From: Mesorhizobium sp. BR1-1-16
Lineage (GTDB): Bacteria > Pseudomonadota > Alphaproteobacteria > Rhizobiales > Kaistiaceae
Reading direction: 5' to 3'
Length of the DNA: 64,000 bases
Assembly: GCF_020165495.1 (NCBI RefSeq)
Contig: NZ_JAIUIE010000001.1
Span: forward strand, 744,001-808,000
The position numbers were made by a program, and so were the translations under genes. The notes under the pieces were generated by a model that was not told the DNA's origin, did no database searches, and saw only the letters and a list, made by a program, of their open reading frames with translations. This document shows, in pieces, positions 1-64,000 of this stretch. How positions within the stretch are numbered: the first letter of the stretch is position 1; every line of letters starts with the position of its first letter.

Positions 1-1091
1 TTGCCGTGGTCGATATCGACCATATTGCCATAGCCGCCGTTCCACTCCGCCGCGATCACTCGCCCTGCAGCGACTGCCCGGGCCGGATAGTTGCGCGGCG
101 CGCGGAAATCGATGCCGGTATGCATGGCAGGCCGGCCGAGAAAGGGATCGACACGCGCCCCGAAGCCGCTGGATATTGGCGCATTGGCGATCGGCTGGCT
201 CCACGGCAGCGACAGCGCCACCTTGCGGACGGTGGCGAGGCGATCGAGCTCGGCTGAGAGCACGGCAACACCGCTGGCGAAGCGATCGGGCTCGGTTGCT
301 GTGGGCAAGGGAACGAAGGGGCCGCCGACATCGTCCTCCGCGGCGGGCCGCGGCACTTTGCGTCCAACGCGTTTCAGGAGCGTCGAAATCCGGTCGGCAC
401 GGGTCGTCACACCGCTGGCGAGTTCCGTGATGGTCGCATCCTGCGCCGTCTCCATGGCGGCGATGTCGGTCTCGATCGAGGCGATGCGGTCCGTGCCGGG
501 AAGAGGGGCGAGGGGATCGCCGGCCGTGGCGCCGGCCGCACTAGCAAGGCTTACCGTCGGGACGGCGATGGTGTCGGCGCTGGCCTGCTTGCCGTCTCTG
601 CGCAGCGGCGGCGGCTGCGTGACGTCGAAACCGGCCCGGCGCGCCGCTTCGGTCAGCCGTGCGAGCATATCCTGTCGCTGGCCGAGTTCGTCCTGCCGAT
701 CGAGCAATTGTTCGACCTTTTGCTCGACTGTCGCGTGATCGACCAGCCGGCGCGAGGTGATGCGCTCGATCTCATTGCGCAGTGCCGAGATCCGATCCTC
801 ATAGGTTTCGCGAAGCACGGCCTCGCCGCCCGAGTCCCGGCGCAGCCAGTCGTCGCGGAACACGAGATAGGCGGTGGATGCGAAATAGAAGACCGAGAAG
901 AGCACAAAGCAGGCCCCGGCCAATGCCATCAGCCGAGGATTGAAGTGGATCGCCTGCAGGCGATCGCCGCGCGCGATGATGATGCGCGTCTCGGATTTCT
1001 GCGTCTTGTTTCCGGCTTCTTGGCGAGGCGGAGGTCGGGAATCGGGGGCGGGAGCCGGCCGGATTCGCGAAGCTCTGGCATTCGGCAGCAT
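1..1091 (-). CDS. M23 family metallopeptidase, C-terminus cut by window edge
   Basis: Membrane-anchored peptidoglycan endopeptidase of the LytM/M23 type, running off the left edge. From the first in-frame ATG at 1091 (a stop lies upstream with no other start codon between) the protein has a basic cytoplasmic tail, one membrane helix at about residues 54-78 (LMALAGACFVLF), a periplasmic coiled-coil stretch at about 90-150, a Ser/Pro/Ala-rich linker, and the start of the M23 domain. There GFGARVDPFLGR and the zinc-binding MHTGIDF are visible, followed by GGYGNMVDIDHG. The distal HxH ligand lies outside the window. This layout is usual for alphaproteobacterial cell-wall hydrolases or for inactive activators of amidases. 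Because the last ligand cannot be seen, catalytic competence is undecided. Confidence 0.88.
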   Translation of the reverse strand, partial: MLPNARASRIRPAPAPDSRPPPRQEAGNKTQKSETRIIIARGDRLQAIHFNPRLMALAGACFVLFSVFYFASTAYLVFRDDWLRRDSGGEAVLRETYEDRISALRNEIERITSRRLVDHATVEQKVEQLLDRQDELGQRQDMLARLTEAARRAGFDVTQPPPLRRDGKQASADTIAVPTVSLASAAGATAGDPLAPLPGTDRIASIETDIAAMETAQDATITELASGVTTRADRISTLLKRVGRKVPRPAAEDDVGGPFVPLPTATEPDRFASGVAVLSAELDRLATVRKVALSLPWSQPIANAPISSGFGARVDPFLGRPAMHTGIDFRAPRNYPARAVAAGRVIAAEWNGGYGNMVDIDHG

Positions 1092-1199
1092 GGGCGCTTC
1101 AACCTGGCGATGGTGACCGCGACCGGCGCTTTGGGTCGCCGGTTCATCGCCGATTAGAAAGCGTTAAGGTTAAGCCTTGGTTACCCCGGGCACCCGCCG

Positions 1200-2018
1200 C
1201 TACACGTCAAGCGCGCGAACGAGTGGGCGGTAGAAGCCTGGGGTCATGCCGGCTTCCGAGCGGGCCGCATCGTTGAAGGGCGGCTTCAGCGGGCCGCGGA
1301 AGTGCTTGATCACCAGCTTGCGGAACGTCGGCTCGGGCGCGAGCCCATGGCGGTCGCAGAGGAAGCGGAACCATTTGCAGCCGAAGGCGACATGGCGCCG
1401 CTCGTCGCGATAGATGATCTCGAGGATCCCGGCGCCGGCTTCGTCTCCCTGTTCCGCCAGCTTGCCGATCAGGGGCGGGGTGACGTCGAGGCCGCGCGCT
1501 TCCAGCACAAGTGGCAGGACCGCGAGGCGGGCCATCAGGTCATGACCGGTCTCTTGCGTCGCTTCCCAGAGCCCGTCATGAGCGGGCAGGTCGCCATAGG
1601 CAGCGCCAAGCGCGCGGAGATGCTCGGAGAGCAGCGAGAAATGCTTCGCCTCCTCGAGGCCGACCTGAACCCAATTGTCGAAGAACGAGCGCGGCATCGG
1701 CACGCGCGCGAAGCGGCCGACGAGATCCCAGGTCAGGTCGACTGCGTTGAGCTCGATATGGGCAAGCGAGTGAATGAGAGCGGTGCGGCCATGCGCGGAC
1801 GCGACCGACCGCTTCGGCAGCGCCCGTGGCGGCACCAGCAACGGGCGCTCCGGGCGACCCGGCCGGTCCGGCATCGGCCGATCTTCGGCGCCGCGCAACG
1901 AAAGGCGCCGCCCAAACCAGCCCTTGGCTGCCGCGAAGGCGATGTCGACCTTCTCGTCGAGATCGGCGGTAGCGACGATCCGGGCCGAGGCATCGGCAAG
2001 GCTGGCGAAAGCGGCCAT
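1200..2018 (-). CDS. DUF455 family ferritin-like protein
   Basis: 272 aa from the ATG at 2018, which lies 2 nt after the stop of the upstream bcp gene. A longer reading from 2084 would overlap the bcp C-terminus and is less likely. The protein matches the DUF455 family (ferritin-like four-helix fold). Helix-borne acid/His motifs are visible: EEAKHF in the middle and ERRHVAFG about 60 residues later, as expected for a di-metal site. No enzymatic role is established for the family. The tight coupling to a peroxiredoxin suggests co-translation and a possible role in oxidative or metal stress, which is inference. Confidence 0.82.
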   Translation of the reverse strand: MAAFASLADASARIVATADLDEKVDIAFAAAKGWFGRRLSLRGAEDRPMPDRPGRPERPLLVPPRALPKRSVASAHGRTALIHSLAHIELNAVDLTWDLVGRFARVPMPRSFFDNWVQVGLEEAKHFSLLSEHLRALGAAYGDLPAHDGLWEATQETGHDLMARLAVLPLVLEARGLDVTPPLIGKLAEQGDEAGAGILEIIYRDERRHVAFGCKWFRFLCDRHGLAPEPTFRKLVIKHFRGPLKPPFNDAARSEAGMTPGFYRPLVRALDV

Positions 2019-2020
2019 CG

Positions 2021-2488
2021 TCAGAGCGCTCTCGCTGCGGCCAGCACCTCGGCGACATGGCCTTTCACCCGGAGTTTCGGCCAAATGCGGGCAATGCGAC
2101 CCTCGGCGTCGATCAGGAACGTGGTGCGCACGACGCCCATATAGGTTCGGCCATACATCTGCTTCTCCTGCCAGACACCATAGGCCTCTACAACATCCCT
2201 GGTCTCGTCCGAGGCGAGCGAGACACCCAGGCTGCGCTTCTGCCTGAACTTTTCGTGCGACTTCACCGAATCGGGCGAGATGCCGAGGATTGCCGTTCCG
2301 GCCGCTTCGAAATCGCCTCTCGCAGCTGTGAAGTCCAGTGCCTCGGTGGTGCAGGTCGGCGTGTCGTCGCCTGGATAGAAGAAGATCACGAGCTTTCGGC
2401 CGCGAAAGGCGGATAGCGCTACGGAACCGCCGCCATCGGTGGGGAGTTCGAACGAAGGGGCGTTGTCACCCGGGACGAGCTGGCCCAT
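2021..2488 (-). CDS. bcp: Thioredoxin-dependent peroxiredoxin, BCP/PrxQ family
   Basis: 155 aa peroxiredoxin reducing H2O2 and organic hydroperoxides. The start at 2488 (MGQLVPGDNAPSF) fits the family; an upstream extension to 2605 has no homologous look. The active-site block FFYPGDDTPTCTTEA places the peroxidatic Cys at residue 46. The second Cys that many BCPs carry five residues later is replaced (CTTEALDF), so this looks like a form lacking that resolving Cys. It is followed at once by the DUF455 gene and is divergent from the AsmA-like gene across about 100 bp. Confidence 0.93.
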   Translation of the reverse strand: MGQLVPGDNAPSFELPTDGGGSVALSAFRGRKLVIFFYPGDDTPTCTTEALDFTAARGDFEAAGTAILGISPDSVKSHEKFRQKRSLGVSLASDETRDVVEAYGVWQEKQMYGRTYMGVVRTTFLIDAEGRIARIWPKLRVKGHVAEVLAAARAL

Positions 2489-2585
2489 TCTTGCCTTCCT
2501 TTTGTCGGGTTTGTCTGGCCTCAGAAACAGAAAACGGGAATAGGTTACAAGGCATGTTGAGCCGGACGCCCCGCGAATTGCGCGG

Positions 2586-5500
2586 ATGGGCCCCGCATAT
2601 GGCATATGCCGCCGGAACTGTTGCCAGCCTGGCCGCGGCGCCGTCGGCTATCGTCACGACAGAGGGTTTTCACGCCTGACAACGCGGCTCGACCAGTTTC
2701 CCTCGGCGCGGGCTCATCGACCGCTCGTTGCCAAGGGGCCGACCCGCCGGCGCGGCTGGCTCGGCATCCTGTTGCGTGTTGCGAGCACGCTTATTCTGCT
2801 GCTGATCGTGCTGTTCGGCGCGCTGGCCTTCATCCTTGCATCTGGACCCGTCGAACTCGACGTCCTGCGCAACCGCATCGCCGAGACGATCAGCCGTCAA
2901 CTCGGCCCTGGCTATGACGTCAGTGTTGGCGCAGCACTGATAGACGTCGATCCGGTCATGGGCCTGATGGCTCGCATCGATGACATCAAGGTCGACGATC
3001 GCGGTCGCTCATCCGTGGCGCATATCCCGACCTTGCGCTTCGGCATCGATCCTCTGTCATTGCTGCGACTGCGCCTCGACATCACGCAGGTCGAGGTCAC
3101 AAACCCGGATATCTCGCTGGTGCGCGGCGGCGACGGACGCATCTATCTCGGAACGGCGGAACACGCTGCGCCGGCCGCGCCGGATGCGAAGCCAGCAGCC
3201 GCCGCTCCGGCCGCGCAGCCGCCGGCCCTCGACGCCATCGACGGCGGCTTTCCCGATCTCTTCACCGCGCTGCACATCATGAATGGCGGGCTGGAGCCGG
3301 CTATCGACGCAGCGATCGCCCGCAATTTCCAGCGCCTCAACGTCGATGCCGGGACGATCCACATCTGGGACGCCAAGAAGCTGCAGCAGCGCGTCTTTCC
3401 CCATACCGATCTTTCGCTCAACCTCGATCCGGGCGGGACGATCAAGGCGACATTCGCGACATCGGGTTATTCGGGCCGCTGGGGCATCATCGGCGAGCGC
3501 TCGCTCGATCCCAAGACCGGCGACCGGAACCTCACGCTTTCGTTCTCGCAATTGACGCTCGCCGACATCGAGCCGAATTTCGGTCGGCCGGAAAGCCTGA
3601 TCGTCTCCGACATTCCCCTGTTCGGGCGCGCGACGGTCGTGCTCGGCGCCGATGGTGACGTCAAGGACGCGCAGCTTCGGTTCGATCTCGGCGCGGGCAA
3701 ATTCGTCTCGGGCTTCGGCAAGGATACGGTGCTGCTCGACGAGGCGACGATCCGCGTCCATTGGGACATCGCCCGCCGCAGCCTGGTCCTCGAACCCTCC
3801 AACTTCCAGTTCGGTCCGACCTCGGCGATTCTGACTGGCGCTATCAAGCCGCTCAGCGACAAGTCGGACGGTCGCTACAGCTTCGAATTCGAAACGCGCG
3901 GCGCGATGCTGGCGAGCGACACCAACTCGCCGCCGATCGTCGCCGATCGCATCGCTCTCGTCGGGACGGCCGATTTTCCGGGCAAGCGGATCGACATCAA
4001 GGACTTCGACATCACGACGCCCGTCGGATCGGTTGCCGCGGCCGGAACGCTCGGGCTCGAAGGGGCGACGCCATCGCTGGCGCTTTCTGCATCGTTCACG
4101 CCGATGTCGATTTCGGCCGTGAAGCAGATCTGGCCGCCGACACTGGCGGGGCCGGCGCGGAAATGGGTGCTGGAGCATGTGACCGACGGCCGCGTTTCCT
4201 CGGCGCATTTCGAGGCGGCGGTGCCTGGCGGCGTGCTGTGGACCGGCGAGCGCGTCACGATGCCCGAAAACTACATGCGGCTCGATGCCCGTCTCGAGGA
4301 TGTCAGTTTCAATACGGTCGGCACGATCCCGACGATCACCAATGTCAGCGGCAATGCGGTGGTTGCCGGCTCGACCTTCGGCATGGATATCGACAAGGGC
4401 ACGATCACCGCGCCGTCCGGCAAATCGGTCGACATCACGGCCGGCATCTTTGCCGTCCCCAACACGGCGGTCGCCAACGCAGAGAGCCGCATCGAGACGC
4501 AGTTCGAGGGCGATGTCGGCGCGATCGCGGAGATCGCCAATTCCGAACCGATGCGGGCAATGTCGCGAAACGGCATCGATCCGACCAATCTCTCCGGCGA
4601 CGGGAGCGGCAGCCTTTCGATCACCATGCCGCTGAAGCCGGGATTGCTGCCGAGCGACATCAAATGGCGCGCGACCCTCGACACCACCGGTTTCGCGAGC
4701 TCCGCGCCCATTGATGGCCGCATCATCAAAAGTGGCGCCTTTGCCATGGTGGCGAGTGCCGACGCCTTCTCGATCAAGGGCAAGGCGACGATCAACGGCG
4801 TGCCGGCCACGATCGACCTGACGCAGCCGCTGCGGACTGGCGAGGGCGATAGCGAGGCCGCGCGGCGCAGCGTCCAACTCGTGCTCGATGCCGATGCCCG
4901 CAAGCGTCTCGGCATCGGCCTCGACAACATGCTCGGCGGCACGGTCGGCGCCTCCATCACCGATCTCAGCGACGGCCGCAAAGGACAGCATTACGAATTC
5001 GACCTGAAACAGGCCCGGCTCGTCCTGCAGGCGCTCGGCTGGACCAAGGGTATCGGCGTTCCCGCCAAGCTGGTTTTCGACATGGTGCCGCGGCCCGAAG
5101 GCGGCTTCCTCGTCGAGGACATGGTGGCGACCGGCGACGGCTTCGGCTTCCGCGGCAAGGCGATGCTCGATGCGAAATACGGGCTCGTTTCTGCCGATAT
5201 CGACCGTTTCGCGCTGCGCAAGGGCGACCAGATCTCGGTAACGCTGCTCCGCAAGGGCGACGGCTACCAGATCACGGCGCGGGGCGCCTCCTTTGATGCG
5301 CGCGGGCTGATTGCGCAGTTGAAGTCGAACACGCAGGGCTCCGACGACGGCGCGGCGTCGCTGTCGGTCGATGCCAAGATCGACAGCATCACCGGCTTTG
5401 GCCAGGTCACGCTCTCGAACAGCGCCATTCTGGTTTCGACGAACGGAGGCGCGCTCGGCAAGGCAAGCCTCAAGGGGGCTCTGCCCGGCGGTGGCGTCGC

Positions 5501-6125
5501 CATGGTCTATAACGACAACGGCTCGTCCGGCGCCAGCCTCGACCTCCAGTCCGCCGACGCCGGCAATCTCTTCAGCTTCGTCGACCTCTACCGTCGCATC
5601 AGCGGCGGCAAGCTTCGCCTTTCGGGCGAGCGCAGCGGCGCCAAGGGGCCGCTCTCGGGCGTCTTCGACGTCGCAAGCTTCACGATCGTCGACGAAGCCT
5701 CGATGCGCAAGCTCGTCTCGGCGTCGACGGGGACCGGCGAGAATGTCCAGCCGAGCGGCCTTGATCCCGACCATGTGCCATTCGACAGGATGCGTCTCGA
5801 CTACACCAAGCGCGGCTCGCTGATCGTCATCGAGGATGCCGTGCTGCGCGGCGCCACGGTTGGCGCGACGCTCAACGGCACGATCGACCTCGCCAAGCAG
5901 ATGATCTCCGTCGCGGGGACCTACCTGCCGGCCTATGCGGTCAACAATCTGTTCGGCCGCTTGCCGCTGATCGGCCTCGCGCTCGGAGGCGGTAGCCAGG
6001 GCGGCCTGTTCGGCGTCACGTTCAAGGTCGAGGGGCCAATCTCCGGCCCGAGCCTGACCGTCAATCCGCTGTCGATGATCACGCCCGGCATCTTCCGCAA
6101 GATCTTCGAGTTCCCGGTCAACTGA
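2586..6125 (+). CDS. Large AsmA/DUF3971-like envelope protein
   Basis: Up to 1179 aa. After a short basic stretch (TRRRGW) there is one N-terminal membrane helix (LLRVASTLILLLIVLFGALA), then a very long beta-rich periplasmic body typical of the AsmA/YhdP/TamB group with DUF3971 and AsmA-like C-terminal regions. Proteins of this group form long hydrophobic grooves thought to carry phospholipid between inner and outer membranes. An Ala/Pro-rich linker lies at about residues 195-215. The ATG at 2586 is the only in-frame ATG before the helix but has a weak ribosome site, so a non-ATG start closer to 2676 is possible. The gene stands alone, divergent from bcp. The antisense strand is open for more than 1000 codons, a high-GC artefact. 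Confidence 0.85.
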   Translation: MGPAYGICRRNCCQPGRGAVGYRHDRGFSRLTTRLDQFPSARAHRPLVAKGPTRRRGWLGILLRVASTLILLLIVLFGALAFILASGPVELDVLRNRIAETISRQLGPGYDVSVGAALIDVDPVMGLMARIDDIKVDDRGRSSVAHIPTLRFGIDPLSLLRLRLDITQVEVTNPDISLVRGGDGRIYLGTAEHAAPAAPDAKPAAAAPAAQPPALDAIDGGFPDLFTALHIMNGGLEPAIDAAIARNFQRLNVDAGTIHIWDAKKLQQRVFPHTDLSLNLDPGGTIKATFATSGYSGRWGIIGERSLDPKTGDRNLTLSFSQLTLADIEPNFGRPESLIVSDIPLFGRATVVLGADGDVKDAQLRFDLGAGKFVSGFGKDTVLLDEATIRVHWDIARRSLVLEPSNFQFGPTSAILTGAIKPLSDKSDGRYSFEFETRGAMLASDTNSPPIVADRIALVGTADFPGKRIDIKDFDITTPVGSVAAAGTLGLEGATPSLALSASFTPMSISAVKQIWPPTLAGPARKWVLEHVTDGRVSSAHFEAAVPGGVLWTGERVTMPENYMRLDARLEDVSFNTVGTIPTITNVSGNAVVAGSTFGMDIDKGTITAPSGKSVDITAGIFAVPNTAVANAESRIETQFEGDVGAIAEIANSEPMRAMSRNGIDPTNLSGDGSGSLSITMPLKPGLLPSDIKWRATLDTTGFASSAPIDGRIIKSGAFAMVASADAFSIKGKATINGVPATIDLTQPLRTGEGDSEAARRSVQLVLDADARKRLGIGLDNMLGGTVGASITDLSDGRKGQHYEFDLKQARLVLQALGWTKGIGVPAKLVFDMVPRPEGGFLVEDMVATGDGFGFRGKAMLDAKYGLVSADIDRFALRKGDQISVTLLRKGDGYQITARGASFDARGLIAQLKSNTQGSDDGAASLSVDAKIDSITGFGQVTLSNSAILVSTNGGALGKASLKGALPGGGVAMVYNDNGSSGASLDLQSADAGNLFSFVDLYRRISGGKLRLSGERSGAKGPLSGVFDVASFTIVDEASMRKLVSASTGTGENVQPSGLDPDHVPFDRMRLDYTKRGSLIVIEDAVLRGATVGATLNGTIDLAKQMISVAGTYLPAYAVNNLFGRLPLIGLALGGGSQGGLFGVTFKVEGPISGPSLTVNPLSMITPGIFRKIFEFPVN

Positions 6126-6204
6126 CGCCGGCCTCGTTTCGAGGCTTCGCCGGGTGTATTCATTCCGGGGCGCACAGGTTTCCGCTGCGCTTCGGAGGGA
6201 AATC

Positions 6205-7017
6205 ATGGGTACCAACGATTCTGTCTTCGCGGGTGCTATTCCTGATCTCTATGACCGTCTCCTGGTCCCGCTGATCTTTCAAAGTTATGCCGAGGATCTT
6301 GCCGATCGTATCGCTGCGATGCGCCCGAAGAGCCTGCTCGAGGTTGCGGCGGGAACAGGCGCGCTGACCCGAGCGCTCGCGGCCCGCCTTCCGCGCGATA
6401 CGACGATCATCGCCACCGATCTCAATCAGCCAATGCTCGATCGCGCGATTGCACAGCAGTCCGACGATCCGCGCATCACGTTCCAACTCGCCGATGCCCA
6501 GGCCTTGCCGTTCGAGGACGACCAGTTCGATGTCGTTGCCTGCCAGTTTGGCGTGATGTTCTTTTCCGACAAGGTGACGTCCTATCGCGAGGTGCTCCGC
6601 CTGCTGCGTCAGGACGGGCGTTATCTCTTCAACGTCTGGGATGCGCTGCCGGCCAATGTGTTCGCCGAGACCGTGACGATGGCACTGACAGAGATGTTTC
6701 CCGAGGATCCGCCGCTATTCATGGCGCGCACGCCCCACGGCCATTTCGACCAGACCCGCATTCGTGACGACCTCGCTGCGGCGGGTTTCCGTTCCGTCGA
6801 CACCGAAACCGTCTCCCACACGAGCCATGGCGGCTCGGCGCGCGAAGTGGCGATGACCTATTGCCAGGGAACGCCCCTGCGTGCCGAGATCGAGGCGCGC
6901 CGGCCCGGCGGTCTCATCGAGGCAACGGAGAGAGCCGCCGAAGCGCTGGAGCGGAGATTTGGATCTGGCCCGATCGAAGGAGCGATCCGCGCCATCGTGG
7001 TCGAGGCGGCGCCCTAA
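6205..7017 (+). CDS. Class I SAM-dependent methyltransferase
   Basis: 270 aa. The start is ATG 6205 (MGTNDSVFAGAIPDLYDR), preceded by GGAGGG at 6194-6199. Rossmann motif I is seen as SLLEVAAGTGALT, the acidic end of strand 2 as ATDLNQPM, then the motif around QLADAQALPFEDDQFDVV, which is typical of Methyltransf_11/UbiE-like enzymes. The substrate cannot be told from sequence. It sits 79 nt after the AsmA-like gene and converges with tyrS, whose stop is 12 nt away. Confidence 0.85.
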   Translation: MGTNDSVFAGAIPDLYDRLLVPLIFQSYAEDLADRIAAMRPKSLLEVAAGTGALTRALAARLPRDTTIIATDLNQPMLDRAIAQQSDDPRITFQLADAQALPFEDDQFDVVACQFGVMFFSDKVTSYREVLRLLRQDGRYLFNVWDALPANVFAETVTMALTEMFPEDPPLFMARTPHGHFDQTRIRDDLAAAGFRSVDTETVSHTSHGGSAREVAMTYCQGTPLRAEIEARRPGGLIEATERAAEALERRFGSGPIEGAIRAIVVEAAP

Positions 7018-7029
7018 CGAGCCGCCTCT

Positions 7030-8283
7030 TTAGGCCGGACGGATCAGGACGTGTTTCTTGCGGCCGAGCGAGAGCTTGACGACGCCTTCGGGCGTGAGCA
7101 GGCCGGGGCCGATCATCGTCTTTTCGTCGGTCAGCGCCGCATCGTTGACCCTGAGGCCGCCGCCCTTGATCTGGCGCCGCGCCTCGCCATTCGAAGCGAC
7201 GAGGCCGGCGCGGACGAAGAGGCCGAGCGCGCCGATGCCGGCTTCGAACTCGGCAGCTGGCACTTCGATCGTCGGCAGCGACTCGGCGAGCGCGCCTTCC
7301 TCGAAGGTCTGGCGGGCCGTCTCCGCCGCAGCTTCGGCGGCTTCCCGTCCATGCACGACGGCCGTCGCCTCGGTGGCGAGGATCTTCTTCGCGTCGTTGA
7401 TCTCGGCGCCGCCGAGCGCTTCGAGCCGCGCGATCTCCGAAAGCGGCAGCCGCGTGAAGATCTTGAGGAAGCGGCCAACATCGGCGTCCTCGGTGTTGCG
7501 GAAATACTGCCAGAAATCATAGGGGCTGAAGAGATCGCCGTTCAGCCAGACGGCGCCCTTGGCCGTCTTGCCCATCTTGGCGCCCGAAGAGGTGGTCAGC
7601 AGCGGCGTCGTCAGCGCATAGAGTTGCGGCCGGTCCATCCGGTGAGCCAGATCGACGCCGTTGATGATGTTGCCCCATTGGTCGGAGCCCCCCATCTGCA
7701 GCACGCAATCATAGCGGCGGTTCAGCTCGACGAAGTCGTAGCCCTGCATGATCATGTAGTTGAATTCGAGAAAGGAGAGCGATTGCTCGCGATCGAGCCG
7801 CAGCTTCACCGAATCGAACGACAGCATGCGGTTGACAGAGAAATGCCGGCCGACATCGCGCAAGAATTCGATGTAGTTGAGCTTGAGCAGCCAGTCGGCA
7901 TTGTTGACCATGACCGCATCTCCGGCGCCATCGCCGAAGCAGAGGATACGCGAGAAGATCTGCTTGATGCCGGCGATGTTGCGGTCGATTTCCTCGACGG
8001 TCAGCAGCTTGCGCTGGTCGTCGCGAAACGAGGGATCGCCGACCATCGACGTGCCACCGCCCATCAGCGCGATCGGCCGGTGGCCGGTTTCCTGCAGCCA
8101 ATGGAGCATGGTCGCGGAAATCAGATTGCCGATATGAAGGCTGGTCGCAGTCGCGTCATAGCCGACATAGGCCGTGATCGGGCCCTTGACGCATTGTGCG
8201 TCCAGCCCCTCGGGGTCGGAGATCTGGTGGATGAGCCCGCGCTCGCTGAGCACCTGCAGGAAATCGGACTTGAACGCGGTCAT
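7030..8283 (-). CDS. tyrS: Tyrosyl-tRNA synthetase
   Basis: 417 aa class I aminoacyl-tRNA synthetase charging tRNA-Tyr. The HIGH motif is HIGN at residues 50-53, the KMSKS-type loop is KMGKT at 236-240, and the tyrosine/ATP pocket block [11 protein letters not shown] is at about 196-206. The C-terminal third ends with an S4-like RNA-binding domain ([22 protein letters not shown]). Length and motif spacing are standard. It lies downstream of aroG on the same strand, separated by about 90 nt holding a strong hairpin. Confidence 0.97.
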
Positions 8284-8324
8284 GGCATCGTCTCGAAAGG
8301 GTGGGTGTCGTGGCAGGCTTTAGC

Positions 8325-8356
8325 AGCCGCCGCTGAAAAGATCATCAGCGGCGGCT
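8325..8356 (-). terminator. 12-bp perfect hairpin between aroG and tyrS
   Basis: AGCCGCCGCTGA (8325-8336) pairs perfectly with TCAGCGGCGGCT (8345-8356) around an 8-nt loop. In the direction of aroG and tyrS there is no U-tract after the stem, so it could be a weak or Rho-assisted terminator of aroG, an RNA-stability element, or a structured leader for tyrS, whose start is about 42 nt further on. The stem is certain; the function is not. Confidence 0.45.
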
Positions 8357-8375
8357 CTCTTTGACGAGGGTTGCT

Positions 8376-9464
8376 TCAGACGGCGGTGGCGAGGCGGGCT
8401 TCCGGCCGGGCGCGCTCGCGACGGCGGGCGACGGCTTCGGCAAGCTGCTCCAGGACGCCGATCGAAGTCTGCCAGTCGATGCAGCCATCGGTGATGCTCT
8501 GGCCGTAGACGAGCGGACGGCCGGGGACGAGGTCCTGGCGCCCCGCGACGAGATTGCTCTCGATCATCACGCCCATGATGCGGTCGTCGCCGGTGGCGAT
8601 CTGAGCGCCTATCTCCTCGCAGACGCGCGGCTGGTTTTCCGGCTTCTTCAGGCTGTTGGCGTGGCTCGCATCGATCATCAGGAAGGGCGGCAGCCCAGCC
8701 TTTGCGAGCTCGGCCGCGGCCGCGTCGACGCTGGGTGCATCATAGTTCGGTGCTTTGCCGCCGCGCAGGATGATATGGCAGTCGTCATTACCGGTCGTGG
8801 CAGCGATTGCCGATCGTCCATCCTTGGTCACCGCCAGGAAATGATGCGGCTGCGAGGCGGAGAGCACCGCGTCAACAGCGATCTTCACATTGCCGTCCGT
8901 GCCGTTCTTGAAGCCGACGGGGCAGGAGAGGCCGGAGGCGAGTTCGCGATGCACCTGGCTCTCGGTCGTGCGCGCGCCGATGGCGCCCCAGCCGACGAGA
9001 TCGGCGAAATATTGCGGCGTCGTCATGTCGAGGAATTCGGAACCTGCCGGAAGGCCGAGCTTGTTGATCTCAAGCAGCAGGCTGCGAGCCCGGCGAAGGC
9101 CCTTGTCAATATGGAAGCTGCCGTCGAGGTCGGGATCGTTGATCAGCCCCTTCCAGCCGACCGTGGTGCGCGGCTTCTCGAAATAGACGCGCATGACAAT
9201 CTCGAGCTCCGAGCCGAGGCGCTGGCGCATTTCGACGAGGCGATGGGCATAATCGATCGCCGCGTCGGGATCATGGATCGAGCACGGTCCGATCACGACG
9301 GCGAGGCGATCGTCGCGGCCATGCAGGATCTCGTGTAGCGAACGGCGCGTCGCGGCGACCGTCTGGCTGGCCACGTCGGTGCGGGGGAACTCCGCCATCA
9401 CTGCGGAAGGCGGCGAGAGTTCTTTCAAAGCGCTGATGCGCAGGTCGTCGGTGGTGTCGGGCAC
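8376..9464 (-). CDS. aroG: 3-deoxy-7-phosphoheptulonate synthase, class I
   Basis: 362 aa DAHP synthase, first step of the shikimate pathway (PEP plus erythrose-4-phosphate). The start is GTG 9464 (protein begins MPDTTDDLRIS), chosen for AAGGAG at 9478-9473 and family length. Hallmarks of the AroF/G/H type are visible: VVIGPCSIHDP, KPRTTVGWKGL, GARTTESQVHRE, IDASHANS and the C-terminal GQSITDGCIDW. It lies just downstream of an aromatic-rich leader peptide and an intrinsic terminator (9502-9639), so expression is probably controlled by ribosome-mediated attenuation. An in-frame extension to 9611 reads through the attenuator and is not credible. Confidence 0.96.
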   Translation of the reverse strand: MPDTTDDLRISALKELSPPSAVMAEFPRTDVASQTVAATRRSLHEILHGRDDRLAVVIGPCSIHDPDAAIDYAHRLVEMRQRLGSELEIVMRVYFEKPRTTVGWKGLINDPDLDGSFHIDKGLRRARSLLLEINKLGLPAGSEFLDMTTPQYFADLVGWGAIGARTTESQVHRELASGLSCPVGFKNGTDGNVKIAVDAVLSASQPHHFLAVTKDGRSAIAATTGNDDCHIILRGGKAPNYDAPSVDAAAAELAKAGLPPFLMIDASHANSLKKPENQPRVCEEIGAQIATGDDRIMGVMIESNLVAGRQDLVPGRPLVYGQSITDGCIDWQTSIGVLEQLAEAVARRRERARPEARLATAV

Positions 9465-9501
9465 GGTTCGGGCTCCTTGGAGTTTCCCGGCAGCGGCCAA
9501 C

Positions 9502-9531
9502 AAAAAAGCCGCCAACTCGGTTTGGCGGCTT
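9502..9531 (-). terminator. Attenuator terminator in the aroG leader
   Basis: On the minus strand AAGCCGCCAA (9531-9522) and TTGGCGGCTT (9515-9506) form a 10-bp stem around a 6-nt loop, running into TTTTTT (9507-9502). This is a textbook intrinsic terminator placed between the leader peptide stop (9553) and the aroG ribosome site (9478). A competing partner exists upstream: GGCGGCGG (9583-9576) can pair with the CCGCC of the first terminator arm and so act as antiterminator. Confidence 0.85.
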
Positions 9532-9552
9532 GGTGGTGGATGCTTCGATTGT

Positions 9553-9639
9553 CTACTTCGAGCGCGCTCCTGCCTCCGCCGCCGGCAACGGATAGCTAAA
9601 GTACCAACCAAAGAAGAAGGTGCGGGCAGAGAGGTTCAT
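9553..9639 (-). CDS. Aromatic-rich leader peptide of the aroG attenuator
   Basis: 28 aa peptide, ATG 9639 to TAG 9553, beginning MNLSARTFFF. Residues 8-16 read FFFGWYFSY: four Phe, one Trp and two Tyr in nine positions. The codons for PLPAAEAGARSK that follow contain the G-rich antiterminator strand, and the terminator begins about 20 nt after the stop. A ribosome stalled for lack of charged Phe-, Trp- or Tyr-tRNA would leave that strand free and allow aroG transcription. No Shine-Dalgarno sequence precedes the ATG, and the -10 box ends 7 nt before it, so the mRNA is probably leaderless. The rhizobial trpL leader is known to be organised this way. Confidence 0.88.
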   Translation of the reverse strand: MNLSARTFFFGWYFSYPLPAAEAGARSK

Positions 9640-9646
9640 GAGCGAG

Positions 9647-9675
9647 GCTATAGCCGAGCCGCAGGACTTTGTCAC
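9647..9675 (-). promoter_or_regulatory. Promoter of the aroG leader transcript
   Basis: GTGACA (9675-9670) and TATAGC (9652-9647) are separated by 17 bp, a good sigma-70-type match. The expected transcription start is at about 9641-9639, that is at the A of the leader-peptide ATG. The element lies inside the short region divergent from anmK. Confidence 0.65.
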
Positions 9676-9742
9676 CTCCTTGATTGACGCGGGCGCGGCG
9701 GCTGGCGAAACAGAGCGCTCGGGCGGAGATGGGATCCGAATC

Positions 9743-10843
9743 ATGCGCAGGATTGTCGCGGCGGGGCTGATGAGCGGAACGTCGATGGATGGCATCGACG
9801 CGGCCTTGATCGCCACCGACGGCGAGGATGTCGAGGACTTCGGGCCGACCGCCTTCCGGCCCTATTCGGACGCTGAGCGCGCTGTGCTGCGTGCAGCTCT
9901 CGCCGCCGCCACCACCTTGACCGACCGGACAGCGCGGCCTGGCGTCCTGGCAGAGGCCGAGCGCATCGTCACCGACGCGCATGCCGAAACGGTCGAGGGG
10001 CTGCTCGCGCGCGACGATGTCGACGCGGTCAGGGTCTCGCTGGTCGGCTTTCATGGCCAGACCGTCTTCCATGCCCCGGCGCGGCGGCTCACCGTACAGA
10101 TCGGCGACGGAGCCGCGCTAGCCAAACGGCTGGGCATCCCTGTCGTCCATGATTTCCGTGCCGCCGACATCGCCGCGGGCGGCCAGGGCGCGCCGCTGGT
10201 GCCGATCTTCCATCGTGCGCTCGTCCGGGCCGCCGGGCTTTCGGGCGATGTTGCCGTGGTCAATATCGGCGGGGTCGCGAATGTCACGCGGGTCGCAGCC
10301 GATGGCTCCCTGATCGCCTTCGATACCGGCCCCGGCAATGCGCTGATCGACGACCTGATGCTTGAGCGCACCGGCGCAGCCATGGATCGCGACGGGCGGC
10401 TGTCGCTCTCGGGAAAGGTGCAGGCGCAGACGCTGGCCGAGCTGATCGCCGATCCCTGGTTTGATCTGAAGCCGCCGAAATCGCTCGATCGCGACGCATT
10501 CTCGCGCCGGCCGGTGGCGAGGCTGTCGACGGCGGATGCCGCCGCGACGCTCGCGGCCTTCACCGCCGAGGCGATCATCCGCGGCATCGCGCTCGCCGGC
10601 GGGGCCGACAGGATCGTCGTCTGCGGCGGCGGCGCCCATAATCCCGCCATTCTCCGCCAGCTCGCGGTCATGAGCCGGGCGGACGTCACCACAGCCGATG
10701 CGCATGGCTGGTCGGTCGATTTCATTGAGGCGCAGGCCTTCGCCTATCTCGCCGCGAGAAACCGTGCCGGCCTGCCGATCAGCTTCCCCGAAACCACCGG
10801 CTGTCCTGCGCCGATGACCGGCGGCGTGCTATCGCTCCCTTGA
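9743..10843 (+). CDS. anmK: Anhydro-N-acetylmuramic acid kinase
   Basis: 366 aa ASKHA-fold kinase that phosphorylates and opens 1,6-anhydro-MurNAc during cell-wall recycling, giving MurNAc-6-phosphate. The start is ATG 9743; the family signature GLMSGTSMDGIDAA follows directly. Also visible are GFHGQTVFH, VVHDFRAADIAAGGQGAPLVPIFH, the ATP-binding FDTGPGNALIDD, and VCGGGAHN near the C-terminus. The family's usual length is about 370 aa. It is divergent from the aroG leader and has no recycling partner (murQ) beside it. Confidence 0.96.
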   Translation: MRRIVAAGLMSGTSMDGIDAALIATDGEDVEDFGPTAFRPYSDAERAVLRAALAAATTLTDRTARPGVLAEAERIVTDAHAETVEGLLARDDVDAVRVSLVGFHGQTVFHAPARRLTVQIGDGAALAKRLGIPVVHDFRAADIAAGGQGAPLVPIFHRALVRAAGLSGDVAVVNIGGVANVTRVAADGSLIAFDTGPGNALIDDLMLERTGAAMDRDGRLSLSGKVQAQTLAELIADPWFDLKPPKSLDRDAFSRRPVARLSTADAAATLAAFTAEAIIRGIALAGGADRIVVCGGGAHNPAILRQLAVMSRADVTTADAHGWSVDFIEAQAFAYLAARNRAGLPISFPETTGCPAPMTGGVLSLP

Positions 10844-10930
10844 CATAAGGCCGGCTGGGCGCTGCCTTGTTGGCTTGCGTCGGCAGTCGTCATTTTCTTG
10901 CACGACCGCCACGCTGGCGCCGTGCCGGGC

Positions 10931-10957
10931 CGCTACCGTACGAATCATTCGGTAGCG
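10931..10957 (+). repeat. Inverted repeat upstream of the antiporter gene
   Basis: CGCTACCG (10931-10938) and CGGTAGCG (10950-10957) form a perfect 8-bp stem with an 11-nt loop, about 50 nt before the antiporter start, in an otherwise featureless 163-nt gap. It could be an operator or a 5'-UTR hairpin. No U-tract follows, so it is unlikely to be an anmK terminator. Confidence 0.4.
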
Positions 10958-11006
10958 CGCGGGCCGGTCCGTTCCACGCCAAAGGAGAAGCGAGCTTCTA
11001 CGCCCC

Positions 11007-12866
11007 ATGATCGAGAGCATGTATGTCGCCATTCTGATCGGTTCGCTGCTTGTCGGCGTGGCGGTGTTCACCTCGATCTTCTCGACGCGGTTCGGCGCCC
11101 CGTTGCTGCTCGTGTTTCTTCTGCTCGGCCTTCTGGCCGGCGAGGACGGGCTCGGCATTCATTTCGGCGATGGCCGCATCGCCTATTTCATCGGCTCGAT
11201 CGCGCTGGCCATCATCCTGTTCGAAAGCGGCTTCGAAACGCGGTTCTCGGCCTTTCGCGCCGCTGCGCTGCCGGCGCTGACGCTGGCGACGATCGGCGTT
11301 CTGGTGACGGCCGGGATCGTCGGCCTCGCCGCGCGCTTCGTCTTCGGCTGGGACTGGATCTCGGCCATGCTGCTCGGCACCATCGTGGCCTCCACCGATG
11401 CGGCCGCGGTCTTCTTCCTGCTTCGCGTCGGCGGTATCTCGCTGCGCGAGCGGGTGCGATCCTCGCTCGAGGTCGAGTCGGGCTCCAACGATCCGATGGC
11501 GATTTTTCTTACCGTGGCGTTGGTCGGCATCGCCACGGCCGCCGAAGGCGAGAGCGAGGCCTTTCTCAGCCTGCTCCGATCCTTCTTCCTGCAGATCGGC
11601 GTCGGCTCGCTCACCGGCCTCATCGGCGGTTTCGTCATCGTGCGGATCGTCAATCGGGTCGAGTTGGAAGCTGCGCTCTATCCGATCCTGGTGATGTCGC
11701 TGGTGCTCGTGCTGTTCGCGGCGACGGGGATCGGCGGCGCCAGCGGCTTTCTGGCCGTCTATGTCGCTGGCCTGATCTGCGGCAATGTCCGCATGCGCCA
11801 GATTATGGCGCTTCGCCGCGTGCTGCAGGGCATGAGCTGGCTGGCGCAGATCGCGATGTTCCTGACCCTCGGGCTTCTTGCGACGCCGAGCGAATTCGGC
11901 AGCGTTCTGCCGCCGGCGATCGCGATCGCCGCCGTGCTCATCTTCATCGCGCGGCCGGTCGCAGTTTGGCTCTGTCTGGTGCCGTTCGGCTTTTCGCGCA
12001 ATGAAACCGCCTTCATCGCCTGGGTCGGCCTGCGCGGTGCCGTCTCCATCCTGCTGGCGATCCTGCCGATGGTCGGCGGCGTCTCGCATGGCCAGACGAT
12101 GTTCAACGTCGCCTTCATCGTCGTTCTCTGCTCGCTCGTGCTGCAGGGCTGGACGATCGCGCCCGTCGCGCGATGGCTCGGGCTCGTGGTGCCGACGCGC
12201 TACGGCCCGGTCGAGCGCATCGACGTCGAATTGCCGGGCCGCGGCGACCACGAGATCGTCACCTATCGCGTGATGCCGGACAGCGCCGTTGGCCGCGGCC
12301 GGCGAATTCCGCGCTGGGCGCGGCCGGCGTTGATCCTTCGCGACGGCCGCTCAATGCGGTTCGAGACCGCTGGGCCGCTCGTGCCCGGCGATCAGGTCTA
12401 CATCATCGCGGCGACGGAACATGTGCGCCTGCTCGACCAGCTCTTCGCGAGGCCCGCCGACACCGCCGACACGTCCGTACTGTTTGGTGATTTCACCATC
12501 GATCCGGGCGTGAAGCTCGGCGACCTTGCCGATGCCTATGGCTTCGAGTTGCCGCCTGAGGAGCGCGGCGAGACCGTCGCGGCCGTCATGCGCCGCTCGC
12601 TCGCCGGCGACATCGAGGAGGGCGACCGCGTTGCGGCTGGGCCGGTCGATCTCATCGTCCGCAGGCTGGATGACCATGACGGCATCGCCGAAGTCGGCCT
12701 CGCGCTGGAACGCCGCGCCCCACGCCGCAAGTTGCCGCTGTTCCAGAACCGCCGAGAGATCGTCACCTATCTGAAGGAGCGTCGGCTTCGAAAGGCGGCG
12801 GCCCGTGCGGCTGCGCTCGCCGCCGCCGTCACGTCGATGCCGCTCGACGAGGAGGGATCGCGCTAG
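11007..12866 (+). CDS. CPA1 family potassium(sodium)/proton antiporter, NhaP2/CvrA type
   Basis: 619 aa. Residues 1 to about 400 hold 12-13 membrane helices of the Na_H_Exchanger fold, with FESGFETRF, the ASTDAAAVFFLL motif and the VESGSNDPMAIFLT block typical of CPA1 exchangers. The cytoplasmic tail carries a TrkA_C/RCK_C-like module (VPGDQVYIIAATEHVRLLDQLF) and a CorC/HlyC-like region, the arrangement of NhaP2 (CvrA) K+/H+ antiporters. It likely exports K+ or Na+ for proton influx at the inner membrane. ATG 11007 has AAGGAG further upstream; ATG 11019 is an alternative start. The 3' end overlaps the convergent next gene by 38 nt. Confidence 0.9.
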   Translation: MIESMYVAILIGSLLVGVAVFTSIFSTRFGAPLLLVFLLLGLLAGEDGLGIHFGDGRIAYFIGSIALAIILFESGFETRFSAFRAAALPALTLATIGVLVTAGIVGLAARFVFGWDWISAMLLGTIVASTDAAAVFFLLRVGGISLRERVRSSLEVESGSNDPMAIFLTVALVGIATAAEGESEAFLSLLRSFFLQIGVGSLTGLIGGFVIVRIVNRVELEAALYPILVMSLVLVLFAATGIGGASGFLAVYVAGLICGNVRMRQIMALRRVLQGMSWLAQIAMFLTLGLLATPSEFGSVLPPAIAIAAVLIFIARPVAVWLCLVPFGFSRNETAFIAWVGLRGAVSILLAILPMVGGVSHGQTMFNVAFIVVLCSLVLQGWTIAPVARWLGLVVPTRYGPVERIDVELPGRGDHEIVTYRVMPDSAVGRGRRIPRWARPALILRDGRSMRFETAGPLVPGDQVYIIAATEHVRLLDQLFARPADTADTSVLFGDFTIDPGVKLGDLADAYGFELPPEERGETVAAVMRRSLAGDIEEGDRVAAGPVDLIVRRLDDHDGIAEVGLALERRAPRRKLPLFQNRREIVTYLKERRLRKAAARAAALAAAVTSMPLDEEGSR

Positions 12867-13464
12867 CCGGCGTCATCCGTCTGAAATCGAGCGCCAGAAG
12901 CGCCATCGCGAGCGGGAATGTGAGCAGCCACAGCGCCCCGATCCAGATCAGGCCGGGCCAGGCCGTCTGCAGGACGAGAAACGGCGCGAGCAGGCCATTG
13001 GCGATGAAGCTTCGACGCAGCGCAGAACGCGCCGGCAGGGCGGGCGCTGCGATCAGAGTGGCGAGGCTCATCAGCGTGTAGCCGAGCAGATCGACAGCGG
13101 TGAGCGGATTGCCCATGGCGCAGCAGCCGAACAGCGCCGATACCGCATTGCCGCCGGCAAGCTTTGCGGGGATGACTGCCGCAAGCTGGACCGAATAGAC
13201 GATGCTGACCAGCGTCGCGTACATCACGGAGAGCGCGAGCGCGGCAAGGCTCCAGACGCCGAGAGACGAAGCCCTCGTCGCATGGAGGCCGGCCATGGCG
13301 AGAACGAAGCTCGGCGCCAGCGCCAGCGAAGGCGCGAAGATCAGGATCTCGTCCAAGGGAAAATGCAGGACGCCGCCGACCTGCAGGATCTGAGGAATGC
13401 CGTAGCCCACGCTGAAGACGAAGGCGGCTATCGCAGACCAGTAGCCAAATCGAATGGCGTCCAT
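12829..13464 (-). CDS. Hypothetical polytopic membrane protein
   Basis: 211 aa with about six hydrophobic helices (for example YWSAIAAFVFSVGYGIPQIL, ALALSVMYATLVSIVY, IGALWLLTFPLAMALLAL) and short loops. I do not recognise a named family; it resembles small uncharacterised integral membrane proteins of alphaproteobacteria. Codon use and composition match the neighbours, and the reading frame is unbroken. It ends inside the 3' end of the antiporter gene on the opposite strand. Confidence 0.65.
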   Translation of the reverse strand: MDAIRFGYWSAIAAFVFSVGYGIPQILQVGGVLHFPLDEILIFAPSLALAPSFVLAMAGLHATRASSLGVWSLAALALSVMYATLVSIVYSVQLAAVIPAKLAGGNAVSALFGCCAMGNPLTAVDLLGYTLMSLATLIAAPALPARSALRRSFIANGLLAPFLVLQTAWPGLIWIGALWLLTFPLAMALLALDFRRMTPASAIPPRRAAST

Positions 13465-13533
13465 GTTTTGCCTCCGCCATCCAGGATGGCAGAGGCAGCG
13501 ACGGACGCCTTGATCTCGCGCAACCGTGGCGGG

Positions 13534-14190
13534 TCAGGCGGCTTCGGTGATCGCCTTCAGGCGCTTGTCGACATAGGCGCCGCAGATGTCGATCAGCGGT
13601 TCGACCTGGCCCTCGAAGAAGTGGTTGGCGCCTGGCATGATCGTCTGCTCGACGACGATGCCCTTCTGCGTCTTCAGCTTGTCGACGAGCGTCTGCACAT
13701 CCTTCGGCGGCGCGACCTTGTCCTGGTCGCCATGGACGATCAGACCGGAGGACGGGCAGGGCGCAAGGAACGAGAAGTCGTAGAGATTGGCCTGCGGGGC
13801 AATCGAGATGAAGCCCTCGATCTCCGGGCGGCGCATCAGAAGCTGCATGCCGATCCAGGAGCCGAACGAAAAACCGGCGACCCAGCATGCGCGCGCATCG
13901 GGATGGACGGTCTGCGCCCAGTCGAGCGCCGAAGCGGCATCGGAAAGTTCGCCCTCGCCATGGTCGAACTCACCCTGGCTGCGGCCGACGCCGCGGAAAT
14001 TGAACCGCAGGACGGCGAAGCCGCGCTTCGCGAACATGTAGAAGAGCTGGTAGGTGATCGCATTGTTCATCGTGCCGCCGAATTGCGGATGCGGATGCAG
14101 GATGATGGCGATCGGACCGTTCTTCGTCTTGGACGGCTGATACCGCCCCTCGATACGGCCGGCGGGGCCGGTGAAGATAATTTCGGGCAT
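13534..14190 (-). CDS. Alpha/beta hydrolase
   Basis: 218 aa from MPEIIFTGPAG (ATG 14190; an upstream ATG at 14220 adds ten residues). The nucleophile elbow is GFSFGS (GxSxG), the acid is in HGDQDKVAPP and the histidine in GANHFFEG. HPHPQFGGTMNN after the first strand is characteristic of this short, widely conserved bacterial subfamily. The natural substrate is unknown. It is divergent from the Fe-S assembly operon and shares its regulatory region. Confidence 0.87.
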   Translation of the reverse strand: MPEIIFTGPAGRIEGRYQPSKTKNGPIAIILHPHPQFGGTMNNAITYQLFYMFAKRGFAVLRFNFRGVGRSQGEFDHGEGELSDAASALDWAQTVHPDARACWVAGFSFGSWIGMQLLMRRPEIEGFISIAPQANLYDFSFLAPCPSSGLIVHGDQDKVAPPKDVQTLVDKLKTQKGIVVEQTIMPGANHFFEGQVEPLIDICGAYVDKRLKAITEAA

Positions 14191-14254
14191 GGACGGGCGC
14201 GCACCTCTGGCGTGTTCCATCGGCCAAAACCCTGCTATGGTCCGGCTCCGGAAC

Positions 14255-14283
14255 TTGACTCTGATCCTCAGGGTTTCTAGAAC
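14255..14283 (+). promoter_or_regulatory. Probable suf operon promoter
   Basis: TTGACT (14255-14260) and TAGAAC (14278-14283) are separated by 17 bp. The predicted start of transcription is near 14290, giving a 5' UTR of about 150 nt before the desulfurase gene. Two putative iron-regulator sites overlap or abut this promoter. Confidence 0.55.
14256..14270 (+). promoter_or_regulatory. TGA-N9-TCA motif (RirA/IscR-type iron box)
   Basis: Exact TGA (14256-14258), nine bases, TCA (14268-14270), the half-site pattern described for RirA (IRO box) and rhodobacterial IscR sites in alphaproteobacteria. It overlaps the -35 element, so binding would repress suf when iron is ample. The motif is short and could arise by chance; its position raises the odds. 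Confidence 0.5.
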
Positions 14284-14285
14284 AC

Positions 14286-14302
14286 CTTAGAACAGTTCGA
14301 AT
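14286..14302 (+). promoter_or_regulatory. ICE-like (Irr) site at the suf promoter
   Basis: CTTAGAACAGTTCGAAT matches 11 of the 14 specified positions of the ICE consensus TTTAGAA-N3-TTCTAAA, using the consensus as I remember it. It lies just downstream of the -10 box, where binding of Irr under low iron would block transcription. Irr control of suf has been described in Rhizobiales, so the assignment is reasonable though unproven here. Confidence 0.5.
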
Positions 14303-14307
14303 GGGAC

Positions 14308-14425
14308 GGCCGGTTGATACCGGCCGGAAGCCGGCCTTGTAGCATGATGCAGGGTCCGGATTTCAAGCATAATGCGACATGGACCCTGCCATTGGCGGCG
14401 GGTCCGGGCCCGGCTTCAGGCCGGG
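14308..14425 (+). repeat. Three hairpins in the suf 5' untranslated region
   Basis: Three inverted repeats lie in tandem: GGCCGGT/ACCGGCC (14308-14325, 4-nt loop), GCAGGGTCC/GGACCCTGC (14349-14357 with 14381-14389) and CCCGGC/GCCGGG (14409-14425, 5-nt loop). The last ends 5 nt before the GGAGG ribosome site of the first gene. They may tune stability or translation of the leader; none has a U-tract. Confidence 0.5.
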
Positions 14426-14440
14426 TGCCTGGAGGCGGCT

Positions 14441-15595
14441 TTGACGCGGGCGCGAATCTATCTCGATTATAATGCCGGCGCGCCGCTGCGTCCGCAGGCC
14501 CGTGCGGCCATGATCGAAGCGCTGCAGTCGGTCGGCAATCCCTCGTCTGTTCATGCCGAGGGCCGAGCAGCTCGGGGACGCATTGAGGCGGCCCGGCGAA
14601 AGATCGCGACGCTGGTCGGCGGCTCGGCCGATCGTGTCATCTTCACCAGCGGCGGCACCGAGGCGAATGTCACGGTTCTCTCGCCCCGCCAGCGCGTCGG
14701 CGCCGGTGAAATTCGTCTTGAACGTCTCATCATCGGTGCGACTGAACATCCCTCCGTTCTCGCGGGCGGACGTTTCGCGGCCGACCAGATCGATCGTGTC
14801 GAGGTCGACGACGCGGGGGTGATCCGTCTTGATCATCTGGAGGCAGCGCTCGCTGCGTTGCCGGCCGGCCAGCGCGCACTCGTCTCCGTCATGCTCGCCA
14901 ACAATGAGACGGGCACGATCCAGCCTGTCGCTGAAATTGCTCGCATTGCCCGGCGCTTCGGCGCGCTGGTTCATGCCGATGCAATCCAGGCCGCGGGACG
15001 CATGCCTGTCGACATCGCGGCGCTTGGCGTCGATTTCCTGACCCTTTCCGCCCACAAGCTCGGCGGGCCGCAGGGCATCGGCGCGATCGTGCTCAGCGGC
15101 GACCTCGTCTCGCCGCTGCCACTGGTGACCGGTGGCGGCCAAGAGAAATATGCCCGTGCCGGCACGGAGAATGTCGCCGCGATCGCCGGATTTGGCGCGG
15201 CTGCCGAGGCATCCCTGGCCGATCTCGGACGCCTCGATGAATGGCGCGGCTGGCGCGATGACCTCGCGGCGTTGCCGGGCGCGGTCCTTGTCGGGGCCGG
15301 CGCCGATCGGTTGCCGCAGACGGCGGCGATTGCGGTGGATGGTCTCCGCGCCGAGACGCTGGTGATCGCCCTCGATCTTGAAGGCGTCGCCATTTCGGCG
15401 GGCTCGGCCTGCTCGTCCGGCAAGGTGCAGGTGTCGCATGTCATGAGGGCGATGCGCCTTGCCGATATGCGCGCAGGGTCGGTAGTAAGGCTCAGCTTTG
15501 GCTGGGAAACGACGCAAGAAGACATATCTAGGTTCGGTGAAGTCTGGGGACGGGTGCTGTCGCGGCTGATGCCGGGCATGACGCGCGCCGCCTGA
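14441..15595 (+). CDS. Cysteine desulfurase, NifS/IscS-like (group I)
   Basis: 384 aa PLP enzyme that removes sulfur from cysteine as a protein-bound persulfide. The start is TTG 14441 ([16 protein letters not shown]), chosen because GGAGG sits at 14431-14435 and no ATG fits. The PLP lysine is in [11 protein letters not shown], the His/Gln region in [10 protein letters not shown], and the catalytic Cys lies in [12 protein letters not shown], a loop of the group I (NifS/IscS) type. It opens the suf operon, upstream of sufB, and so differs from the group II sufS encoded later in the same operon. Confidence 0.92.
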
Positions 15596-15644
15596 ATGCA
15601 CTGCTCAACCCGCGGTCCTTGAAACCGCGGCGACGGAGTTTGAA

Positions 15645-17123
<1,479 letters not shown>

Positions 17124-17134
17124 CCATTCGCCTT

Positions 17135-17185
17135 TCCACCGTCATGCCCGGGCTTTTCCCGGGCATCCACGACTTCGGCGGTGGA
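17135..17185. repeat. Intergenic palindrome (REP-like)
   Basis: Within the sufB-sufC gap, ATGCCCGGG (17144-17152) and CCCGGGCAT (17158-17166) form a 9-bp stem, flanked by TCCACC (17135-17140) and GGTGGA (17180-17185). The core closely resembles the dispersed palindrome common between genes in Bradyrhizobium-like genomes. No second copy was noticed in this window. It may stabilise the upstream sufB mRNA. Confidence 0.55.
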
Positions 17186-17265
17186 TGAACAGACGTTGAT
17201 GGTCGGAAATCCCGGCCATGACGGCGGTGCGAAGTGTGGCCGCCGGGATGAACGGACAGATCAAG

Positions 17266-18014
<749 letters not shown>

Positions 18015-18018
<4 letters not shown>

Positions 18019-19334
18019 GCATGGTCATGAACGCCGAGCCCCGCATCCTCAATACGCCGGCCGAGGTCACGCTCGCCGAAGCCTTCTCTGCCTCGCGCGG
18101 TCATCTGCCGGGCGATGCCGCTGTCGCAGCGGCGCGCGCCGTCGCCTTCGACGCCTTTCAGAAGAAGGGGCTGCCGCATCGTCGGACGGAAGCGTGGCGC
18201 TATACCGATCTGCGCGTGCTCCTGCGCAGCGTGCCGCCCGCACCGCCGGCCGCGCCGGCTTCAATTGCGTCGGCCGCTCTGCTGCCAGGGCTGGACAGGG
18301 CGCGGTTGGTCATCGTCGACGGCGCTTACCGGCCTGAACTTTCCGATCTTTCCGGTCTCGACGGCGTCGAGGTGACGAGCCTTGCGACGCTTCTCGACCA
18401 GGGCGACGAGCGCGTCGGCGCGCTGGCTGGCCGGCTCGATGACGCGATGGTCGCGCTCAATACGGCGATGATGACGGGCGGCGTCGCCATCCGCGTTCCG
18501 GCCGGGCTCGACGTGACGCGTGCCGTCGAAATCGCGCATGTCACCAGCGGCGCCTATTCGGTGTTCGCCCGCAATCTCATCAGCGTCGGTGCCGGAGCCT
18601 CCCTGCGTGTCGTGGAGAGTTTCACGGGTCCCGATGCTGCCGCTTCGGTTGCCAATATCGTCACCGAGGCAGTGATCGGAGACCGCGCCAAGGTCACCTG
18701 GGCCAAGCTTCAGGCCGAGGGCAACGCAGCGGTGCATCTCAGCACCACGGCGGTCTCGATCGGCGGCGAAAGCCAGTTCGATCATCTGACCCTGATGACG
18801 GGCGCCTCGATTTCGCGTTCTCAGAGCTTCGTCACCTATGGCGGCGAGTTCGCGCGCGCCGGCCTTTTTGGCGCCACCATGATCGGCGGCAAGCAGCATG
18901 CCGACATCATGCTCGGCGTCGATCACGCTGTTCCGAACGGCGCCAGCCGCGAACTGTTCAAGGCGGTGATGGACGGCAAGGCCGACGGCATCTTCCAGGG
19001 CCGCATCGTTGTGCGTCCGGGCGCCCAGAAGGTCGACGGCAAGATGATGACGCAGGGCCTGCTGCTGTCGGAAGATGCGTCCTTTTCGGTCAAGCCCGAG
19101 CTGGAGATCTTCGCCGACGACGTCCAGTGCGCCCATGGCGCGACCTCGGGCGAGATCGACGAGGACATGCTGTTCTATCTGCTCTCCCGTGGCCTTCCGC
19201 GTGCCGAGGCCGAGACGCTGCTGGTCACGGCGTTCCTAGCCGAGGCAATCGAAGGGCTCGGCGACGAGGCCATCGGCGAGGCGTTCGAGCAGGTGGCGCG
19301 GGATTGGCTGGCTGATCGGAAGACGCTGTCATGA
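18015..19334 (+). CDS. sufD: Fe-S cluster assembly protein SufD
   Basis: Up to 439 aa; partner of SufB in the scaffold heterodimer. The C-terminal half has the SufBD beta-helix core with VVRPGAQKVDGKMMTQGLLL and the conserved ADDVQCAHGATSGEIDEDM block, followed by YLLSRGLPRAEAETLLV. Possible starts are GTG 18015 (overlapping the sufC stop), ATG 18021 and ATG 18027; translational coupling with sufC favours one of these. Its stop overlaps the sufS start by 4 nt. Confidence 0.95.
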
Positions 19335-20575
19335 GCGTGATCGAAGCCGATACGGCGCCCTATGATGTCGAGGCTGTCAGGCGGGATTTCCCGATCCTGT
19401 CGAAGCAGGTCTATGGCAAGCCGCTCGTCTATCTCGATAACGGCGCCTCGGCCCAGAAGCCGCAGGCCATGCTCGACGCGGTGATGAAGGCCTATACCGA
19501 GGACTATGCCAACGTCCATCGCGGCCTGCATTACCTCTCGAATGTCGCCACGGAAGCCTATGAAAATGCACGCGAAACCGTGCGCCGTTTCCTGAACGCC
19601 GGCTCGACTGACGAGATCATCTTCACGCGCTCCTCGACCGAGGCGATCAACCTCGTTGCCGACTCGTTCGGCCGTATGGCGATCGGCGAGGGCGACGAGA
19701 TCATTCTCTCGATCCTCGAGCACCATTCCAACATCGTGCCGTGGCATTTCCAGCGCGAGCGCAAGGGCGCAGTGATCAAGTGGGCGCCGGTGGATGACGA
19801 CGGTGCGTTCCGCCTCGATGTCTTCGAAAAGCTGATCACGCCGCGCACCAAGATTGTCGCGATCACGCATATGTCCAACGTCACCGGCACGATCGTTCCG
19901 GTGAAGGAGGTCATCCGCATCGCGCATGCGCATGGCGTCAAGGTGCTGATCGACGGCAGCCAGGCCGCCGTGCATCTGCCGGTCGACGTGCGCGATCTCG
20001 ACGCCGATTTCTATGCCTTCACGGGCCACAAGGTCTACGGACCCACGGGCATTGGCGTTCTCTATGCCAAGAAGGCGCTGCTCGAGGCCATGCCGCCCTA
20101 TATGGGCGGCGGCGAAATGATCCGCGACGTCACGGGGACGGCTGTCACCTATGCCGATCCGCCGCACCGCTTCGAAGCGGGCACGCCGCCGATCGTCGAG
20201 GCGATCGGGCTCGGCGCCTCGCTCGACTATATGGAGCGCCTCGGCCGCGCCAATATCGCCGCGCACGAGCACAGCCTCGCCGTCTACGCGCAGGAGCGGC
20301 TTTCGGCGATCAACAGTCTGCGGATCTTCGGCACGACGCCGGACAAGGGCGCGATCATCTCCTTCGAGATGGCCGGCGCGCATGCCCATGACATCTCGAC
20401 GATCATCGATCGCGAGGGCGTCGCGGTGCGCGCAGGCACGCATTGCGCCCAGCCGTTGCTCCGCCGCTTTGGCGTGACGTCAACCTGCCGGGCCTCGTTT
20501 GGTCTCTACAACACCATGGCCGAGGTCGATCGCCTCGCCGAGGCGCTGCTCAAGGCGCAGCGCTTCTTCAGCTGA
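19331..20575 (+). CDS. sufS: Cysteine desulfurase SufS (group II)
   Basis: 414 aa PLP-dependent desulfurase feeding sulfur to SufBCD. Features: YLDNGASAQKP near the N-terminus, ANVHRGLHYLSN, the PLP lysine in FTGHKVYGPTGIG, and the catalytic Cys in RAGTHCAQPLL, the short loop typical of group II enzymes. The start ATG overlaps the sufD stop (ATGA). No sufE is seen in this window, so its sulfur acceptor is encoded elsewhere or is different. Confidence 0.96.
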   Translation: MSVIEADTAPYDVEAVRRDFPILSKQVYGKPLVYLDNGASAQKPQAMLDAVMKAYTEDYANVHRGLHYLSNVATEAYENARETVRRFLNAGSTDEIIFTRSSTEAINLVADSFGRMAIGEGDEIILSILEHHSNIVPWHFQRERKGAVIKWAPVDDDGAFRLDVFEKLITPRTKIVAITHMSNVTGTIVPVKEVIRIAHAHGVKVLIDGSQAAVHLPVDVRDLDADFYAFTGHKVYGPTGIGVLYAKKALLEAMPPYMGGGEMIRDVTGTAVTYADPPHRFEAGTPPIVEAIGLGASLDYMERLGRANIAAHEHSLAVYAQERLSAINSLRIFGTTPDKGAIISFEMAGAHAHDISTIIDREGVAVRAGTHCAQPLLRRFGVTSTCRASFGLYNTMAEVDRLAEALLKAQRFFS

Positions 20576-20578
20576 GGA

Positions 20579-20995
20579 ATGGAAATGTCCGAGGAAGCCG
20601 TCATGACCAGCACGATCGACGAAGCGACCGACACCGCCGAGGATGCCGCGCTGCCGCTGGGCGCGCCGAGCTCGATCCCGGCCGCGGAGCTCGAGCAGCT
20701 CACCGCGGATATCATCGCCGCGCTGAAGACGGTGTATGATCCCGAGATTCCCGCCGATATCTATGAACTCGGGCTCATCTACAAGATCGATGTCGACGAC
20801 GATCGCAACATCGCCATCGACATGACGCTGACGGCTCCGGGTTGTCCGGTCGCCGGCGAAATGCCGGGCTGGGTGGAAAATGCCGTCGGCGCGATCCCCG
20901 GGGTCGGACGCGTCGACGTAACCATGACCTTCGATCCGCCCTGGTCTCAGGACCGCATGTCGGACGAGGCGCGAGTCGCGCTCGACTGGTACTGA
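20579..20995 (+). CDS. sufT: SUF system protein SufT (DUF59/MIP18 family)
   Basis: Up to 138 aa small acidic protein helping Fe-S cluster maturation or delivery. An Ala/Asp-rich N-terminal tail of about 35 residues precedes the DUF59 domain with VYDPEIPADIYELGLIY, the conserved Cys in LTAPGCPVAGEMP, and VTMTFDPPWSQDRMS. ATG 20579, 20585 or 20603 could start it. It lies 3 nt after sufS in the operon. Confidence 0.92.
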   Translation: MEMSEEAVMTSTIDEATDTAEDAALPLGAPSSIPAAELEQLTADIIAALKTVYDPEIPADIYELGLIYKIDVDDDRNIAIDMTLTAPGCPVAGEMPGWVENAVGAIPGVGRVDVTMTFDPPWSQDRMSDEARVALDWY

Positions 20996-20996
20996 A

Positions 20997-21446
20997 ATGA
21001 CGACGGCTCCCGCGGCGCCGCCGATCACCGGCGTGCTCGAAACGGCCATCTATGTCGAGAATGTCGCGCGCGCGGTTGCCTTCTATCGCGATGTTCTCGG
21101 CCTTAGACTGCTGGCAGGCGAGGGCGATTTGCGGTTCGCCGCGCTCGATGCCGGGCCTTCGAGCGTGCTGCTCGTCTTTCGCCGTGGCGGCACGCTGCAG
21201 GATATCGTGTTGCCCGGCGGGACGATTCCCGCGCATGACGGCCACGGCCCGCTGCATTTCGCGCTCCGCATCCCGCCTGGCGCGTACGAGGCATGGCGCA
21301 GCCATCTCGCGGCGAAGGGCGTGGCGCTCACTGGTGAAATGGCGTGGCCGCAGGGTGGCCGCAGCCTTTATTTCAGCGATCCTGACGGCCATGCCGTCGA
21401 ACTCGCGACGCCTGGCATCTGGGCCAACGACCCGGAAACCGATTGA
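20997..21446 (+). CDS. VOC/glyoxalase family protein
   Basis: 149 aa with two beta-alpha-beta-beta-beta halves of the vicinal oxygen chelate fold. The opening LETAIYVENVARAVAFYRDV and the end YFSDPDGHAVELATPG are characteristic. A metal-ligand His may sit in GPLHFALRI and a Glu in HAVELA. Substrate unknown. Located between sufT (1-nt gap) and sufA in the same direction, so it is co-transcribed with Fe-S assembly genes; a functional tie is not proven. Confidence 0.85.
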   Translation: MTTAPAAPPITGVLETAIYVENVARAVAFYRDVLGLRLLAGEGDLRFAALDAGPSSVLLVFRRGGTLQDIVLPGGTIPAHDGHGPLHFALRIPPGAYEAWRSHLAAKGVALTGEMAWPQGGRSLYFSDPDGHAVELATPGIWANDPETD

Positions 21447-21548
21447 GAGCCACGGCAGCCCTTGCCGATGTCCTTGGGATCACCGATCTTAGGGATAACT
21501 GATCATATGAATGCGGCGGCGAAATCGCGCGCTGCAAGGAGAAGAGCC

Positions 21549-21932
21549 ATGGGCGTTCGCTCACGCTTTGCCGTCATGTCGCTGACCGACGCCGCCGCCG
21601 AGCGCATCCGCGAGATCGTCGAGGATGCCGACGAGCCGGTGGCCGGCCTCAGGATCGGCGTCAAGAAGGGTGGCTGCGCCGGCATGGAATACACCATGCA
21701 GAAGGTTGCTGCGCCCGATGCCAAGGATGAACGCATCGAGGAGAAGGGCGTCAGCGTCTTCGTCGATCCCTCGGCAGTCCTGTTCCTGCTCGGCACCGTC
21801 ATGGACTTCGAAACGACCAAGCTTCGCTCCGGCTTCGTGTTCCGCAACCCGAACGAAGTCTCGGCATGCGGCTGCGGCGAATCGGTGATGCTGAAGCCGG
21901 CCGAAATGCCCGGCGCCGCTGCCGCCAGTTAA
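21549..21932 (+). CDS. sufA: A-type Fe-S carrier protein SufA
   Basis: 127 aa carrier that receives clusters from SufBCD and passes them to apoproteins. The start is ATG 21549 (MGVRSRFAVMSL), supported by AAGGAG just upstream; longer in-frame starts to 21462 are unlikely. The three cluster ligands are visible: one Cys in KKGGCAGMEY and two in SACGCGES. It ends the suf operon and is followed after 9 nt by tenA. Confidence 0.95.
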   Translation: MGVRSRFAVMSLTDAAAERIREIVEDADEPVAGLRIGVKKGGCAGMEYTMQKVAAPDAKDERIEEKGVSVFVDPSAVLFLLGTVMDFETTKLRSGFVFRNPNEVSACGCGESVMLKPAEMPGAAAAS

Positions 21933-21941
21933 GCCCAGACC

Positions 21942-22613
21942 ATGCCGGGAGTGCTGTTCGAGCGGCTGAAGCGCGACGCCGCGCTCGCATGGTCGGCCTA
22001 TGTCGATCATGCCTTCGTGCGCGGCCTCGGTGACGGCTCGCTGCCGCGCGCGAGCTTCCAGCACTATCTGGTGCAGGACTACCTCTTCCTGATCGAGTTC
22101 GCCCGCGCCTATGCGATCGGCGTCTACAAGGCGCCGGATCTCACCGAGATGAAGAAGGCGTCGGACGGCATCGCGGCCATTCTCGGCGAGACGAGCCTGC
22201 ATTTGCGATTGTGCGCCGAATGGGGTCTCTCGCCCGATGCCGTGGCCGCGACGCGGCAGGCGCGTGCGACCGTCGGCTATACCCGCTTCGTGCAGGAGGC
22301 GGGACTTCGCGGCGACATGCTTGATCTGGTCGTGGCGCTTTCGCCCTGCGTCGTCGGCTATGCCGAGATCGGCAAGGCGCTCGCAGCGACCGCAACCGGG
22401 CTTTCAGACGGGAGCAATCCCTATGCGCCGTGGATCCGCGAATATGCAGGCGATGGTTATCAGGCGCTCGCCGCCGACAGCCTGGCGCAGATCGACCGGC
22501 TTGCCGCAATCTTCCTGACTGAAGCCCGCTACGAGAAGCTGCTTGTGATTTTCGACGAAGCAGTCAGGCTGGAAGCCGATTTCTGGCAGATGGGCCTCGA
22601 TCGCGCGGGGTGA
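21942..22613 (+). CDS. tenA: TenA family thiaminase II
   Basis: 223 aa all-helical enzyme that hydrolyses aminomethyl-pyrimidine thiamine breakdown products for salvage. The catalytic Cys is residue 136 in ALSPCVVGYAEIG, the acid near residue 46 is in VQDYLFLIEFARAY, and a Glu near the C-terminus is in VIFDEAVRLEADFW. It directly follows sufA and may be co-transcribed. Another thiamine gene, thiD, lies 19 kb away. No TPP riboswitch was seen before either. Confidence 0.92.
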   Translation: MPGVLFERLKRDAALAWSAYVDHAFVRGLGDGSLPRASFQHYLVQDYLFLIEFARAYAIGVYKAPDLTEMKKASDGIAAILGETSLHLRLCAEWGLSPDAVAATRQARATVGYTRFVQEAGLRGDMLDLVVALSPCVVGYAEIGKALAATATGLSDGSNPYAPWIREYAGDGYQALAADSLAQIDRLAAIFLTEARYEKLLVIFDEAVRLEADFWQMGLDRAG

Positions 22614-22618
22614 CCAGC

Positions 22619-22989
22619 ATGGGCGACCGTGATTTCCTGGAAGAGCTGTTCGCCCCAGTAGGGCGGGTCGAACTGAAGCGGATGTTCGGCGGCCTCGGCG
22701 CCTTCAGCAACGGGCTGATGTTCGCCATCGTCATCGCCGACGTGATCTATCTGAATCCGACGAGACGACCCGGGCCGACTTCGCGGCTGAAGGATGCGAG
22801 CCCTTCACCTATCCGCGCAAGGATGGGCGCGCGGTGTCGCTGAGCTACTGGCGCATGCCGGAGCGGCTGATCGACGAGCCGGACGAATTCGTCCGCTGGT
22901 CGCGGGCGGCGATCATGGTCGCCCGCAACGCGGACGCCGCCAAGGCGGATAAAACGAAGCGCCGCCCGAAGGCGGCGCCAAAGCTCTGA
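22619..22989 (+). pseudogene. TfoX N-terminal domain protein, frameshifted
   Basis: The reading frame from ATG 22619 gives MGDRDFLEELFAPVGRVELK...MFGGLGAFSNGLMF...VIYL, a clear TfoX_N domain, but shifts out of frame after codon 22751. The expected continuation (DETTRADFAAEGCEPFTYPR, then SYWRMPERLIDEPDEF, ending at the TGA at 22987-22989) is fully intact in the frame shifted by one base. A single missing base near 22754-22755 (CTGAATCC where CTGAAATCC would restore it) explains this. It is either a recent inactivation or a sequencing error; the good preservation of the rest favours recency or error. Confidence 0.85.
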
Positions 22990-23005
22990 TCGATCGTTGC
23001 TCCGA

Positions 23006-23143
23006 TCAGCTGTCGGGGCACATCACCGGCGCGTCCATGGTCGAACCCGCCTGGTTGCAAGAGCCCGACGAGCCCGCCTGCTGAGCCGTCTGGCAACCCG
23101 AAAGGCCGATGGTAGCAAGCACGAGAATAATGAAAAGCCGCAT
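23006..23143 (-). CDS. Small lipoprotein, 45 aa
   Basis: ATG 23143 to TGA 23006 encodes MRLFIILVLATIGLSGCQ, a compact signal peptide with the lipobox LSGC, then a short Ser/Gly/Gln-rich mature part with two further Cys and the ending MCPDS. The mature lipoprotein would be only about 29 residues. It resembles tiny entericidin-like or unnamed lipoproteins of alphaproteobacteria; no function can be assigned. Confidence 0.65.
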   Translation of the reverse strand: MRLFIILVLATIGLSGCQTAQQAGSSGSCNQAGSTMDAPVMCPDS

Positions 23144-23273
23144 GGGAGCCCCCGAACTCGACAGAACGAAATGTTCGGCGGAAAATGTACCGCCGATACA
23201 GGGACCTGTCGAGCCGGAGCATCCCGGGACAGACGTTGCCCCGGCCTTTGTCGTGATCCGTTGCCGCGCTGCC

Positions 23274-23477
23274 TCAGCGGACGACGCATCCCTTCGGATA
23301 GCCGACGCGAGTGCAATAGACGACCGTTGGCTTCCGCACGATGCACCCCTTCGGATAGCCCACCGCCTTGCAATAGACCACCGCCTCGCTTGACGCGGTG
23401 CCGCCCAACATACCGAGACCGGCGATCACGCCGAGCATGGCCACGCGCAATGCGGTCTTCTTCTTCAACGCCGTCAT
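23274..23477 (-). CDS. Small secreted protein with a duplicated Cys motif
   Basis: 67 aa from ATG 23477. A basic start (MTALKKKTALRV) and a hydrophobic segment (MLGVIAGLGMLGGTASSEA) form a likely signal peptide. The mature remainder is two near-identical 15-residue units, VYCKAVGYPKGCIVR and VYCTRVGYPKGCVVR, joined by KPTV. Each unit has a C-x8-C pair. The repeat makes this a real coding sequence in my judgement. I know no function; two internal disulfides or metal binding are possible. Confidence 0.7.
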   Translation of the reverse strand: MTALKKKTALRVAMLGVIAGLGMLGGTASSEAVVYCKAVGYPKGCIVRKPTVVYCTRVGYPKGCVVR

Positions 23478-23618
23478 GATTGTTCCCCGAGCCGCCACGC
23501 GGCGGCCTTCCTGTCCGGGCAACCCCTGCCGCGCCGGACTATGCTGTGATCGGCCCGGATTGCGGCAGCTCCAAGACGGCCGGCGGCACCGGACCGGGTG
23601 CGGCGCGAGCGATGCGCG

Positions 23619-26600
23619 TCATGATGCAACCGGTGCTTCTGCAGTGGGTGCTTCGGTGATCGGCGCGCCGCGGACGGCACCGCGCGCGATGTCCTTGAGC
23701 GCGGCGAGGTCCAGCTTGCCCGAACCGAGCAGCGGCAACTTCGCAACGGTCACCACGGCCTTTGGAAGCTGGATTTCGGAGAGCCCCCGCGCGCGGCCGA
23801 AGCGTTGCAGTTCGCCGAGATCCGGCGACGGCCGCTCCGTCACCAGCACGATTTCCTCGCCCTTGCGTTCGCTGGGGATCGCCGTTGCGGCGCTGGGATG
23901 CTCGGGCCAGAAGTCGCCGGCCAGTGCCTCGACAGCGGCGAGCGAAACCATCTCGCCACCGACTTTGGCGAAGCGCTTCACCCGGCCCGCAATGGTGATG
24001 AAGCCGCGTTCGTCGATGGTGACGATGTCGCCGGTGTCATACCAACCGCCGTCGACAGGCTCGAGCTGACCGGGCGCCTCGGCGCGCAGATAGCCGCGCA
24101 TGACATTGGGTCCGCGCACGGAGAGGCGGCCGCCCTCGGCCATGCCGGCGACAGGCTCCAAGCGTGTCTCAATGCCGGGCAGGGGCTTGCCGACCGACCC
24201 AGCCTTGTTCGCCATCGGCGTGTTGATGGCGATGACGGGGGCGGTCTCCGTGGCGCCATAGCCCTCGAGGATGCGCAGGCCGAACTTTTCGGCAAAGACG
24301 CGCCGCGTCTCGGGCTTGACCGCCTCAGCGCCGGCGAAGACATAGCGCAAGCTGTAGAAATCATAAGGATGTGCCATGCGGGCATAGCCGGCGAGGAATG
24401 TGTCGGTGCCGAAAAGGATCGTCGCGTTCACGTCATAGGCGATCTCGGGCACGATCCTGTAGTGCAGCGGCGAAGGATAGAGCATTTGCCTGACGCCGGA
24501 ATAGAGCGGCAGCAGGCAGCCTGCCGTCAGCCCGAAGGCGTGGAAGATCGGCAGCGCATTGAGGACCACGTCCTCGCGCGAGAAATCGATCACGCTCGCA
24601 ATCTGCATCCGGTTCGACTCGATTGCCGCATGGCTGAGCGAAACGCCCTTCGGCAGGCCTTCCGAGCCCGAGGTGAACAGCACGACCGCTTCGTCGCCAG
24701 GGGCGCCTGCCCGGCGAAAGGCGAGGCGGCTCATGGCCAGCGGAGCCATTCCCCCGAACAGCGCGAGCAATCGCGCAACGAAGCCGACCTCGGAGCGCAG
24801 ATCTTCGAGATAGACGATGCGGCAATGCGGCGCGAGCGCCCCCATGAGCGGCTGCAGTCGGCCCTTTTCGACAAACTGGCGCGAGGTCAGCACGAGCTTG
24901 ATCCCGGCTGCGCGTCGCGCGGCATCGATCGCCGCCGGCCCGGCCGAAAAGTTCAGCATCGCCGGTACCCGGCCGGTCGCCTGCAGGGCGAAGAACGTGA
25001 CGACCGCGGCGATCGTGTTCGGCAGCAGCAGTCCGACGCGCTCGGCGGGCGCCGTCATCGCGGCGATCGGCCGCCCAAGTGCGAAAGCGCCGCGAATGAG
25101 CTCGCGATAGCCGACCGGCGCGCGGGTGACGTCTTCGAGAACCGGAGGGCTGCCATTGAGATGGCGCGCATGAACGAGGCTTTCGAACAGCGTGCGAGCC
25201 GGCTCGCTGGTCGAGAAGACCATGTCCGTCATGATGTCCTGCAGATGCGCGCCGGCTTCCGCGCGGCGACGTCGGCCGACAAGCCCTTCGGTCAGGGCGA
25301 TCCGGCGCGGCGGCAATACGGTGAGATGCATGCGCGGGAAGAGGCGCCGGCGGACTTTGCCCTTCAGCCGTGAGAAGATCGAATACTGGGCGCCGACGAT
25401 GCGCACCGGGATGATCGGCACGTCGGCCAGCGCCGCGATCATCGCCGGGCCGTCATAGACCTTCATCAGGGCCCCGGTGACCGTGATCCGCCCCTCGGGA
25501 AAGATCACCAGCCGCCGCCCTTCCTTCACCAGCTTGACCATGCGCCGCACCGAGAACGGGCTGGTCGGATCGACGGGCACCAGTTCGAAAAAGCGGAAGG
25601 CTGGCTTGACCCACCAGCGGTCGGCGATGAAGGAGTTGATGGCAAAGACGGGCTTGCCCGGCAGCAGGCAGCCGATCAGCACCGCGTCGAGGAACGAGGT
25701 GTGGTTGACGACAACGACAGCGGCAGTCTCGCCGTCGCCATAATTCTCCGCGCCCTCGACGCGTGCGCCGAAAAAGAGCTGCAGCAGGCGGTGGCCGAGT
25801 GCCTTGACGATCTCGTCGGGCATCAGCTTCAGGCAGATGATCGCGGCGCCGATATTGGCGATGCCGAGCCAGAACAGCAGCTGCAGTGTCGTGACGCCGA
25901 AGGCGAGTAGCGCCGCGGCGACGACCGTGCCGGCAACCATCAGCGCCGCGTTCATGATGTTGTTGCCGGCAATCGCGGCCGAACGTTCGTTGTCAGCGGC
26001 GCGCGATTGCAGCATCGCATAGAGCGGGACGGTGAAAAGCCCGCCGCCAAAGGCGATACCGACAAGATCGAACAGAACGCGCAGCCCCGCCGCCGACGAG
26101 GCGAAGGCGAAGACATTGAGCATCTCGGCTCCGGGCAGGGCGCCGAGATGGGCTGCGGAGAAGGAGAGGTCGATCATGAAGAACGCCATCAACACGCCGC
26201 CGATCGGCGTGTGGCGGGCCGAAATCTGCCCCCCGAGCAGTTTGCTGGTCGCGGCCGAGCCGAGCGCGATGCCGACGACGAAAGCGGCAACGAGCAGGTT
26301 GGCGACGATCTCGTCGACCTTCAGCGTCGATTTGGCGAATTCCGGGAAGACCGACATCACGATGAGGCCGATCATCCAGAACCAGGAGATCCCAAGCACC
26401 GCGAGGTAGACCGACTTCCGCCGGCGGATGGCGGCGAACGCGCCGCGATTGGCCTCGATGATCGAAAGGCGGAACGGCGCCGCATCGTGCGCCGGCGGTG
26501 CGGAGGGCACGAAGAAGGCTGCGACTGCGCCCGCGAGCGCAGCGCCAACAAGGCCCGCCACCGCAATCCAGGTGCCGCCGAGGCCGATCGTGAGGCCGCC

Positions 26601-27110
26601 GAACAAGGTCCCGAGCAGAATGGCGACGAAGGTCGAACCTTCGAACAACGCGTTCGCCGCCACGAGGCGCTGGCGCTCGACCATCTGCGGCAGGATCGCA
26701 TATTTGGCCGGCCCGAAGATCGTCGATTGCACCGCATAGAGGAACATGCCCGTGAGCGCGAGCGGCGCCGAATGGATCATGATCGCGATGGACGAAATGA
26801 TGGCGAGGATGACCTCCGCAAGCCGCGTCCAGCGCACGACGAGCCGCTTGTCGATGCTGTCGGACAGCCGCCCCGAAAGGCCCGAGAACAGGAAGAACGG
26901 CAGCATGAACACCGCGCCGCCCAGCGTCACCGCCACTTGCGGTGAAAGTCCGAACAGGTCAGCGCCGCCATAGGCCACCATGAAGCCAAACGCGCTCTTC
27001 AACCCATTGTCGGCGAACGCGCCGAACCATTGCACGATGAAGAGGGGGAGAAAGCCCGGTGTCGCGATGAGCGAGGGCGCGGCGGTGTGGCTATGCGGGT
27101 TGGCGTCCAT
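23619..27110 (-). CDS. LplT-PlsC-Aas three-domain phospholipid salvage protein
   Basis: 1163 aa from ATG 27110. Residues 1 to about 420 form an MFS transporter like LplT (lysophospholipid flippase; QWFGAFADNGLKSAF at the start). About 430-630 is a PlsC-type acyltransferase with VNHTSFLDA (HX4D) and FPEGRITVTG. About 660-1150 is an AMP-binding acyl-ACP synthetase like Aas, with VLFTSGSEGLPKG, GYGATETAPV and YDTGDIVTIDERGFI. Together they would import lysophospholipid and re-acylate it at the inner membrane. E. coli uses separate LplT and Aas proteins. It is divergent from a TetR regulator, with paired operators in the promoter. Confidence 0.93.
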   Translation of the reverse strand: MDANPHSHTAAPSLIATPGFLPLFIVQWFGAFADNGLKSAFGFMVAYGGADLFGLSPQVAVTLGGAVFMLPFFLFSGLSGRLSDSIDKRLVVRWTRLAEVILAIISSIAIMIHSAPLALTGMFLYAVQSTIFGPAKYAILPQMVERQRLVAANALFEGSTFVAILLGTLFGGLTIGLGGTWIAVAGLVGAALAGAVAAFFVPSAPPAHDAAPFRLSIIEANRGAFAAIRRRKSVYLAVLGISWFWMIGLIVMSVFPEFAKSTLKVDEIVANLLVAAFVVGIALGSAATSKLLGGQISARHTPIGGVLMAFFMIDLSFSAAHLGALPGAEMLNVFAFASSAAGLRVLFDLVGIAFGGGLFTVPLYAMLQSRAADNERSAAIAGNNIMNAALMVAGTVVAAALLAFGVTTLQLLFWLGIANIGAAIICLKLMPDEIVKALGHRLLQLFFGARVEGAENYGDGETAAVVVVNHTSFLDAVLIGCLLPGKPVFAINSFIADRWWVKPAFRFFELVPVDPTSPFSVRRMVKLVKEGRRLVIFPEGRITVTGALMKVYDGPAMIAALADVPIIPVRIVGAQYSIFSRLKGKVRRRLFPRMHLTVLPPRRIALTEGLVGRRRRAEAGAHLQDIMTDMVFSTSEPARTLFESLVHARHLNGSPPVLEDVTRAPVGYRELIRGAFALGRPIAAMTAPAERVGLLLPNTIAAVVTFFALQATGRVPAMLNFSAGPAAIDAARRAAGIKLVLTSRQFVEKGRLQPLMGALAPHCRIVYLEDLRSEVGFVARLLALFGGMAPLAMSRLAFRRAGAPGDEAVVLFTSGSEGLPKGVSLSHAAIESNRMQIASVIDFSREDVVLNALPIFHAFGLTAGCLLPLYSGVRQMLYPSPLHYRIVPEIAYDVNATILFGTDTFLAGYARMAHPYDFYSLRYVFAGAEAVKPETRRVFAEKFGLRILEGYGATETAPVIAINTPMANKAGSVGKPLPGIETRLEPVAGMAEGGRLSVRGPNVMRGYLRAEAPGQLEPVDGGWYDTGDIVTIDERGFITIAGRVKRFAKVGGEMVSLAAVEALAGDFWPEHPSAATAIPSERKGEEIVLVTERPSPDLGELQRFGRARGLSEIQLPKAVVTVAKLPLLGSGKLDLAALKDIARGAVRGAPITEAPTAEAPVAS

Positions 27111-27157
27111 GGGCTGAGCGTCTGTCTCTTTGATCGACGTGGCAAGCAGGATTGTTC

Positions 27158-27170
27158 TGAACAATGTTCA
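27158..27170. promoter_or_regulatory. TetR-type operator, copy 1
   Basis: TGAACAATGTTCA is a perfect palindrome (TGAAC-N3-GTTCA) placed at the predicted transcription start of the phospholipid-salvage gene. Its centre is 30 bp from the second copy, about three helical turns, so two repressor dimers could bind the same DNA face. Confidence 0.75.
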
Positions 27171-27172
27171 AT

Positions 27173-27201
27173 TATCTAGCAGTATTTTGAACGACGTTCA
27201 A
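27173..27201 (-). promoter_or_regulatory. Promoter of the phospholipid-salvage gene
   Basis: TTGAAC (27201-27196) and TAGATA (27178-27173) with 17-bp spacing on the minus strand. The -35 element is inside operator copy 2, and operator copy 1 covers the predicted start, so repressor binding would block it fully. Confidence 0.65.
27187..27201. promoter_or_regulatory. TetR-type operator, copy 2
   Basis: TTGAACGACGTTCAA is a perfect 15-bp palindrome with the same TGAAC-N3-GTTCA core as copy 1. It lies between the divergent genes and includes the -35 hexamer of the minus-strand promoter. It probably mediates autoregulation of the TetR gene too. Confidence 0.75.
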
Positions 27202-27260
27202 TATGTGCTATCGGTAGTTGTCGCCTTGGCTGGAAGCCAGCCGGATTTGGGGAAGTCGTC

Positions 27261-27881
27261 CTGGCCCGTCGCAGTGATCATACGCCCGAGGATCTCCGCC
27301 GCCTGGCGCTCGATGCCGCCCGCGCGATCGCGGCCGCTGAGGGACTGCGCGGCCTTACCGTGCGCCGGGTGGCCGAACGGATCGGCTATGCGCCGGGTAC
27401 GCTTTACAATCTCTTCGACAATCTGGATGCGCTGATCGTCACCCTGAATGGCGAGACGCTGGGCCGGCTCAGCGCCGCGCTCGCCGCGGCCGCCACGACT
27501 GGCGATGTGGCGGCGCGGCCATCGGCGCTGGTGAACGCCTATTTCGATTTCGTCGAGGCCGAGCCGCAGCTCTGGGCCGTGCTGTTCGAGCATCGCCTGC
27601 CAGAAGGGATATCGCTGCCTGACTGGTACCGGGATGGCCTTGCCGCTCTCGTGGATGGCGCCGTCGCCGCGCTTGAACCGGTCATGAGCGCTTGGCCGGA
27701 GGCGTCGCGGCGTGAGACGGTCGTCGCTATGTGGGCGGGGCTGCACGGCATCTCGACGCTGGCTGTGTCAGGCAAGCTCGGCCTGGTCGCGACGGGACCG
27801 CCGCGCCAGCTCGGCCATCTCATCGTCGAGCGAATCATCGCGGCAGGCCCGACAGCTGGTGGCTCGTTCATCATGTCGTAA
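27261..27881 (+). CDS. TetR family transcriptional regulator
   Basis: 206 aa if started at CTG 27261. The N-terminal helix-turn-helix is intact only when read from here: LARRSDHTPEDLRRLALD, then LTVRRVAERIGYAPGTLYNL with the Y-x-F recognition helix pattern (LYNLFDNLDAL). Starting at the first conventional codon (GTG 27360) would remove half the DNA-binding domain. GGGGAAG at 27249-27255 precedes the CTG. The C-terminal ligand domain has a WHG-like look (PQLWAVLFEHRLP). It is likely the repressor of the divergent phospholipid-salvage gene; the effector may be a fatty acyl compound (inference). Confidence 0.8.
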   Translation: MARRSDHTPEDLRRLALDAARAIAAAEGLRGLTVRRVAERIGYAPGTLYNLFDNLDALIVTLNGETLGRLSAALAAAATTGDVAARPSALVNAYFDFVEAEPQLWAVLFEHRLPEGISLPDWYRDGLAALVDGAVAALEPVMSAWPEASRRETVVAMWAGLHGISTLAVSGKLGLVATGPPRQLGHLIVERIIAAGPTAGGSFIMS

Positions 27882-27927
27882 AATGGTAATAAGTCGTTGG
27901 GGACCGTGGATTTAAGGGGCAGGCACT

Positions 27928-28605
27928 GTGCAGATAGCGGATATCGTCACGAGGCTCGGGCGCACCAGCTTCTTCAATGGTCTTGAGCGCGACGATCTCG
28001 TCCGCCTTGCGCAGATCATCCGCGTCACCACCCATCCGGCCGAGACGGTGCTGTTCGCGCAGGGCGATGAATCCGACGGGCTCTATGCGGTCGCCACCGG
28101 AATCGTGCGCATCTTCCTGACCGCCGAGGATGGCCGCGAACTGACGATCCAGCTGTTCGAGGAAGGCGAGGTGATCGGGGAGATCGCGCTGATCGATGGC
28201 CTGCCGCGCAGCGCTGGCGCGGCAACGCTGACGCCGACGCAGCTCATCTTCGTGCCGCGCCAGCCCTTCATGTCGCTGCTCGATTCATCACCGCGGCTGC
28301 AGCGCCAGATCATTCTCAGCCTCTGCGAGCGGCTGCGCCAGACCAACGACCAGGTCAACCGCGCCGTGTTTCACGATCTCCGTCATCGCCTGCTGGTGCT
28401 GCTGCGCCAGCTCGCGCTCATCCATGGGCGGATCGACCGCGATCAGGCGGTGGTCGAGCTCGATCTGACCCAGGGAACCCTCGCGCAGATGCTGGGCGCG
28501 AGCCGCGAGGCCGTGAACAAGCAGATTCGCGCCCTGATCAAGGAGGGCCGTCTCTCAATCGACGGTCATCACATCATCGTCCACCGGACGGTCAGGGAAT
28601 GCTGA
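27928..28605 (+). CDS. Crp/Fnr family transcriptional regulator
   Basis: 225 aa from GTG 27928. The N-terminal cyclic-nucleotide-binding-like domain spans about 10-125 (FAQGDESDGLYAVATG, EGEVIGEIALIDG) and the C-terminal Crp-type helix-turn-helix about 150-215 (DLTQGTLAQMLGASREAVNK). The Cys cluster of true FNR is absent, so oxygen sensing by a 4Fe-4S centre is unlikely. The ligand is unknown. It follows the TetR gene after 46 nt in the same direction and may share a transcript. Confidence 0.9.
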   Translation: MQIADIVTRLGRTSFFNGLERDDLVRLAQIIRVTTHPAETVLFAQGDESDGLYAVATGIVRIFLTAEDGRELTIQLFEEGEVIGEIALIDGLPRSAGAATLTPTQLIFVPRQPFMSLLDSSPRLQRQIILSLCERLRQTNDQVNRAVFHDLRHRLLVLLRQLALIHGRIDRDQAVVELDLTQGTLAQMLGASREAVNKQIRALIKEGRLSIDGHHIIVHRTVREC

Positions 28606-28640
28606 TCGTCCACCACGCATCTCTGCGCGTGCGGGGTTCG

Positions 28641-29207
28641 CTAGACCGGCTCGCCAGCGCCCAGGCCGAGGATATCCGCCGCAACCTCTGAAAGGTCGTC
28701 GTTCAACTGGTGATCACGCCCCGGGAGAACCTTCAGCCGCGCCTGAGGGATGGCCCTCGCGTTGAGATGCGCATGCGCGCCGGGGACGATGTCGTCAGCA
28801 TCGCCGTGATAGAGATAGACTGCCGTCGGCGGCGAGAGCCGCAAGCCGAGATCGGCCTTGGGGACGATCTCGTCGCTCGGCCAGCCGCCATCACCGATAT
28901 AGGGCATCGCGACCAGGAAGATGCCGGCGGGCGGATGCGCAGGCGGCTCATCGGCCAGGAAATGCACGAGGATCGTGGCGCCGATCGAATGGCCGACCAG
29001 CACGGCGCCCGCACCGAGCGCATCGATCTCTTCCCGCAGCACCGCGGCCCAGCGCATGACGTTGGGATCGTCTTCGGCCGGCATGCGTGGATAGCGGATT
29101 GCGTAGCCGGACCCGAGGTGACCCGCGAGGCTCGCCACCAACCGCTCGTCCCAGCCGTCATGCGTGCCTTCGCCGGCACCCTGGACGAAGAGAAGTTGCC
29201 GTGTCAT
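28641..29207 (-). CDS. RBBP9/YdeN-type alpha/beta hydrolase
   Basis: 188 aa from ATG 29207, with GGAGGT on the upstream minus strand. The oxyanion/N-terminal strand reads QLLFVQGAGEG, the nucleophile elbow is GHSIGA, the acid is in YHGDADDIVP and the histidine in LPGRDHQLNDD. Small serine hydrolases of this type have few known substrates. Downstream of pgi in the same orientation but separated by a terminator-like hairpin. Confidence 0.85.
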   Translation of the reverse strand: MTRQLLFVQGAGEGTHDGWDERLVASLAGHLGSGYAIRYPRMPAEDDPNVMRWAAVLREEIDALGAGAVLVGHSIGATILVHFLADEPPAHPPAGIFLVAMPYIGDGGWPSDEIVPKADLGLRLSPPTAVYLYHGDADDIVPGAHAHLNARAIPQARLKVLPGRDHQLNDDLSEVAADILGLGAGEPV

Positions 29208-29280
29208 GGCCACCTCCACGGGTCCGCTCAGCCATCACCACAAGAAGCGGCGCCAAGCCATTAGCGTCGACTTCAAACGA

Positions 29281-29306
29281 CCAAGGCTCGGTCTCCCGAG
29301 CCTTGG
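29281..29306 (-). terminator. 11-bp palindrome after pgi
   Basis: CCAAGGCTCGG (29281-29291) and CCGAGCCTTGG (29296-29306) form a perfect stem with a 4-nt loop, 42 nt past the pgi stop. On the minus strand the stem is followed by TCGTTTG, a weak U-run. Most likely the pgi transcription terminator. Confidence 0.6.
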
Positions 29307-29348
29307 CGTGATGCGATGCGCGGACGTTGATCCGGTCGGGCCGGCCGT

Positions 29349-31001
29349 TCAGCGCAGAGCAGCGATCGCGGCGACGAGGCCAGCGGTCGAGGCATCGCGC
29401 TTTTCGGCGCTTTCCGTGCCCTCGATCATCGGCAGCAGTTCCTTGGCGAGCTGCTTGCCGAGTTCGACGCCCCACTGGTCGAACGAATCGATGCCCCAGA
29501 TCGTGCCCTGGACGAACACCTGATGCTCATAGAGCGCAATCAGGCGGCCGAGCGTGAACGGATCGAGCAGCGTGTAGAGGATCGTATTGGTCGGCCGGTT
29601 GCCGGGGAACGTCTTGTGCGGCGCGAGACGGTCGGCCTCGGTCGGCACCTTGCCTTCAGCGAGAAGCTCAGTGCGCGCCTCGTCGGTCGTGCGGCCCTTC
29701 ATCAGCGCCTCGGTCTGCGCCAGGCAGCTGGCAATCAGCAGGTGGTGATGAATATCGTCGGGCTCATGCGCCCGGGCCGCAACGAGGAAATCGGCCGGAA
29801 TCGGATCCGTGCCCTGGTGCAGCAGCTGATAGAAAGCGTGCTGACCATTGGTGCCGGGCTCGCCCCAGACGAGCGGGCCGGTCGAATGCGAGACCGAGCT
29901 ACCGTCGAGCGTCACGCGCTTGCCGTTTGATTCCATGTCGAGCTGCTGCAGATAAGCGGCAAAGCGCAACAGCCGCTGATCATAGGCCAGCACCGCCTTG
30001 GCCGGGAAGCCGAGCACGTTGCGGTTCCAGATACCGACCAGCGCGAGCAGCACCGGCAGGTTGCGGTCGAGCGGCGCGTCGAGGAAATGATGGTCCATGG
30101 CATGGGCGCCGGCGAGGAAATCGCCGAAATTGTCGGGGCCGATGGCAATCATCACCGGCAGGCCGATCGCCGACCAGACCGAATAGCGCCCGCCAACCCA
30201 ATCCCAGAACCCGAAGGTGCGCTCGCTGGAGATACCGAAAGCGTTGACCTTGTCGAGCGCCGTCGACATCGCAGCGAAATGGTCGCCGACCGCCGCTTCG
30301 CCGAGCGCATCGACGATCCACTTCCGCGCCGTCGCGGCATTGGTCATGGTCTCAACGGTGGTGAAGGTCTTGGACGCGACGAGGAACAGCGTCGTCGCGG
30401 GATCGAGGCCGACCAGCGTATCGTGGATATGGGCGCCGTCGACATTGGAGACGAAATGCGCGCGCGGACCGTCGTGGTAGGGGCTGAGCGCCAGCGTCAC
30501 CATCGCAGGCCCGAGATCGGAGCCGCCGATGCCGATATTGACGACGTCGGTGATCTTGCCGCCGGTGCCGGCGATCGCGCCGCTGCGGATGCCATTGGCG
30601 AACGCCGCCATCGCATCCAGCACGGAATGCACCTCGTCGACGACGTTCGTGCCATCGACGACATAGGATTCGCCGCGCTGGGCGCGCAGCGCGACGTGCA
30701 GCACGGCGCGGTTCTCGGTGACGTTGATCTTCTCGCCGGCGAACATCTGCGCCCGGCGCGCCTCGACCCCGGCGGCACGCGCCAGATCGAGCAGCGCGAT
30801 CACGGCGGCGGTGTCGAGCCGGTTCTTGGAATAATCGAGCAGCAATCCGTCGACCGTCAGCGAAAGCCGCTGGAAGCGCTGCGGATCAGCCGCGAACATC
30901 TGGCGCATCGACTGCGCTTCGACGCGGTCCTTATGAGCGCGGAGGGCAGAGAAGGCGTTGGCAACTTCGGCCGCCACAGCGGCTGTTCGGACGGCGGTCA
31001 T
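29349..31001 (-). CDS. pgi: Glucose-6-phosphate isomerase
   Basis: 550 aa, interconverting glucose-6-phosphate and fructose-6-phosphate. The start is ATG 31001 ([15 protein letters not shown]); an open frame runs upstream to 31172 but has no family match. Signature blocks: [27 protein letters not shown] and the PGI signature region [19 protein letters not shown]. Length is standard. It is divergent from a ROK regulator, which may control it. Confidence 0.97.
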
Positions 31002-31082
31002 AGAGTGCATCCTTCGCATAAGGCGGGGCCCAGAGGACATACGACGGCGTTCGCTCTCAGGCAAGGCTGTGCGCCCGCTGGG

Positions 31083-31115
31083 GGCTTGGCTTGAAAGTCC
31101 TTGGAAAGCCAAGCC
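31083..31115. repeat. 10-bp inverted repeat between pgi and the ROK gene
   Basis: GGCTTGGCTT (31083-31092) and AAGCCAAGCC (31106-31115) are perfect complements separated by 13 nt, in the 165-nt divergent promoter region. The spacing (23 bp centre to centre) suits an operator bound by a dimeric regulator such as the adjacent ROK protein, though an RNA hairpin is also possible. Confidence 0.5.
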
Positions 31116-31166
31116 TGATCGACCATTCTCGCCCGCGTTGAGACACGAGTCCTTTAGAGTGAAGTC

Positions 31167-32450
31167 TTGCAAAGCAAAGCCGACACCGAACTGGTTCGCC
31201 GTCAGAACCGCGGCTTAGTGCTCGAGGCGCTGCGGCGGGTCGGCATGATGGCGCGGGTCGAACTCGGCCGGACGACGGGTCTGAGCCCGGCGACCATCTC
31301 GGCCATCACGGGCGACCTCCTCGCCGAAAATCTCATCGTGACTGCCGCGATCGACGACAAGGCCGAAAAGCCGCTCGGGCGCGGGCGCCCACGCGTCGCG
31401 CTGTCGCTCAATCCCGAGGCCGGCTATGTGCTCGGCGTCAAGATCTCGTTGAATTCGGTGACGCTGATCCTGTCGGACTATTCCGGCCATCTCGTCGACC
31501 GGACGCGCCTGCCGATCCCGACCATGGGACCCGACGCGCCGCAATTCGTGCCGCGTCTCGCCGCTGCGATCCGCGACTATCTGCGCCAGCGCGACATCCC
31601 GCTCGGCCAGGTTCCTGAGATACCCATCGCCATTCCAGGCGTCGTCGACCGGACCACGGGCCGTCTCGTCTGGAGCCCGACCGTTTCGGTTGATGTCGGC
31701 GCCGTGCCGGGCCCTCTCAGCGAGGCGCTAGGCGTTCCGGTCTCGATGACCAACGACGTCGACATGATGGCGCAGGCCCTGAACTCGCGCGATCCGGTGC
31801 ATTACGGCGGCACATTCGCGGTCATCTTCATCGCCTATGGCATCGGCATGGGCCTTTACGTCAATGGTCGCCTGTTCTCGGGCGCCTTTGGCTCCGGTGC
31901 CGAGTTCGGCCACACGAATCATGTGCCCGGCGGCCCGCTGTGCCGCTGCGGCCGCCGCGGCTGCGTCGAAGCCTATGTCGCGGATTATGCCATCTACCGA
32001 TCGATCGAGCGCCTTCCGCCCGATGAGCCGCCCGCCGACATCGATCCCGACGCGGAGACCATGGCGAAGCTCGAGGCGCGGGCGCGCGCAGGCGATGATC
32101 GCGTACGCACGGCCTATCATCAGGCCGGTCTTGCGCTCGGCTACGGACTTTCGCGCATGATGGGCCTCATCAACCCCGGACGCGTCGTTCTCACCGGACG
32201 CGGCATCGCTGCCTTCGACCTGATGCAGCAGGGCTTCAACACCGGCATCGAAGAAGGGCTGGTGACGGAGATCGCCAACATGACCGAGATCGAGGTGCTT
32301 TCGCCCGAAGACGATCTTGTCGATGTCGGCATTCTCGCGGGCGCGCTGCAGCGTCTCGACCGCGAGGTCTTCGCAAGTTCCGACCACGAGCCCGTCCCGG
32401 CGCGCAAGCGTCCGCCGCTGCCGGCGGCCGGGGTTCCGGCCAAGGCATGA
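31167..32450 (+). CDS. ROK family transcriptional regulator
   Basis: 427 aa from TTG 31167 ([15 protein letters not shown]); later ATGs would remove the DNA-binding part. Winged helix at about residues 10-75 ([20 protein letters not shown]), then a ROK sugar-kinase-like domain with the zinc motif [12 protein letters not shown]. The normal DxGGT phosphate-binding motif is replaced by [10 protein letters not shown], as in NagC/Mlc-type regulators that bind sugars without phosphorylating them. Divergent from pgi, so control of glycolytic or amino-sugar genes is likely (inference). Confidence 0.9.
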
Positions 32451-32460
32451 GCGGCGCCCG

Positions 32461-33651
32461 TCAGCGCTTCAGCCATCCCGAGATGCGGTCAACCGCTTCG
32501 GCAATCTCGGCTTCGGCGCCGGCAAAGGAAAAGCGGATATAGCCGTCGCCGCGCGCGCGGTCGAAATCGAGCCCCGGCGTTGCGGCGACGCTAGCCTCGG
32601 TCAGCATGGCCTTGGCAAAAGCGGCGGAATCATTGGTGAAGCGCCGCGTCGAGGCATAGACATAGAACGCCCCGTCGACGGGAAAGAAGTCGTCGAAACC
32701 GATTTCGGGCAGCCGCTCCAGCAGCAGGCGCCGATTGGCGGCATAGCCGGCCTTGATCGTTTCCAGTTCCTCCGTCGCCTCGAAGGCGGCGAGCGCGGCG
32801 CGCTGCGAGAGGTCGGGTGCCGAAATGTAGAGGCTCTGTCCGATGCGCTCCACCGGCCGGACCAGCGCTTCCGGTAGCACCATCCAGCCGATGCGCCAGC
32901 CGGTCATGCAGTAATATTTCGAGAATGAGTTGATGACGATCGCCTCGTCGGAAAAGGTGAGGGCGGTCGTCTCCGTCCCCTCATAGACGAGGCGGTGATA
33001 GATCTCGTCCGAGATGAAGCGGATCCCGAGCCGATTGGCGCTGTCGATCAGCGCCCCAAGCGCCGCGGGCGTCATCATCGTACCGGTGGGGTTGGCCGGG
33101 CTCGCAATCAGCACGCCGGCAAGCGGACCACTGGCATGGGCGCGCTCCAACATCTCCGGTGTCACGGCGTGGCGGTCCCGCGCGGCCGTCGGCAGCTCGA
33201 CGACATGCAGTCCGAGGGCCGCGAGGATGTTGCGATAGGCAGGATAGCCGGGCGCTGCGATCGCGACGCGGTCGCCATGGTCGAAGGCGGCGAGGAAGGC
33301 GAGGTTGAAACCCGCCGACGAGCCGGTGGTCACCGCGATGCGCGAAGCCGGGACGGTGATGCCGTAGAGTTCCTCATAGTGGCGTGCGATCCGCTCACGC
33401 AAAGGCCGCCAGCCAAGCGCTTCCGTATAGCCGAGCCGGCCGCCATCGAGCGCCGCCCGCGCCGCTTCGCGCACGAGGCGCGGCGTCGCAGCCCCGGGTT
33501 CGCCGATTTCCATGTGGAGAACACGCTGGCCTGCCGCTTCCAGGGCATTGGCTGCCGACTTCACGTCCATGGCGATGAACGGCGCAACGGCGCTGCGGCG
33601 CGAGGGCCCGTCGGACGGGCCGATCAACGGAACTTGTTCGTCTCTATTCAT
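32461..33651 (-). CDS. PLP-dependent aminotransferase, class I/II
   Basis: 396 aa from ATG 33651 (MNRDEQVPLIGP). Fold type I enzyme: the PLP lysine is in INSFSKYYCMTGWRIGW, the Asn/Pro block in SPANPTGTMM, the Asp/Tyr pair in ISDEIYHRLVY and the C-terminal Arg in DGYIRFSFA. The class includes aspartate, alanine and aromatic aminotransferases; the substrate cannot be decided. A longer open frame to 34665 is only antisense of the M48 gene. Divergent from that gene across 126 nt. Confidence 0.92.
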   Translation of the reverse strand: MNRDEQVPLIGPSDGPSRRSAVAPFIAMDVKSAANALEAAGQRVLHMEIGEPGAATPRLVREAARAALDGGRLGYTEALGWRPLRERIARHYEELYGITVPASRIAVTTGSSAGFNLAFLAAFDHGDRVAIAAPGYPAYRNILAALGLHVVELPTAARDRHAVTPEMLERAHASGPLAGVLIASPANPTGTMMTPAALGALIDSANRLGIRFISDEIYHRLVYEGTETTALTFSDEAIVINSFSKYYCMTGWRIGWMVLPEALVRPVERIGQSLYISAPDLSQRAALAAFEATEELETIKAGYAANRRLLLERLPEIGFDDFFPVDGAFYVYASTRRFTNDSAAFAKAMLTEASVAATPGLDFDRARGDGYIRFSFAGAEAEIAEAVDRISGWLKR

Positions 33652-33777
33652 GCAGCGTGTTGTCCTTGCCGGCCAAGTCTTGCTATTGCCCCATTGATCT
33701 GGCCATCGATAGGCTGACCATGCGATGGCCGCGCTTTTACAGCGCCGGACCTTCAAGAGGAAGAACGGGCTCAGGGC

Positions 33778-35181
33778 ATGTTGATGACGGCGGGGCGCAA
33801 GTTGCGGGGCATGGCACGCGGACTGCTGGCAGCGGCAGCCGGCGTGTCGATGCTGTCGACGGCCTGCCTTTCTCCTGCGATCGCCCAAAGCGCTGACAGG
33901 CGCAACTTCATTCGCGATGCCGAGACCGAGGCGCTGATCCAGGATTATATCGGGCCGATTTTCAAGGCGGCGGGCGTGCGCTCCAGCTCCGTTCAGCTGT
34001 TCCTGGTCGAGGATCCGTCGTTCAATGCCTTCGTCGCCTCGGGCCAGAAGCTCGTCGTGAATACCGGCGCAATCATCGATTCGAAGACGCCGAACGAACT
34101 GATCGGCGTGCTGGCGCACGAGACTGGCCATCTTGCCGGTGACCATCAGGCCAAACTGCGCGAACAGGTCGATCGTGCCAATACGCTGGCCACGATTGGC
34201 GCCCTGGCGGGCATCGGCGCTGCAATCGCCGGCTCGGCGACGGGATCGGGCGACGCCGCGCGTGCCGGCGGCGGCATCGTCGCCGGATCGAGCGAGGCCG
34301 CCCGCCGCTCCCTGCTCGGCTATCAGCGCTCGGAGGAGATGGCGGCCGATCAGTCGGCGCTGGTCTATCTGAAGAAGAGTGGCCAGTCCGCCAAGGGCAT
34401 GCTGACGACCTTCAATCGCTTCGCCGACAACACGTTGTTTTCCTCGCGCGGGGTCAATCCCTATCTGCAGAGCCATCCCATGCCGCGCGAGCGTATCGAC
34501 CTGATCGAGCGCGAGGCGAAGGCGAGCCCTTTTTACAACGCGAAGGATTCCGCTGCCCTGCAGGCGCGCCATAACATGGTGCGGGCAAAGCTCGTCGGCT
34601 TCACTGGCGATACGGACACGATCATGCGGCGCTATCCGCCGAGCGACACGTCCTTGCCGGCACAATATGCCCGCGCCATTGCAGCCTATCGCAACGGCAA
34701 CTCGCAGGGTGGTCTCACCATGCTGGACTCACTGTTGAGGGCGCAGCCGAAGAACCCCTATTTCTGGGAGCTGCAAGGCCAGATCCAGCTTGAGAACGGC
34801 CGCGCCGGCCTCGCCGTTCCCGGCCTTCGCAAGGCGGTGGCGCTGGCGCCGCGCTCCGGTCTCCTGAAGATCATGCTCGGCCAGGCGCTGGTCGAATCGG
34901 GCGATCCGAAATCCGTGAACGAAGCGGTCAAGAACCTTACCATCGGTCTCCGCGACGATCCGGACGTGCCGATCGGCTATCGCAGCCTTGCCCGCGCCTA
35001 TGCGATGCGCGGCGAGATTCCGATGGCGGATCTCGCCACCGCGCAGGGCGAGTTTGCCGCCGGCAACTACGCCGCTGCCAAGGCCCATGCCGCGCGGGCG
35101 CAAGGTGCCCTGAAGCGCGGCTCGCCGGCCTGGCTTCGGGCCGACGACATCGTGTCCTTTACTCCCGCGCAACCGGGCTGA
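33778..35181 (+). CDS. M48 family metalloprotease with TPR repeats (BepA-like)
   Basis: 467 aa. Signal peptide at about residues 1-37 (ending AIAQSA). The zinc site HETGH is at 114-118 and the third ligand Glu in RSEEMAADQSAL near 196. The C-terminal half (about 290-450) is made of TPR-like helices (LGQALVESGDPKSVNEAVKN). This is the architecture of periplasmic BepA/YfgC, which trims or helps assemble outer-membrane proteins such as LptD. Followed in the same direction by the DsbA-like gene, another periplasmic quality-control protein. ATG 33784 is an alternative start. Confidence 0.92.
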   Translation: MLMTAGRKLRGMARGLLAAAAGVSMLSTACLSPAIAQSADRRNFIRDAETEALIQDYIGPIFKAAGVRSSSVQLFLVEDPSFNAFVASGQKLVVNTGAIIDSKTPNELIGVLAHETGHLAGDHQAKLREQVDRANTLATIGALAGIGAAIAGSATGSGDAARAGGGIVAGSSEAARRSLLGYQRSEEMAADQSALVYLKKSGQSAKGMLTTFNRFADNTLFSSRGVNPYLQSHPMPRERIDLIEREAKASPFYNAKDSAALQARHNMVRAKLVGFTGDTDTIMRRYPPSDTSLPAQYARAIAAYRNGNSQGGLTMLDSLLRAQPKNPYFWELQGQIQLENGRAGLAVPGLRKAVALAPRSGLLKIMLGQALVESGDPKSVNEAVKNLTIGLRDDPDVPIGYRSLARAYAMRGEIPMADLATAQGEFAAGNYAAAKAHAARAQGALKRGSPAWLRADDIVSFTPAQPG

Positions 35182-35247
35182 CCTATCCTCGCGGTGTGAC
35201 CTCAACCGGCCGCCGCCGCCTCCATTTCCAGCAAGGGTCCGTGCTTC

Positions 35248-36072
35248 ATGTTCGAGATTTTCCCGACAAGTCCCTTAAGGGCGGCAGCGCGCGGTGCGCT
35301 GCGGATGGCCTCTTGCGCCGGTCTTGCAGCGGTGGTCGTTGCCGGCCTTGCCGCAGCACCGGCGGTGGCCAAGGCCGATCAGGCTGCCTTCGACAAGACG
35401 CAGCAGGAGGCGATCGGCGCGATCGTCAAGGACTACCTGATGCAGCATCCGGAAGTCATCCGCGACGCGATGCAGGAACTTGATCGTCGCCAGCAGATGG
35501 CTGAAGCAGATGCCAAGAAGGCAAATGTCGCGAAATATGCCGATCTCTTGTTCAATTCAAAGCGTCAGGTCGTACTCGGCAATCCAGACGGCGATGTCAC
35601 GCTTGTGGAGTTCTTCGATTACAATTGCGGTTACTGCAAGCGCGCCCATGCCGACATGAAGCGGCTGATGGACGAGGACAAGGGCCTTCGCGTCGTGCTG
35701 AAGGAATTCCCGGTTCTTGGACCCGGCTCCGAGGAAGCCGCGCAGATCGCTGTCGTCGTGCACGAGATGGCGCCCGACAAGTACCAGGCCTTCTTCGACG
35801 AACTGCTGATGAGCAAGGGCGAGGTCAACGGCGCCCGGGCGCTGGCGGTCGCGACCGATATCGGCCTCGATGCGGACGCCATCAAGGCGCGGCTGAAGGA
35901 GCCCGAGATTGCCGCGACGATCAACGAATCATACGCCTTGGCACAGGCGCTCGGCATCAATGGAACGCCGACTTATGTGATGCAGGGCGATGTCGTGGTC
36001 GGCGCCGTCGGCTACGACACGCTGAAGCAGAAGATCAAGTCGGTCCGCGACTGCGGCCAGGCGACCTGCTGA
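35248..36072 (+). CDS. DsbA family thiol-disulfide oxidoreductase
   Basis: 274 aa exported protein. Signal peptide at about 1-44 (SCAGLAAVVVAGLAAAPAVA). A helical region at about 50-95 (VKDYLMQHPEVIRDAMQEL) is typical of the Com1/ScsC-like group and may support oligomerisation. The thioredoxin domain has C127-G-Y-C130 (FFDYNCGYCKRA) and the cis-Pro loop INGTPTYVM. An extra Cys pair sits at the very C-terminus (RDCGQATC). It likely oxidises or isomerises disulfides in the periplasm. A terminator follows. Confidence 0.93.
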   Translation: MFEIFPTSPLRAAARGALRMASCAGLAAVVVAGLAAAPAVAKADQAAFDKTQQEAIGAIVKDYLMQHPEVIRDAMQELDRRQQMAEADAKKANVAKYADLLFNSKRQVVLGNPDGDVTLVEFFDYNCGYCKRAHADMKRLMDEDKGLRVVLKEFPVLGPGSEEAAQIAVVVHEMAPDKYQAFFDELLMSKGEVNGARALAVATDIGLDADAIKARLKEPEIAATINESYALAQALGINGTPTYVMQGDVVVGAVGYDTLKQKIKSVRDCGQATC

Positions 36073-36097
36073 TTGCCGCAAGAGCCCTGCAATCCAC

Positions 36098-36127
36098 AAA
36101 GCTCCGCCCCTCCGAGGGCGGGGCTTT
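36098..36127 (+). terminator. Intrinsic terminator after the DsbA-like gene
   Basis: GCTCCGCCC (36101-36109) pairs with GGGCGGGGC (36116-36124, one G-U pair), followed by TTTTCC. It lies about 30 nt past the stop and separates the periplasmic pair from the aroQ-accBC operon. Confidence 0.8.
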
Positions 36128-36221
36128 TCCTTTGCCGGCCGACCCCCTATAACCGGCGCGCTCCGGCCCGTGCGCTTTCGCATGGCCGGTGGCGGTCAAC
36201 GGTTGCGGCAGAAGCCATTCG

Positions 36222-36659
36222 ATGACGATTTCGGTCCTGGTCCTCAACGGCCCCAATCTCAACATGCTCGGCAAGCGGGAACCCGGCGTCTATGGCGCAC
36301 GGACGCTCGCGGAGATCGAGGAAGAGACGACGGCCTTCGGCGCCGGTCTCGGCATCAGCGTCGACTTCCGCCAGTCAAATCACGAAGGCATGCTGGTCGA
36401 CTGGATCCATGAGGCGCTCGGGCGCTGCCGTGGTATCGTCATCAATCCCGGCGCCTACACCCACACCTCCATTGCGCTGCAGGACGCCATTCGTGCGGTC
36501 GGCCTGCCGACGATCGAAGTGCATCTGTCGAATGTCTTTGCCCGAGAGACGTTCCGTCACCACTCCTACATTTCTCCGGCCGCCCTCGGCGTCATCTGCG
36601 GGTTCGGCCCGCTCGGCTACCAGCTGGCGCTGACGGCGCTTCAGCCGCATGTCGTCTGA
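36222..36659 (+). CDS. aroQ: 3-dehydroquinate dehydratase, type II
   Basis: 145 aa, third step of the shikimate pathway. The start is ATG 36222 ([17 protein letters not shown]). The catalytic Tyr is residue 24 in KREPGVYG, the loop Arg nearby, the substrate Asn in [11 protein letters not shown], and the catalytic His in [12 protein letters not shown]. First gene of a run with accB and accC, an arrangement common in Rhizobiales. Confidence 0.97.
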
Positions 36660-36699
36660 TACGGACAAGGCAAGGTCGCTCCATGAAAGTGCGAAACTC

Positions 36700-37158
36700 A
36701 TGACGAACAAGACATCGACCATCGATCAGGAACTGATCCGCCAGTTGGCGACATTGCTGACCGAAACTGATCTCACCGAGATCGAGGTCGAGCATGGCGA
36801 TTTGCGCATCCGCGTCGCGCGCAATCTCCAGGCGGCGCCCGTCGCGTATCAGGTCGCGCCCCAGGCGCCACAGGCGGCGGCCGCTGCCGTTGTGGTCCCC
36901 GCCGAGACGAGCCTTGCCGGTCACCCGGGCACCGTTCCCTCGCCGATGGTCGGAACGGCCTATCGTTCGCCGGAGCCGGGTGCGAAGACCTTCGTCGAGA
37001 TCGGCGACACGGTTCGGGAGGGGCAGACGCTGCTCATCGTCGAGGCGATGAAGACGATGAACCAGATTCCCGCGCCGCGGGCAGGCACCGTGAAGGCGAT
37101 CATGGTCACCGACGGGCAGCCGGTCGAGTACGGCGAACCGCTGCTGATCATCGAGTGA
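36700..37158 (+). CDS. accB: Biotin carboxyl carrier protein of acetyl-CoA carboxylase
   Basis: 152 aa carrier of the biotin moved between biotin carboxylase and carboxyltransferase. The start is ATG 36700 ([16 protein letters not shown]). An Ala/Pro-rich linker at about 46-70 precedes the biotinyl domain, with the biotin Lys at residue 118 in [13 protein letters not shown] (the EAMKT variant frequent in alphaproteobacteria). It lies between aroQ and accC and its stop overlaps the accC reading frame. Confidence 0.96.
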
Positions 37159-37172
37159 GCACCATTCAGCCG

Positions 37173-38516
37173 ATGTTCAACAAGATCCTCATAGCCAATC
37201 GCGGCGAGATCGCCCTCCGGGTGCTCCGCGCCTGCAAGGAGCTCGGCATCGAGACGGTGGCGGTCCATTCGACCGCCGATGCCGACGCGATGCATGTGCG
37301 CCTTGCCGACGAGAGCGTCTGCATCGGCCCTCCGCCGGCACGCGACAGCTATCTCAACGTCGCCTCGATCCTCGCGGCCTGCGAGATCACCGGCGCCGAC
37401 GCCGTGCATCCGGGATATGGCTTCCTCTCCGAGAATGCGCGCTTCGCCGAGATCCTCGAGGCGCACAACCTCACCTTCATCGGGCCGAGCTCGAACCATA
37501 TCCGCATCATGGGCGACAAGATCGAGGCGAAGCGCACGGCGCAGCGGCTCGGCATCCCGGTTGTGCCCGGTTCGGACGGCGCATTGAAGGACGAGGCCGA
37601 CGCGCTGAAATGCGCCGCCGAGATCGGCTATCCCGTGCTGATCAAGGCTTCGGCCGGCGGCGGCGGGCGAGGCATGAAGGTCGCCCATTCTGCGGCCGAA
37701 CTGCCGATCGCCTATGCAACGGCCCGCTCGGAATCAAAGGCTGCGTTCGGCGACGACGCCGTTTATATGGAGAAATATCTCCAGAAGCCGCGGCATATCG
37801 AGATCCAGGTCCTTGGCGATGGCAAGGGCTATGCCGTCCATCTCGGCGAGCGTGATTGCTCGTTGCAGCGCCGTCACCAGAAGGTCTGGGAAGAGGCTGG
37901 TTCGCCGGCACTCAACGCCGAAGAGCGCGACCGCATCGGCGCCGTCTGCGCCAAGGCGATCGGCGATCTCGGCTATTCCGGCGCCGGAACCATCGAATTC
38001 CTTTATGAGAACGGCGAGTTCTATTTCATCGAGATGAACACCCGCCTTCAGGTGGAACATCCGGTAACCGAGGCTGTGACCGGTATCGATCTCGTCAACG
38101 AGCAGATCCGCGTTGCCGCCGGCAGCGGTCTCTCGTTCCGCCAGGAAGAGGTCAAGTTCCAGGGCCACGCGATCGAGTGCCGCATCAATGCGGAGGATCC
38201 GCGGACCTTCACGCCGTCGCCGGGCCTCATCACCTATTTCCACCCGCCGGGCGGCCTCGGCGTCCGCGTCGATTCAGGCGTCTATCAGGGCTACAAGATC
38301 CCGCCCTACTACGACAGCCTGATCGGCAAGCTCATCGTGCATGGCCGCAATCGCGTGGAATGCATGATGCGCCTTCGCCGGGCGCTCGACGAATTCGTCG
38401 TCGACGGGATCAAGACGACGATCCCGCTGTTCCGCGATCTGGTCGATGACCAGGACATCGCCGATGGCCGTTACGACATCCACTGGCTCGAGAAGAAGCT
38501 CGCGGTCCACCAGTAA
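37173..38516 (+). CDS. accC: Biotin carboxylase subunit of acetyl-CoA carboxylase
   Basis: 447 aa ATP-grasp enzyme carboxylating the biotin on AccB, the committed start of fatty-acid synthesis. ATG 37173 ([17 protein letters not shown]) matches the family; a GTG at 37155 overlapping the accB stop could add six residues. Motifs: [26 protein letters not shown] (ATP loop), [16 protein letters not shown] and the biotin-site region CRINAEDP. Operon with accB. Confidence 0.97.
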
Positions 38517-38674
38517 GCGGCGGGGGCGGCCGCGAGCCGCCCGGTCGCAACGGCGGTCGCCTCTTCTTTGCGGGCGCTTCGCGTGGCATGCTGTGATTCG
38601 TCGCCGGGGCGGGCGCGTCAGGCATCATTGCGGCAGGAGGGTTCGCCTCCCGGCCGCGCCCACGCGGACGAAGC

Positions 38675-39352
38675 ATGGCCAGGCAGACCGATTCCTCGCT
38701 CCAGATCACCCCGCAGGTGCTGCTGAAGGCCTATGCCTGCGGCATCTTCCCGATGTCGGATTCGGCTGACGATCCGGGCCTCTATTGGATCGAGCCCGAG
38801 AGCCGCGGCATCTTTCCGCTCGAAAGCTTCCATGTGCCGCGCCGCCTCGCGCGCACGATGCGTGCTGAGCCCTATGAGATCCGCGTCGATACTGATTTCG
38901 AAGGCGTGATCGAGGGCTGTGCCGGCGATCCGCGCTCGCCCTATCGCGACAAGACGTGGATCAACCGCCGCATTCGCCGCCTCTATGCCGAATTGTTCGA
39001 CCTCGGCTTCTGCCACACCGTCGAGGCCTGGCAGGACGGCAGGCTGGTTGGCGGCCTTTATGGCGTGCGCCTGCGCGGCGCCTTCTTCGGCGAGAGCATG
39101 TTCAGCCACGCGACCGACGCCTCGAAGATCGCGCTGGTTTATCTGGTGGCGCGGCTGAAGGCGGGCGGGTTCAGCCTGCTCGATGCACAGTTCACCACCG
39201 AACATCTTGAACGCTTCGGCGCGATCGAGATCGACCGCGACGCCTATCACGCGCGTCTTGAGGCGGCCCTGACGATCGAGGGTGATTTCTACGGCTTGGC
39301 GGGCGGCGCGACGGTCGACGAGGTCTTGCAGTTGGCGAGCCAAACGTCATAG
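38675..39352 (+). CDS. aat: Leucyl/phenylalanyl-tRNA-protein transferase
   Basis: 225 aa enzyme adding Leu or Phe to the N-terminus of proteins with Arg or Lys ends, marking them for ClpAP. Typical blocks: [50 protein letters not shown] and [15 protein letters not shown]. It follows accC after 158 nt, as in many Rhizobiales. Its 3' end overlaps the convergent DUF2155 gene by 64 nt. Confidence 0.96.
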
Positions 39353-39711
39353 ACGGCATGGTCGACGGCGTGGAGACCGGGACTATCGGCGAACATCCAG
39401 CCCGTGAAAATGCGGCGAACCTTGCGGGCGAGAGTGATCTCGTCGACCTCGACAAAGGCGTCGGTTTGCGGCGGCTCGGTCGGGGGCCGTGAATAGCAGG
39501 CCCGCGGTGTCACCTGGAGCGCGCCGAACTGCACCGTTTCGTTCATATAGACGTCGAATGTGATGATGCGGCCGGTGATCTTGTCGAGACCGGCAAATTC
39601 GGCGACGGGATTGGTGATCCGCTCGGCGGAGGCGGGCAGGGCGACCGCGAGCAGGGTTCCTGCGGCGAGGAGGCCGATCGCGCCGCAACGGCGCACGAAG
39701 CTGAATGTCAT
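39289..39711 (-). CDS. DUF2155 domain secreted protein
   Basis: 140 aa from ATG 39711 ([15 protein letters not shown]), with a signal peptide ending near ALPASAE. The mature part carries the DUF2155 core: [22 protein letters not shown], then [16 protein letters not shown] and [24 protein letters not shown], with two Cys that could pair. The family is conserved in alphaproteobacteria, nearly always beside aat, and has no known function. Confidence 0.92.
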
Positions 39712-40014
39712 GGGAAGCTGGAGAATCCACATCGCCGCAGTGATGTTAAAGGCTCTAACACGCGATTCCGGCGGCGAAAAGGCATAGGCGGGAACCTGCG
39801 GTCGCCGGTTGCTTCGGCTGGCGATCCCGACCTATGATCCAAGGCGACCTGTATGGCCCTTTTCCCTGCCGTTTCGAAGGAGTCCGGGCAGGCGCTCCAG
39901 CTCTATCCCGGCGCCATCTCCCCCGGCCGGCGCGAATGCCGATAACCGATATTTGAAGACGCGGCCTGTGGCCGCCTCATTTGGAAACGGGCCCGCAAGA
40001 GGCCCCGACATGAC

Positions 40015-40953
40015 ATGGAAACCGCCCGCCACAGGCATCCGCTGTTCGGGGTGCTGCTGAAAGTGATATCGACCATCGCCTTCACCGCGATGGCGACGCA
40101 GATCAAGCTGCTGGCGGACCGGATTCCCGCAGGTGAGGTCGCTTTCTTCCGCTCAGCATTTGCGCTCATTCCGGTGCTCACCTTTGTCGGGCTGCGGGGC
40201 CAGCTGCCGACCGTGTTCCTCACGCCGCGGATATCGGGCCACGTTCTCCGGTCGATCGCGGGCGCGTCGTCGATGTTCTGCGGCTTCACGGCGCTCGGCC
40301 TGCTGCCGCTTTCGGACGCGACGGCCATCGGTTATGCGGCGCCGCTGCTGACGGTGATCTTCGCTGTCTTCCTGCTTGGCGAGGTCATTCGCATCTATCG
40401 CTGGACGGCTGTTGTCATCGGGCTGATCGGCGTGGTGGTCATCCTCTCGGGTTATGTCGAGCCGCAGGGCCCGGATCGCAGCGCCGTCGGCGCGCTGTTC
40501 GCGCTGGCGGGGGCGACCTTCGGGGCGCTTGCCGCAACGCAGACACGCCGGCTGACCTGGTCGGAGGAGCCGACAACCATCGTCGTCTACTTCTCGATCT
40601 TCACGGCGCTGTTCATGCTGGTGACGTTGCCCTTCGGCTGGGTCATGCCGGGCGCCACCGAATGGGCGCTTCTCGTGGGTTGCGGCATTGCGGGCGGGAT
40701 CGGCCAGGTGCTGTTGACGCAGAGCTACCGCTATGGCGAGGCCTCGCTGATCGCGCCGTTTGAATATGTATCGATGGTCTGGGCGATCCTTGTCGGCTAT
40801 CTGCTGTTCGATACGCTGCCGGGTCTCACCATGTTGACCGGATCGGCGATTGTGATCGGATCGGGGATGTTCGTCATCTATCGCGAGCAGCAACTGGGTC
40901 GCCGCCGGGCGCGCGAGGCTGCTGCGGCGACGTCCTTCGATCCTGAAACCTGA
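40015..40953 (+). CDS. DMT superfamily (EamA) transporter
   Basis: 312 aa with ten predicted helices in two EamA repeats (first starting FGVLLKVISTIAFTAMATQI, second around SAVGALFALAGATFGALAATQ). Close in type to RhaT/S-adenosylmethionine-uptake or metabolite-export carriers of Rhizobiales; the substrate is not predictable. The 282-nt gap before it holds only a small GCGGCC-TGT-GGCCGC hairpin (39961-39975) and no recognisable gene. The next gene, thiD, starts 15 nt after the stop. Confidence 0.88.
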   Translation: METARHRHPLFGVLLKVISTIAFTAMATQIKLLADRIPAGEVAFFRSAFALIPVLTFVGLRGQLPTVFLTPRISGHVLRSIAGASSMFCGFTALGLLPLSDATAIGYAAPLLTVIFAVFLLGEVIRIYRWTAVVIGLIGVVVILSGYVEPQGPDRSAVGALFALAGATFGALAATQTRRLTWSEEPTTIVVYFSIFTALFMLVTLPFGWVMPGATEWALLVGCGIAGGIGQVLLTQSYRYGEASLIAPFEYVSMVWAILVGYLLFDTLPGLTMLTGSAIVIGSGMFVIYREQQLGRRRAREAAAATSFDPET

Positions 40954-40968
40954 ATGACGAGGAGACCC

Positions 40969-41766
40969 ATGACGGCGATCGCAGTGACCATCGCAGGCTC
41001 GGATTCGGGCGGCGGCGCGGGCATTCAGGCGGATCTCAAGACGTTTTCCGCGCTCGGCGTCTATGGCGCGTCGGTGATCACCGCGTTGACGGCTCAAAAT
41101 ACGTTGGGGGTCACCGCCATCCATGACGTGCCAGCGGATTTCGTCACGGCCGAGATCGATGCCGTCTTCTCAGATCTTGCGGTCGACGCCGTGAAGATCG
41201 GGATGCTGTCGCGGCCGGAGGTGATCGGCGCTGTCGCTTCCGGGCTCGATCGATGGCAGCAGACGAAGGTTGTGTTCGATCCGGTCATGGTGGCGACCAG
41301 CGGCGACATGCTGCTGCGCGAGGAGGCTGTCGCGGTGCTCATCCGCGATCTCCTGCCGCGCGCGGCCTTGCTGACGCCGAATATGCGCGAAGCGGCGCGC
41401 CTGGTGGGCGGCGATGTCGCCTCCAGCGAAGCGGAAATGGAGGCGCAGGCCGCCGCTATTCTGGCGCTCGGCACGCGGGCCGTCCTGCTGAAGGGCGGTC
41501 ATGGCGAGGGCGATGAAAGCGCCGACCTGCTGCTGACGCGAACTGGCAAGCGCTGGTATCGCGCGCCCCGCATCGCGACGAAAAACACGCATGGAACCGG
41601 TTGCACGCTATCGTCGGCCATCGCCGCCGGGATCGCCCGCGGCCAGGATCTCGAGACCGCCGTCGAAACCGGCAAGCGCTATGTGACGGACGCCATCGCC
41701 GCTGCAGATCGGCTGACGATCGGCAAGGGCCATGGGCCGGTGCATCATTTCCATGCCTGGTGGTAA
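40969..41766 (+). CDS. thiD: Hydroxymethylpyrimidine/phosphomethylpyrimidine kinase
   Basis: 265 aa ribokinase-like enzyme phosphorylating HMP and HMP-P for thiamine synthesis. ATG 40969 is preceded by GAGGAG; ATG 40954 is an alternative. Signature IAGSDSGGGAGIQADLKTF, then KIGMLSRPEVI, LTPNMREAARLVGG and the anion-hole region NTHGTGCTLSSAIAAG. It could act with TenA (21942-22613), which supplies HMP. Confidence 0.96.
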   Translation: MTAIAVTIAGSDSGGGAGIQADLKTFSALGVYGASVITALTAQNTLGVTAIHDVPADFVTAEIDAVFSDLAVDAVKIGMLSRPEVIGAVASGLDRWQQTKVVFDPVMVATSGDMLLREEAVAVLIRDLLPRAALLTPNMREAARLVGGDVASSEAEMEAQAAAILALGTRAVLLKGGHGEGDESADLLLTRTGKRWYRAPRIATKNTHGTGCTLSSAIAAGIARGQDLETAVETGKRYVTDAIAAADRLTIGKGHGPVHHFHAWW

Positions 41767-41768
41767 CT

Positions 41769-41800
41769 GAAAAGGCGCGCATCCTTGTGGGCGCGCGCCT
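41769..41800 (-). terminator. Terminator between thiD and the FAH-family gene
   Basis: AGGCGCGC (41773-41780) pairs with GCGCGCCT (41793-41800). On the minus strand the stem is followed by TTTTC, so it should terminate the FAH-family transcript; it may also stop thiD from the other side. Confidence 0.6.
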
Positions 41801-41854
41801 CAATGTGTCATCGCCGAATCTGGCCCATCGCGCACGTCACGGCGGGCGAATGGT

Positions 41855-42703
41855 TCAGCCCTTGTAGGCGCGGAACGTCTGCTGCTGCTCGCCGAGGCCG
41901 GTGATGCCGAGTCGGACGCTGTCGCCGTCCTTCAGGAACCTTGGCGGCTTCATGCCCATGCCGACGCCGGGCGGGGTGCCGGTCGTGATGACGTCGCCGG
42001 GATCGAGCTGCAGGAACTGGCTGATATAGGCCACGAGATGGGCGACGCCGAAGATCATCGTCTTGGTGTTGCCGGTCTGGGCGCGCGTGCCGTTCAGGTC
42101 CAGGAACATGTCGAGGTTCTGCACGTCGGCGATTTCGTCGGGCGTCACCAGCCAGGGGCCGAGCGGTCCGAAGGTGGGCGAGCCCTTGCCCTTCATCCAC
42201 TGGCCGCCGCGCTCGGTCTGAAATGCGCGCTCGGAGACGTCGTGGCAAACGGAGAAGCCTGCGACATAGGAGAGCGCGTCGGCTTCCTCGATGTAGCTGG
42301 CGGTCTTGCCGATGACGATCGCGAGTTCGACTTCCCAGTCGGTCTTCTGCGAATTCTTCGGAATGATCACCGTGTCGTTCGGGCCGACGATGCAGTTCGG
42401 CGCCTTATTGAACAGGATCGGTTCCGAGGGGATCGCCGCGCCGGTCTCATGCGCATGGTCGACATAATTGAGGCCGACGGCGATGAAGTTCCTCACGCCT
42501 TCGACAATCGGGCCGAGACGGACGCCGGCGTCAACGGCCGGGAGCGTGGACGGGTCGACAGCGGCGATCTTGGCGATCGCACCGTTCTTGAGCGTTTCCG
42601 GGGTAATGTCGGAGACGACGCCCGAGAGATCGCGGATCGTGCCGTCCTTGTCGAGCAGGCCCGGCTTCTCCGCGCCTGCGGCGCCGAAGCGTAGGATTTT
42701 CAT
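41855..42703 (-). CDS. Fumarylacetoacetate hydrolase family protein
   Basis: 282 aa. FAH-fold C-terminal domain with the metal ligands in EVELAIVIGK (E-x-E pattern after DW) and the preceding NYVDHAHETG; VYISQF-like end (VAYISQFLQLDPGDVITTGTP) is characteristic. Members include 2-keto-4-pentenoate hydratases, acylpyruvases and ureidoglycolate lyases, so the substrate is open. Stands alone, convergent with thiD. Confidence 0.9.
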   Translation of the reverse strand: MKILRFGAAGAEKPGLLDKDGTIRDLSGVVSDITPETLKNGAIAKIAAVDPSTLPAVDAGVRLGPIVEGVRNFIAVGLNYVDHAHETGAAIPSEPILFNKAPNCIVGPNDTVIIPKNSQKTDWEVELAIVIGKTASYIEEADALSYVAGFSVCHDVSERAFQTERGGQWMKGKGSPTFGPLGPWLVTPDEIADVQNLDMFLDLNGTRAQTGNTKTMIFGVAHLVAYISQFLQLDPGDVITTGTPPGVGMGMKPPRFLKDGDSVRLGITGLGEQQQTFRAYKG

Positions 42704-42896
42704 CGTTATTCTCCGTGTTGGCGGCGGCGATCATGGTCGAGGCCCCCGGGCGATGCAAGCGCCGCGAAGGGTTCATCCGGCAATGCATTGTTGCCGCGGG
42801 GGAACAGGTGCTGACGCCTTTCATCGCCAGGAAAGGTCAGAATGATTGACCGATCCGACCCGCGCATGAGACACGAGCGCAAGGGTGGAGGACATC

Positions 42897-43490
42897 ATGG
42901 ACCAATGGCTTGCCTTGCTCGGCTTTGCGTTCGTGATGGCGTTTACGCCCGGACCGAACAACGCCATGCTGATGATCTCCGGCGCCAATTTCGGCTTCGC
43001 GCGGAGCGTGCCGCATCTGCTTGGCGTCAGCCTCGGCTTTCCGGCGATGGTGCTCGGGGTTGGACTCGGCCTCGGCGGCGTGCTGGAAGCCTATCCCGTT
43101 GCCCATCGCGTACTCGCCTATGTCGCCTTCGCCTATATGCTCTTTCTGGCCTGGAAGCTCGCTTTCGCGGGTCGCGTCGACCGCGAAGGCATCCGCGTCG
43201 GCAAGCCGATGAGTTTCGTCGCTGCGGCGCTCTTCCAATGGGTCAACCCCAAGGCCTGGGTGATGGCGGTGAGCGCGCTCGCCCTCTATGTCGTGTCTGA
43301 CGAGCCGGCGATTTCGTCGGCCTCGCGGGTTGCGCTCGCCTTCGCGCTCACCGCTTTTCCTTCGACGGTTGTCTGGTGCCTGTTCGGCATCGCGATTTCG
43401 CGCTACCTCGACAGCGACCGCCGGGTTGCCATTTTCAACGGGACAATGGCCGTACTTTTGGTCGCGAGCATGGTGCCGACCCTGCTATGA
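42897..43490 (+). CDS. LysE/RhtB family amino-acid exporter
   Basis: 197 aa from ATG 42897 with GGAGG at 42887-42891. Six hydrophobic helices; the family motif appears at the start as FTPGPNNAMLMISGANFG, and the middle as WVNPKAWVMAVSAL. Such proteins export amino acids or related small molecules. Single gene; the 193-nt region before it shows nothing else. Confidence 0.9.
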   Translation: MDQWLALLGFAFVMAFTPGPNNAMLMISGANFGFARSVPHLLGVSLGFPAMVLGVGLGLGGVLEAYPVAHRVLAYVAFAYMLFLAWKLAFAGRVDREGIRVGKPMSFVAAALFQWVNPKAWVMAVSALALYVVSDEPAISSASRVALAFALTAFPSTVVWCLFGIAISRYLDSDRRVAIFNGTMAVLLVASMVPTLL

Positions 43491-43583
43491 GGGGCAGGGC
43501 GTGCGGCGGTGGCGTCACAAATCTGTTGTTCGCTTGGGCTAAGCGGTCTTTAATTTTCCATCAGCCGAGGACGAATCAGGATC

Positions 43584-44393
43584 ATGTCGATCGCGGTTGC
43601 TCCCCGCCATCTTCGAACGTTGTTCCTCTCGGATATTCACCTTGGCACGCGTGGCAGCCAGGTTGATCTTCTGTTGGACTTCCTGAAATGGCACGACGCG
43701 GAGACGATCTTCCTCGTGGGGGATATCGTCGATGGTTGGCGGCTCAAGAAGAGCTGGTACTGGCCACAGTCGCACAATGACGTGGTTCAGAAGCTCCTGC
43801 GCAAGGGTCGCAAGGGCGCGCGGCTCGTCTACCTGCCGGGCAATCACGACGAGTTTCTTCGTGATTATCTCGGCACGCAGCTCGGCGGCGTCGAACTCGT
43901 CGACAGCATCGTGCACGAGACAGCCGACGGCAAGCGGCTGCTCGTGATTCATGGCGACCAGTTTGACGTGGTCGTGCGACACGCCAAGTGGCTCGCCTTC
44001 CTCGGCGACGGCGCCTATACGCTGGCGCTCGGCCTCAATACCATCCTGAACAAGATCCGCCGCCGGCTCGGCTTCGACTATTGGTCGCTTTCGGCCTGGG
44101 CGAAGCTCAAGGTCAAGAACGCCGTCAATTTCATCGGCACCTTCGAAAACGCGCTCGTCACCGAAGCGAAGCGGGTCGGCGCTGACGGTGTCGTCTGCGG
44201 CCACATCCATCATGCGGCGCTGCATGACGAGTTCGGCATCCGCTATATCAACACCGGCGACTGGGTCGAAAGCTGCACCGCGATCGCCGAGCATCATGAC
44301 GGACGGCTCGAGATCCTTCGATGGTCTGCCATCGCCAAGGACGAGGCGTTTATCGTCGATTCCGATACAAAGGTCGATCAGGTCGCGGCATGA
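43584..44393 (+). CDS. LpxH-like metallophosphoesterase
   Basis: 269 aa calcineurin-like phosphoesterase. All metal-site motifs are present: SDIHLGTRG, GDIVDGW, GNHDEF, IHGDQFD and GHIHHA. Similar to UDP-2,3-diacylglucosamine diphosphatase (LpxH), but this family branch, coupled to a glycosyltransferase, is separate from classical LpxH and alphaproteobacteria often use LpxI for lipid A. So a role on another UDP- or phospho-lipid is possible. Its stop overlaps the glycosyltransferase start (ATGA). Confidence 0.88.
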   Translation: MSIAVAPRHLRTLFLSDIHLGTRGSQVDLLLDFLKWHDAETIFLVGDIVDGWRLKKSWYWPQSHNDVVQKLLRKGRKGARLVYLPGNHDEFLRDYLGTQLGGVELVDSIVHETADGKRLLVIHGDQFDVVVRHAKWLAFLGDGAYTLALGLNTILNKIRRRLGFDYWSLSAWAKLKVKNAVNFIGTFENALVTEAKRVGADGVVCGHIHHAALHDEFGIRYINTGDWVESCTAIAEHHDGRLEILRWSAIAKDEAFIVDSDTKVDQVAA

Positions 44394-45421
44394 GCCGGAT
44401 CCTCATCGCGAGCGACGCCTGGCACCCCCAGATCAACGGGGTGGTGCGGACGCTGGAGCGTCTTTCGCGCCATCTTCCCGAATTCGGGGCGGACGCAATC
44501 ATGCTGACGCCCGACGGGTTCAATACGGTCCCGTGCCCGACCTACCCTGAAATCCGCCTGACGGTGGCGCCGCCCGGCTCCATCGCCCGCAAGCTCGACG
44601 CGATTGATCCCGATCACGTGCATATCGCGACGGAAGGGCCGATCGGCTTTGCCGTGCGGCGCTGGTGCATCCGTCGCCGACGCTTGTTCACGACGAGCTA
44701 TCACACCCGCTTTCCGGAATATCTGGCGGCGCGCCTGCCGATTCCGGTCAACTGGACCTATGCTATGCTGCGCGGGTTCCATAATGCCGGGTCAGGTTGC
44801 ATGGTCTCGACCCGCTCGATGGAGCAGGAATTGCAGGGCCGCGGCTTCCGCAATCTGATGCGCTGGTCGCGCGGGGTCGATGCCGAAATCTTTCATCCCG
44901 GCCGAAACCGCGCGGTGCTCGACCTGCCGCGGCCGATCTATCTCTATGTCGGCCGCGTCGCGGTCGAGAAGAACATCGGTGCTTTCCTCGATCTGAAGCT
45001 GCCCGGCAGCAAGGTCGTGGTTGGAGACGGGCCCGCGCTCGAGGGGCTTCGCCGCGCTCATCCCGAAGTGTCGTTTCTCGGCACGCGCGTCGGCACGGAA
45101 CTCGCCGATATCTATGCCGCCTCGGATTGCTTCGTCTTTCCAAGCCGCACCGACACATTCGGCGTCGTGATGTTGGAGGCCATGGCCTCGGGCCTGCCGG
45201 TCGCTGCCTTTCCTGTTGCCGGTCCTCGCGATGTCGTCGGCAATTCGGGCGCCGGTATTCTCGACGAAAACCTCCAGGCTGCGGCGCTCGCAGCGCTCGC
45301 GATCCCGCGCGAGCGCTGCCGCCAGATTGCGCTGCAAAGCTCCTGGCAGTCGGCAACGCGTCAGTTCCTCGACAACGTATCCGGCGTCCACCGCACTTTC
45401 GCGAGCCACGCCTTCGCGTGA
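44390..45421 (+). CDS. Glycosyltransferase family 4 (GT-B fold)
   Basis: 343 aa starting at ATG 44390, overlapping the previous stop by 4 nt. N-terminal acceptor domain begins ILIASDAWHPQINGVVRT; the C-terminal donor domain has LYVGRVAVEKNIGAF and the E-x7-E region PSRTDTFGVVMLEAMASG. This branch resembles SqdX/MgtA-like transferases that glycosylate diacylglycerol or other lipids. With the adjacent phosphoesterase it probably makes or edits an envelope glycolipid (inference). Confidence 0.88.
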   Translation: MSRILIASDAWHPQINGVVRTLERLSRHLPEFGADAIMLTPDGFNTVPCPTYPEIRLTVAPPGSIARKLDAIDPDHVHIATEGPIGFAVRRWCIRRRRLFTTSYHTRFPEYLAARLPIPVNWTYAMLRGFHNAGSGCMVSTRSMEQELQGRGFRNLMRWSRGVDAEIFHPGRNRAVLDLPRPIYLYVGRVAVEKNIGAFLDLKLPGSKVVVGDGPALEGLRRAHPEVSFLGTRVGTELADIYAASDCFVFPSRTDTFGVVMLEAMASGLPVAAFPVAGPRDVVGNSGAGILDENLQAAALAALAIPRERCRQIALQSSWQSATRQFLDNVSGVHRTFASHAFA

Positions 45422-45427
45422 GGGCGG

Positions 45428-46279
45428 TCAGTCGCGGACCGGAATCCAGACCTCGCAGCCGCCGAGACCGGTGCGCGGATCGAAGGTCGGCGGATAGTAT
45501 TCGACCATTGTCACGCTGCTGTCCGGGTATCCACGCTGGTTCTGCGCCATCCACTCGAAGGCGGCGCCACAGGTGCCCCCGATCGCCGAAACATGGCCGC
45601 GATGCTGGAACACGGCAAAGCTGAGCGCGGGGATGCGCACCCCCACCAGCCCGTCGGGTAGTTCGTCCAGCGAGCGCACGGGCACCGCGGCCAGATAGTC
45701 GAAGCCGTCGTCGCGCTCGTCCTCGGACTTGAAGCAGACGCCATAGGCGTCGAGCGTCCGCAACTGACCGGGGATGGTGTCGATGAACGGCCCGAAGCGT
45801 TGCCACAGCAGCGGAATGCCGCCGCGGTCCTCATAGCGGAAGAAGCGGCGAAGACCGGCAAGCAGAATGCTGTCGAGGGGGCGGATTTCTGGCGTTTCGA
45901 TCGTATCGGGCACTGTGTCGGGCATCAGGATTGGCTCCACGAGTTTGAGATCGGCGAGAGACGCACGCGCCCTGGCCGCATCCGGCGTCAGGCCGAACTG
46001 GTCGCGGAAGGCGCGCGAGAAGGCTTCATGCGAGCCGTAGCCGGCCGTGAGGGCGACGGCGAGGATGTCGGGCGCGCCGGCGGCGAGCGCGCGGGCGGCC
46101 TCAGACAAGCGCCGGCCGCGGAGATGCTGCGAGAAGGATCGCCCGGTCGTCAGCGCGAAGCTGCGCGACAGGTGGAAGCGTGACAGGCCGACCAAGGCGG
46201 CGAGTTCGTCCAGCGTCACCGGTCGCTCGAAATGGTGCTCGATATACCAGAGCGCCTTGCGCACCGCGTCCATGGCCAT
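45428..46279 (-). CDS. AraC family regulator with GyrI-like effector domain
   Basis: 283 aa from ATG 46279 (MAMDAVRKALWYIEHHFE). The two AraC helix-turn-helix motifs occupy about residues 5-105 (LDELAALVGLSRFHLSRSF, VALTAGYGSHEAFSRAFR). The rest is a GyrI-like small-molecule domain (VRIPALSFAVFQHRGHV, AFEWMAQNQ). The domain order (HTH first) matches Rob/SoxS-like effector sensors. Divergent from threonine dehydratase; converges on the glycosyltransferase gene with 6 nt between stops. Confidence 0.92.
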   Translation of the reverse strand: MAMDAVRKALWYIEHHFERPVTLDELAALVGLSRFHLSRSFALTTGRSFSQHLRGRRLSEAARALAAGAPDILAVALTAGYGSHEAFSRAFRDQFGLTPDAARARASLADLKLVEPILMPDTVPDTIETPEIRPLDSILLAGLRRFFRYEDRGGIPLLWQRFGPFIDTIPGQLRTLDAYGVCFKSEDERDDGFDYLAAVPVRSLDELPDGLVGVRIPALSFAVFQHRGHVSAIGGTCGAAFEWMAQNQRGYPDSSVTMVEYYPPTFDPRTGLGGCEVWIPVRD

Positions 46280-46376
46280 GCCCGCCGTCGATCCCCAATG
46301 GTGCTGAGAATAGCCCGATCCACGCGTGCCGCTTGATCGCGCTTGCGCCCTCTCGCTCGCCTTGCTAGCGAGGCTG

Positions 46377-47351
46377 ATGATCACCATCGACGATATCGAA
46401 GCTGCCGCCCACCGCATTGCTGGCGAAGCCGTTCGCACGCCGCTTCTCGCGAGCGCGGCGCTCGACGCACGGCTCGGCGGGCGCGTCCTGATCAAGCCTG
46501 AAACGCTGCAGCGGACCGGCTCGTTCAAGTTTCGCGGCGCCTACAACGCCGTTGCGGCGTTGCCGGAGGCAGAGCGCGCCGCCGGTGTCGTCGCGGTCTC
46601 CTCGGGCAATCACGCGCAGGGCGTCGCCGCAGCGGCGGCACTTTTCGGGATTTCCGCCACCATCATCATGCCGGATGACGCGCCGCAGGCGAAGCTCGAG
46701 GGCACGCGTCGGCTGGGTGCCACCGTCGTCACCTATCATCGCGCCGGCGGGGCCGATCGCGAGGCGATTGCGGCTGAGATCACGGCACAGACAGGCGGCC
46801 GGCTGATCCATCCCTATAACGAGCCTCTCGTCATTGCCGGCCAAGGCACGATTGGACTGGAGGTCGCCGAGGATCTCGCGGCCCGTGACATCGCTGCCGA
46901 TGCCGTTCTGGTGCCCTGCGGCGGCGGCGGCCTCTCCTCCGGTGTCGCGCTCGCGATGCATCACCGGATGCCACAGGCTGGCGTCCATCTCGTCGAGCCG
47001 CAGGCATTCGACGATTACGGCCGCTCGCTGGCCTCAGGGCGCATCGAACACAACGCGGCCGCCTCCGGCTCGGTCTGCGATGCGCTGCAGGCGGCGGCGC
47101 CGGGTGCGATCGGCTTCGAGATCAATCGACGCCTCGCCGCAGGTGCGCTTGCCGTCACGGATGCTGAAGCGCTGGCGGCCGTGGCCTTCGCCTTCCACAC
47201 GCTGAAGCTCGTCGTCGAGCCGGGCGGGGCGGTCGCGCTGGCCGCGCTTCTCGCCGGCCGCTTTGACGCGGCGGGACGCACGGTGGTCATCGTGCTCTCC
47301 GGCGGCAATGTCGATGCGGCGATGTTGGCGCGCGCCCTCGCAGCCGGTTGA
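46377..47351 (+). CDS. Threonine/serine dehydratase, PLP-dependent
   Basis: 324 aa, fold type II. PLP lysine in GSFKFRGAYNAV, phosphate-binding glycine loop CGGGGLSSG, and SSGNHAQGVA. There is no C-terminal ACT regulatory domain, so it resembles the catabolic or short biosynthetic form acting on L-threonine or L-serine; a hydroxyaspartate or serine racemase-like activity cannot be excluded. ATG 46377 was chosen over 46326 because MITIDDIEAAAHRI matches the family start. Confidence 0.9.
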   Translation: MITIDDIEAAAHRIAGEAVRTPLLASAALDARLGGRVLIKPETLQRTGSFKFRGAYNAVAALPEAERAAGVVAVSSGNHAQGVAAAAALFGISATIIMPDDAPQAKLEGTRRLGATVVTYHRAGGADREAIAAEITAQTGGRLIHPYNEPLVIAGQGTIGLEVAEDLAARDIAADAVLVPCGGGGLSSGVALAMHHRMPQAGVHLVEPQAFDDYGRSLASGRIEHNAAASGSVCDALQAAAPGAIGFEINRRLAAGALAVTDAEALAAVAFAFHTLKLVVEPGGAVALAALLAGRFDAAGRTVVIVLSGGNVDAAMLARALAAG

Positions 47352-47478
47352 AGGAGATGCAAAGCGGTCTTATGGAATGGCCTTGCCGCGCGAGGGTTGA
47401 TACGCTTCGAAACCTGATGTCAGCCTTGCAGGCGCAGTCCCCCGTCGCGCCGTTTCCTTCTCCAAATCGATTGCGCTC

Positions 47479-48660
47479 ATGCCCGCCGCGCCCCCGCTTT
47501 TCAGCGCTCGTCTTTCGTTGTTCTACGCTGCGTCCTTTCTGGTCAGCGGCATCGTCGTGCCGTTTCTGCCCGTCTGGCTGAAGGATCGCAGCTTCAGTCC
47601 AGAGGAGATCGCCGCCTGTCTTGCCTTTCCGCTGGCTGCCCGGCTGATCGCGACGCCGGCCGGCAGCTGGCTGGCCGATCGGGTGCCGAACCGCCGTATG
47701 GCGATCGTCGTGTTCGCGGTGATCGGATTGCTGTTTTTCATTCCGGCCGCACTGGTTCGGCACAATTTGACGACCCTTGTGCTGACCGGCCTCGCTGTAA
47801 CGTCCTGGCAGTTGATCCAGCCGGCCGTCGATGCGCTGTCGCTCACCGGCGTCCGCCGCTTCGGTCTCGATTATGGACGGATGCGCGTCTGGGGGTCGAT
47901 CAGCTTCGTCTGCGCCAGCCTCGCGGGAGGCGCCATCTTCGGGGCCTTCGGCGCGCCGATCCTGGCGCCCATGATCATCGCCGCCTTCGCCATCTGCCTC
48001 ACGGGCGCGTTTCTGCTGCCGGTTACGCCGAAAGCCGAGCGGCTGGCAGACGATGCGAACCGTCAGCCGGGCAAGTCGGCGCGCAAGATCCTGCTGAGCC
48101 CGGCCTTCCTCGTCATCGCCTCCACCACCGGCCTGATCCAGGCCAGCCATGGCCTCTTCTATTCCTTCGGCACGATCGAGTGGCAGGCGCTCGGCTTTTC
48201 AGGCAGCGAGATCGGGCTCTTGTGGGCGACGGGCGTCGTCGCGGAGATCGTGATGTTCGCGATATCCAGCCGGTTCCTGCGCCTTCGCGCCGAGACGCTC
48301 ATTCTCTCCGGCGCCATCGCGGCCGCCATCCGCTGGGCTCTCCTGCCGCTGGTGACGAGCCTTGCGGCGAATCTCCTGCTGCAATCGCTGCATGCCTTCA
48401 CCTTCGGCGCCGCCTTTGTCGGCATGCAGCTCGCCATCGCGCGCACGGTGCCTGAGGAAATGACGGCCTCCGCGCAGGGGCTGTGCATGATGGCGGCGGG
48501 CGGGCTGATGGCGCTGACAACCCTGATGGCCGGACCGCTCTATGCGCAGCTCGGCGTGCACGCGTTCTGGGTGATGACGGCTTTTGCCGCGCTCGCCGCG
48601 ATCATCATCCTCGCCACACGCGTCACGCTCAGCCCCAAAGGGCAGGCGTCGGCGGACTGA
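47479..48660 (+). CDS. MFS transporter, phenylpropionate-permease-like
   Basis: 393 aa with 12 predicted helices and the MFS_1_like pattern (YAASFLVSGIVVPFLPVWL at the start; ADRVPNRRMAI as the loop 2-3 motif; DYGRMRVWGSISF, typical of the HcaT-like group). Substrate unknown. Nothing else is seen in the 127 nt before it. Its last 32 nt overlap the convergent dgcA gene. Confidence 0.88.
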   Translation: MPAAPPLFSARLSLFYAASFLVSGIVVPFLPVWLKDRSFSPEEIAACLAFPLAARLIATPAGSWLADRVPNRRMAIVVFAVIGLLFFIPAALVRHNLTTLVLTGLAVTSWQLIQPAVDALSLTGVRRFGLDYGRMRVWGSISFVCASLAGGAIFGAFGAPILAPMIIAAFAICLTGAFLLPVTPKAERLADDANRQPGKSARKILLSPAFLVIASTTGLIQASHGLFYSFGTIEWQALGFSGSEIGLLWATGVVAEIVMFAISSRFLRLRAETLILSGAIAAAIRWALLPLVTSLAANLLLQSLHAFTFGAAFVGMQLAIARTVPEEMTASAQGLCMMAAGGLMALTTLMAGPLYAQLGVHAFWVMTAFAALAAIIILATRVTLSPKGQASAD

Positions 48661-49615
48661 CCAGGCTTCCGCGGTATTCGAGGCCGGGTTCGCGGTCACG
48701 CGCGAGCAGCAGCGGTCCGTCGAGATCGACGAAATCCGCCTGCTGGGCCAAGAGCACAGCCGGCGCCATGGCAAGGGACGTGCCGACCATGCAACCGACC
48801 ATGACGGCGAGACCATTGGCGCGGGCGGCTGTGAGCACGCCGAGCGCTTCGGTGAGCCCGCCGGTCTTGTCGAGCTTGATGTTGACGGCGTCGTAGCGGT
48901 CCGCCAGCGCAGAGCAGTCCTCGGCGCTGTGCAGGCTCTCGTCGGCGCAGACGGGAACGAGCCGCTCCGCGACGCGCAACAGGTCATCGGCGCCAACGGG
49001 CAAAGGCTGCTCGATCAGTTCGACGCGGGCATCCGCGCAGGCACGCATGAGCGATGTAAACGCCTCGGGCGACCAGGCTTCATTGGCATCGACAATGAGC
49101 CGAGCTGCCGGGGCGCCGCGCCGCACGGCGGCGATCCTTGCCTCGTCGCCCTCGCCGCCGAGCTTCACCTTGAGCAGGGGCCTGCCTGCCGCGCTGCGCG
49201 CGGCCGCCTCCATGCTTTCGGGTGTGCCGAGGCTCAGCGTATAGGCCGTCGTCAGCTGCCGCGGCGCGGCGATTCCGAGGCGCTCGGCGGCGCTGATGCC
49301 GCTCTTCTTGGCTTCGAGATCCCATAGCGCGCAATCGAGGGCGTTGCGCGCGGCGCCCGGCGGCAGCGCAACCTGCATGCCGAGGCGGTCGATATCGCCG
49401 GCGATCGCGAAGCTTTGCGTGCGGATCGTCTCGACGACGCCCTCGACGGTTTCGCCGTAGCGGGCATAAGGAACGCATTCGCCGCGACCGACATCGACGC
49501 CGTCCTCAATCGTCGCGACGACCACGGTCGCCTCGGTGCGCGCCCCGCGCGAGATGACGAAGGAGCCGGCAATCGGCCAGCGTTCGATGGCGACCGAGAG
49601 CTTGCGGATGGTCAT
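48629..49615 (-). CDS. dgcA: N-acetyl-D-glutamate racemase / dipeptide epimerase (enolase superfamily)
   Basis: 328 aa. Enolase-superfamily lid domain (GRGECVPYARYGET) and barrel with the base pair of lysines in LKVKLGG and IKLDKTGG and metal ligands in VDANEAW, ELIEQPLP and CADESLH. By sequence alone it would be called an L-Ala-D/L-Glu epimerase. Placed directly after a dgcN homologue with a 4-nt overlap, it more likely racemises N-acetyl-D-glutamate in D-glutamate catabolism. Both assignments should be held open. Confidence 0.87.
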   Translation of the reverse strand: MTIRKLSVAIERWPIAGSFVISRGARTEATVVVATIEDGVDVGRGECVPYARYGETVEGVVETIRTQSFAIAGDIDRLGMQVALPPGAARNALDCALWDLEAKKSGISAAERLGIAAPRQLTTAYTLSLGTPESMEAAARSAAGRPLLKVKLGGEGDEARIAAVRRGAPAARLIVDANEAWSPEAFTSLMRACADARVELIEQPLPVGADDLLRVAERLVPVCADESLHSAEDCSALADRYDAVNIKLDKTGGLTEALGVLTAARANGLAVMVGCMVGTSLAMAPAVLLAQQADFVDLDGPLLLARDREPGLEYRGSLVSPPTPALWG

Positions 49616-50637
49616 GATATCAGGTCGCTTCCGCCGTAGAGGCGGAGGATCTCCGCGACGATCGGTTCGACGCCGGTCCGAATCGGGTCGACCGCCGGCA
49701 GGTCGAGCCGCGCTCCGGTGTCACGCAGCAGATCCCTCGCTTCGTCGTCGGAAAGGGCCGCGGTGTTGATTGCGACGCCCACGCAGCGGATCGCCGGATT
49801 GGTCAGCCGGCCGCAAGTCACCGTCAGCTCGATCACCTCTTCGATCGAGGGGAGCGGATGAGCGACGCCGCGCATGTGGCTGCGCGTCGGCTCGTGGCAA
49901 ACGACGAAGGCATCGGGCTGCGCGCCATGAAGGAGACCAAGCGAAACGCCGGCGAAGGAGGGGTGGAACAGCGACCCCTGACCCTCGACCAGGTCCCAGT
50001 GATCAGGCGCGGCAGCGGGAGCGATCCACTCGACGGCGCCCGAGATGAAGTCGGCGACGACAGCATCGATCGCGACGCCTCGTCCTGAGATGAAGACGCC
50101 CGTCTGGCCCGTCGCGCGAAAATCGGCGTCGAGGCCAGCCTTGCGCATGCCGGTTTCGAGCGCCAGCGCGGTGTATTTCTTGCCGACCGAGCAGTCGGTT
50201 CCGACGGTCAGCAGCCGCTTGCCAGGACGCTTGGTGCCCTTGCCGGTGGCGAAGCGCTCGCTCGAATGACGAACATCATGCAGAGCGCGGCCATTGCGAG
50301 CGGCCGCGTCGCGGATGGCGGGGCTGTCGGCGAGAAGGGAATGCAGGCCGCTGGCGACATCGAGGCCAGAATCGAGCGCGGCGACGATGCTGTCGACCCA
50401 GTACGGAGGCAGCACGCCTCCGGCGTTCACCGCGCCAACGATCATCGTTCCGACGCCGGCCGCCTTCGCTTCGGCGATCGTCATATCGGGCACGCCGGCA
50501 TCGGCCTTGCAGCCGGGGAGTCGCAGCTGGCCGACACACCATTCCGGTCGCCAGTCGACGATGCCGAGGGCAGTTTTGGCGGCAAGAGCATCGGGAACGT
50601 CACCCAAAAACAACAGATAGGGTGTCACGATCTGCAT
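49612..50637 (-). CDS. dgcN: DgcN-type N-acetyltransferase (DUF1611)
   Basis: 341 aa DUF1611 protein with a P-loop-like block VGTDCSVGKKYTALAL near residue 145 and LVEGQGSLFHPSF, both diagnostic of this family. DgcN acetylates D-glutamate in the pathway described from marine Pseudoalteromonas, and DgcA then inverts the product. The start ATG 50637 is preceded by AAGGAAG. Overlap with dgcA (ATGA) shows translational coupling. The family was earlier annotated only as a putative NAD-dependent epimerase-like protein. Confidence 0.85.
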   Translation of the reverse strand: MQIVTPYLLFLGDVPDALAAKTALGIVDWRPEWCVGQLRLPGCKADAGVPDMTIAEAKAAGVGTMIVGAVNAGGVLPPYWVDSIVAALDSGLDVASGLHSLLADSPAIRDAAARNGRALHDVRHSSERFATGKGTKRPGKRLLTVGTDCSVGKKYTALALETGMRKAGLDADFRATGQTGVFISGRGVAIDAVVADFISGAVEWIAPAAAPDHWDLVEGQGSLFHPSFAGVSLGLLHGAQPDAFVVCHEPTRSHMRGVAHPLPSIEEVIELTVTCGRLTNPAIRCVGVAINTAALSDDEARDLLRDTGARLDLPAVDPIRTGVEPIVAEILRLYGGSDLIS

Positions 50638-50779
50638 CGAACGGCTTCCTTTCAGTGGGAGCTTGCCGGACTTCCCATCCTCGTGTCACTAGGATGCTTC
50701 GGACGGGAGCTTATGGGCGACCGCAAGGCGTCACAAGGGTTGCCACGGGCGCCAGGTCCGAGAAGGGCTCATCAACGGT

Positions 50780-51925
50780 ATGGTTGTGGCGGCAGAAGCA
50801 GCGGCTCATCTTGAAACGAACGATTCGGATGGCGCGCTTCGGCTCGTTCCGCATGGTCCGTGGACGCTGAGCAATGCCGACCAGCTCGAAGCCGAGGTCG
50901 ACAAGGCCGTTGCATCCGCCTCTGACAAGGCGACGCTGATCGATCTTTCCGACGTCGACCACATCGATACAGCCGGCGGCTGGCTGATCACGCGGCTCGA
51001 ACGCGAGATCACCGCGAAGGGCGGGAAGGTCGATGTCGAGGGCGGCTCCGACAATGTGATGCGCCTGCTTTCGGCGCTCGAATCCGTTGAGCGCGATCTG
51101 CCTCCGCGCCGGAAGCAGATCGGTGTCGGGCTCGAATTGCTCGAGGGGATCGGCCGCGCGATGTACGGCGCCGTCTCCGATCTCGAGGCAGGGCTCAACA
51201 TTCTCGGCGGCGTCGCCGTCGGCGTTTTGAACGCGGTGCGCCATCCCTCGCGTTTCCGCATCACTTCGGTTGTCTTTCATATCGATCGTGCCGGTCTGCG
51301 CGCGGTCCCGATCATCGCGCTGATGTCGCTGCTGATCGGCGCCATCATCGCCCAGCAGAGCGCCTTCCAGCTGCGCAGCTTCGGCGCCGAGGTCTATGCC
51401 GTCGATCTTGTCGGCGTGCTGGTTCTTCGAGAGCTCGGCGTGCTGCTCACCGCCATCATGATCGCCGGCCGCTCCGGGAGCGCCTTCACGGCCGAGATCG
51501 GCTCGATGAAGATGCGCGAGGAGATCGACGCGCTCGACGTGATCGGTCTCGATGTCAACGAAGTGCTCGTGCTGCCGCGGATCATCGCGCTGATTATCGC
51601 GCTCCCGCTGCTCACGATCATTGCGGATTTCGCCGCGCTTGTCGGTGGCGGTCTCGTCAGCTGGATCTATGTGGGGCTGCCACCCTCGGCGTTCATCATG
51701 CGCCTGCGCGATGCGGTGGCGATCAATACGCTGATGGTCGGCCTCATCAAAGCGCCTTTCATGGCGCTGATCATCGGCATCATTGCGGCGACCGAGGGCT
51801 TCCGCGTCGAGGGGAGCGCCGAGTCGCTCGGCGCGCGCACGACCTCCTCAGTCGTGAAGGCGATCTTCATGGTGATCGTCGTTGACGGCATGTTCGCCAT
51901 CTATTTCAGCGCCGTGAGCTACTGA
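50780..51925 (+). CDS. mlaE: MlaE-family permease with N-terminal STAS domain
   Basis: 381 aa inner-membrane permease of an MCE-type lipid ABC transporter. Residues 1 to about 95 form a STAS domain (IDLSDVDHIDTAGGWLI) homologous to MlaB, fused to the permease, which has five or six helices and the MlaE block GRSGSAFTAEIGSMK with EEIDALDVIGLD. The fusion replaces a separate MlaB. First gene of a four-gene operon; mlaF follows after 2 nt. Confidence 0.94.
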   Translation: MVVAAEAAAHLETNDSDGALRLVPHGPWTLSNADQLEAEVDKAVASASDKATLIDLSDVDHIDTAGGWLITRLEREITAKGGKVDVEGGSDNVMRLLSALESVERDLPPRRKQIGVGLELLEGIGRAMYGAVSDLEAGLNILGGVAVGVLNAVRHPSRFRITSVVFHIDRAGLRAVPIIALMSLLIGAIIAQQSAFQLRSFGAEVYAVDLVGVLVLRELGVLLTAIMIAGRSGSAFTAEIGSMKMREEIDALDVIGLDVNEVLVLPRIIALIIALPLLTIIADFAALVGGGLVSWIYVGLPPSAFIMRLRDAVAINTLMVGLIKAPFMALIIGIIAATEGFRVEGSAESLGARTTSSVVKAIFMVIVVDGMFAIYFSAVSY

Positions 51926-51927
51926 CG

Positions 51928-52716
51928 ATGGCCGTTCGGAAAAACGCTGTTCCAGTCAAGAGTGAGGTTGTCATCCGCGGGCGCGGCATCACTGTCGGCT
52001 TCGGCGAGCGCAAGATTCTCGAGGATCTGGATATCGACGTCTATCGCGGCGAAATCCTCGGTATTGTCGGCGCCTCCGGTACCGGTAAATCCGTGCTGCT
52101 TCGGACCATTCTCGGGCTTCAGGCCAAGACAAGTGGTTCGGTCGAGATCCTCGGCCAGCCCTATGACGATGCGGAGCCGGCGATCCGGGCTCAGATCGAC
52201 CAGCGGCTCGGCGTTCTGTTCCAGCAGGGCGCGCTCTTCTCCTCGTTGACCGTTCTGCAGAATGTCGAGTTCCCGATGCGGGAGCATCTGCGGCTCTCGC
52301 CGCGGCTGATGGAAGAGCTGGCGCGCCTGAAGATCGAGTTGGTCGGCCTCGCGCCCGAGGCGGCGGATCGCCTGCCCTCGGAGCTTTCCGGCGGCATGAT
52401 CAAGCGAGCGAGCCTCGCACGGGCGCTGGCGCTCGATCCCGATATCGTCTTTCTCGACGAGCCGACCTCGGGTCTTGATCCGATTGGCGCTGCCGAGTTC
52501 GATGAATTGATCGCGACGCTGCGCGCGACTCTCGGCCTTACCGTCTTTATGGTCACACACGACCTCGACAGTTTGCACACGGTTTGTGATCGAATCGCGG
52601 TACTTGGCGATCGGCACGTTCTGATAGAAGGAACGATGGCGGACATGCTGGCGTTCGATAATCCCTGGGTTCAGAAATATTTCCGCGGCGCGCGCGCGCG
52701 TCGCCTTGAGGCATAG
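51928..52716 (+). CDS. mlaF: MCE-type lipid transport ATP-binding protein
   Basis: 262 aa ABC ATPase energising MlaE. Walker A GASGTGKSV, Q-loop FQQGALFSSLTV (the MlaF form), signature LSGGMIKRASLARAL, Walker B DIVFLDEPTSGLDP and H-loop MVTHDLDSL. The GALFSSLTV and GGMIKR forms separate it from other ABC families. Ten nt separate it from mlaD. Confidence 0.95.
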   Translation: MAVRKNAVPVKSEVVIRGRGITVGFGERKILEDLDIDVYRGEILGIVGASGTGKSVLLRTILGLQAKTSGSVEILGQPYDDAEPAIRAQIDQRLGVLFQQGALFSSLTVLQNVEFPMREHLRLSPRLMEELARLKIELVGLAPEAADRLPSELSGGMIKRASLARALALDPDIVFLDEPTSGLDPIGAAEFDELIATLRATLGLTVFMVTHDLDSLHTVCDRIAVLGDRHVLIEGTMADMLAFDNPWVQKYFRGARARRLEA

Positions 52717-52725
52717 GCGACAGGC

Positions 52726-54096
52726 ATGGAAACCCGGGCCAACTACGCGACGATCGGCATTTTCACCCTCGCGGTGATCGTCGCCTGTTTCGCCTTCGTC
52801 TATTGGCTTGCGCGCTATGACGAAAATGGCGCCCGCAAGCCAATGCGCGTCCTGATCCCGGGATCCGTCACCGGCCTCGCAACAGGCAGCCAGGTGCTCT
52901 TCAACGGCATCCGCATCGGCGACGTCACCAGCCTCCGGATCAACCCGCAGGACCCCAATCAGGTCGAGGCCATGGTCTCGGTGGATCCCAACCAGCCGAT
53001 CAAGTCCGACACCAAGGCCTCGGTCGGCGTGCAGGGCCTGACCGGCATCGCCTCGATCGAGTTCCGTGGCGGCTCGGCCAATCTGCCGAGTATTTTCGAC
53101 GAGCAGGAAATCCCGACGCTGACGGCGCAAGGCTCCGGCCTCAGCGAAATCCTCGAAAGCGCTCAGGAACTGCTGAAAAAGGCGAACGGGACGGTCGACC
53201 GGATCAACACGGTGCTCGATACCGCACAGCCTTCGGTGAATACGACCCTCGCAAATGTCGAGAAGTTCACCGGTGCGCTCGCCCAGAATTCTGACGGCGT
53301 CAATGATTTCCTGGCCAATGTCTCTGATCTTTCCAAGAAGATCGGCGATCTCTCAGGCAATCTCCAGGGTCTGGTCAGTAAGGCCGACAATATCCTGGCG
53401 GCCGTCGATCCAAGCAAGGTTGGCGACGCGATCAATCAGATCGATACGGTGGTCAAGAAGCTCTCGACAGCTGCCGATTCCTTCCCGCAGATCGTCGACA
53501 ACGTGACGAAGATTTCTGGACAGCTGTCCGATACGGTCGATTCCGCCCGCAAGATCATCGATGCGGTTCAGGTCGAGGCCGTGAAGAGCACGATCCAGGA
53601 TGTCGCGACCGTCGCGCGGCGTGTGCAGACCGCCACGGTCGATATCAACAAGATCGTGTCCGATGCCGCAAAGGCGGTCAGCGATGCGCGCGACTTTGTC
53701 GGTTTCGTCAAGAAGCAGCAGCCGCAGGTGGACCAAATTGTCGCCAATACCGACCAATTGATGGGCCGGCTCAATCAGGCGTCTGCGCGGCTCGACTCGA
53801 TCCTCGGCGGCGCCGACGACATCGTGAACGACCCGAACAGCAAGAACTTCTTCAAGGAGGCTGCTGCTGCAGCCGCATCGATCCGCAAGGTCGCGGACGC
53901 CTTCTCCGGCCGCGCGCCCGAGATCTCGAAGAACATCGCGGATTTCACTGGGCAGGGGCTTCGCAACATCGATCAGCTCGTGCTTCAGTTGCAGCGCGCC
54001 ACAAACCAGTTCAATCGCACGCTGAATTCCGTGCAGAGCAACCCGCAGGGCTTTGTTTTCGGCAATCCGACGGTCAAGGACTATAACCGGAAATGA
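52726..54096 (+). CDS. mlaD: MCE domain substrate-binding protein
   Basis: 456 aa. One N-terminal helix (ATIGIFTLAVIVACFAFVYWL), the MCE domain at about 40-120 (LIPGSVTGLATGSQVLFNGIRIGDV, then GVQGLTGIASIEFRGG), and a long alpha-helical, coiled-coil C-terminal region (about 150-430) rich in Asn, Asp and Val. The long tail is more like LetB/Mce or chloroplast TGD2 relatives than the short E. coli MlaD, and could form a helical tunnel across the periplasm. Confidence 0.93.
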   Translation: METRANYATIGIFTLAVIVACFAFVYWLARYDENGARKPMRVLIPGSVTGLATGSQVLFNGIRIGDVTSLRINPQDPNQVEAMVSVDPNQPIKSDTKASVGVQGLTGIASIEFRGGSANLPSIFDEQEIPTLTAQGSGLSEILESAQELLKKANGTVDRINTVLDTAQPSVNTTLANVEKFTGALAQNSDGVNDFLANVSDLSKKIGDLSGNLQGLVSKADNILAAVDPSKVGDAINQIDTVVKKLSTAADSFPQIVDNVTKISGQLSDTVDSARKIIDAVQVEAVKSTIQDVATVARRVQTATVDINKIVSDAAKAVSDARDFVGFVKKQQPQVDQIVANTDQLMGRLNQASARLDSILGGADDIVNDPNSKNFFKEAAAAAASIRKVADAFSGRAPEISKNIADFTGQGLRNIDQLVLQLQRATNQFNRTLNSVQSNPQGFVFGNPTVKDYNRK

Positions 54097-54137
54097 GCCT
54101 TCTGATCCCGTCTCCCGGCAGAGCGAGGCCCAAGTCG

Positions 54138-54752
54138 ATGGCTGCGATGAAGCGATCCCTGCCATATGGCGCCGTGATGACCGTTGCCCTGGCGATGCTG
54201 CTCGCCGGCTGCGTCAGCAAGCTGGTGACGGCGCCGCCGCCCAACACCTATGACATCGCCGGGCCAACGAACTTGCCGAAGGTGGGCGGGGCGGGTAGTG
54301 CCCAGATCCTGGTGCCGGCGCCATCGGCGCTGCAGATTCTCGCAACGCAGCGCATCGTCGTCTCGCGCGGCGCACTGATGGCCTATTATCCAAACGCCCA
54401 ATATCCGGACACGCTGCCGAACGTCCTGCAGGCTCGCATCATCGAGACCTTCGAACGTTCGAAGCAGGCTCATGCCGTTGGGCGTCCCGGCGAGGGGTTG
54501 TCGATCGATTACCAGCTGCTGACCGACATTCGCAGCTTCAATGTCGTTGTCGGCCCCGCCGGCTTGGTGGCCGAAGTGGAAATCTCGGCGCGCATCCTCA
54601 ATGACCGCAACGGCCGCATCGTCGATTTCAAGGTCTTCAAGGCCACCGCGCCGGTCGCCGCCGATACGGCCCCGGAAGCGATCGCGGGCCTCAGTGCGGC
54701 GCTCGACATCGTTCTGGTCGATCTCGCACGCTGGGTGCTGGTCAAGCTCTAG
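54138..54752 (+). CDS. ABC-type transport auxiliary lipoprotein (PqiC-like)
   Basis: 204 aa. The signal peptide ends in the lipobox LLAGCVS; the mature part follows the ABC_trans_aux family (YDIAGPTNLPKV, LATQRIVVSRGALMAYYPNAQY, LSIDYQLLTDIRSFNV). Such lipoproteins are outer-membrane partners of MCE complexes. An in-frame ATG at 54093 overlaps the mlaD stop and would lengthen the n-region; ATG 54138 or 54147 gives a normal signal peptide. Last gene of the operon. Confidence 0.88.
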   Translation: MAAMKRSLPYGAVMTVALAMLLAGCVSKLVTAPPPNTYDIAGPTNLPKVGGAGSAQILVPAPSALQILATQRIVVSRGALMAYYPNAQYPDTLPNVLQARIIETFERSKQAHAVGRPGEGLSIDYQLLTDIRSFNVVVGPAGLVAEVEISARILNDRNGRIVDFKVFKATAPVAADTAPEAIAGLSAALDIVLVDLARWVLVKL

Positions 54753-54844
54753 CTCGGATCGGTATTCAAGATTGGTCGGACCCAGCCTGTCCGGCGACAG
54801 CCGCGGCGCGACCGTTGGCTAGTCGCGATGATGTGCTGGCGCCT

Positions 54845-55882
54845 TCAGACCGAGTGTCGCCGCAGCGGGTCGACCTCGACCACGACGAGGTTGCGGCCGC
54901 CGCTCTTCGCGCCATAGAGGCAAGTGTCGGCGCGCTCGATGATCGTCTGCATCGTATCCCCGGGCCGGAAGCCGGCGATGCCGATCGAGATGGTGACACG
55001 CCGGAGCCGCTCTCCGGTCGAACGCTGCCGGATCTCCCGACCCATCACAGCTTCCCGAATAGCCTCGCCGATGATGGTCGCCTGGGTGATCGGTGTGCGC
55101 GGCAGGATGATTGCGAACTCCTCGCCGCCGTAGCGGCAGGCGGTGTCCTGGCCGCGGACATTCTGCTTCACGGCAAGAGCGACGAGGCGCAGAACATGGT
55201 CGCCCGTCTGGTGGCCGTAGCGGTCGTTGAACGATTTGAAATTGTCGATGTCGGTGAACAGCAGCGACAACGGAGTTTCGGTCGCTGCGGCCTCCATGAT
55301 CGCGGCCGACAAGGCGTCGTCGAAATGCTTGCGGCTGGCCAGCGTCGTCAGCTCGTCGCGCAGCGATTCATGACGGACGTGATCGAGGCTGGTCTGCAGC
55401 AGGTCGAGTTCGGCTCGGGCTTCGGCGAGCTCCATCTCGATCCGCCGCTTGCGCTGGTCGATGATGCGTGAAGCCGCTACGAGACGGTTCACGAGATCTG
55501 CCGTGGAATAGTGCGCATCGGGATCGTTGATCGCATCGCGTGCCATGGCGAGGCGAATGGCAGTATCTGAAGCGTCGGAGAGGGCCGCCGTCGCGATCAT
55601 CTCGAAGATCGCCTCCAGCTTGGCCGGAGAGCCGTCGACAGCCGTTAGGTCGGAGGCATCGCCCAGGAACACCCGGTGGAGGGAAGCGACCTCTTCGCAC
55701 GAGAGACGGCCGCGCTCTCGAATGATGCTGTCGATTGCTTCGTTCAGGAGAGGGTCGCGCTCAGCCACATAGGCATACAAGAGCGCGTAATACTGTGGCT
55801 CCGCCGGAAGGTCGTATGCCTTCAAAAGCGCGAGCGCACGGTCCGCCAGCAGTGCGGTATCCTTGAAGCTGCCCCCGACCAT
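54845..55882 (-). CDS. GGDEF domain diguanylate cyclase
   Basis: 345 aa soluble protein. The N-terminal 170 residues are helical with no recognised sensor domain and end in a coiled coil (RRIEMELAEARAELDLLQTSL). The GGDEF domain has the active-site motif GGEEF, preceded five residues earlier by RGQD, an intact RxxD inhibitory site. It should make c-di-GMP and be product-inhibited. No EAL domain. Convergent with the MCE operon; the 186-nt gap on its upstream side shows no other gene. Confidence 0.93.
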   Translation of the reverse strand: MVGGSFKDTALLADRALALLKAYDLPAEPQYYALLYAYVAERDPLLNEAIDSIIRERGRLSCEEVASLHRVFLGDASDLTAVDGSPAKLEAIFEMIATAALSDASDTAIRLAMARDAINDPDAHYSTADLVNRLVAASRIIDQRKRRIEMELAEARAELDLLQTSLDHVRHESLRDELTTLASRKHFDDALSAAIMEAAATETPLSLLFTDIDNFKSFNDRYGHQTGDHVLRLVALAVKQNVRGQDTACRYGGEEFAIILPRTPITQATIIGEAIREAVMGREIRQRSTGERLRRVTISIGIAGFRPGDTMQTIIERADTCLYGAKSGGRNLVVVEVDPLRRHSV

Positions 55883-56068
55883 GATCCCCCGATCTGATCG
55901 CGCCGATCAAACCCCGATTGCGCCGGGTGCAATCTGGACGCGAACTTCTAACGAGGACCTAATGCAAGCCGAGTGCCAGCCGCAGCGCAAAGACTGTCGA
56001 CTATTGTACTTAACGAAACCTGAACATCCGGATCGCCGGCCTTCGCCAGCGCGCCGACACGAAGAATG

Positions 56069-57553
<1,485 letters not shown>

Positions 57554-57621
57554 GAAGAAAAAGGCCCGAAGGCTGCGTGGGACAGCGAGAGAACGCCATC
57601 ACCATCGATGAGTGACGCTGG

Positions 57622-57651
57622 CAAATACCCGCATCGGTGACGATTTGTCAA
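57622..57651 (-). promoter_or_regulatory. Candidate promoter of the RNA helicase gene
   Basis: TTGACA (57651-57646) and TATTTG (57627-57622) with an 18-bp spacer on the minus strand, giving a 5' UTR of about 60 nt. The perfect -35 hexamer is unusual for this GC-rich genome. Confidence 0.5.
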
Positions 57652-57697
57652 ATCTTTTGAAGGAATTCGGCGCTTTTGGCGGCGATTCGCGCCGATC

Positions 57698-58171
57698 TTA
57701 GTTACTGGCGGGTCCAAATCGGTAGGTGCCGTCGTCATCGACGAAGAGTTCGTAGCTCTGGTCGGTGTCCTGGGCTGGGTCGACGACCTCGACGAAGACG
57801 CTCAATCCGTCCGGGTCCGATTCGGCGACAAAATCGGAAACGTCGAGCTTGAGCTCGGCAAGCTCGGTGATCTCGATCGAGCGCTCGACCTGGACCGACC
57901 CGTCGACACCGGTCGCGATCCACTGCACGAACAGCCGTGCTGTCGGCTTCGGCGCCGCTGTGCGGGCAACGAGAAGGCGATAGACGCCCTTGCGCCCGTC
58001 TTTCTCCCAGCTGCCTGCGATACGGAGGTCTTGGACCGAAGGATCGAGCGCGCTGATCGTGTCGGAGACCCCATCGGCATGCGCAGTCCCGGCGATCGGT
58101 GCGAGCAGGGGGGCGGCGATTGCCAGCGCCGCGGCGGCGCGTGCGGCAGAGCGCCAAAAGCTTTTGGTCAT
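57698..58171 (-). CDS. Hypothetical secreted protein
   Basis: 157 aa from ATG 58171, with GGAGG 6 nt upstream. Signal peptide of about 33 residues (RAAAALAIAAPLLAPIAGTAHA). The acidic mature part is predicted mostly beta (KGVYRLLVARTAAPKPTARLF, SVQVERSIEITELAEL) with no Cys and ends FVDDDGTYRFGPASN. I do not recognise a family; it looks like a small periplasmic beta-sandwich protein restricted to relatives. Downstream of yqaA in the same direction. Confidence 0.75.
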   Translation of the reverse strand: MTKSFWRSAARAAAALAIAAPLLAPIAGTAHADGVSDTISALDPSVQDLRIAGSWEKDGRKGVYRLLVARTAAPKPTARLFVQWIATGVDGSVQVERSIEITELAELKLDVSDFVAESDPDGLSVFVEVVDPAQDTDQSYELFVDDDGTYRFGPASN

Positions 58172-58249
58172 GATGTCCTCCCTGTCCGGACGACCGAGAT
58201 GCGTCACCTATCGCGTCATTGCGGGCTGCCGGCAAGATACGACATCGGC

Positions 58250-58678
58250 TTAGCCAGCCACTCCCAGCGTTGCGACCGCGAGCACGACATAGCGGCCGAC
58301 CTTGCCGATCGCCACCAGCAGGACGAAGCTCCCGAGCGGCTCTCGCAATGTCCCGGCGACGACCGTGAGCGGATCACCGACGACGGGCAGCCAGGACAGG
58401 AGCAGGCTCCATCGGCCGACCTTGTGGTACCAGCGCTGTGCACGGACAAGCGCCGCTTCGCTGACCGGAAACCAGCTGCGATGCCGGAAATGCTCGAGAA
58501 AGCGGCCGAGCAGCCAGTTGACGATCGCGCCGAGAACGTTGCCGGCGCTGGCCGTCGCGACCAGCAGCCAGGGCGCGACGTCGCCCTTGAGCAGCAGCGC
58601 GATCAGCACCGCCTCGGATTGCGCCGGAAGGAGCGTTGCCGCGAGAAAGGCCGCTGTGAACAGTCCGGCGAGTTCCAT
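58250..58678 (-). CDS. yqaA: YqaA/SNARE-associated-like membrane protein
   Basis: 142 aa with four helices and the DedA-like half: AAFLAATLLPAQSEAVLIALL near the N-terminus, NVLGAIVNWLLGRFL in the middle and LLLSWLPVVGDPLTVVAGTLR near the end. It belongs to the short YqaA branch of the VTT/DedA group (which includes undecaprenyl-phosphate or lipid flippases). The exact cargo is unknown. Divergent from the DUF2254 gene across 104 nt. Confidence 0.87.
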   Translation of the reverse strand: MELAGLFTAAFLAATLLPAQSEAVLIALLLKGDVAPWLLVATASAGNVLGAIVNWLLGRFLEHFRHRSWFPVSEAALVRAQRWYHKVGRWSLLLSWLPVVGDPLTVVAGTLREPLGSFVLLVAIGKVGRYVVLAVATLGVAG

Positions 58679-58782
58679 TATCCCGTTATCGCTTCATACC
58701 TGATGCTCGCGGCGGAGACTGCGCTACATAGAACCAAAGGAATCGGCGCCCCTCTGGCGGCGGCAGGATAGGGGGGCAAAGC

Positions 58783-60057
58783 ATGTCGCGCTGGCAATGG
58801 CTCTGGAAGCAGTTCACCCGGCGCCTCTGGGTCCGGGCGAGCCTGATCGGGGCGCTCGGGGTCGTCGCGGCGGTTCTGGCGGCCGTTATCGAGCGCTACA
58901 TCCCTTGGCAGTTGCCCGGAAAGATTGGCGCCGACGCCGTTGGAGGCATTCTCGATATCATCGCCTCCAGCATGCTGGCCGTCACGACCTTCTCCTTGAG
59001 CGTCATGACATCCGCCTATGGCTCGGCGACGAACAATGTCACGCCGCGCGCCACGAAGCTGCTGATGGAAGACCGCGTCACCCAAAACGTGCTCTCCACC
59101 TTCATTGGTTCGTTCCTGTTCAGCATCGTCGGCATCGTGGTCCTGAAGACAGGCGCCTATGGGGATCGCGGCCGCGTTATCCTGTTTCTTGTCACCATCG
59201 GCGTGATCGTCCTGATCGTCGTGACGCTGCTGCGCTGGATCGACCATCTGACCCGGCTCGGCCGCGTCGGCGAGACCACCAACCGCGTCGAGGAGGCGAC
59301 ACTGGCGGCGCTGGAGGCGCGGATCGAGCAGCCTTGTCTCGGCGGCGTCCCGCTCGAAGCGCCGCTTCGCGCACGAGCCGCTGATGGATGGGCTGTCACC
59401 GCCGACTCGATCGGCTATGTGCTGCATGTCGACATGGAAGCGCTGGAGAGCCTCGCCGAGGAGATCAACTGCGATATCGTCCTGGCGGCCACGCCCGGAG
59501 CCTTCACCTTCCCGCATTCGCCGCTCGCCTGCCTCGAGCAGCGGCCAGATGACGAGGCGGTGAGCGAAATCGTTGAAACGATCAGGCGCGCTTTTTCGAT
59601 CGGCACCGAGCGGAGCTTCGACCAGGATCCCCGCTTCGGCCTCGCGGTCCTGAGCGAGATCGGGTCACGGGCGCTCTCGCCAGGGATCAACGATTCAGGA
59701 ACCGCGATCGATGTCATCGGCCGCGTGACGCGCCTGCTGAGCCTTTGGGCCGCCAGACCCGCGCCGGATGCGGAAGCTCTTCGCTACAAGCGCGTGCATG
59801 TTCCGCCGCTCGAATCCGACGATCTGCTCGAAGACGCCTTCATGCTGATGGCGCGCGACGGCGCGGCGATGATCGAGGTGCAATTGCGCATCCAGAAGGC
59901 GCTCTTTGCGCTCGGGGCCATGGGCGATGTCGATGTCCGCGCGGCGGCGCGGCGACAGGCCGAAATGGCGATGGCACGCGCCGAAGCTGCACTGACCCTC
60001 GATGCCGACAAGAAGCGATTGCACGACGTGCGGGCTCCCTGGCAGGCGGACGCCTGA
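58783..60057 (+). CDS. DUF2254 domain membrane protein
   Basis: 424 aa. Four N-terminal helices (ASLIGALGVVAAVLAAVIERY, GGILDIIASSMLAVTTFSLSVM, FIGSFLFSIVGIVVL, VILFLVTIGVIVLIVVTLL) are followed by a large cytoplasmic part with DPRFGLAVLSEIGSRALSPG, a hallmark of DUF2254. The family is widespread and uncharacterised; a channel-like role has been proposed only by topology. Single gene. Confidence 0.88.
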   Translation: MSRWQWLWKQFTRRLWVRASLIGALGVVAAVLAAVIERYIPWQLPGKIGADAVGGILDIIASSMLAVTTFSLSVMTSAYGSATNNVTPRATKLLMEDRVTQNVLSTFIGSFLFSIVGIVVLKTGAYGDRGRVILFLVTIGVIVLIVVTLLRWIDHLTRLGRVGETTNRVEEATLAALEARIEQPCLGGVPLEAPLRARAADGWAVTADSIGYVLHVDMEALESLAEEINCDIVLAATPGAFTFPHSPLACLEQRPDDEAVSEIVETIRRAFSIGTERSFDQDPRFGLAVLSEIGSRALSPGINDSGTAIDVIGRVTRLLSLWAARPAPDAEALRYKRVHVPPLESDDLLEDAFMLMARDGAAMIEVQLRIQKALFALGAMGDVDVRAAARRQAEMAMARAEAALTLDADKKRLHDVRAPWQADA

Positions 60058-60114
60058 AGGACCTTTGCCAGCAGCCGCACCACGCTTTCTTCGCAGCCCA
60101 AAAGTGGCTCCCGC

Positions 60115-62166
60115 CTAGATATCTATCTCGGTCGCGAAGGCGGCGTTGTCCTGGATGAAGCGGAAGCGTTCCTCGGGCTTGTTGCCCATCAGCTGCTCCA
60201 CCGTATCGCGCGTCAGCTCGATCTCGCCATCGACGATCCCGACCCGCAGCAGCATGCGCTTCTTCGGGTCCATCGTCGTTTCCTTGAGCTGGGCCGGCAT
60301 CATTTCGCCAAGGCCCTTGAAGCGGCCGATCTCGACCTTGCCCCTGCCGGTGAATTCCTGCGCCAGCAACTCGTCCTTATGTCCATCGTCGCGCGCATAA
60401 AGCGTCTTGCCGCCCTGCGTGATGCGGTAGAGCGGCGGCACGGCGAGATAGAGATGGCCAGTCGAAATCAGTTCCGGCAACTCGCGATAGAAGAACGTGA
60501 TCAGCAGCGAGGCAATATGGGCGCCATCGACATCGGCGTCGGTCATGATGATGACCTTATCGTAGCGAAGGTCCTCATCTCGATATTGATTGCGCGGGCC
60601 GACGCCGAGCGCCTGCATCAGGTCGGCAAGCTGCTGGTTGGCGCCGAGCTTCTCGCGGCCGGCATTGGCGACATTGAGGATCTTGCCGCGCAGCGGCAGG
60701 ATCGCCTGGCTCGCGCGGTCGCGTGCCTGCTTGGCCGAGCCTCCGGCCGAGTCGCCCTCGACGATGAAGATCTCGCTGCCCTGCGCCGCCGTCTGGCTGC
60801 AATCGGCGAGCTTTCCCGGCAGGCGCAGCTTGCGCACCGCGCTCTTGCGGTTGACCTCTTTTTCCTGTCGCCGGCGCAGCCGCTCCTCGGCGCGCTCGAT
60901 CACCCAGTCCAGCAGGCGGGTTGCGTCCTGCGGCGAGGCGGCGAGCCAATGGTCAAACGGATCGCCGAGCGCTTTCTCGACGATGCGCGTCGCCTCGCCT
61001 GAGGCGAGGCGGTCCTTGGTCTGGCCGACGAATTCCGGCTCGCGCACGAAGACGGACAGCATCGCGGCGCAGGAGGTCATGACGTCATCGGCGGTGATCA
61101 CCGAAGCGCGCTTGTTGCCGGTGAGCTCGGCATAGGCCTTCAGCCCACGCAGCAGCGCGGAGCGGAGGCCCTGCTCATGCGTGCCACCGTCCGGCGTCGG
61201 GACGGTGTTGCAATAGGATCGGACATAGCCATCGCCCGGGAACCAGGCGACCGCCCATTCCGCTGCGCCATGGCCGGAAGTCTTGTCGGTGCGGCCGGCG
61301 AAGATCTGGCCGGTGACGGTTTTCTCGCCGGTGAGGTCCGCCGCGAGGAAGTCCTTGAGCCCGCCCGGGAAGTGGAACACAGCCGTCGGCGGCGTGGCGG
61401 CGTCCGGTCCGAGCAGTTCCGGCGCGCAGTTCCAGCGGATCTCGACGCCGCCATAGAGATAGGCCTTGGAACGGGACATCGCAAAAAGGCGAGCCGGCTT
61501 GAACTGTGCCGCGGCGCCGAAGATCTGCGCGTCGGGCTTGAAGCGCGTGCGGGTGCCACGGCGGTTCTGTACGTCGCCGACGAGGACAAGCCCCGACGTC
61601 GGAACGCCCCGCGCGAAGGTCTGGCGATAGAGCTTGCGGCCGCGCGCGACCTCGACCTCCAGCACCTCGGAGAGCGCGTTCACCACCGAAACGCCGACGC
61701 CATGCAGGCCGCCTGAGGTCTCGTAGACCTTGGAGTCGAACTTTCCGCCGGAATGCAGCGTCGTCATGATGACTTCGAGCGCCGACTTGTCCTTGAACTT
61801 CGGATGCGGGTCGACCGGAATGCCGCGGCCGTTGTCGGTCACGGTGACGAAGCCGTCGGCAGAGACTTCGACCTCGATGAAATTGGCGTGGCCTGCGACG
61901 GCCTCGTCCATCGAGTTGTCAATCACCTCGGCGAAGAGATGGTGCAACGCCTTTTCGTCGGTGCCGCCAATATACATGCCTGGCCGACGGCGCACGGGCT
62001 CGAGCCCCTCGAGCACTTCGATGTCGGCGGCGGAATAGTCTGCTTCGGCGGCGGCCTGGCTTGATCGGCGCGCGGCCGCAGCCTTGCTGGCGGCAGCCGT
62101 CGTCGCGCTGCTCTCAGTGACAGTCTCGGCCGCTGCCGATCCGAAGAGATCGCTGGTGTCGTCCAT
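60115..62166 (-). CDS. parE: DNA topoisomerase IV subunit B
   Basis: 683 aa type IIA topoisomerase ATPase subunit. An alanine-rich N-terminal tail of about 45 residues precedes the GHKL ATPase domain ([41 protein letters not shown]), the transducer, and the TOPRIM domain ([30 protein letters not shown]). The end ([20 protein letters not shown]) is typical of ParE. ATG 62166 gives the full protein. No parC is near, as is usual in this class. Confidence 0.95.
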
Positions 62167-62692
62167 GGGTCTTCCGTTTGGGTCCGGCCGCTGACATGGC
62201 CGGACAGGCCATCCGAATCAAGCATGAATCTTGCCATGCGCCGCGCCCGGCGGCGAGAGCGTTTCCTGTTTGTTCGTAGCGAGCCGCACGAAGGTATGAT
62301 CGCATACAGGGGCCTCTGACCTCGCCACGGCAAGGGCCTCGGCGTCTCATGGTGCCGATATCAGGCTGTGGCGGTCTGGCAACAGCGGGTTCCATTATCG
62401 TCGCAGAGTCTTCGCCAGACATGATCCGCCGCCTTTCAGCCATAAAGCGACACGAGCTTCGCCTGCATCCGGGGGCGGATAGGACAGATCTTGCGGCGTG
62501 TTGTGGGAAATACCTCTTTTGCTTGCGCATTGAGGGCCGGGATGAGTCATTCATTCGGCCGGTTGCATGGCGGCCAAGGTTTCGCCGGAAACCGGGTGCA
62601 CTCTCTCATCCAATCCAATAACGGCCGCGGCGACGCGGCCTGCCTTGATCCCGTGTGGCCGCCTTTGGCCGCAGCGTGGTCGGCTGTCCATA
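62167..62692. other. Long intergenic region between parE and exoR
   Basis: 526 nt without a convincing gene. No tRNA cloverleaf, no signal-peptide-bearing small frame and no U-tract terminator was recognised. It must contain the parE promoter (minus) and the exoR promoter (plus). Small GC palindromes (for example around GGCCGCGGCGACGCGGCC at 62622-62639) are present but not distinctive. Confidence 0.6.
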
Positions 62693-63523
62693 ATGAAGTG
62701 GCAAGCTATGCGGTTTTCTAGCGCGTTTGGCGGTGCCGCCCTCTTTGGCATCGGACTTCTCAGCGGCCTCACGGGGGCTTACGCCCTCGATGCGCGCACG
62801 CTCGACAAGAATGCGACGCCGATGGAGGCGTTCCGCTTCGGCTATAATGCCTACAAGCAGGGTGACAAGACCGCCGCGGTCGAGGCGCTGACCTATGCGG
62901 CCGAGAAGGGCCATGCCGGGGCGCAGTGGAAGCTCGGTCGGATGTATGCCGAAGGCGATGGCCTCGCCAAGGACGACATGAAGGCATTCGAGATGTTCAG
63001 CGAGATTGCTGACGATCATGCCGACGACAATCCCGACGGCAGTTCGGCCCGCTTTGTCGCCAATGCCTTTGTCGAACTCGGCTCCTATTATCGCGAAGGC
63101 ATCCCGAACAGCGCGATCCAGCCGGATTTCGGCCGCGCCCGGCAGATGTTCGCCTATGCGGCGTCCTATTTCGGCGATCCCGACGCGCAGCTCAATCTGG
63201 CCCGCATGTATTATGACGGCGAGGGCGGGGATCGTGACCCGCGCCAGGCCGTTCGCTGGGCGAAACTGGCCGCGAATAAGGGCAATGTCGGTGCGCAGGC
63301 TCTGCTCGGCCACATGCTGTTCGAAGGCGAGGGCGTCAATCGCGAGCCGGTGCTCGGCCTCATGTTCCTGACCGTTGCGCGCGACCGCGCCAAGCCGCTC
63401 GATCCCTGGATCCAGAAGCTACAGGAACAAGCCTTCTCGATTGCGACGGAAACCGAGCGTCGCACCGCGCTGGCTCTGGCTGACGACTGGTTAAGCAAGA
63501 ACGCCGCCACCGCCTCTCGCTGA
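62693..63523 (+). CDS. exoR: ExoR-like periplasmic Sel1-repeat protein
   Basis: 276 aa from ATG 62693 (ATG 62708 also possible). Signal peptide ends near GAYALDA. Sel1-like repeats follow: AFRFGYNAYKQGDKTAAVEA, AQWKLGRMYAEGDGLAKDD, AQLNLARMYYDGEGGDRDP, AQALLGHMLFEGEGVNREP. The opening TPMEAFRFGYNAYK closely resembles ExoR of Rhizobiaceae, the periplasmic inhibitor of the ExoS-ChvI two-component system, which controls exopolysaccharide and motility. exoS and chvI are not in this window, so function is inferred from similarity. Confidence 0.75.
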   Translation: MKWQAMRFSSAFGGAALFGIGLLSGLTGAYALDARTLDKNATPMEAFRFGYNAYKQGDKTAAVEALTYAAEKGHAGAQWKLGRMYAEGDGLAKDDMKAFEMFSEIADDHADDNPDGSSARFVANAFVELGSYYREGIPNSAIQPDFGRARQMFAYAASYFGDPDAQLNLARMYYDGEGGDRDPRQAVRWAKLAANKGNVGAQALLGHMLFEGEGVNREPVLGLMFLTVARDRAKPLDPWIQKLQEQAFSIATETERRTALALADDWLSKNAATASR

Positions 63524-63779
63524 GCCACTCATCCACTGCCGCGGTGCCAAGGCGGCTTGCGGCGAGCCCCTGAATTCGGCAACCATTCTCTCCCCGTCTC
63601 GCGGCGGCGCCGGCCGGCGCTTGCAGCGGGCGGCGTTGCCGGAGAGATAGGATGACGGCCGGCATTGACCCGCTGCAAGCGAGAGACCCGATGCGCTCGG
63701 CGCCTCGGGAAGCTGCGTCGCGCGCCGCGTCCGCGGCCTGTCGCTCCCGTGCCGGCCAACGCCCCGGAATGGGCCGCTC

Positions 63780-64000
63780 ATGACCGGGCTCCGCTTCGTC
63801 CTCGCCGCGGGAATCCTCCTCGTTTCGCTTTTGACCGCGGCGATGTTCGTCCTGGTGGCGGGCCCGATGGCGAGCGACCTCGCTGCGCGGGTCGACCAGC
63901 AACTCGTCGATGCCGGCCAGTCCTGGGCGAGCGTTGCCGTCGACGGCCAGACGGCGATTCTCTCAGGGACTGCGCCGACTCTCGAGGCGCAGCGGCGCGC
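63780..64000 (+). CDS. BON-domain-like membrane protein, cut by window edge
   Basis: First 73 codons only, from ATG 63780. One N-terminal helix (VLAAGILLVSLLTAAMFVLV), then a segment like the start of a BON domain (QSWASVAVDGQTAILSGTAP, with the SGxAPT-type turn). Such BON-plus-OmpA-like proteins are common in Rhizobiales envelopes, but the remainder is off the right edge. The 256 nt before it (63524-63779) hold no other recognisable gene. Confidence 0.6.
   Translation, partial: MTGLRFVLAAGILLVSLLTAAMFVLVAGPMASDLAARVDQQLVDAGQSWASVAVDGQTAILSGTAPTLEAQRR

Follow-up and report, generated by a model that had tools for sequence, protein, structure and literature searches.

Entry into the aromatic pathway is gated by DAHP synthase, whose control in E. 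coli is shared by TyrR, TrpR, and isozymes with separate feedback. The window, by which we mean the whole 64,000-nucleotide stretch of a Kaistia genome analyzed here, raises the question of how this gate could be governed by RNA. On its minus strand, the gene aroG is preceded by a leader open reading frame (ORF), a terminator, and a competing antiterminator strand (9639-9502). Judged from sequence comparisons, this leader very probably switches on the first enzyme of aromatic synthesis when Phe, Tyr, or Trp runs short.

Parts of the aroG leader

All features described here lie on the minus strand unless noted. The leader ORF (MNLSARTFFFGWYFSYPLPAAEAGARSK, then TAG; 9639-9553) has 28 codons plus the stop and is probably translated from a leaderless mRNA. 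Codons 8 to 16 (9592..9618) encode the aromatic run FFFGWYFSY and are the proposed stall codons. Antiterminator strand 2, CCGGCGGCGGAGGCAGGA, occupies 9568..9585, with its aligned core GGCGG at 9580-9576. Strand 3, AAGCCGCCAA (9522..9531), is common to the antiterminator and the terminator, and terminator strand 4 is TTGGCGGCTT (9506..9515). The whole terminator (9531-9502) reads AAGCCGCCAA-ACCGAG-TTGGCGGCTT plus a T tail, with a 10-bp stem and a run of six Ts (9502..9507). The predicted terminated transcript is 138 nt, the same as the span 9502-9639 quoted in a preliminary description of this DNA. The codon number, aromatic run, stem, T run, and competing strand given in that description were all confirmed in the window sequence.

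The regulated gene is aroG (9464-8376), which encodes a class I DAHP synthase, starts with GTG 37 nt beyond the terminator, and has a Shine-Dalgarno-like site, AAGGAG, at 9473..9478. Its product matches TIGR00034 (aroFGH) at 524 bits, where the cut-off is 173. The next gene on the same strand, after a gap of 92 nt, is tyrS (7030..8283), which encodes tyrosyl-tRNA synthetase. Inspection of this gap by eye (8284-8375) revealed a 12-bp hairpin, AGCCGCCGCTGA/TCAGCGGCGGCT, with no T run. Upstream of the leader, a gene on the opposite strand, presumably anmK, has its ATG at 9743. The terminator of the aroG leader is the only terminator-like site between 9000 and 10000. As shuffles average 0.7 such sites, the hairpin gains its significance from conservation, not from its presence. 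The window leader RNA as a whole has no unusual stability (z -1.41).

Upstream of the ORF, a -35-like element, GTGACA (9670..9675), is followed after 17 nt by a -10-like element, TATAGC (9647..9652), which ends 7 nt from the ATG. GTGACA or close variants stand 5′ of the leader ATG in most loci of the order. A sigma-70 scan of 9000-10000 that demanded the final T of the -10 element returned no site; the GTGACA/TATAGC pair scores 9 of 12 and lacks this T. At 57 of 68 order loci, 6-9 nt separate the leader ATG from the end of the -10 element in the best promoter-like pair. None of the 68 has a Shine-Dalgarno-like word at positions -16 to -4 (13 nt) of the leader ATG; 62 have one around the start of the aroG match, where the stretch searched (48 nt) was wider than the leader's 13 nt. 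With so little room between the promoter-like pair and the ATG, the transcript probably starts at or beside the AUG, which would make the mRNA leaderless. The trpL mRNA of Sinorhizobium meliloti is described as leaderless in excerpts of a published report (PMC10117765). The few Burkholderia-like loci showed no such promoter-like pair at the leader ATG.

Conservation and reach of the leader

Within the genus, aroG is present in 13 of 14 genomes, and all 13 carry the leader. The order contains aroG in 68 of 397 genomes (E <= 1e-60). A search upstream of these genes, as proposed in the preliminary description, found an aromatic-rich leader ORF in 68 of 68, starting 165-236 nt from the aroG match, and a terminator between leader and aroG in 68 of 68 when loops of up to 12 nt were allowed. 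A strict scan (loop 3-9) found no terminator in 11 of the 68 and chose a different hairpin in one. All 68 leaders contain Phe and Tyr codons, and 65 contain Trp. For a chance test, we counted ORFs with an ATG start, 12-34 codons, and at least four aromatics in 10, including Phe, Trp, and Tyr. Such leader-type ORFs were found in 65 of the 68 upstream regions, compared to 10 of 2040 dinucleotide shuffles of the same regions and 3 of 408 control stretches from the same loci.

Pairwise comparisons within genera, in which the pairs are not independent, were made at codons where one or more members have an aromatic residue and revealed 90 synonymous, 73 aromatic-to-aromatic, and 49 aromatic-to-other changes. 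Over the whole leader ORF, nonsynonymous changes outnumber synonymous ones (472 vs. 226), so conservation does not extend to the entire leader peptide. In genus g29, which belongs to the same family as Mesorhizobium (g65), two aroG genes (L141 and L142) have a different upstream region and no leader, perhaps through natural loss.

We aligned 50 leaders out of the 70 left after removal of near-identical ones. In the terminator, 92% of cells are paired and three pairs show double changes (1.6 in shuffles). The antiterminator has 94% of cells paired and also three double-change pairs (0.9 in shuffles), compared to 17-69% and at most one in versions slid along the alignment. The number of antiterminator pair types does not exceed that of shuffles (4 vs. 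3.9). Two antiterminator pairs change from G-C to A-U, at columns 73/154 (two g29 rows) and 76/151 (one g132 row), and at both, the terminator partner drops to a U-G wobble. The 76/151 change is seen again in a second g132 genome (L134). Four Devosia-like leaders (L162, L164, L165, and L166) contain an A-C mismatch, with CTGGCAG opposite CCGCCAG. The antiterminator and terminator exclude one another, with strand 3 common to both, and the double changes specific to 2:3 pairing represent few independent events. The covariation anticipated for the two competing stems is therefore present in both, as double changes from few independent events, and one slid control (-3) equals the antiterminator in covariation score (0.071 vs. 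0.070).

Strand 2 is informative in another respect. Its core lies in frame 2 in 148 of 172 leaders, in frame 1 in 13, and in frame 0 in five, and was not found in six; this tally used a loose five-base pattern and includes the mis-picked ORFs L107 and L127 and some named loci that duplicate others. Two leaders of genus g132 (L072 and L134) carry a near-identical strand 2 in different frames. Strand 2 thus persists whichever of the three reading frames it falls in and is therefore conserved as RNA.

Related aroG leaders occur in other Alphaproteobacteria, in Burkholderiales, and in Xanthomonadales. In the class, a scan detected the leader at 13 of 15 aroG loci outside the order. Of the other two loci, one has a terminator behind a decayed leader and one is truncated by a contig end. 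Both were recovered by an RNA model, R1, built from the 50 aligned leaders (E 1.2e-12 and 1.6e-22, the latter on a separate contig of that genome). A search of the phylum matched aroG in 219 of 397 genomes, 196 of them outside the order, from which we examined 40 loci, the 20 best-scoring and 20 chosen to spread over families. Leader and terminator were present in 20 of the 40 and in only two of the 20 lower-scoring loci; L102, L107, and L125 were included, and L127 was discounted, by eye. Two deeper searches, with a rule of at least three aromatics in 10, found both elements at 31 of 33 further loci. Of the 47 g29 genomes that matched, 30 contributed loci, and 26 of the 30 were new.

Among the best 80 named loci of a longer list, 71 have a leader by a fixed rule and 51 have all three amino acids. 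The names include Kaistia, Devosia, Bradyrhizobium, Mesorhizobium, Caulobacter, and Methylosinus among Alphaproteobacteria and, elsewhere, Bordetella, Achromobacter, Burkholderia and allies, Massilia, Xanthomonas, Stenotrophomonas, and Dyella. The nine without a leader include two loci cut by contig ends, one GTG-started frame, and one interrupted frame with the terminator kept. In Candidatus Burkholderia humilis (L180:1320-1500), the leader frame before aroG is apparently interrupted and the terminator retained. Identical leaders equate groups of our survey with named genera: f32g40 with Bradyrhizobium, f6g14 with Devosia, f21g65 with Mesorhizobium, f216 with Stenotrophomonas, and f236 with Burkholderia and allies. 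The locus sets overlap (for example, L161 is the contig of L009, and L221 and L234 probably duplicate G554:C5 and G940:C1), and their counts are not to be summed.

The RNA model also gave a measure of specificity. At E <= 1e-12, R1 matched 42 sites among 257 genomes of the order, all of them immediately 5′ of an aroG gene; many of the 42 loci had been used to build the model. Of 16 weaker matches outside aroG that were examined from a longer list, five are tyrS leaders, one is a trpE leader, and 10 resemble chance terminators, with the names tyrS and trpE assigned by eye from sequence. The five tyrS leaders (L271-L275), from five genomes of one other family of the order, are a related Phe/Tyr leader, MIKTAATFVYFYYVTSIPAAA, and its variants, directly before tyrS. 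They too have a promoter-like sequence and a terminator, and none of the five genomes was in the set of the order that carries this aroG. The remaining weak match (L276), a WWW leader with a terminator before a trpE-like gene, is apparently an ordinary trp attenuator.

Modeled stalling and the amino acids probably read

To model stalling, we masked a ribosome footprint on the window leader and folded the transcript up to strand 4. With codons 8, 9, 10, 12, and 13 in the A site, strand 3 pairs with the part of the leader ahead of the ribosome with modeled probabilities of 0.62, 0.64, 0.63, 0.67, and 0.59. Pairing falls to 0.38 at codon 14 and 0.24 at codon 16 and never exceeds 0.04 once codon 20 is reached; pairing of strand 3 with the leader behind the ribosome reaches up to 0.33. 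By this gradient, stalls at the early aromatic codons, including Trp, should antiterminate, with little effect expected from a stall at the last Tyr. Over 98 leaders, median 2:3 pairing is 0.68 at the first aromatic codon and 0.62 at the last. Controls with synonymous codons have a median of 0.54, compared to 0.62 observed. Observed pairing exceeds the control mean at 82 of the 98 loci, but beats nearly all controls at only 19. The window locus is not among these 19 (0.50, with 13 of 40 controls equally high). The controls come this close because the amino acids encoded there already specify much of strand 2.

Strand 3 of the window pairs with the leader even when no ribosome is present (0.59), and in equilibrium folding of the full-length leader the terminator is preferred in every state (P 0.93-0.95). 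Since the terminator wins at equilibrium in all states, we infer that the choice must be kinetic and made during transcription. A 1:2 hairpin is predicted at only 12 of 68 order loci, although the window can form one in its equilibrium fold, and we rejected this hairpin as a general feature. We therefore make no claim to the four-strand layout of trp leaders, only to a trp-type mode of action.

In the mechanism we propose, the transcript would start with the leader AUG or immediately beside it, and the first ribosome would trail the polymerase. When charged Phe-, Tyr-, or Trp-tRNA is short, this ribosome would stall within codons 8-16, leaving strand 2 free to pair with strand 3; the 3:4 terminator would not form and aroG would be transcribed. 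With well-charged tRNAs, the ribosome would instead cover strand 2, strands 3 and 4 would pair, and transcription would terminate after ~138 nt. The anatomy, the conservation of aromatic codons, the covariation of terminator and antiterminator, the conservation of strand 2 as RNA, and the promoter-like spacing are the observations on which this proposal rests, and we consider it highly likely that the aroG leader is a ribosome-mediated transcription attenuator. The attenuation suggested in the preliminary description is thus strongly supported by the conserved codons, terminator, and antiterminator, while the leaderless start, the stalling, the read-through, the amino acids sensed, and the strength of the response are what the model predicts.

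The position of a perfect terminator just before aroG could also reflect simple insulation of the gene, with no regulation. As the aromatic ORF is conserved, the antiterminator covaries, and the promoter spacing is kept, we regard this explanation as very improbable. Somewhat more credible, yet still unlikely, is that the terminated leader RNA and/or its peptide act in trans, besides or instead of attenuation in cis. The plan of the leader, in which a terminated RNA carries a short ORF that is probably leaderless, resembles that of S. meliloti, where rnTrpL and peTrpL are reported to act in trans in the excerpts available (PMC10117765). Against this stand the peptide end, which is not kept as peptide because strand 2 occurs in three different frames, and the strong R1 matches, which lie only before aroG.

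The strongest competitor to a three-amino-acid attenuator concerns Trp. Leaders of the order average 2.4 Phe, 2.6 Tyr, and 0.97 Trp codons, raising the possibility that only Phe and Tyr are sensed and that the lone Trp codon is incidental. Trp is missing at 3 of 68 order loci, in 16 of 29 g29 leaders, in 14 of 101 leaders of the main set (L127 among the 14 is unconvincing; L107 is truly without Trp), and in 18 of 71 named leaders from the best 80 loci, most of them from Betaproteobacteria. Phe is absent nowhere and Tyr from two named leaders only. Yet Trp is retained at 65 of 68 order loci, the Trp codon of the window sits where modeled stalls are most effective, and ORFs with all three amino acids occur far above chance. 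We therefore consider sensing of Phe and Tyr only to be doubtful, though a serious alternative. In genus g29 (L067-L071 and L135-L160), Trp alternates with Ser (TGG/TCG) between species and is present in 13 of 29 leaders.

These sequences are best explained by an attenuator that responds to the supply of Phe and Tyr and, with less certainty, of Trp. The reading of three amino acids put forward in the preliminary description thus remains plausible through the retention of Trp in the order, and its Trp part is weakened by a single codon that is often missing elsewhere. We give even chances to a broader scheme, in which the family in Alphaproteobacteria, Burkholderiales, and Xanthomonadales would act as an OR gate for a shortage of any of the three aromatic aminoacyl-tRNAs, one inducible DAHP synthase would answer to all end products, and the module would have moved between aroG and tyrS. 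If so, one RNA integrates three aromatic end products without a repressor. The size of the family, with natural variants that have and lack Trp, makes the reading of several amino acids at one stall site directly testable.

The enzyme presumably controlled and comparison with known systems

The preliminary description had also suggested that the leader could replace multiple feedback-sensitive isozymes. This reading was rejected, as 76 of 80 leader-bearing genomes tested, including that of the window, also encode a class II DAHP synthase (74 of 74 Alphaproteobacteria, two of two Stenotrophomonas-like genomes [f216], and none of four Burkholderiales-like genomes). With both enzymes coexisting, the class I AroG under the switch is probably an inducible back-up beside class II in these Alphaproteobacteria. 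Upstream of the class II gene, no aromatic leader with a terminator was found in any of the 20 genomes examined among the 76 with that gene; one locus (L247) has a GTG frame without a terminator and another (L255) one weak hairpin without a leader.

At all 13 Kaistia loci, tyrS follows aroG, making co-regulation of the two genes possible on the basis of gene order. We checked for tyrS where at least 1000 nt of downstream DNA was available, which was the case for 116 of 156 survey loci (the 13 Kaistia loci included) and 76 of 80 named loci; the 40 phylum loci have no downstream DNA and are outside this count. tyrS was not found after aroG at the other loci with enough downstream DNA, and the sole named case (L161) is Kaistia. 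One locus has a cobalamin riboswitch (L073:2642-2848; E 1.6e-29) immediately 3′ of aroG.

Comparison with Rfam gave no match in the window at the gathering threshold and none at or above cut-off in the leaders of 20 loci, where the only hit was a sub-threshold RNAI match at the terminator of L098. No T-box riboswitch was matched in the window or the 20 leader loci. We rejected Phe_leader (RF01859; 21.2 bits, gathering cut-off 55), as well as loose-threshold matches to asX2 and BcKCsr7, which were far below cut-off; BcKCsr7 had no match in the Burkholderia-like leaders. We found no description of the aroG leader in the literature searched, although an earlier prediction may exist, most likely in Vitreschak et al. 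(2004). The leader has no matching Rfam family and is most likely a variant of a known attenuation mechanism. Annotators gain a small ORF and an RNA before many aroG genes, some of them rhizobial (Bradyrhizobium and Mesorhizobium).

Leaders that read more than one amino acid are known from ilvGMEDA and thrABC, where the amino acids are branched-chain or threonine and isoleucine rather than aromatic. Two other leaders precede DAHP synthase genes. Corynebacterium glutamicum aroR is described, in the portions of the reports consulted, as a Phe-Tyr-Phe leader peptide before aroF (PMC4046766 and PMC11802643), with Tyr supply reported not to matter there. It shares the type of gene with the aroG leader but is actinobacterial, and only Phe-Tyr-Phe is named in those portions; we compared the two by description. 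In Acholeplasma, the uORFC-13-1 motif is, according to excerpts of its source, a predicted Phe-containing uORF with a terminator before aroF (PMC8632094). The motif, with at least one Phe codon, is given there as comprising 24 sequences, from Acholeplasma and environmental samples only, and we liken it to the aroG leader by description, not by sequence.

The closest parallels are the trp, phe, and his leaders, such as trpL and pheL of E. coli and trpL of Alphaproteobacteria. Like the aroG leader, they combine codons for the product, a terminator before the first gene, and a competing antiterminator, and S. meliloti trpL, as excerpted (PMC10117765), is leaderless, as the aroG leader probably is. 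Unlike them, the aroG leader has no general 1:2 hairpin, joins three related amino acids in one run, and stands before aroG.
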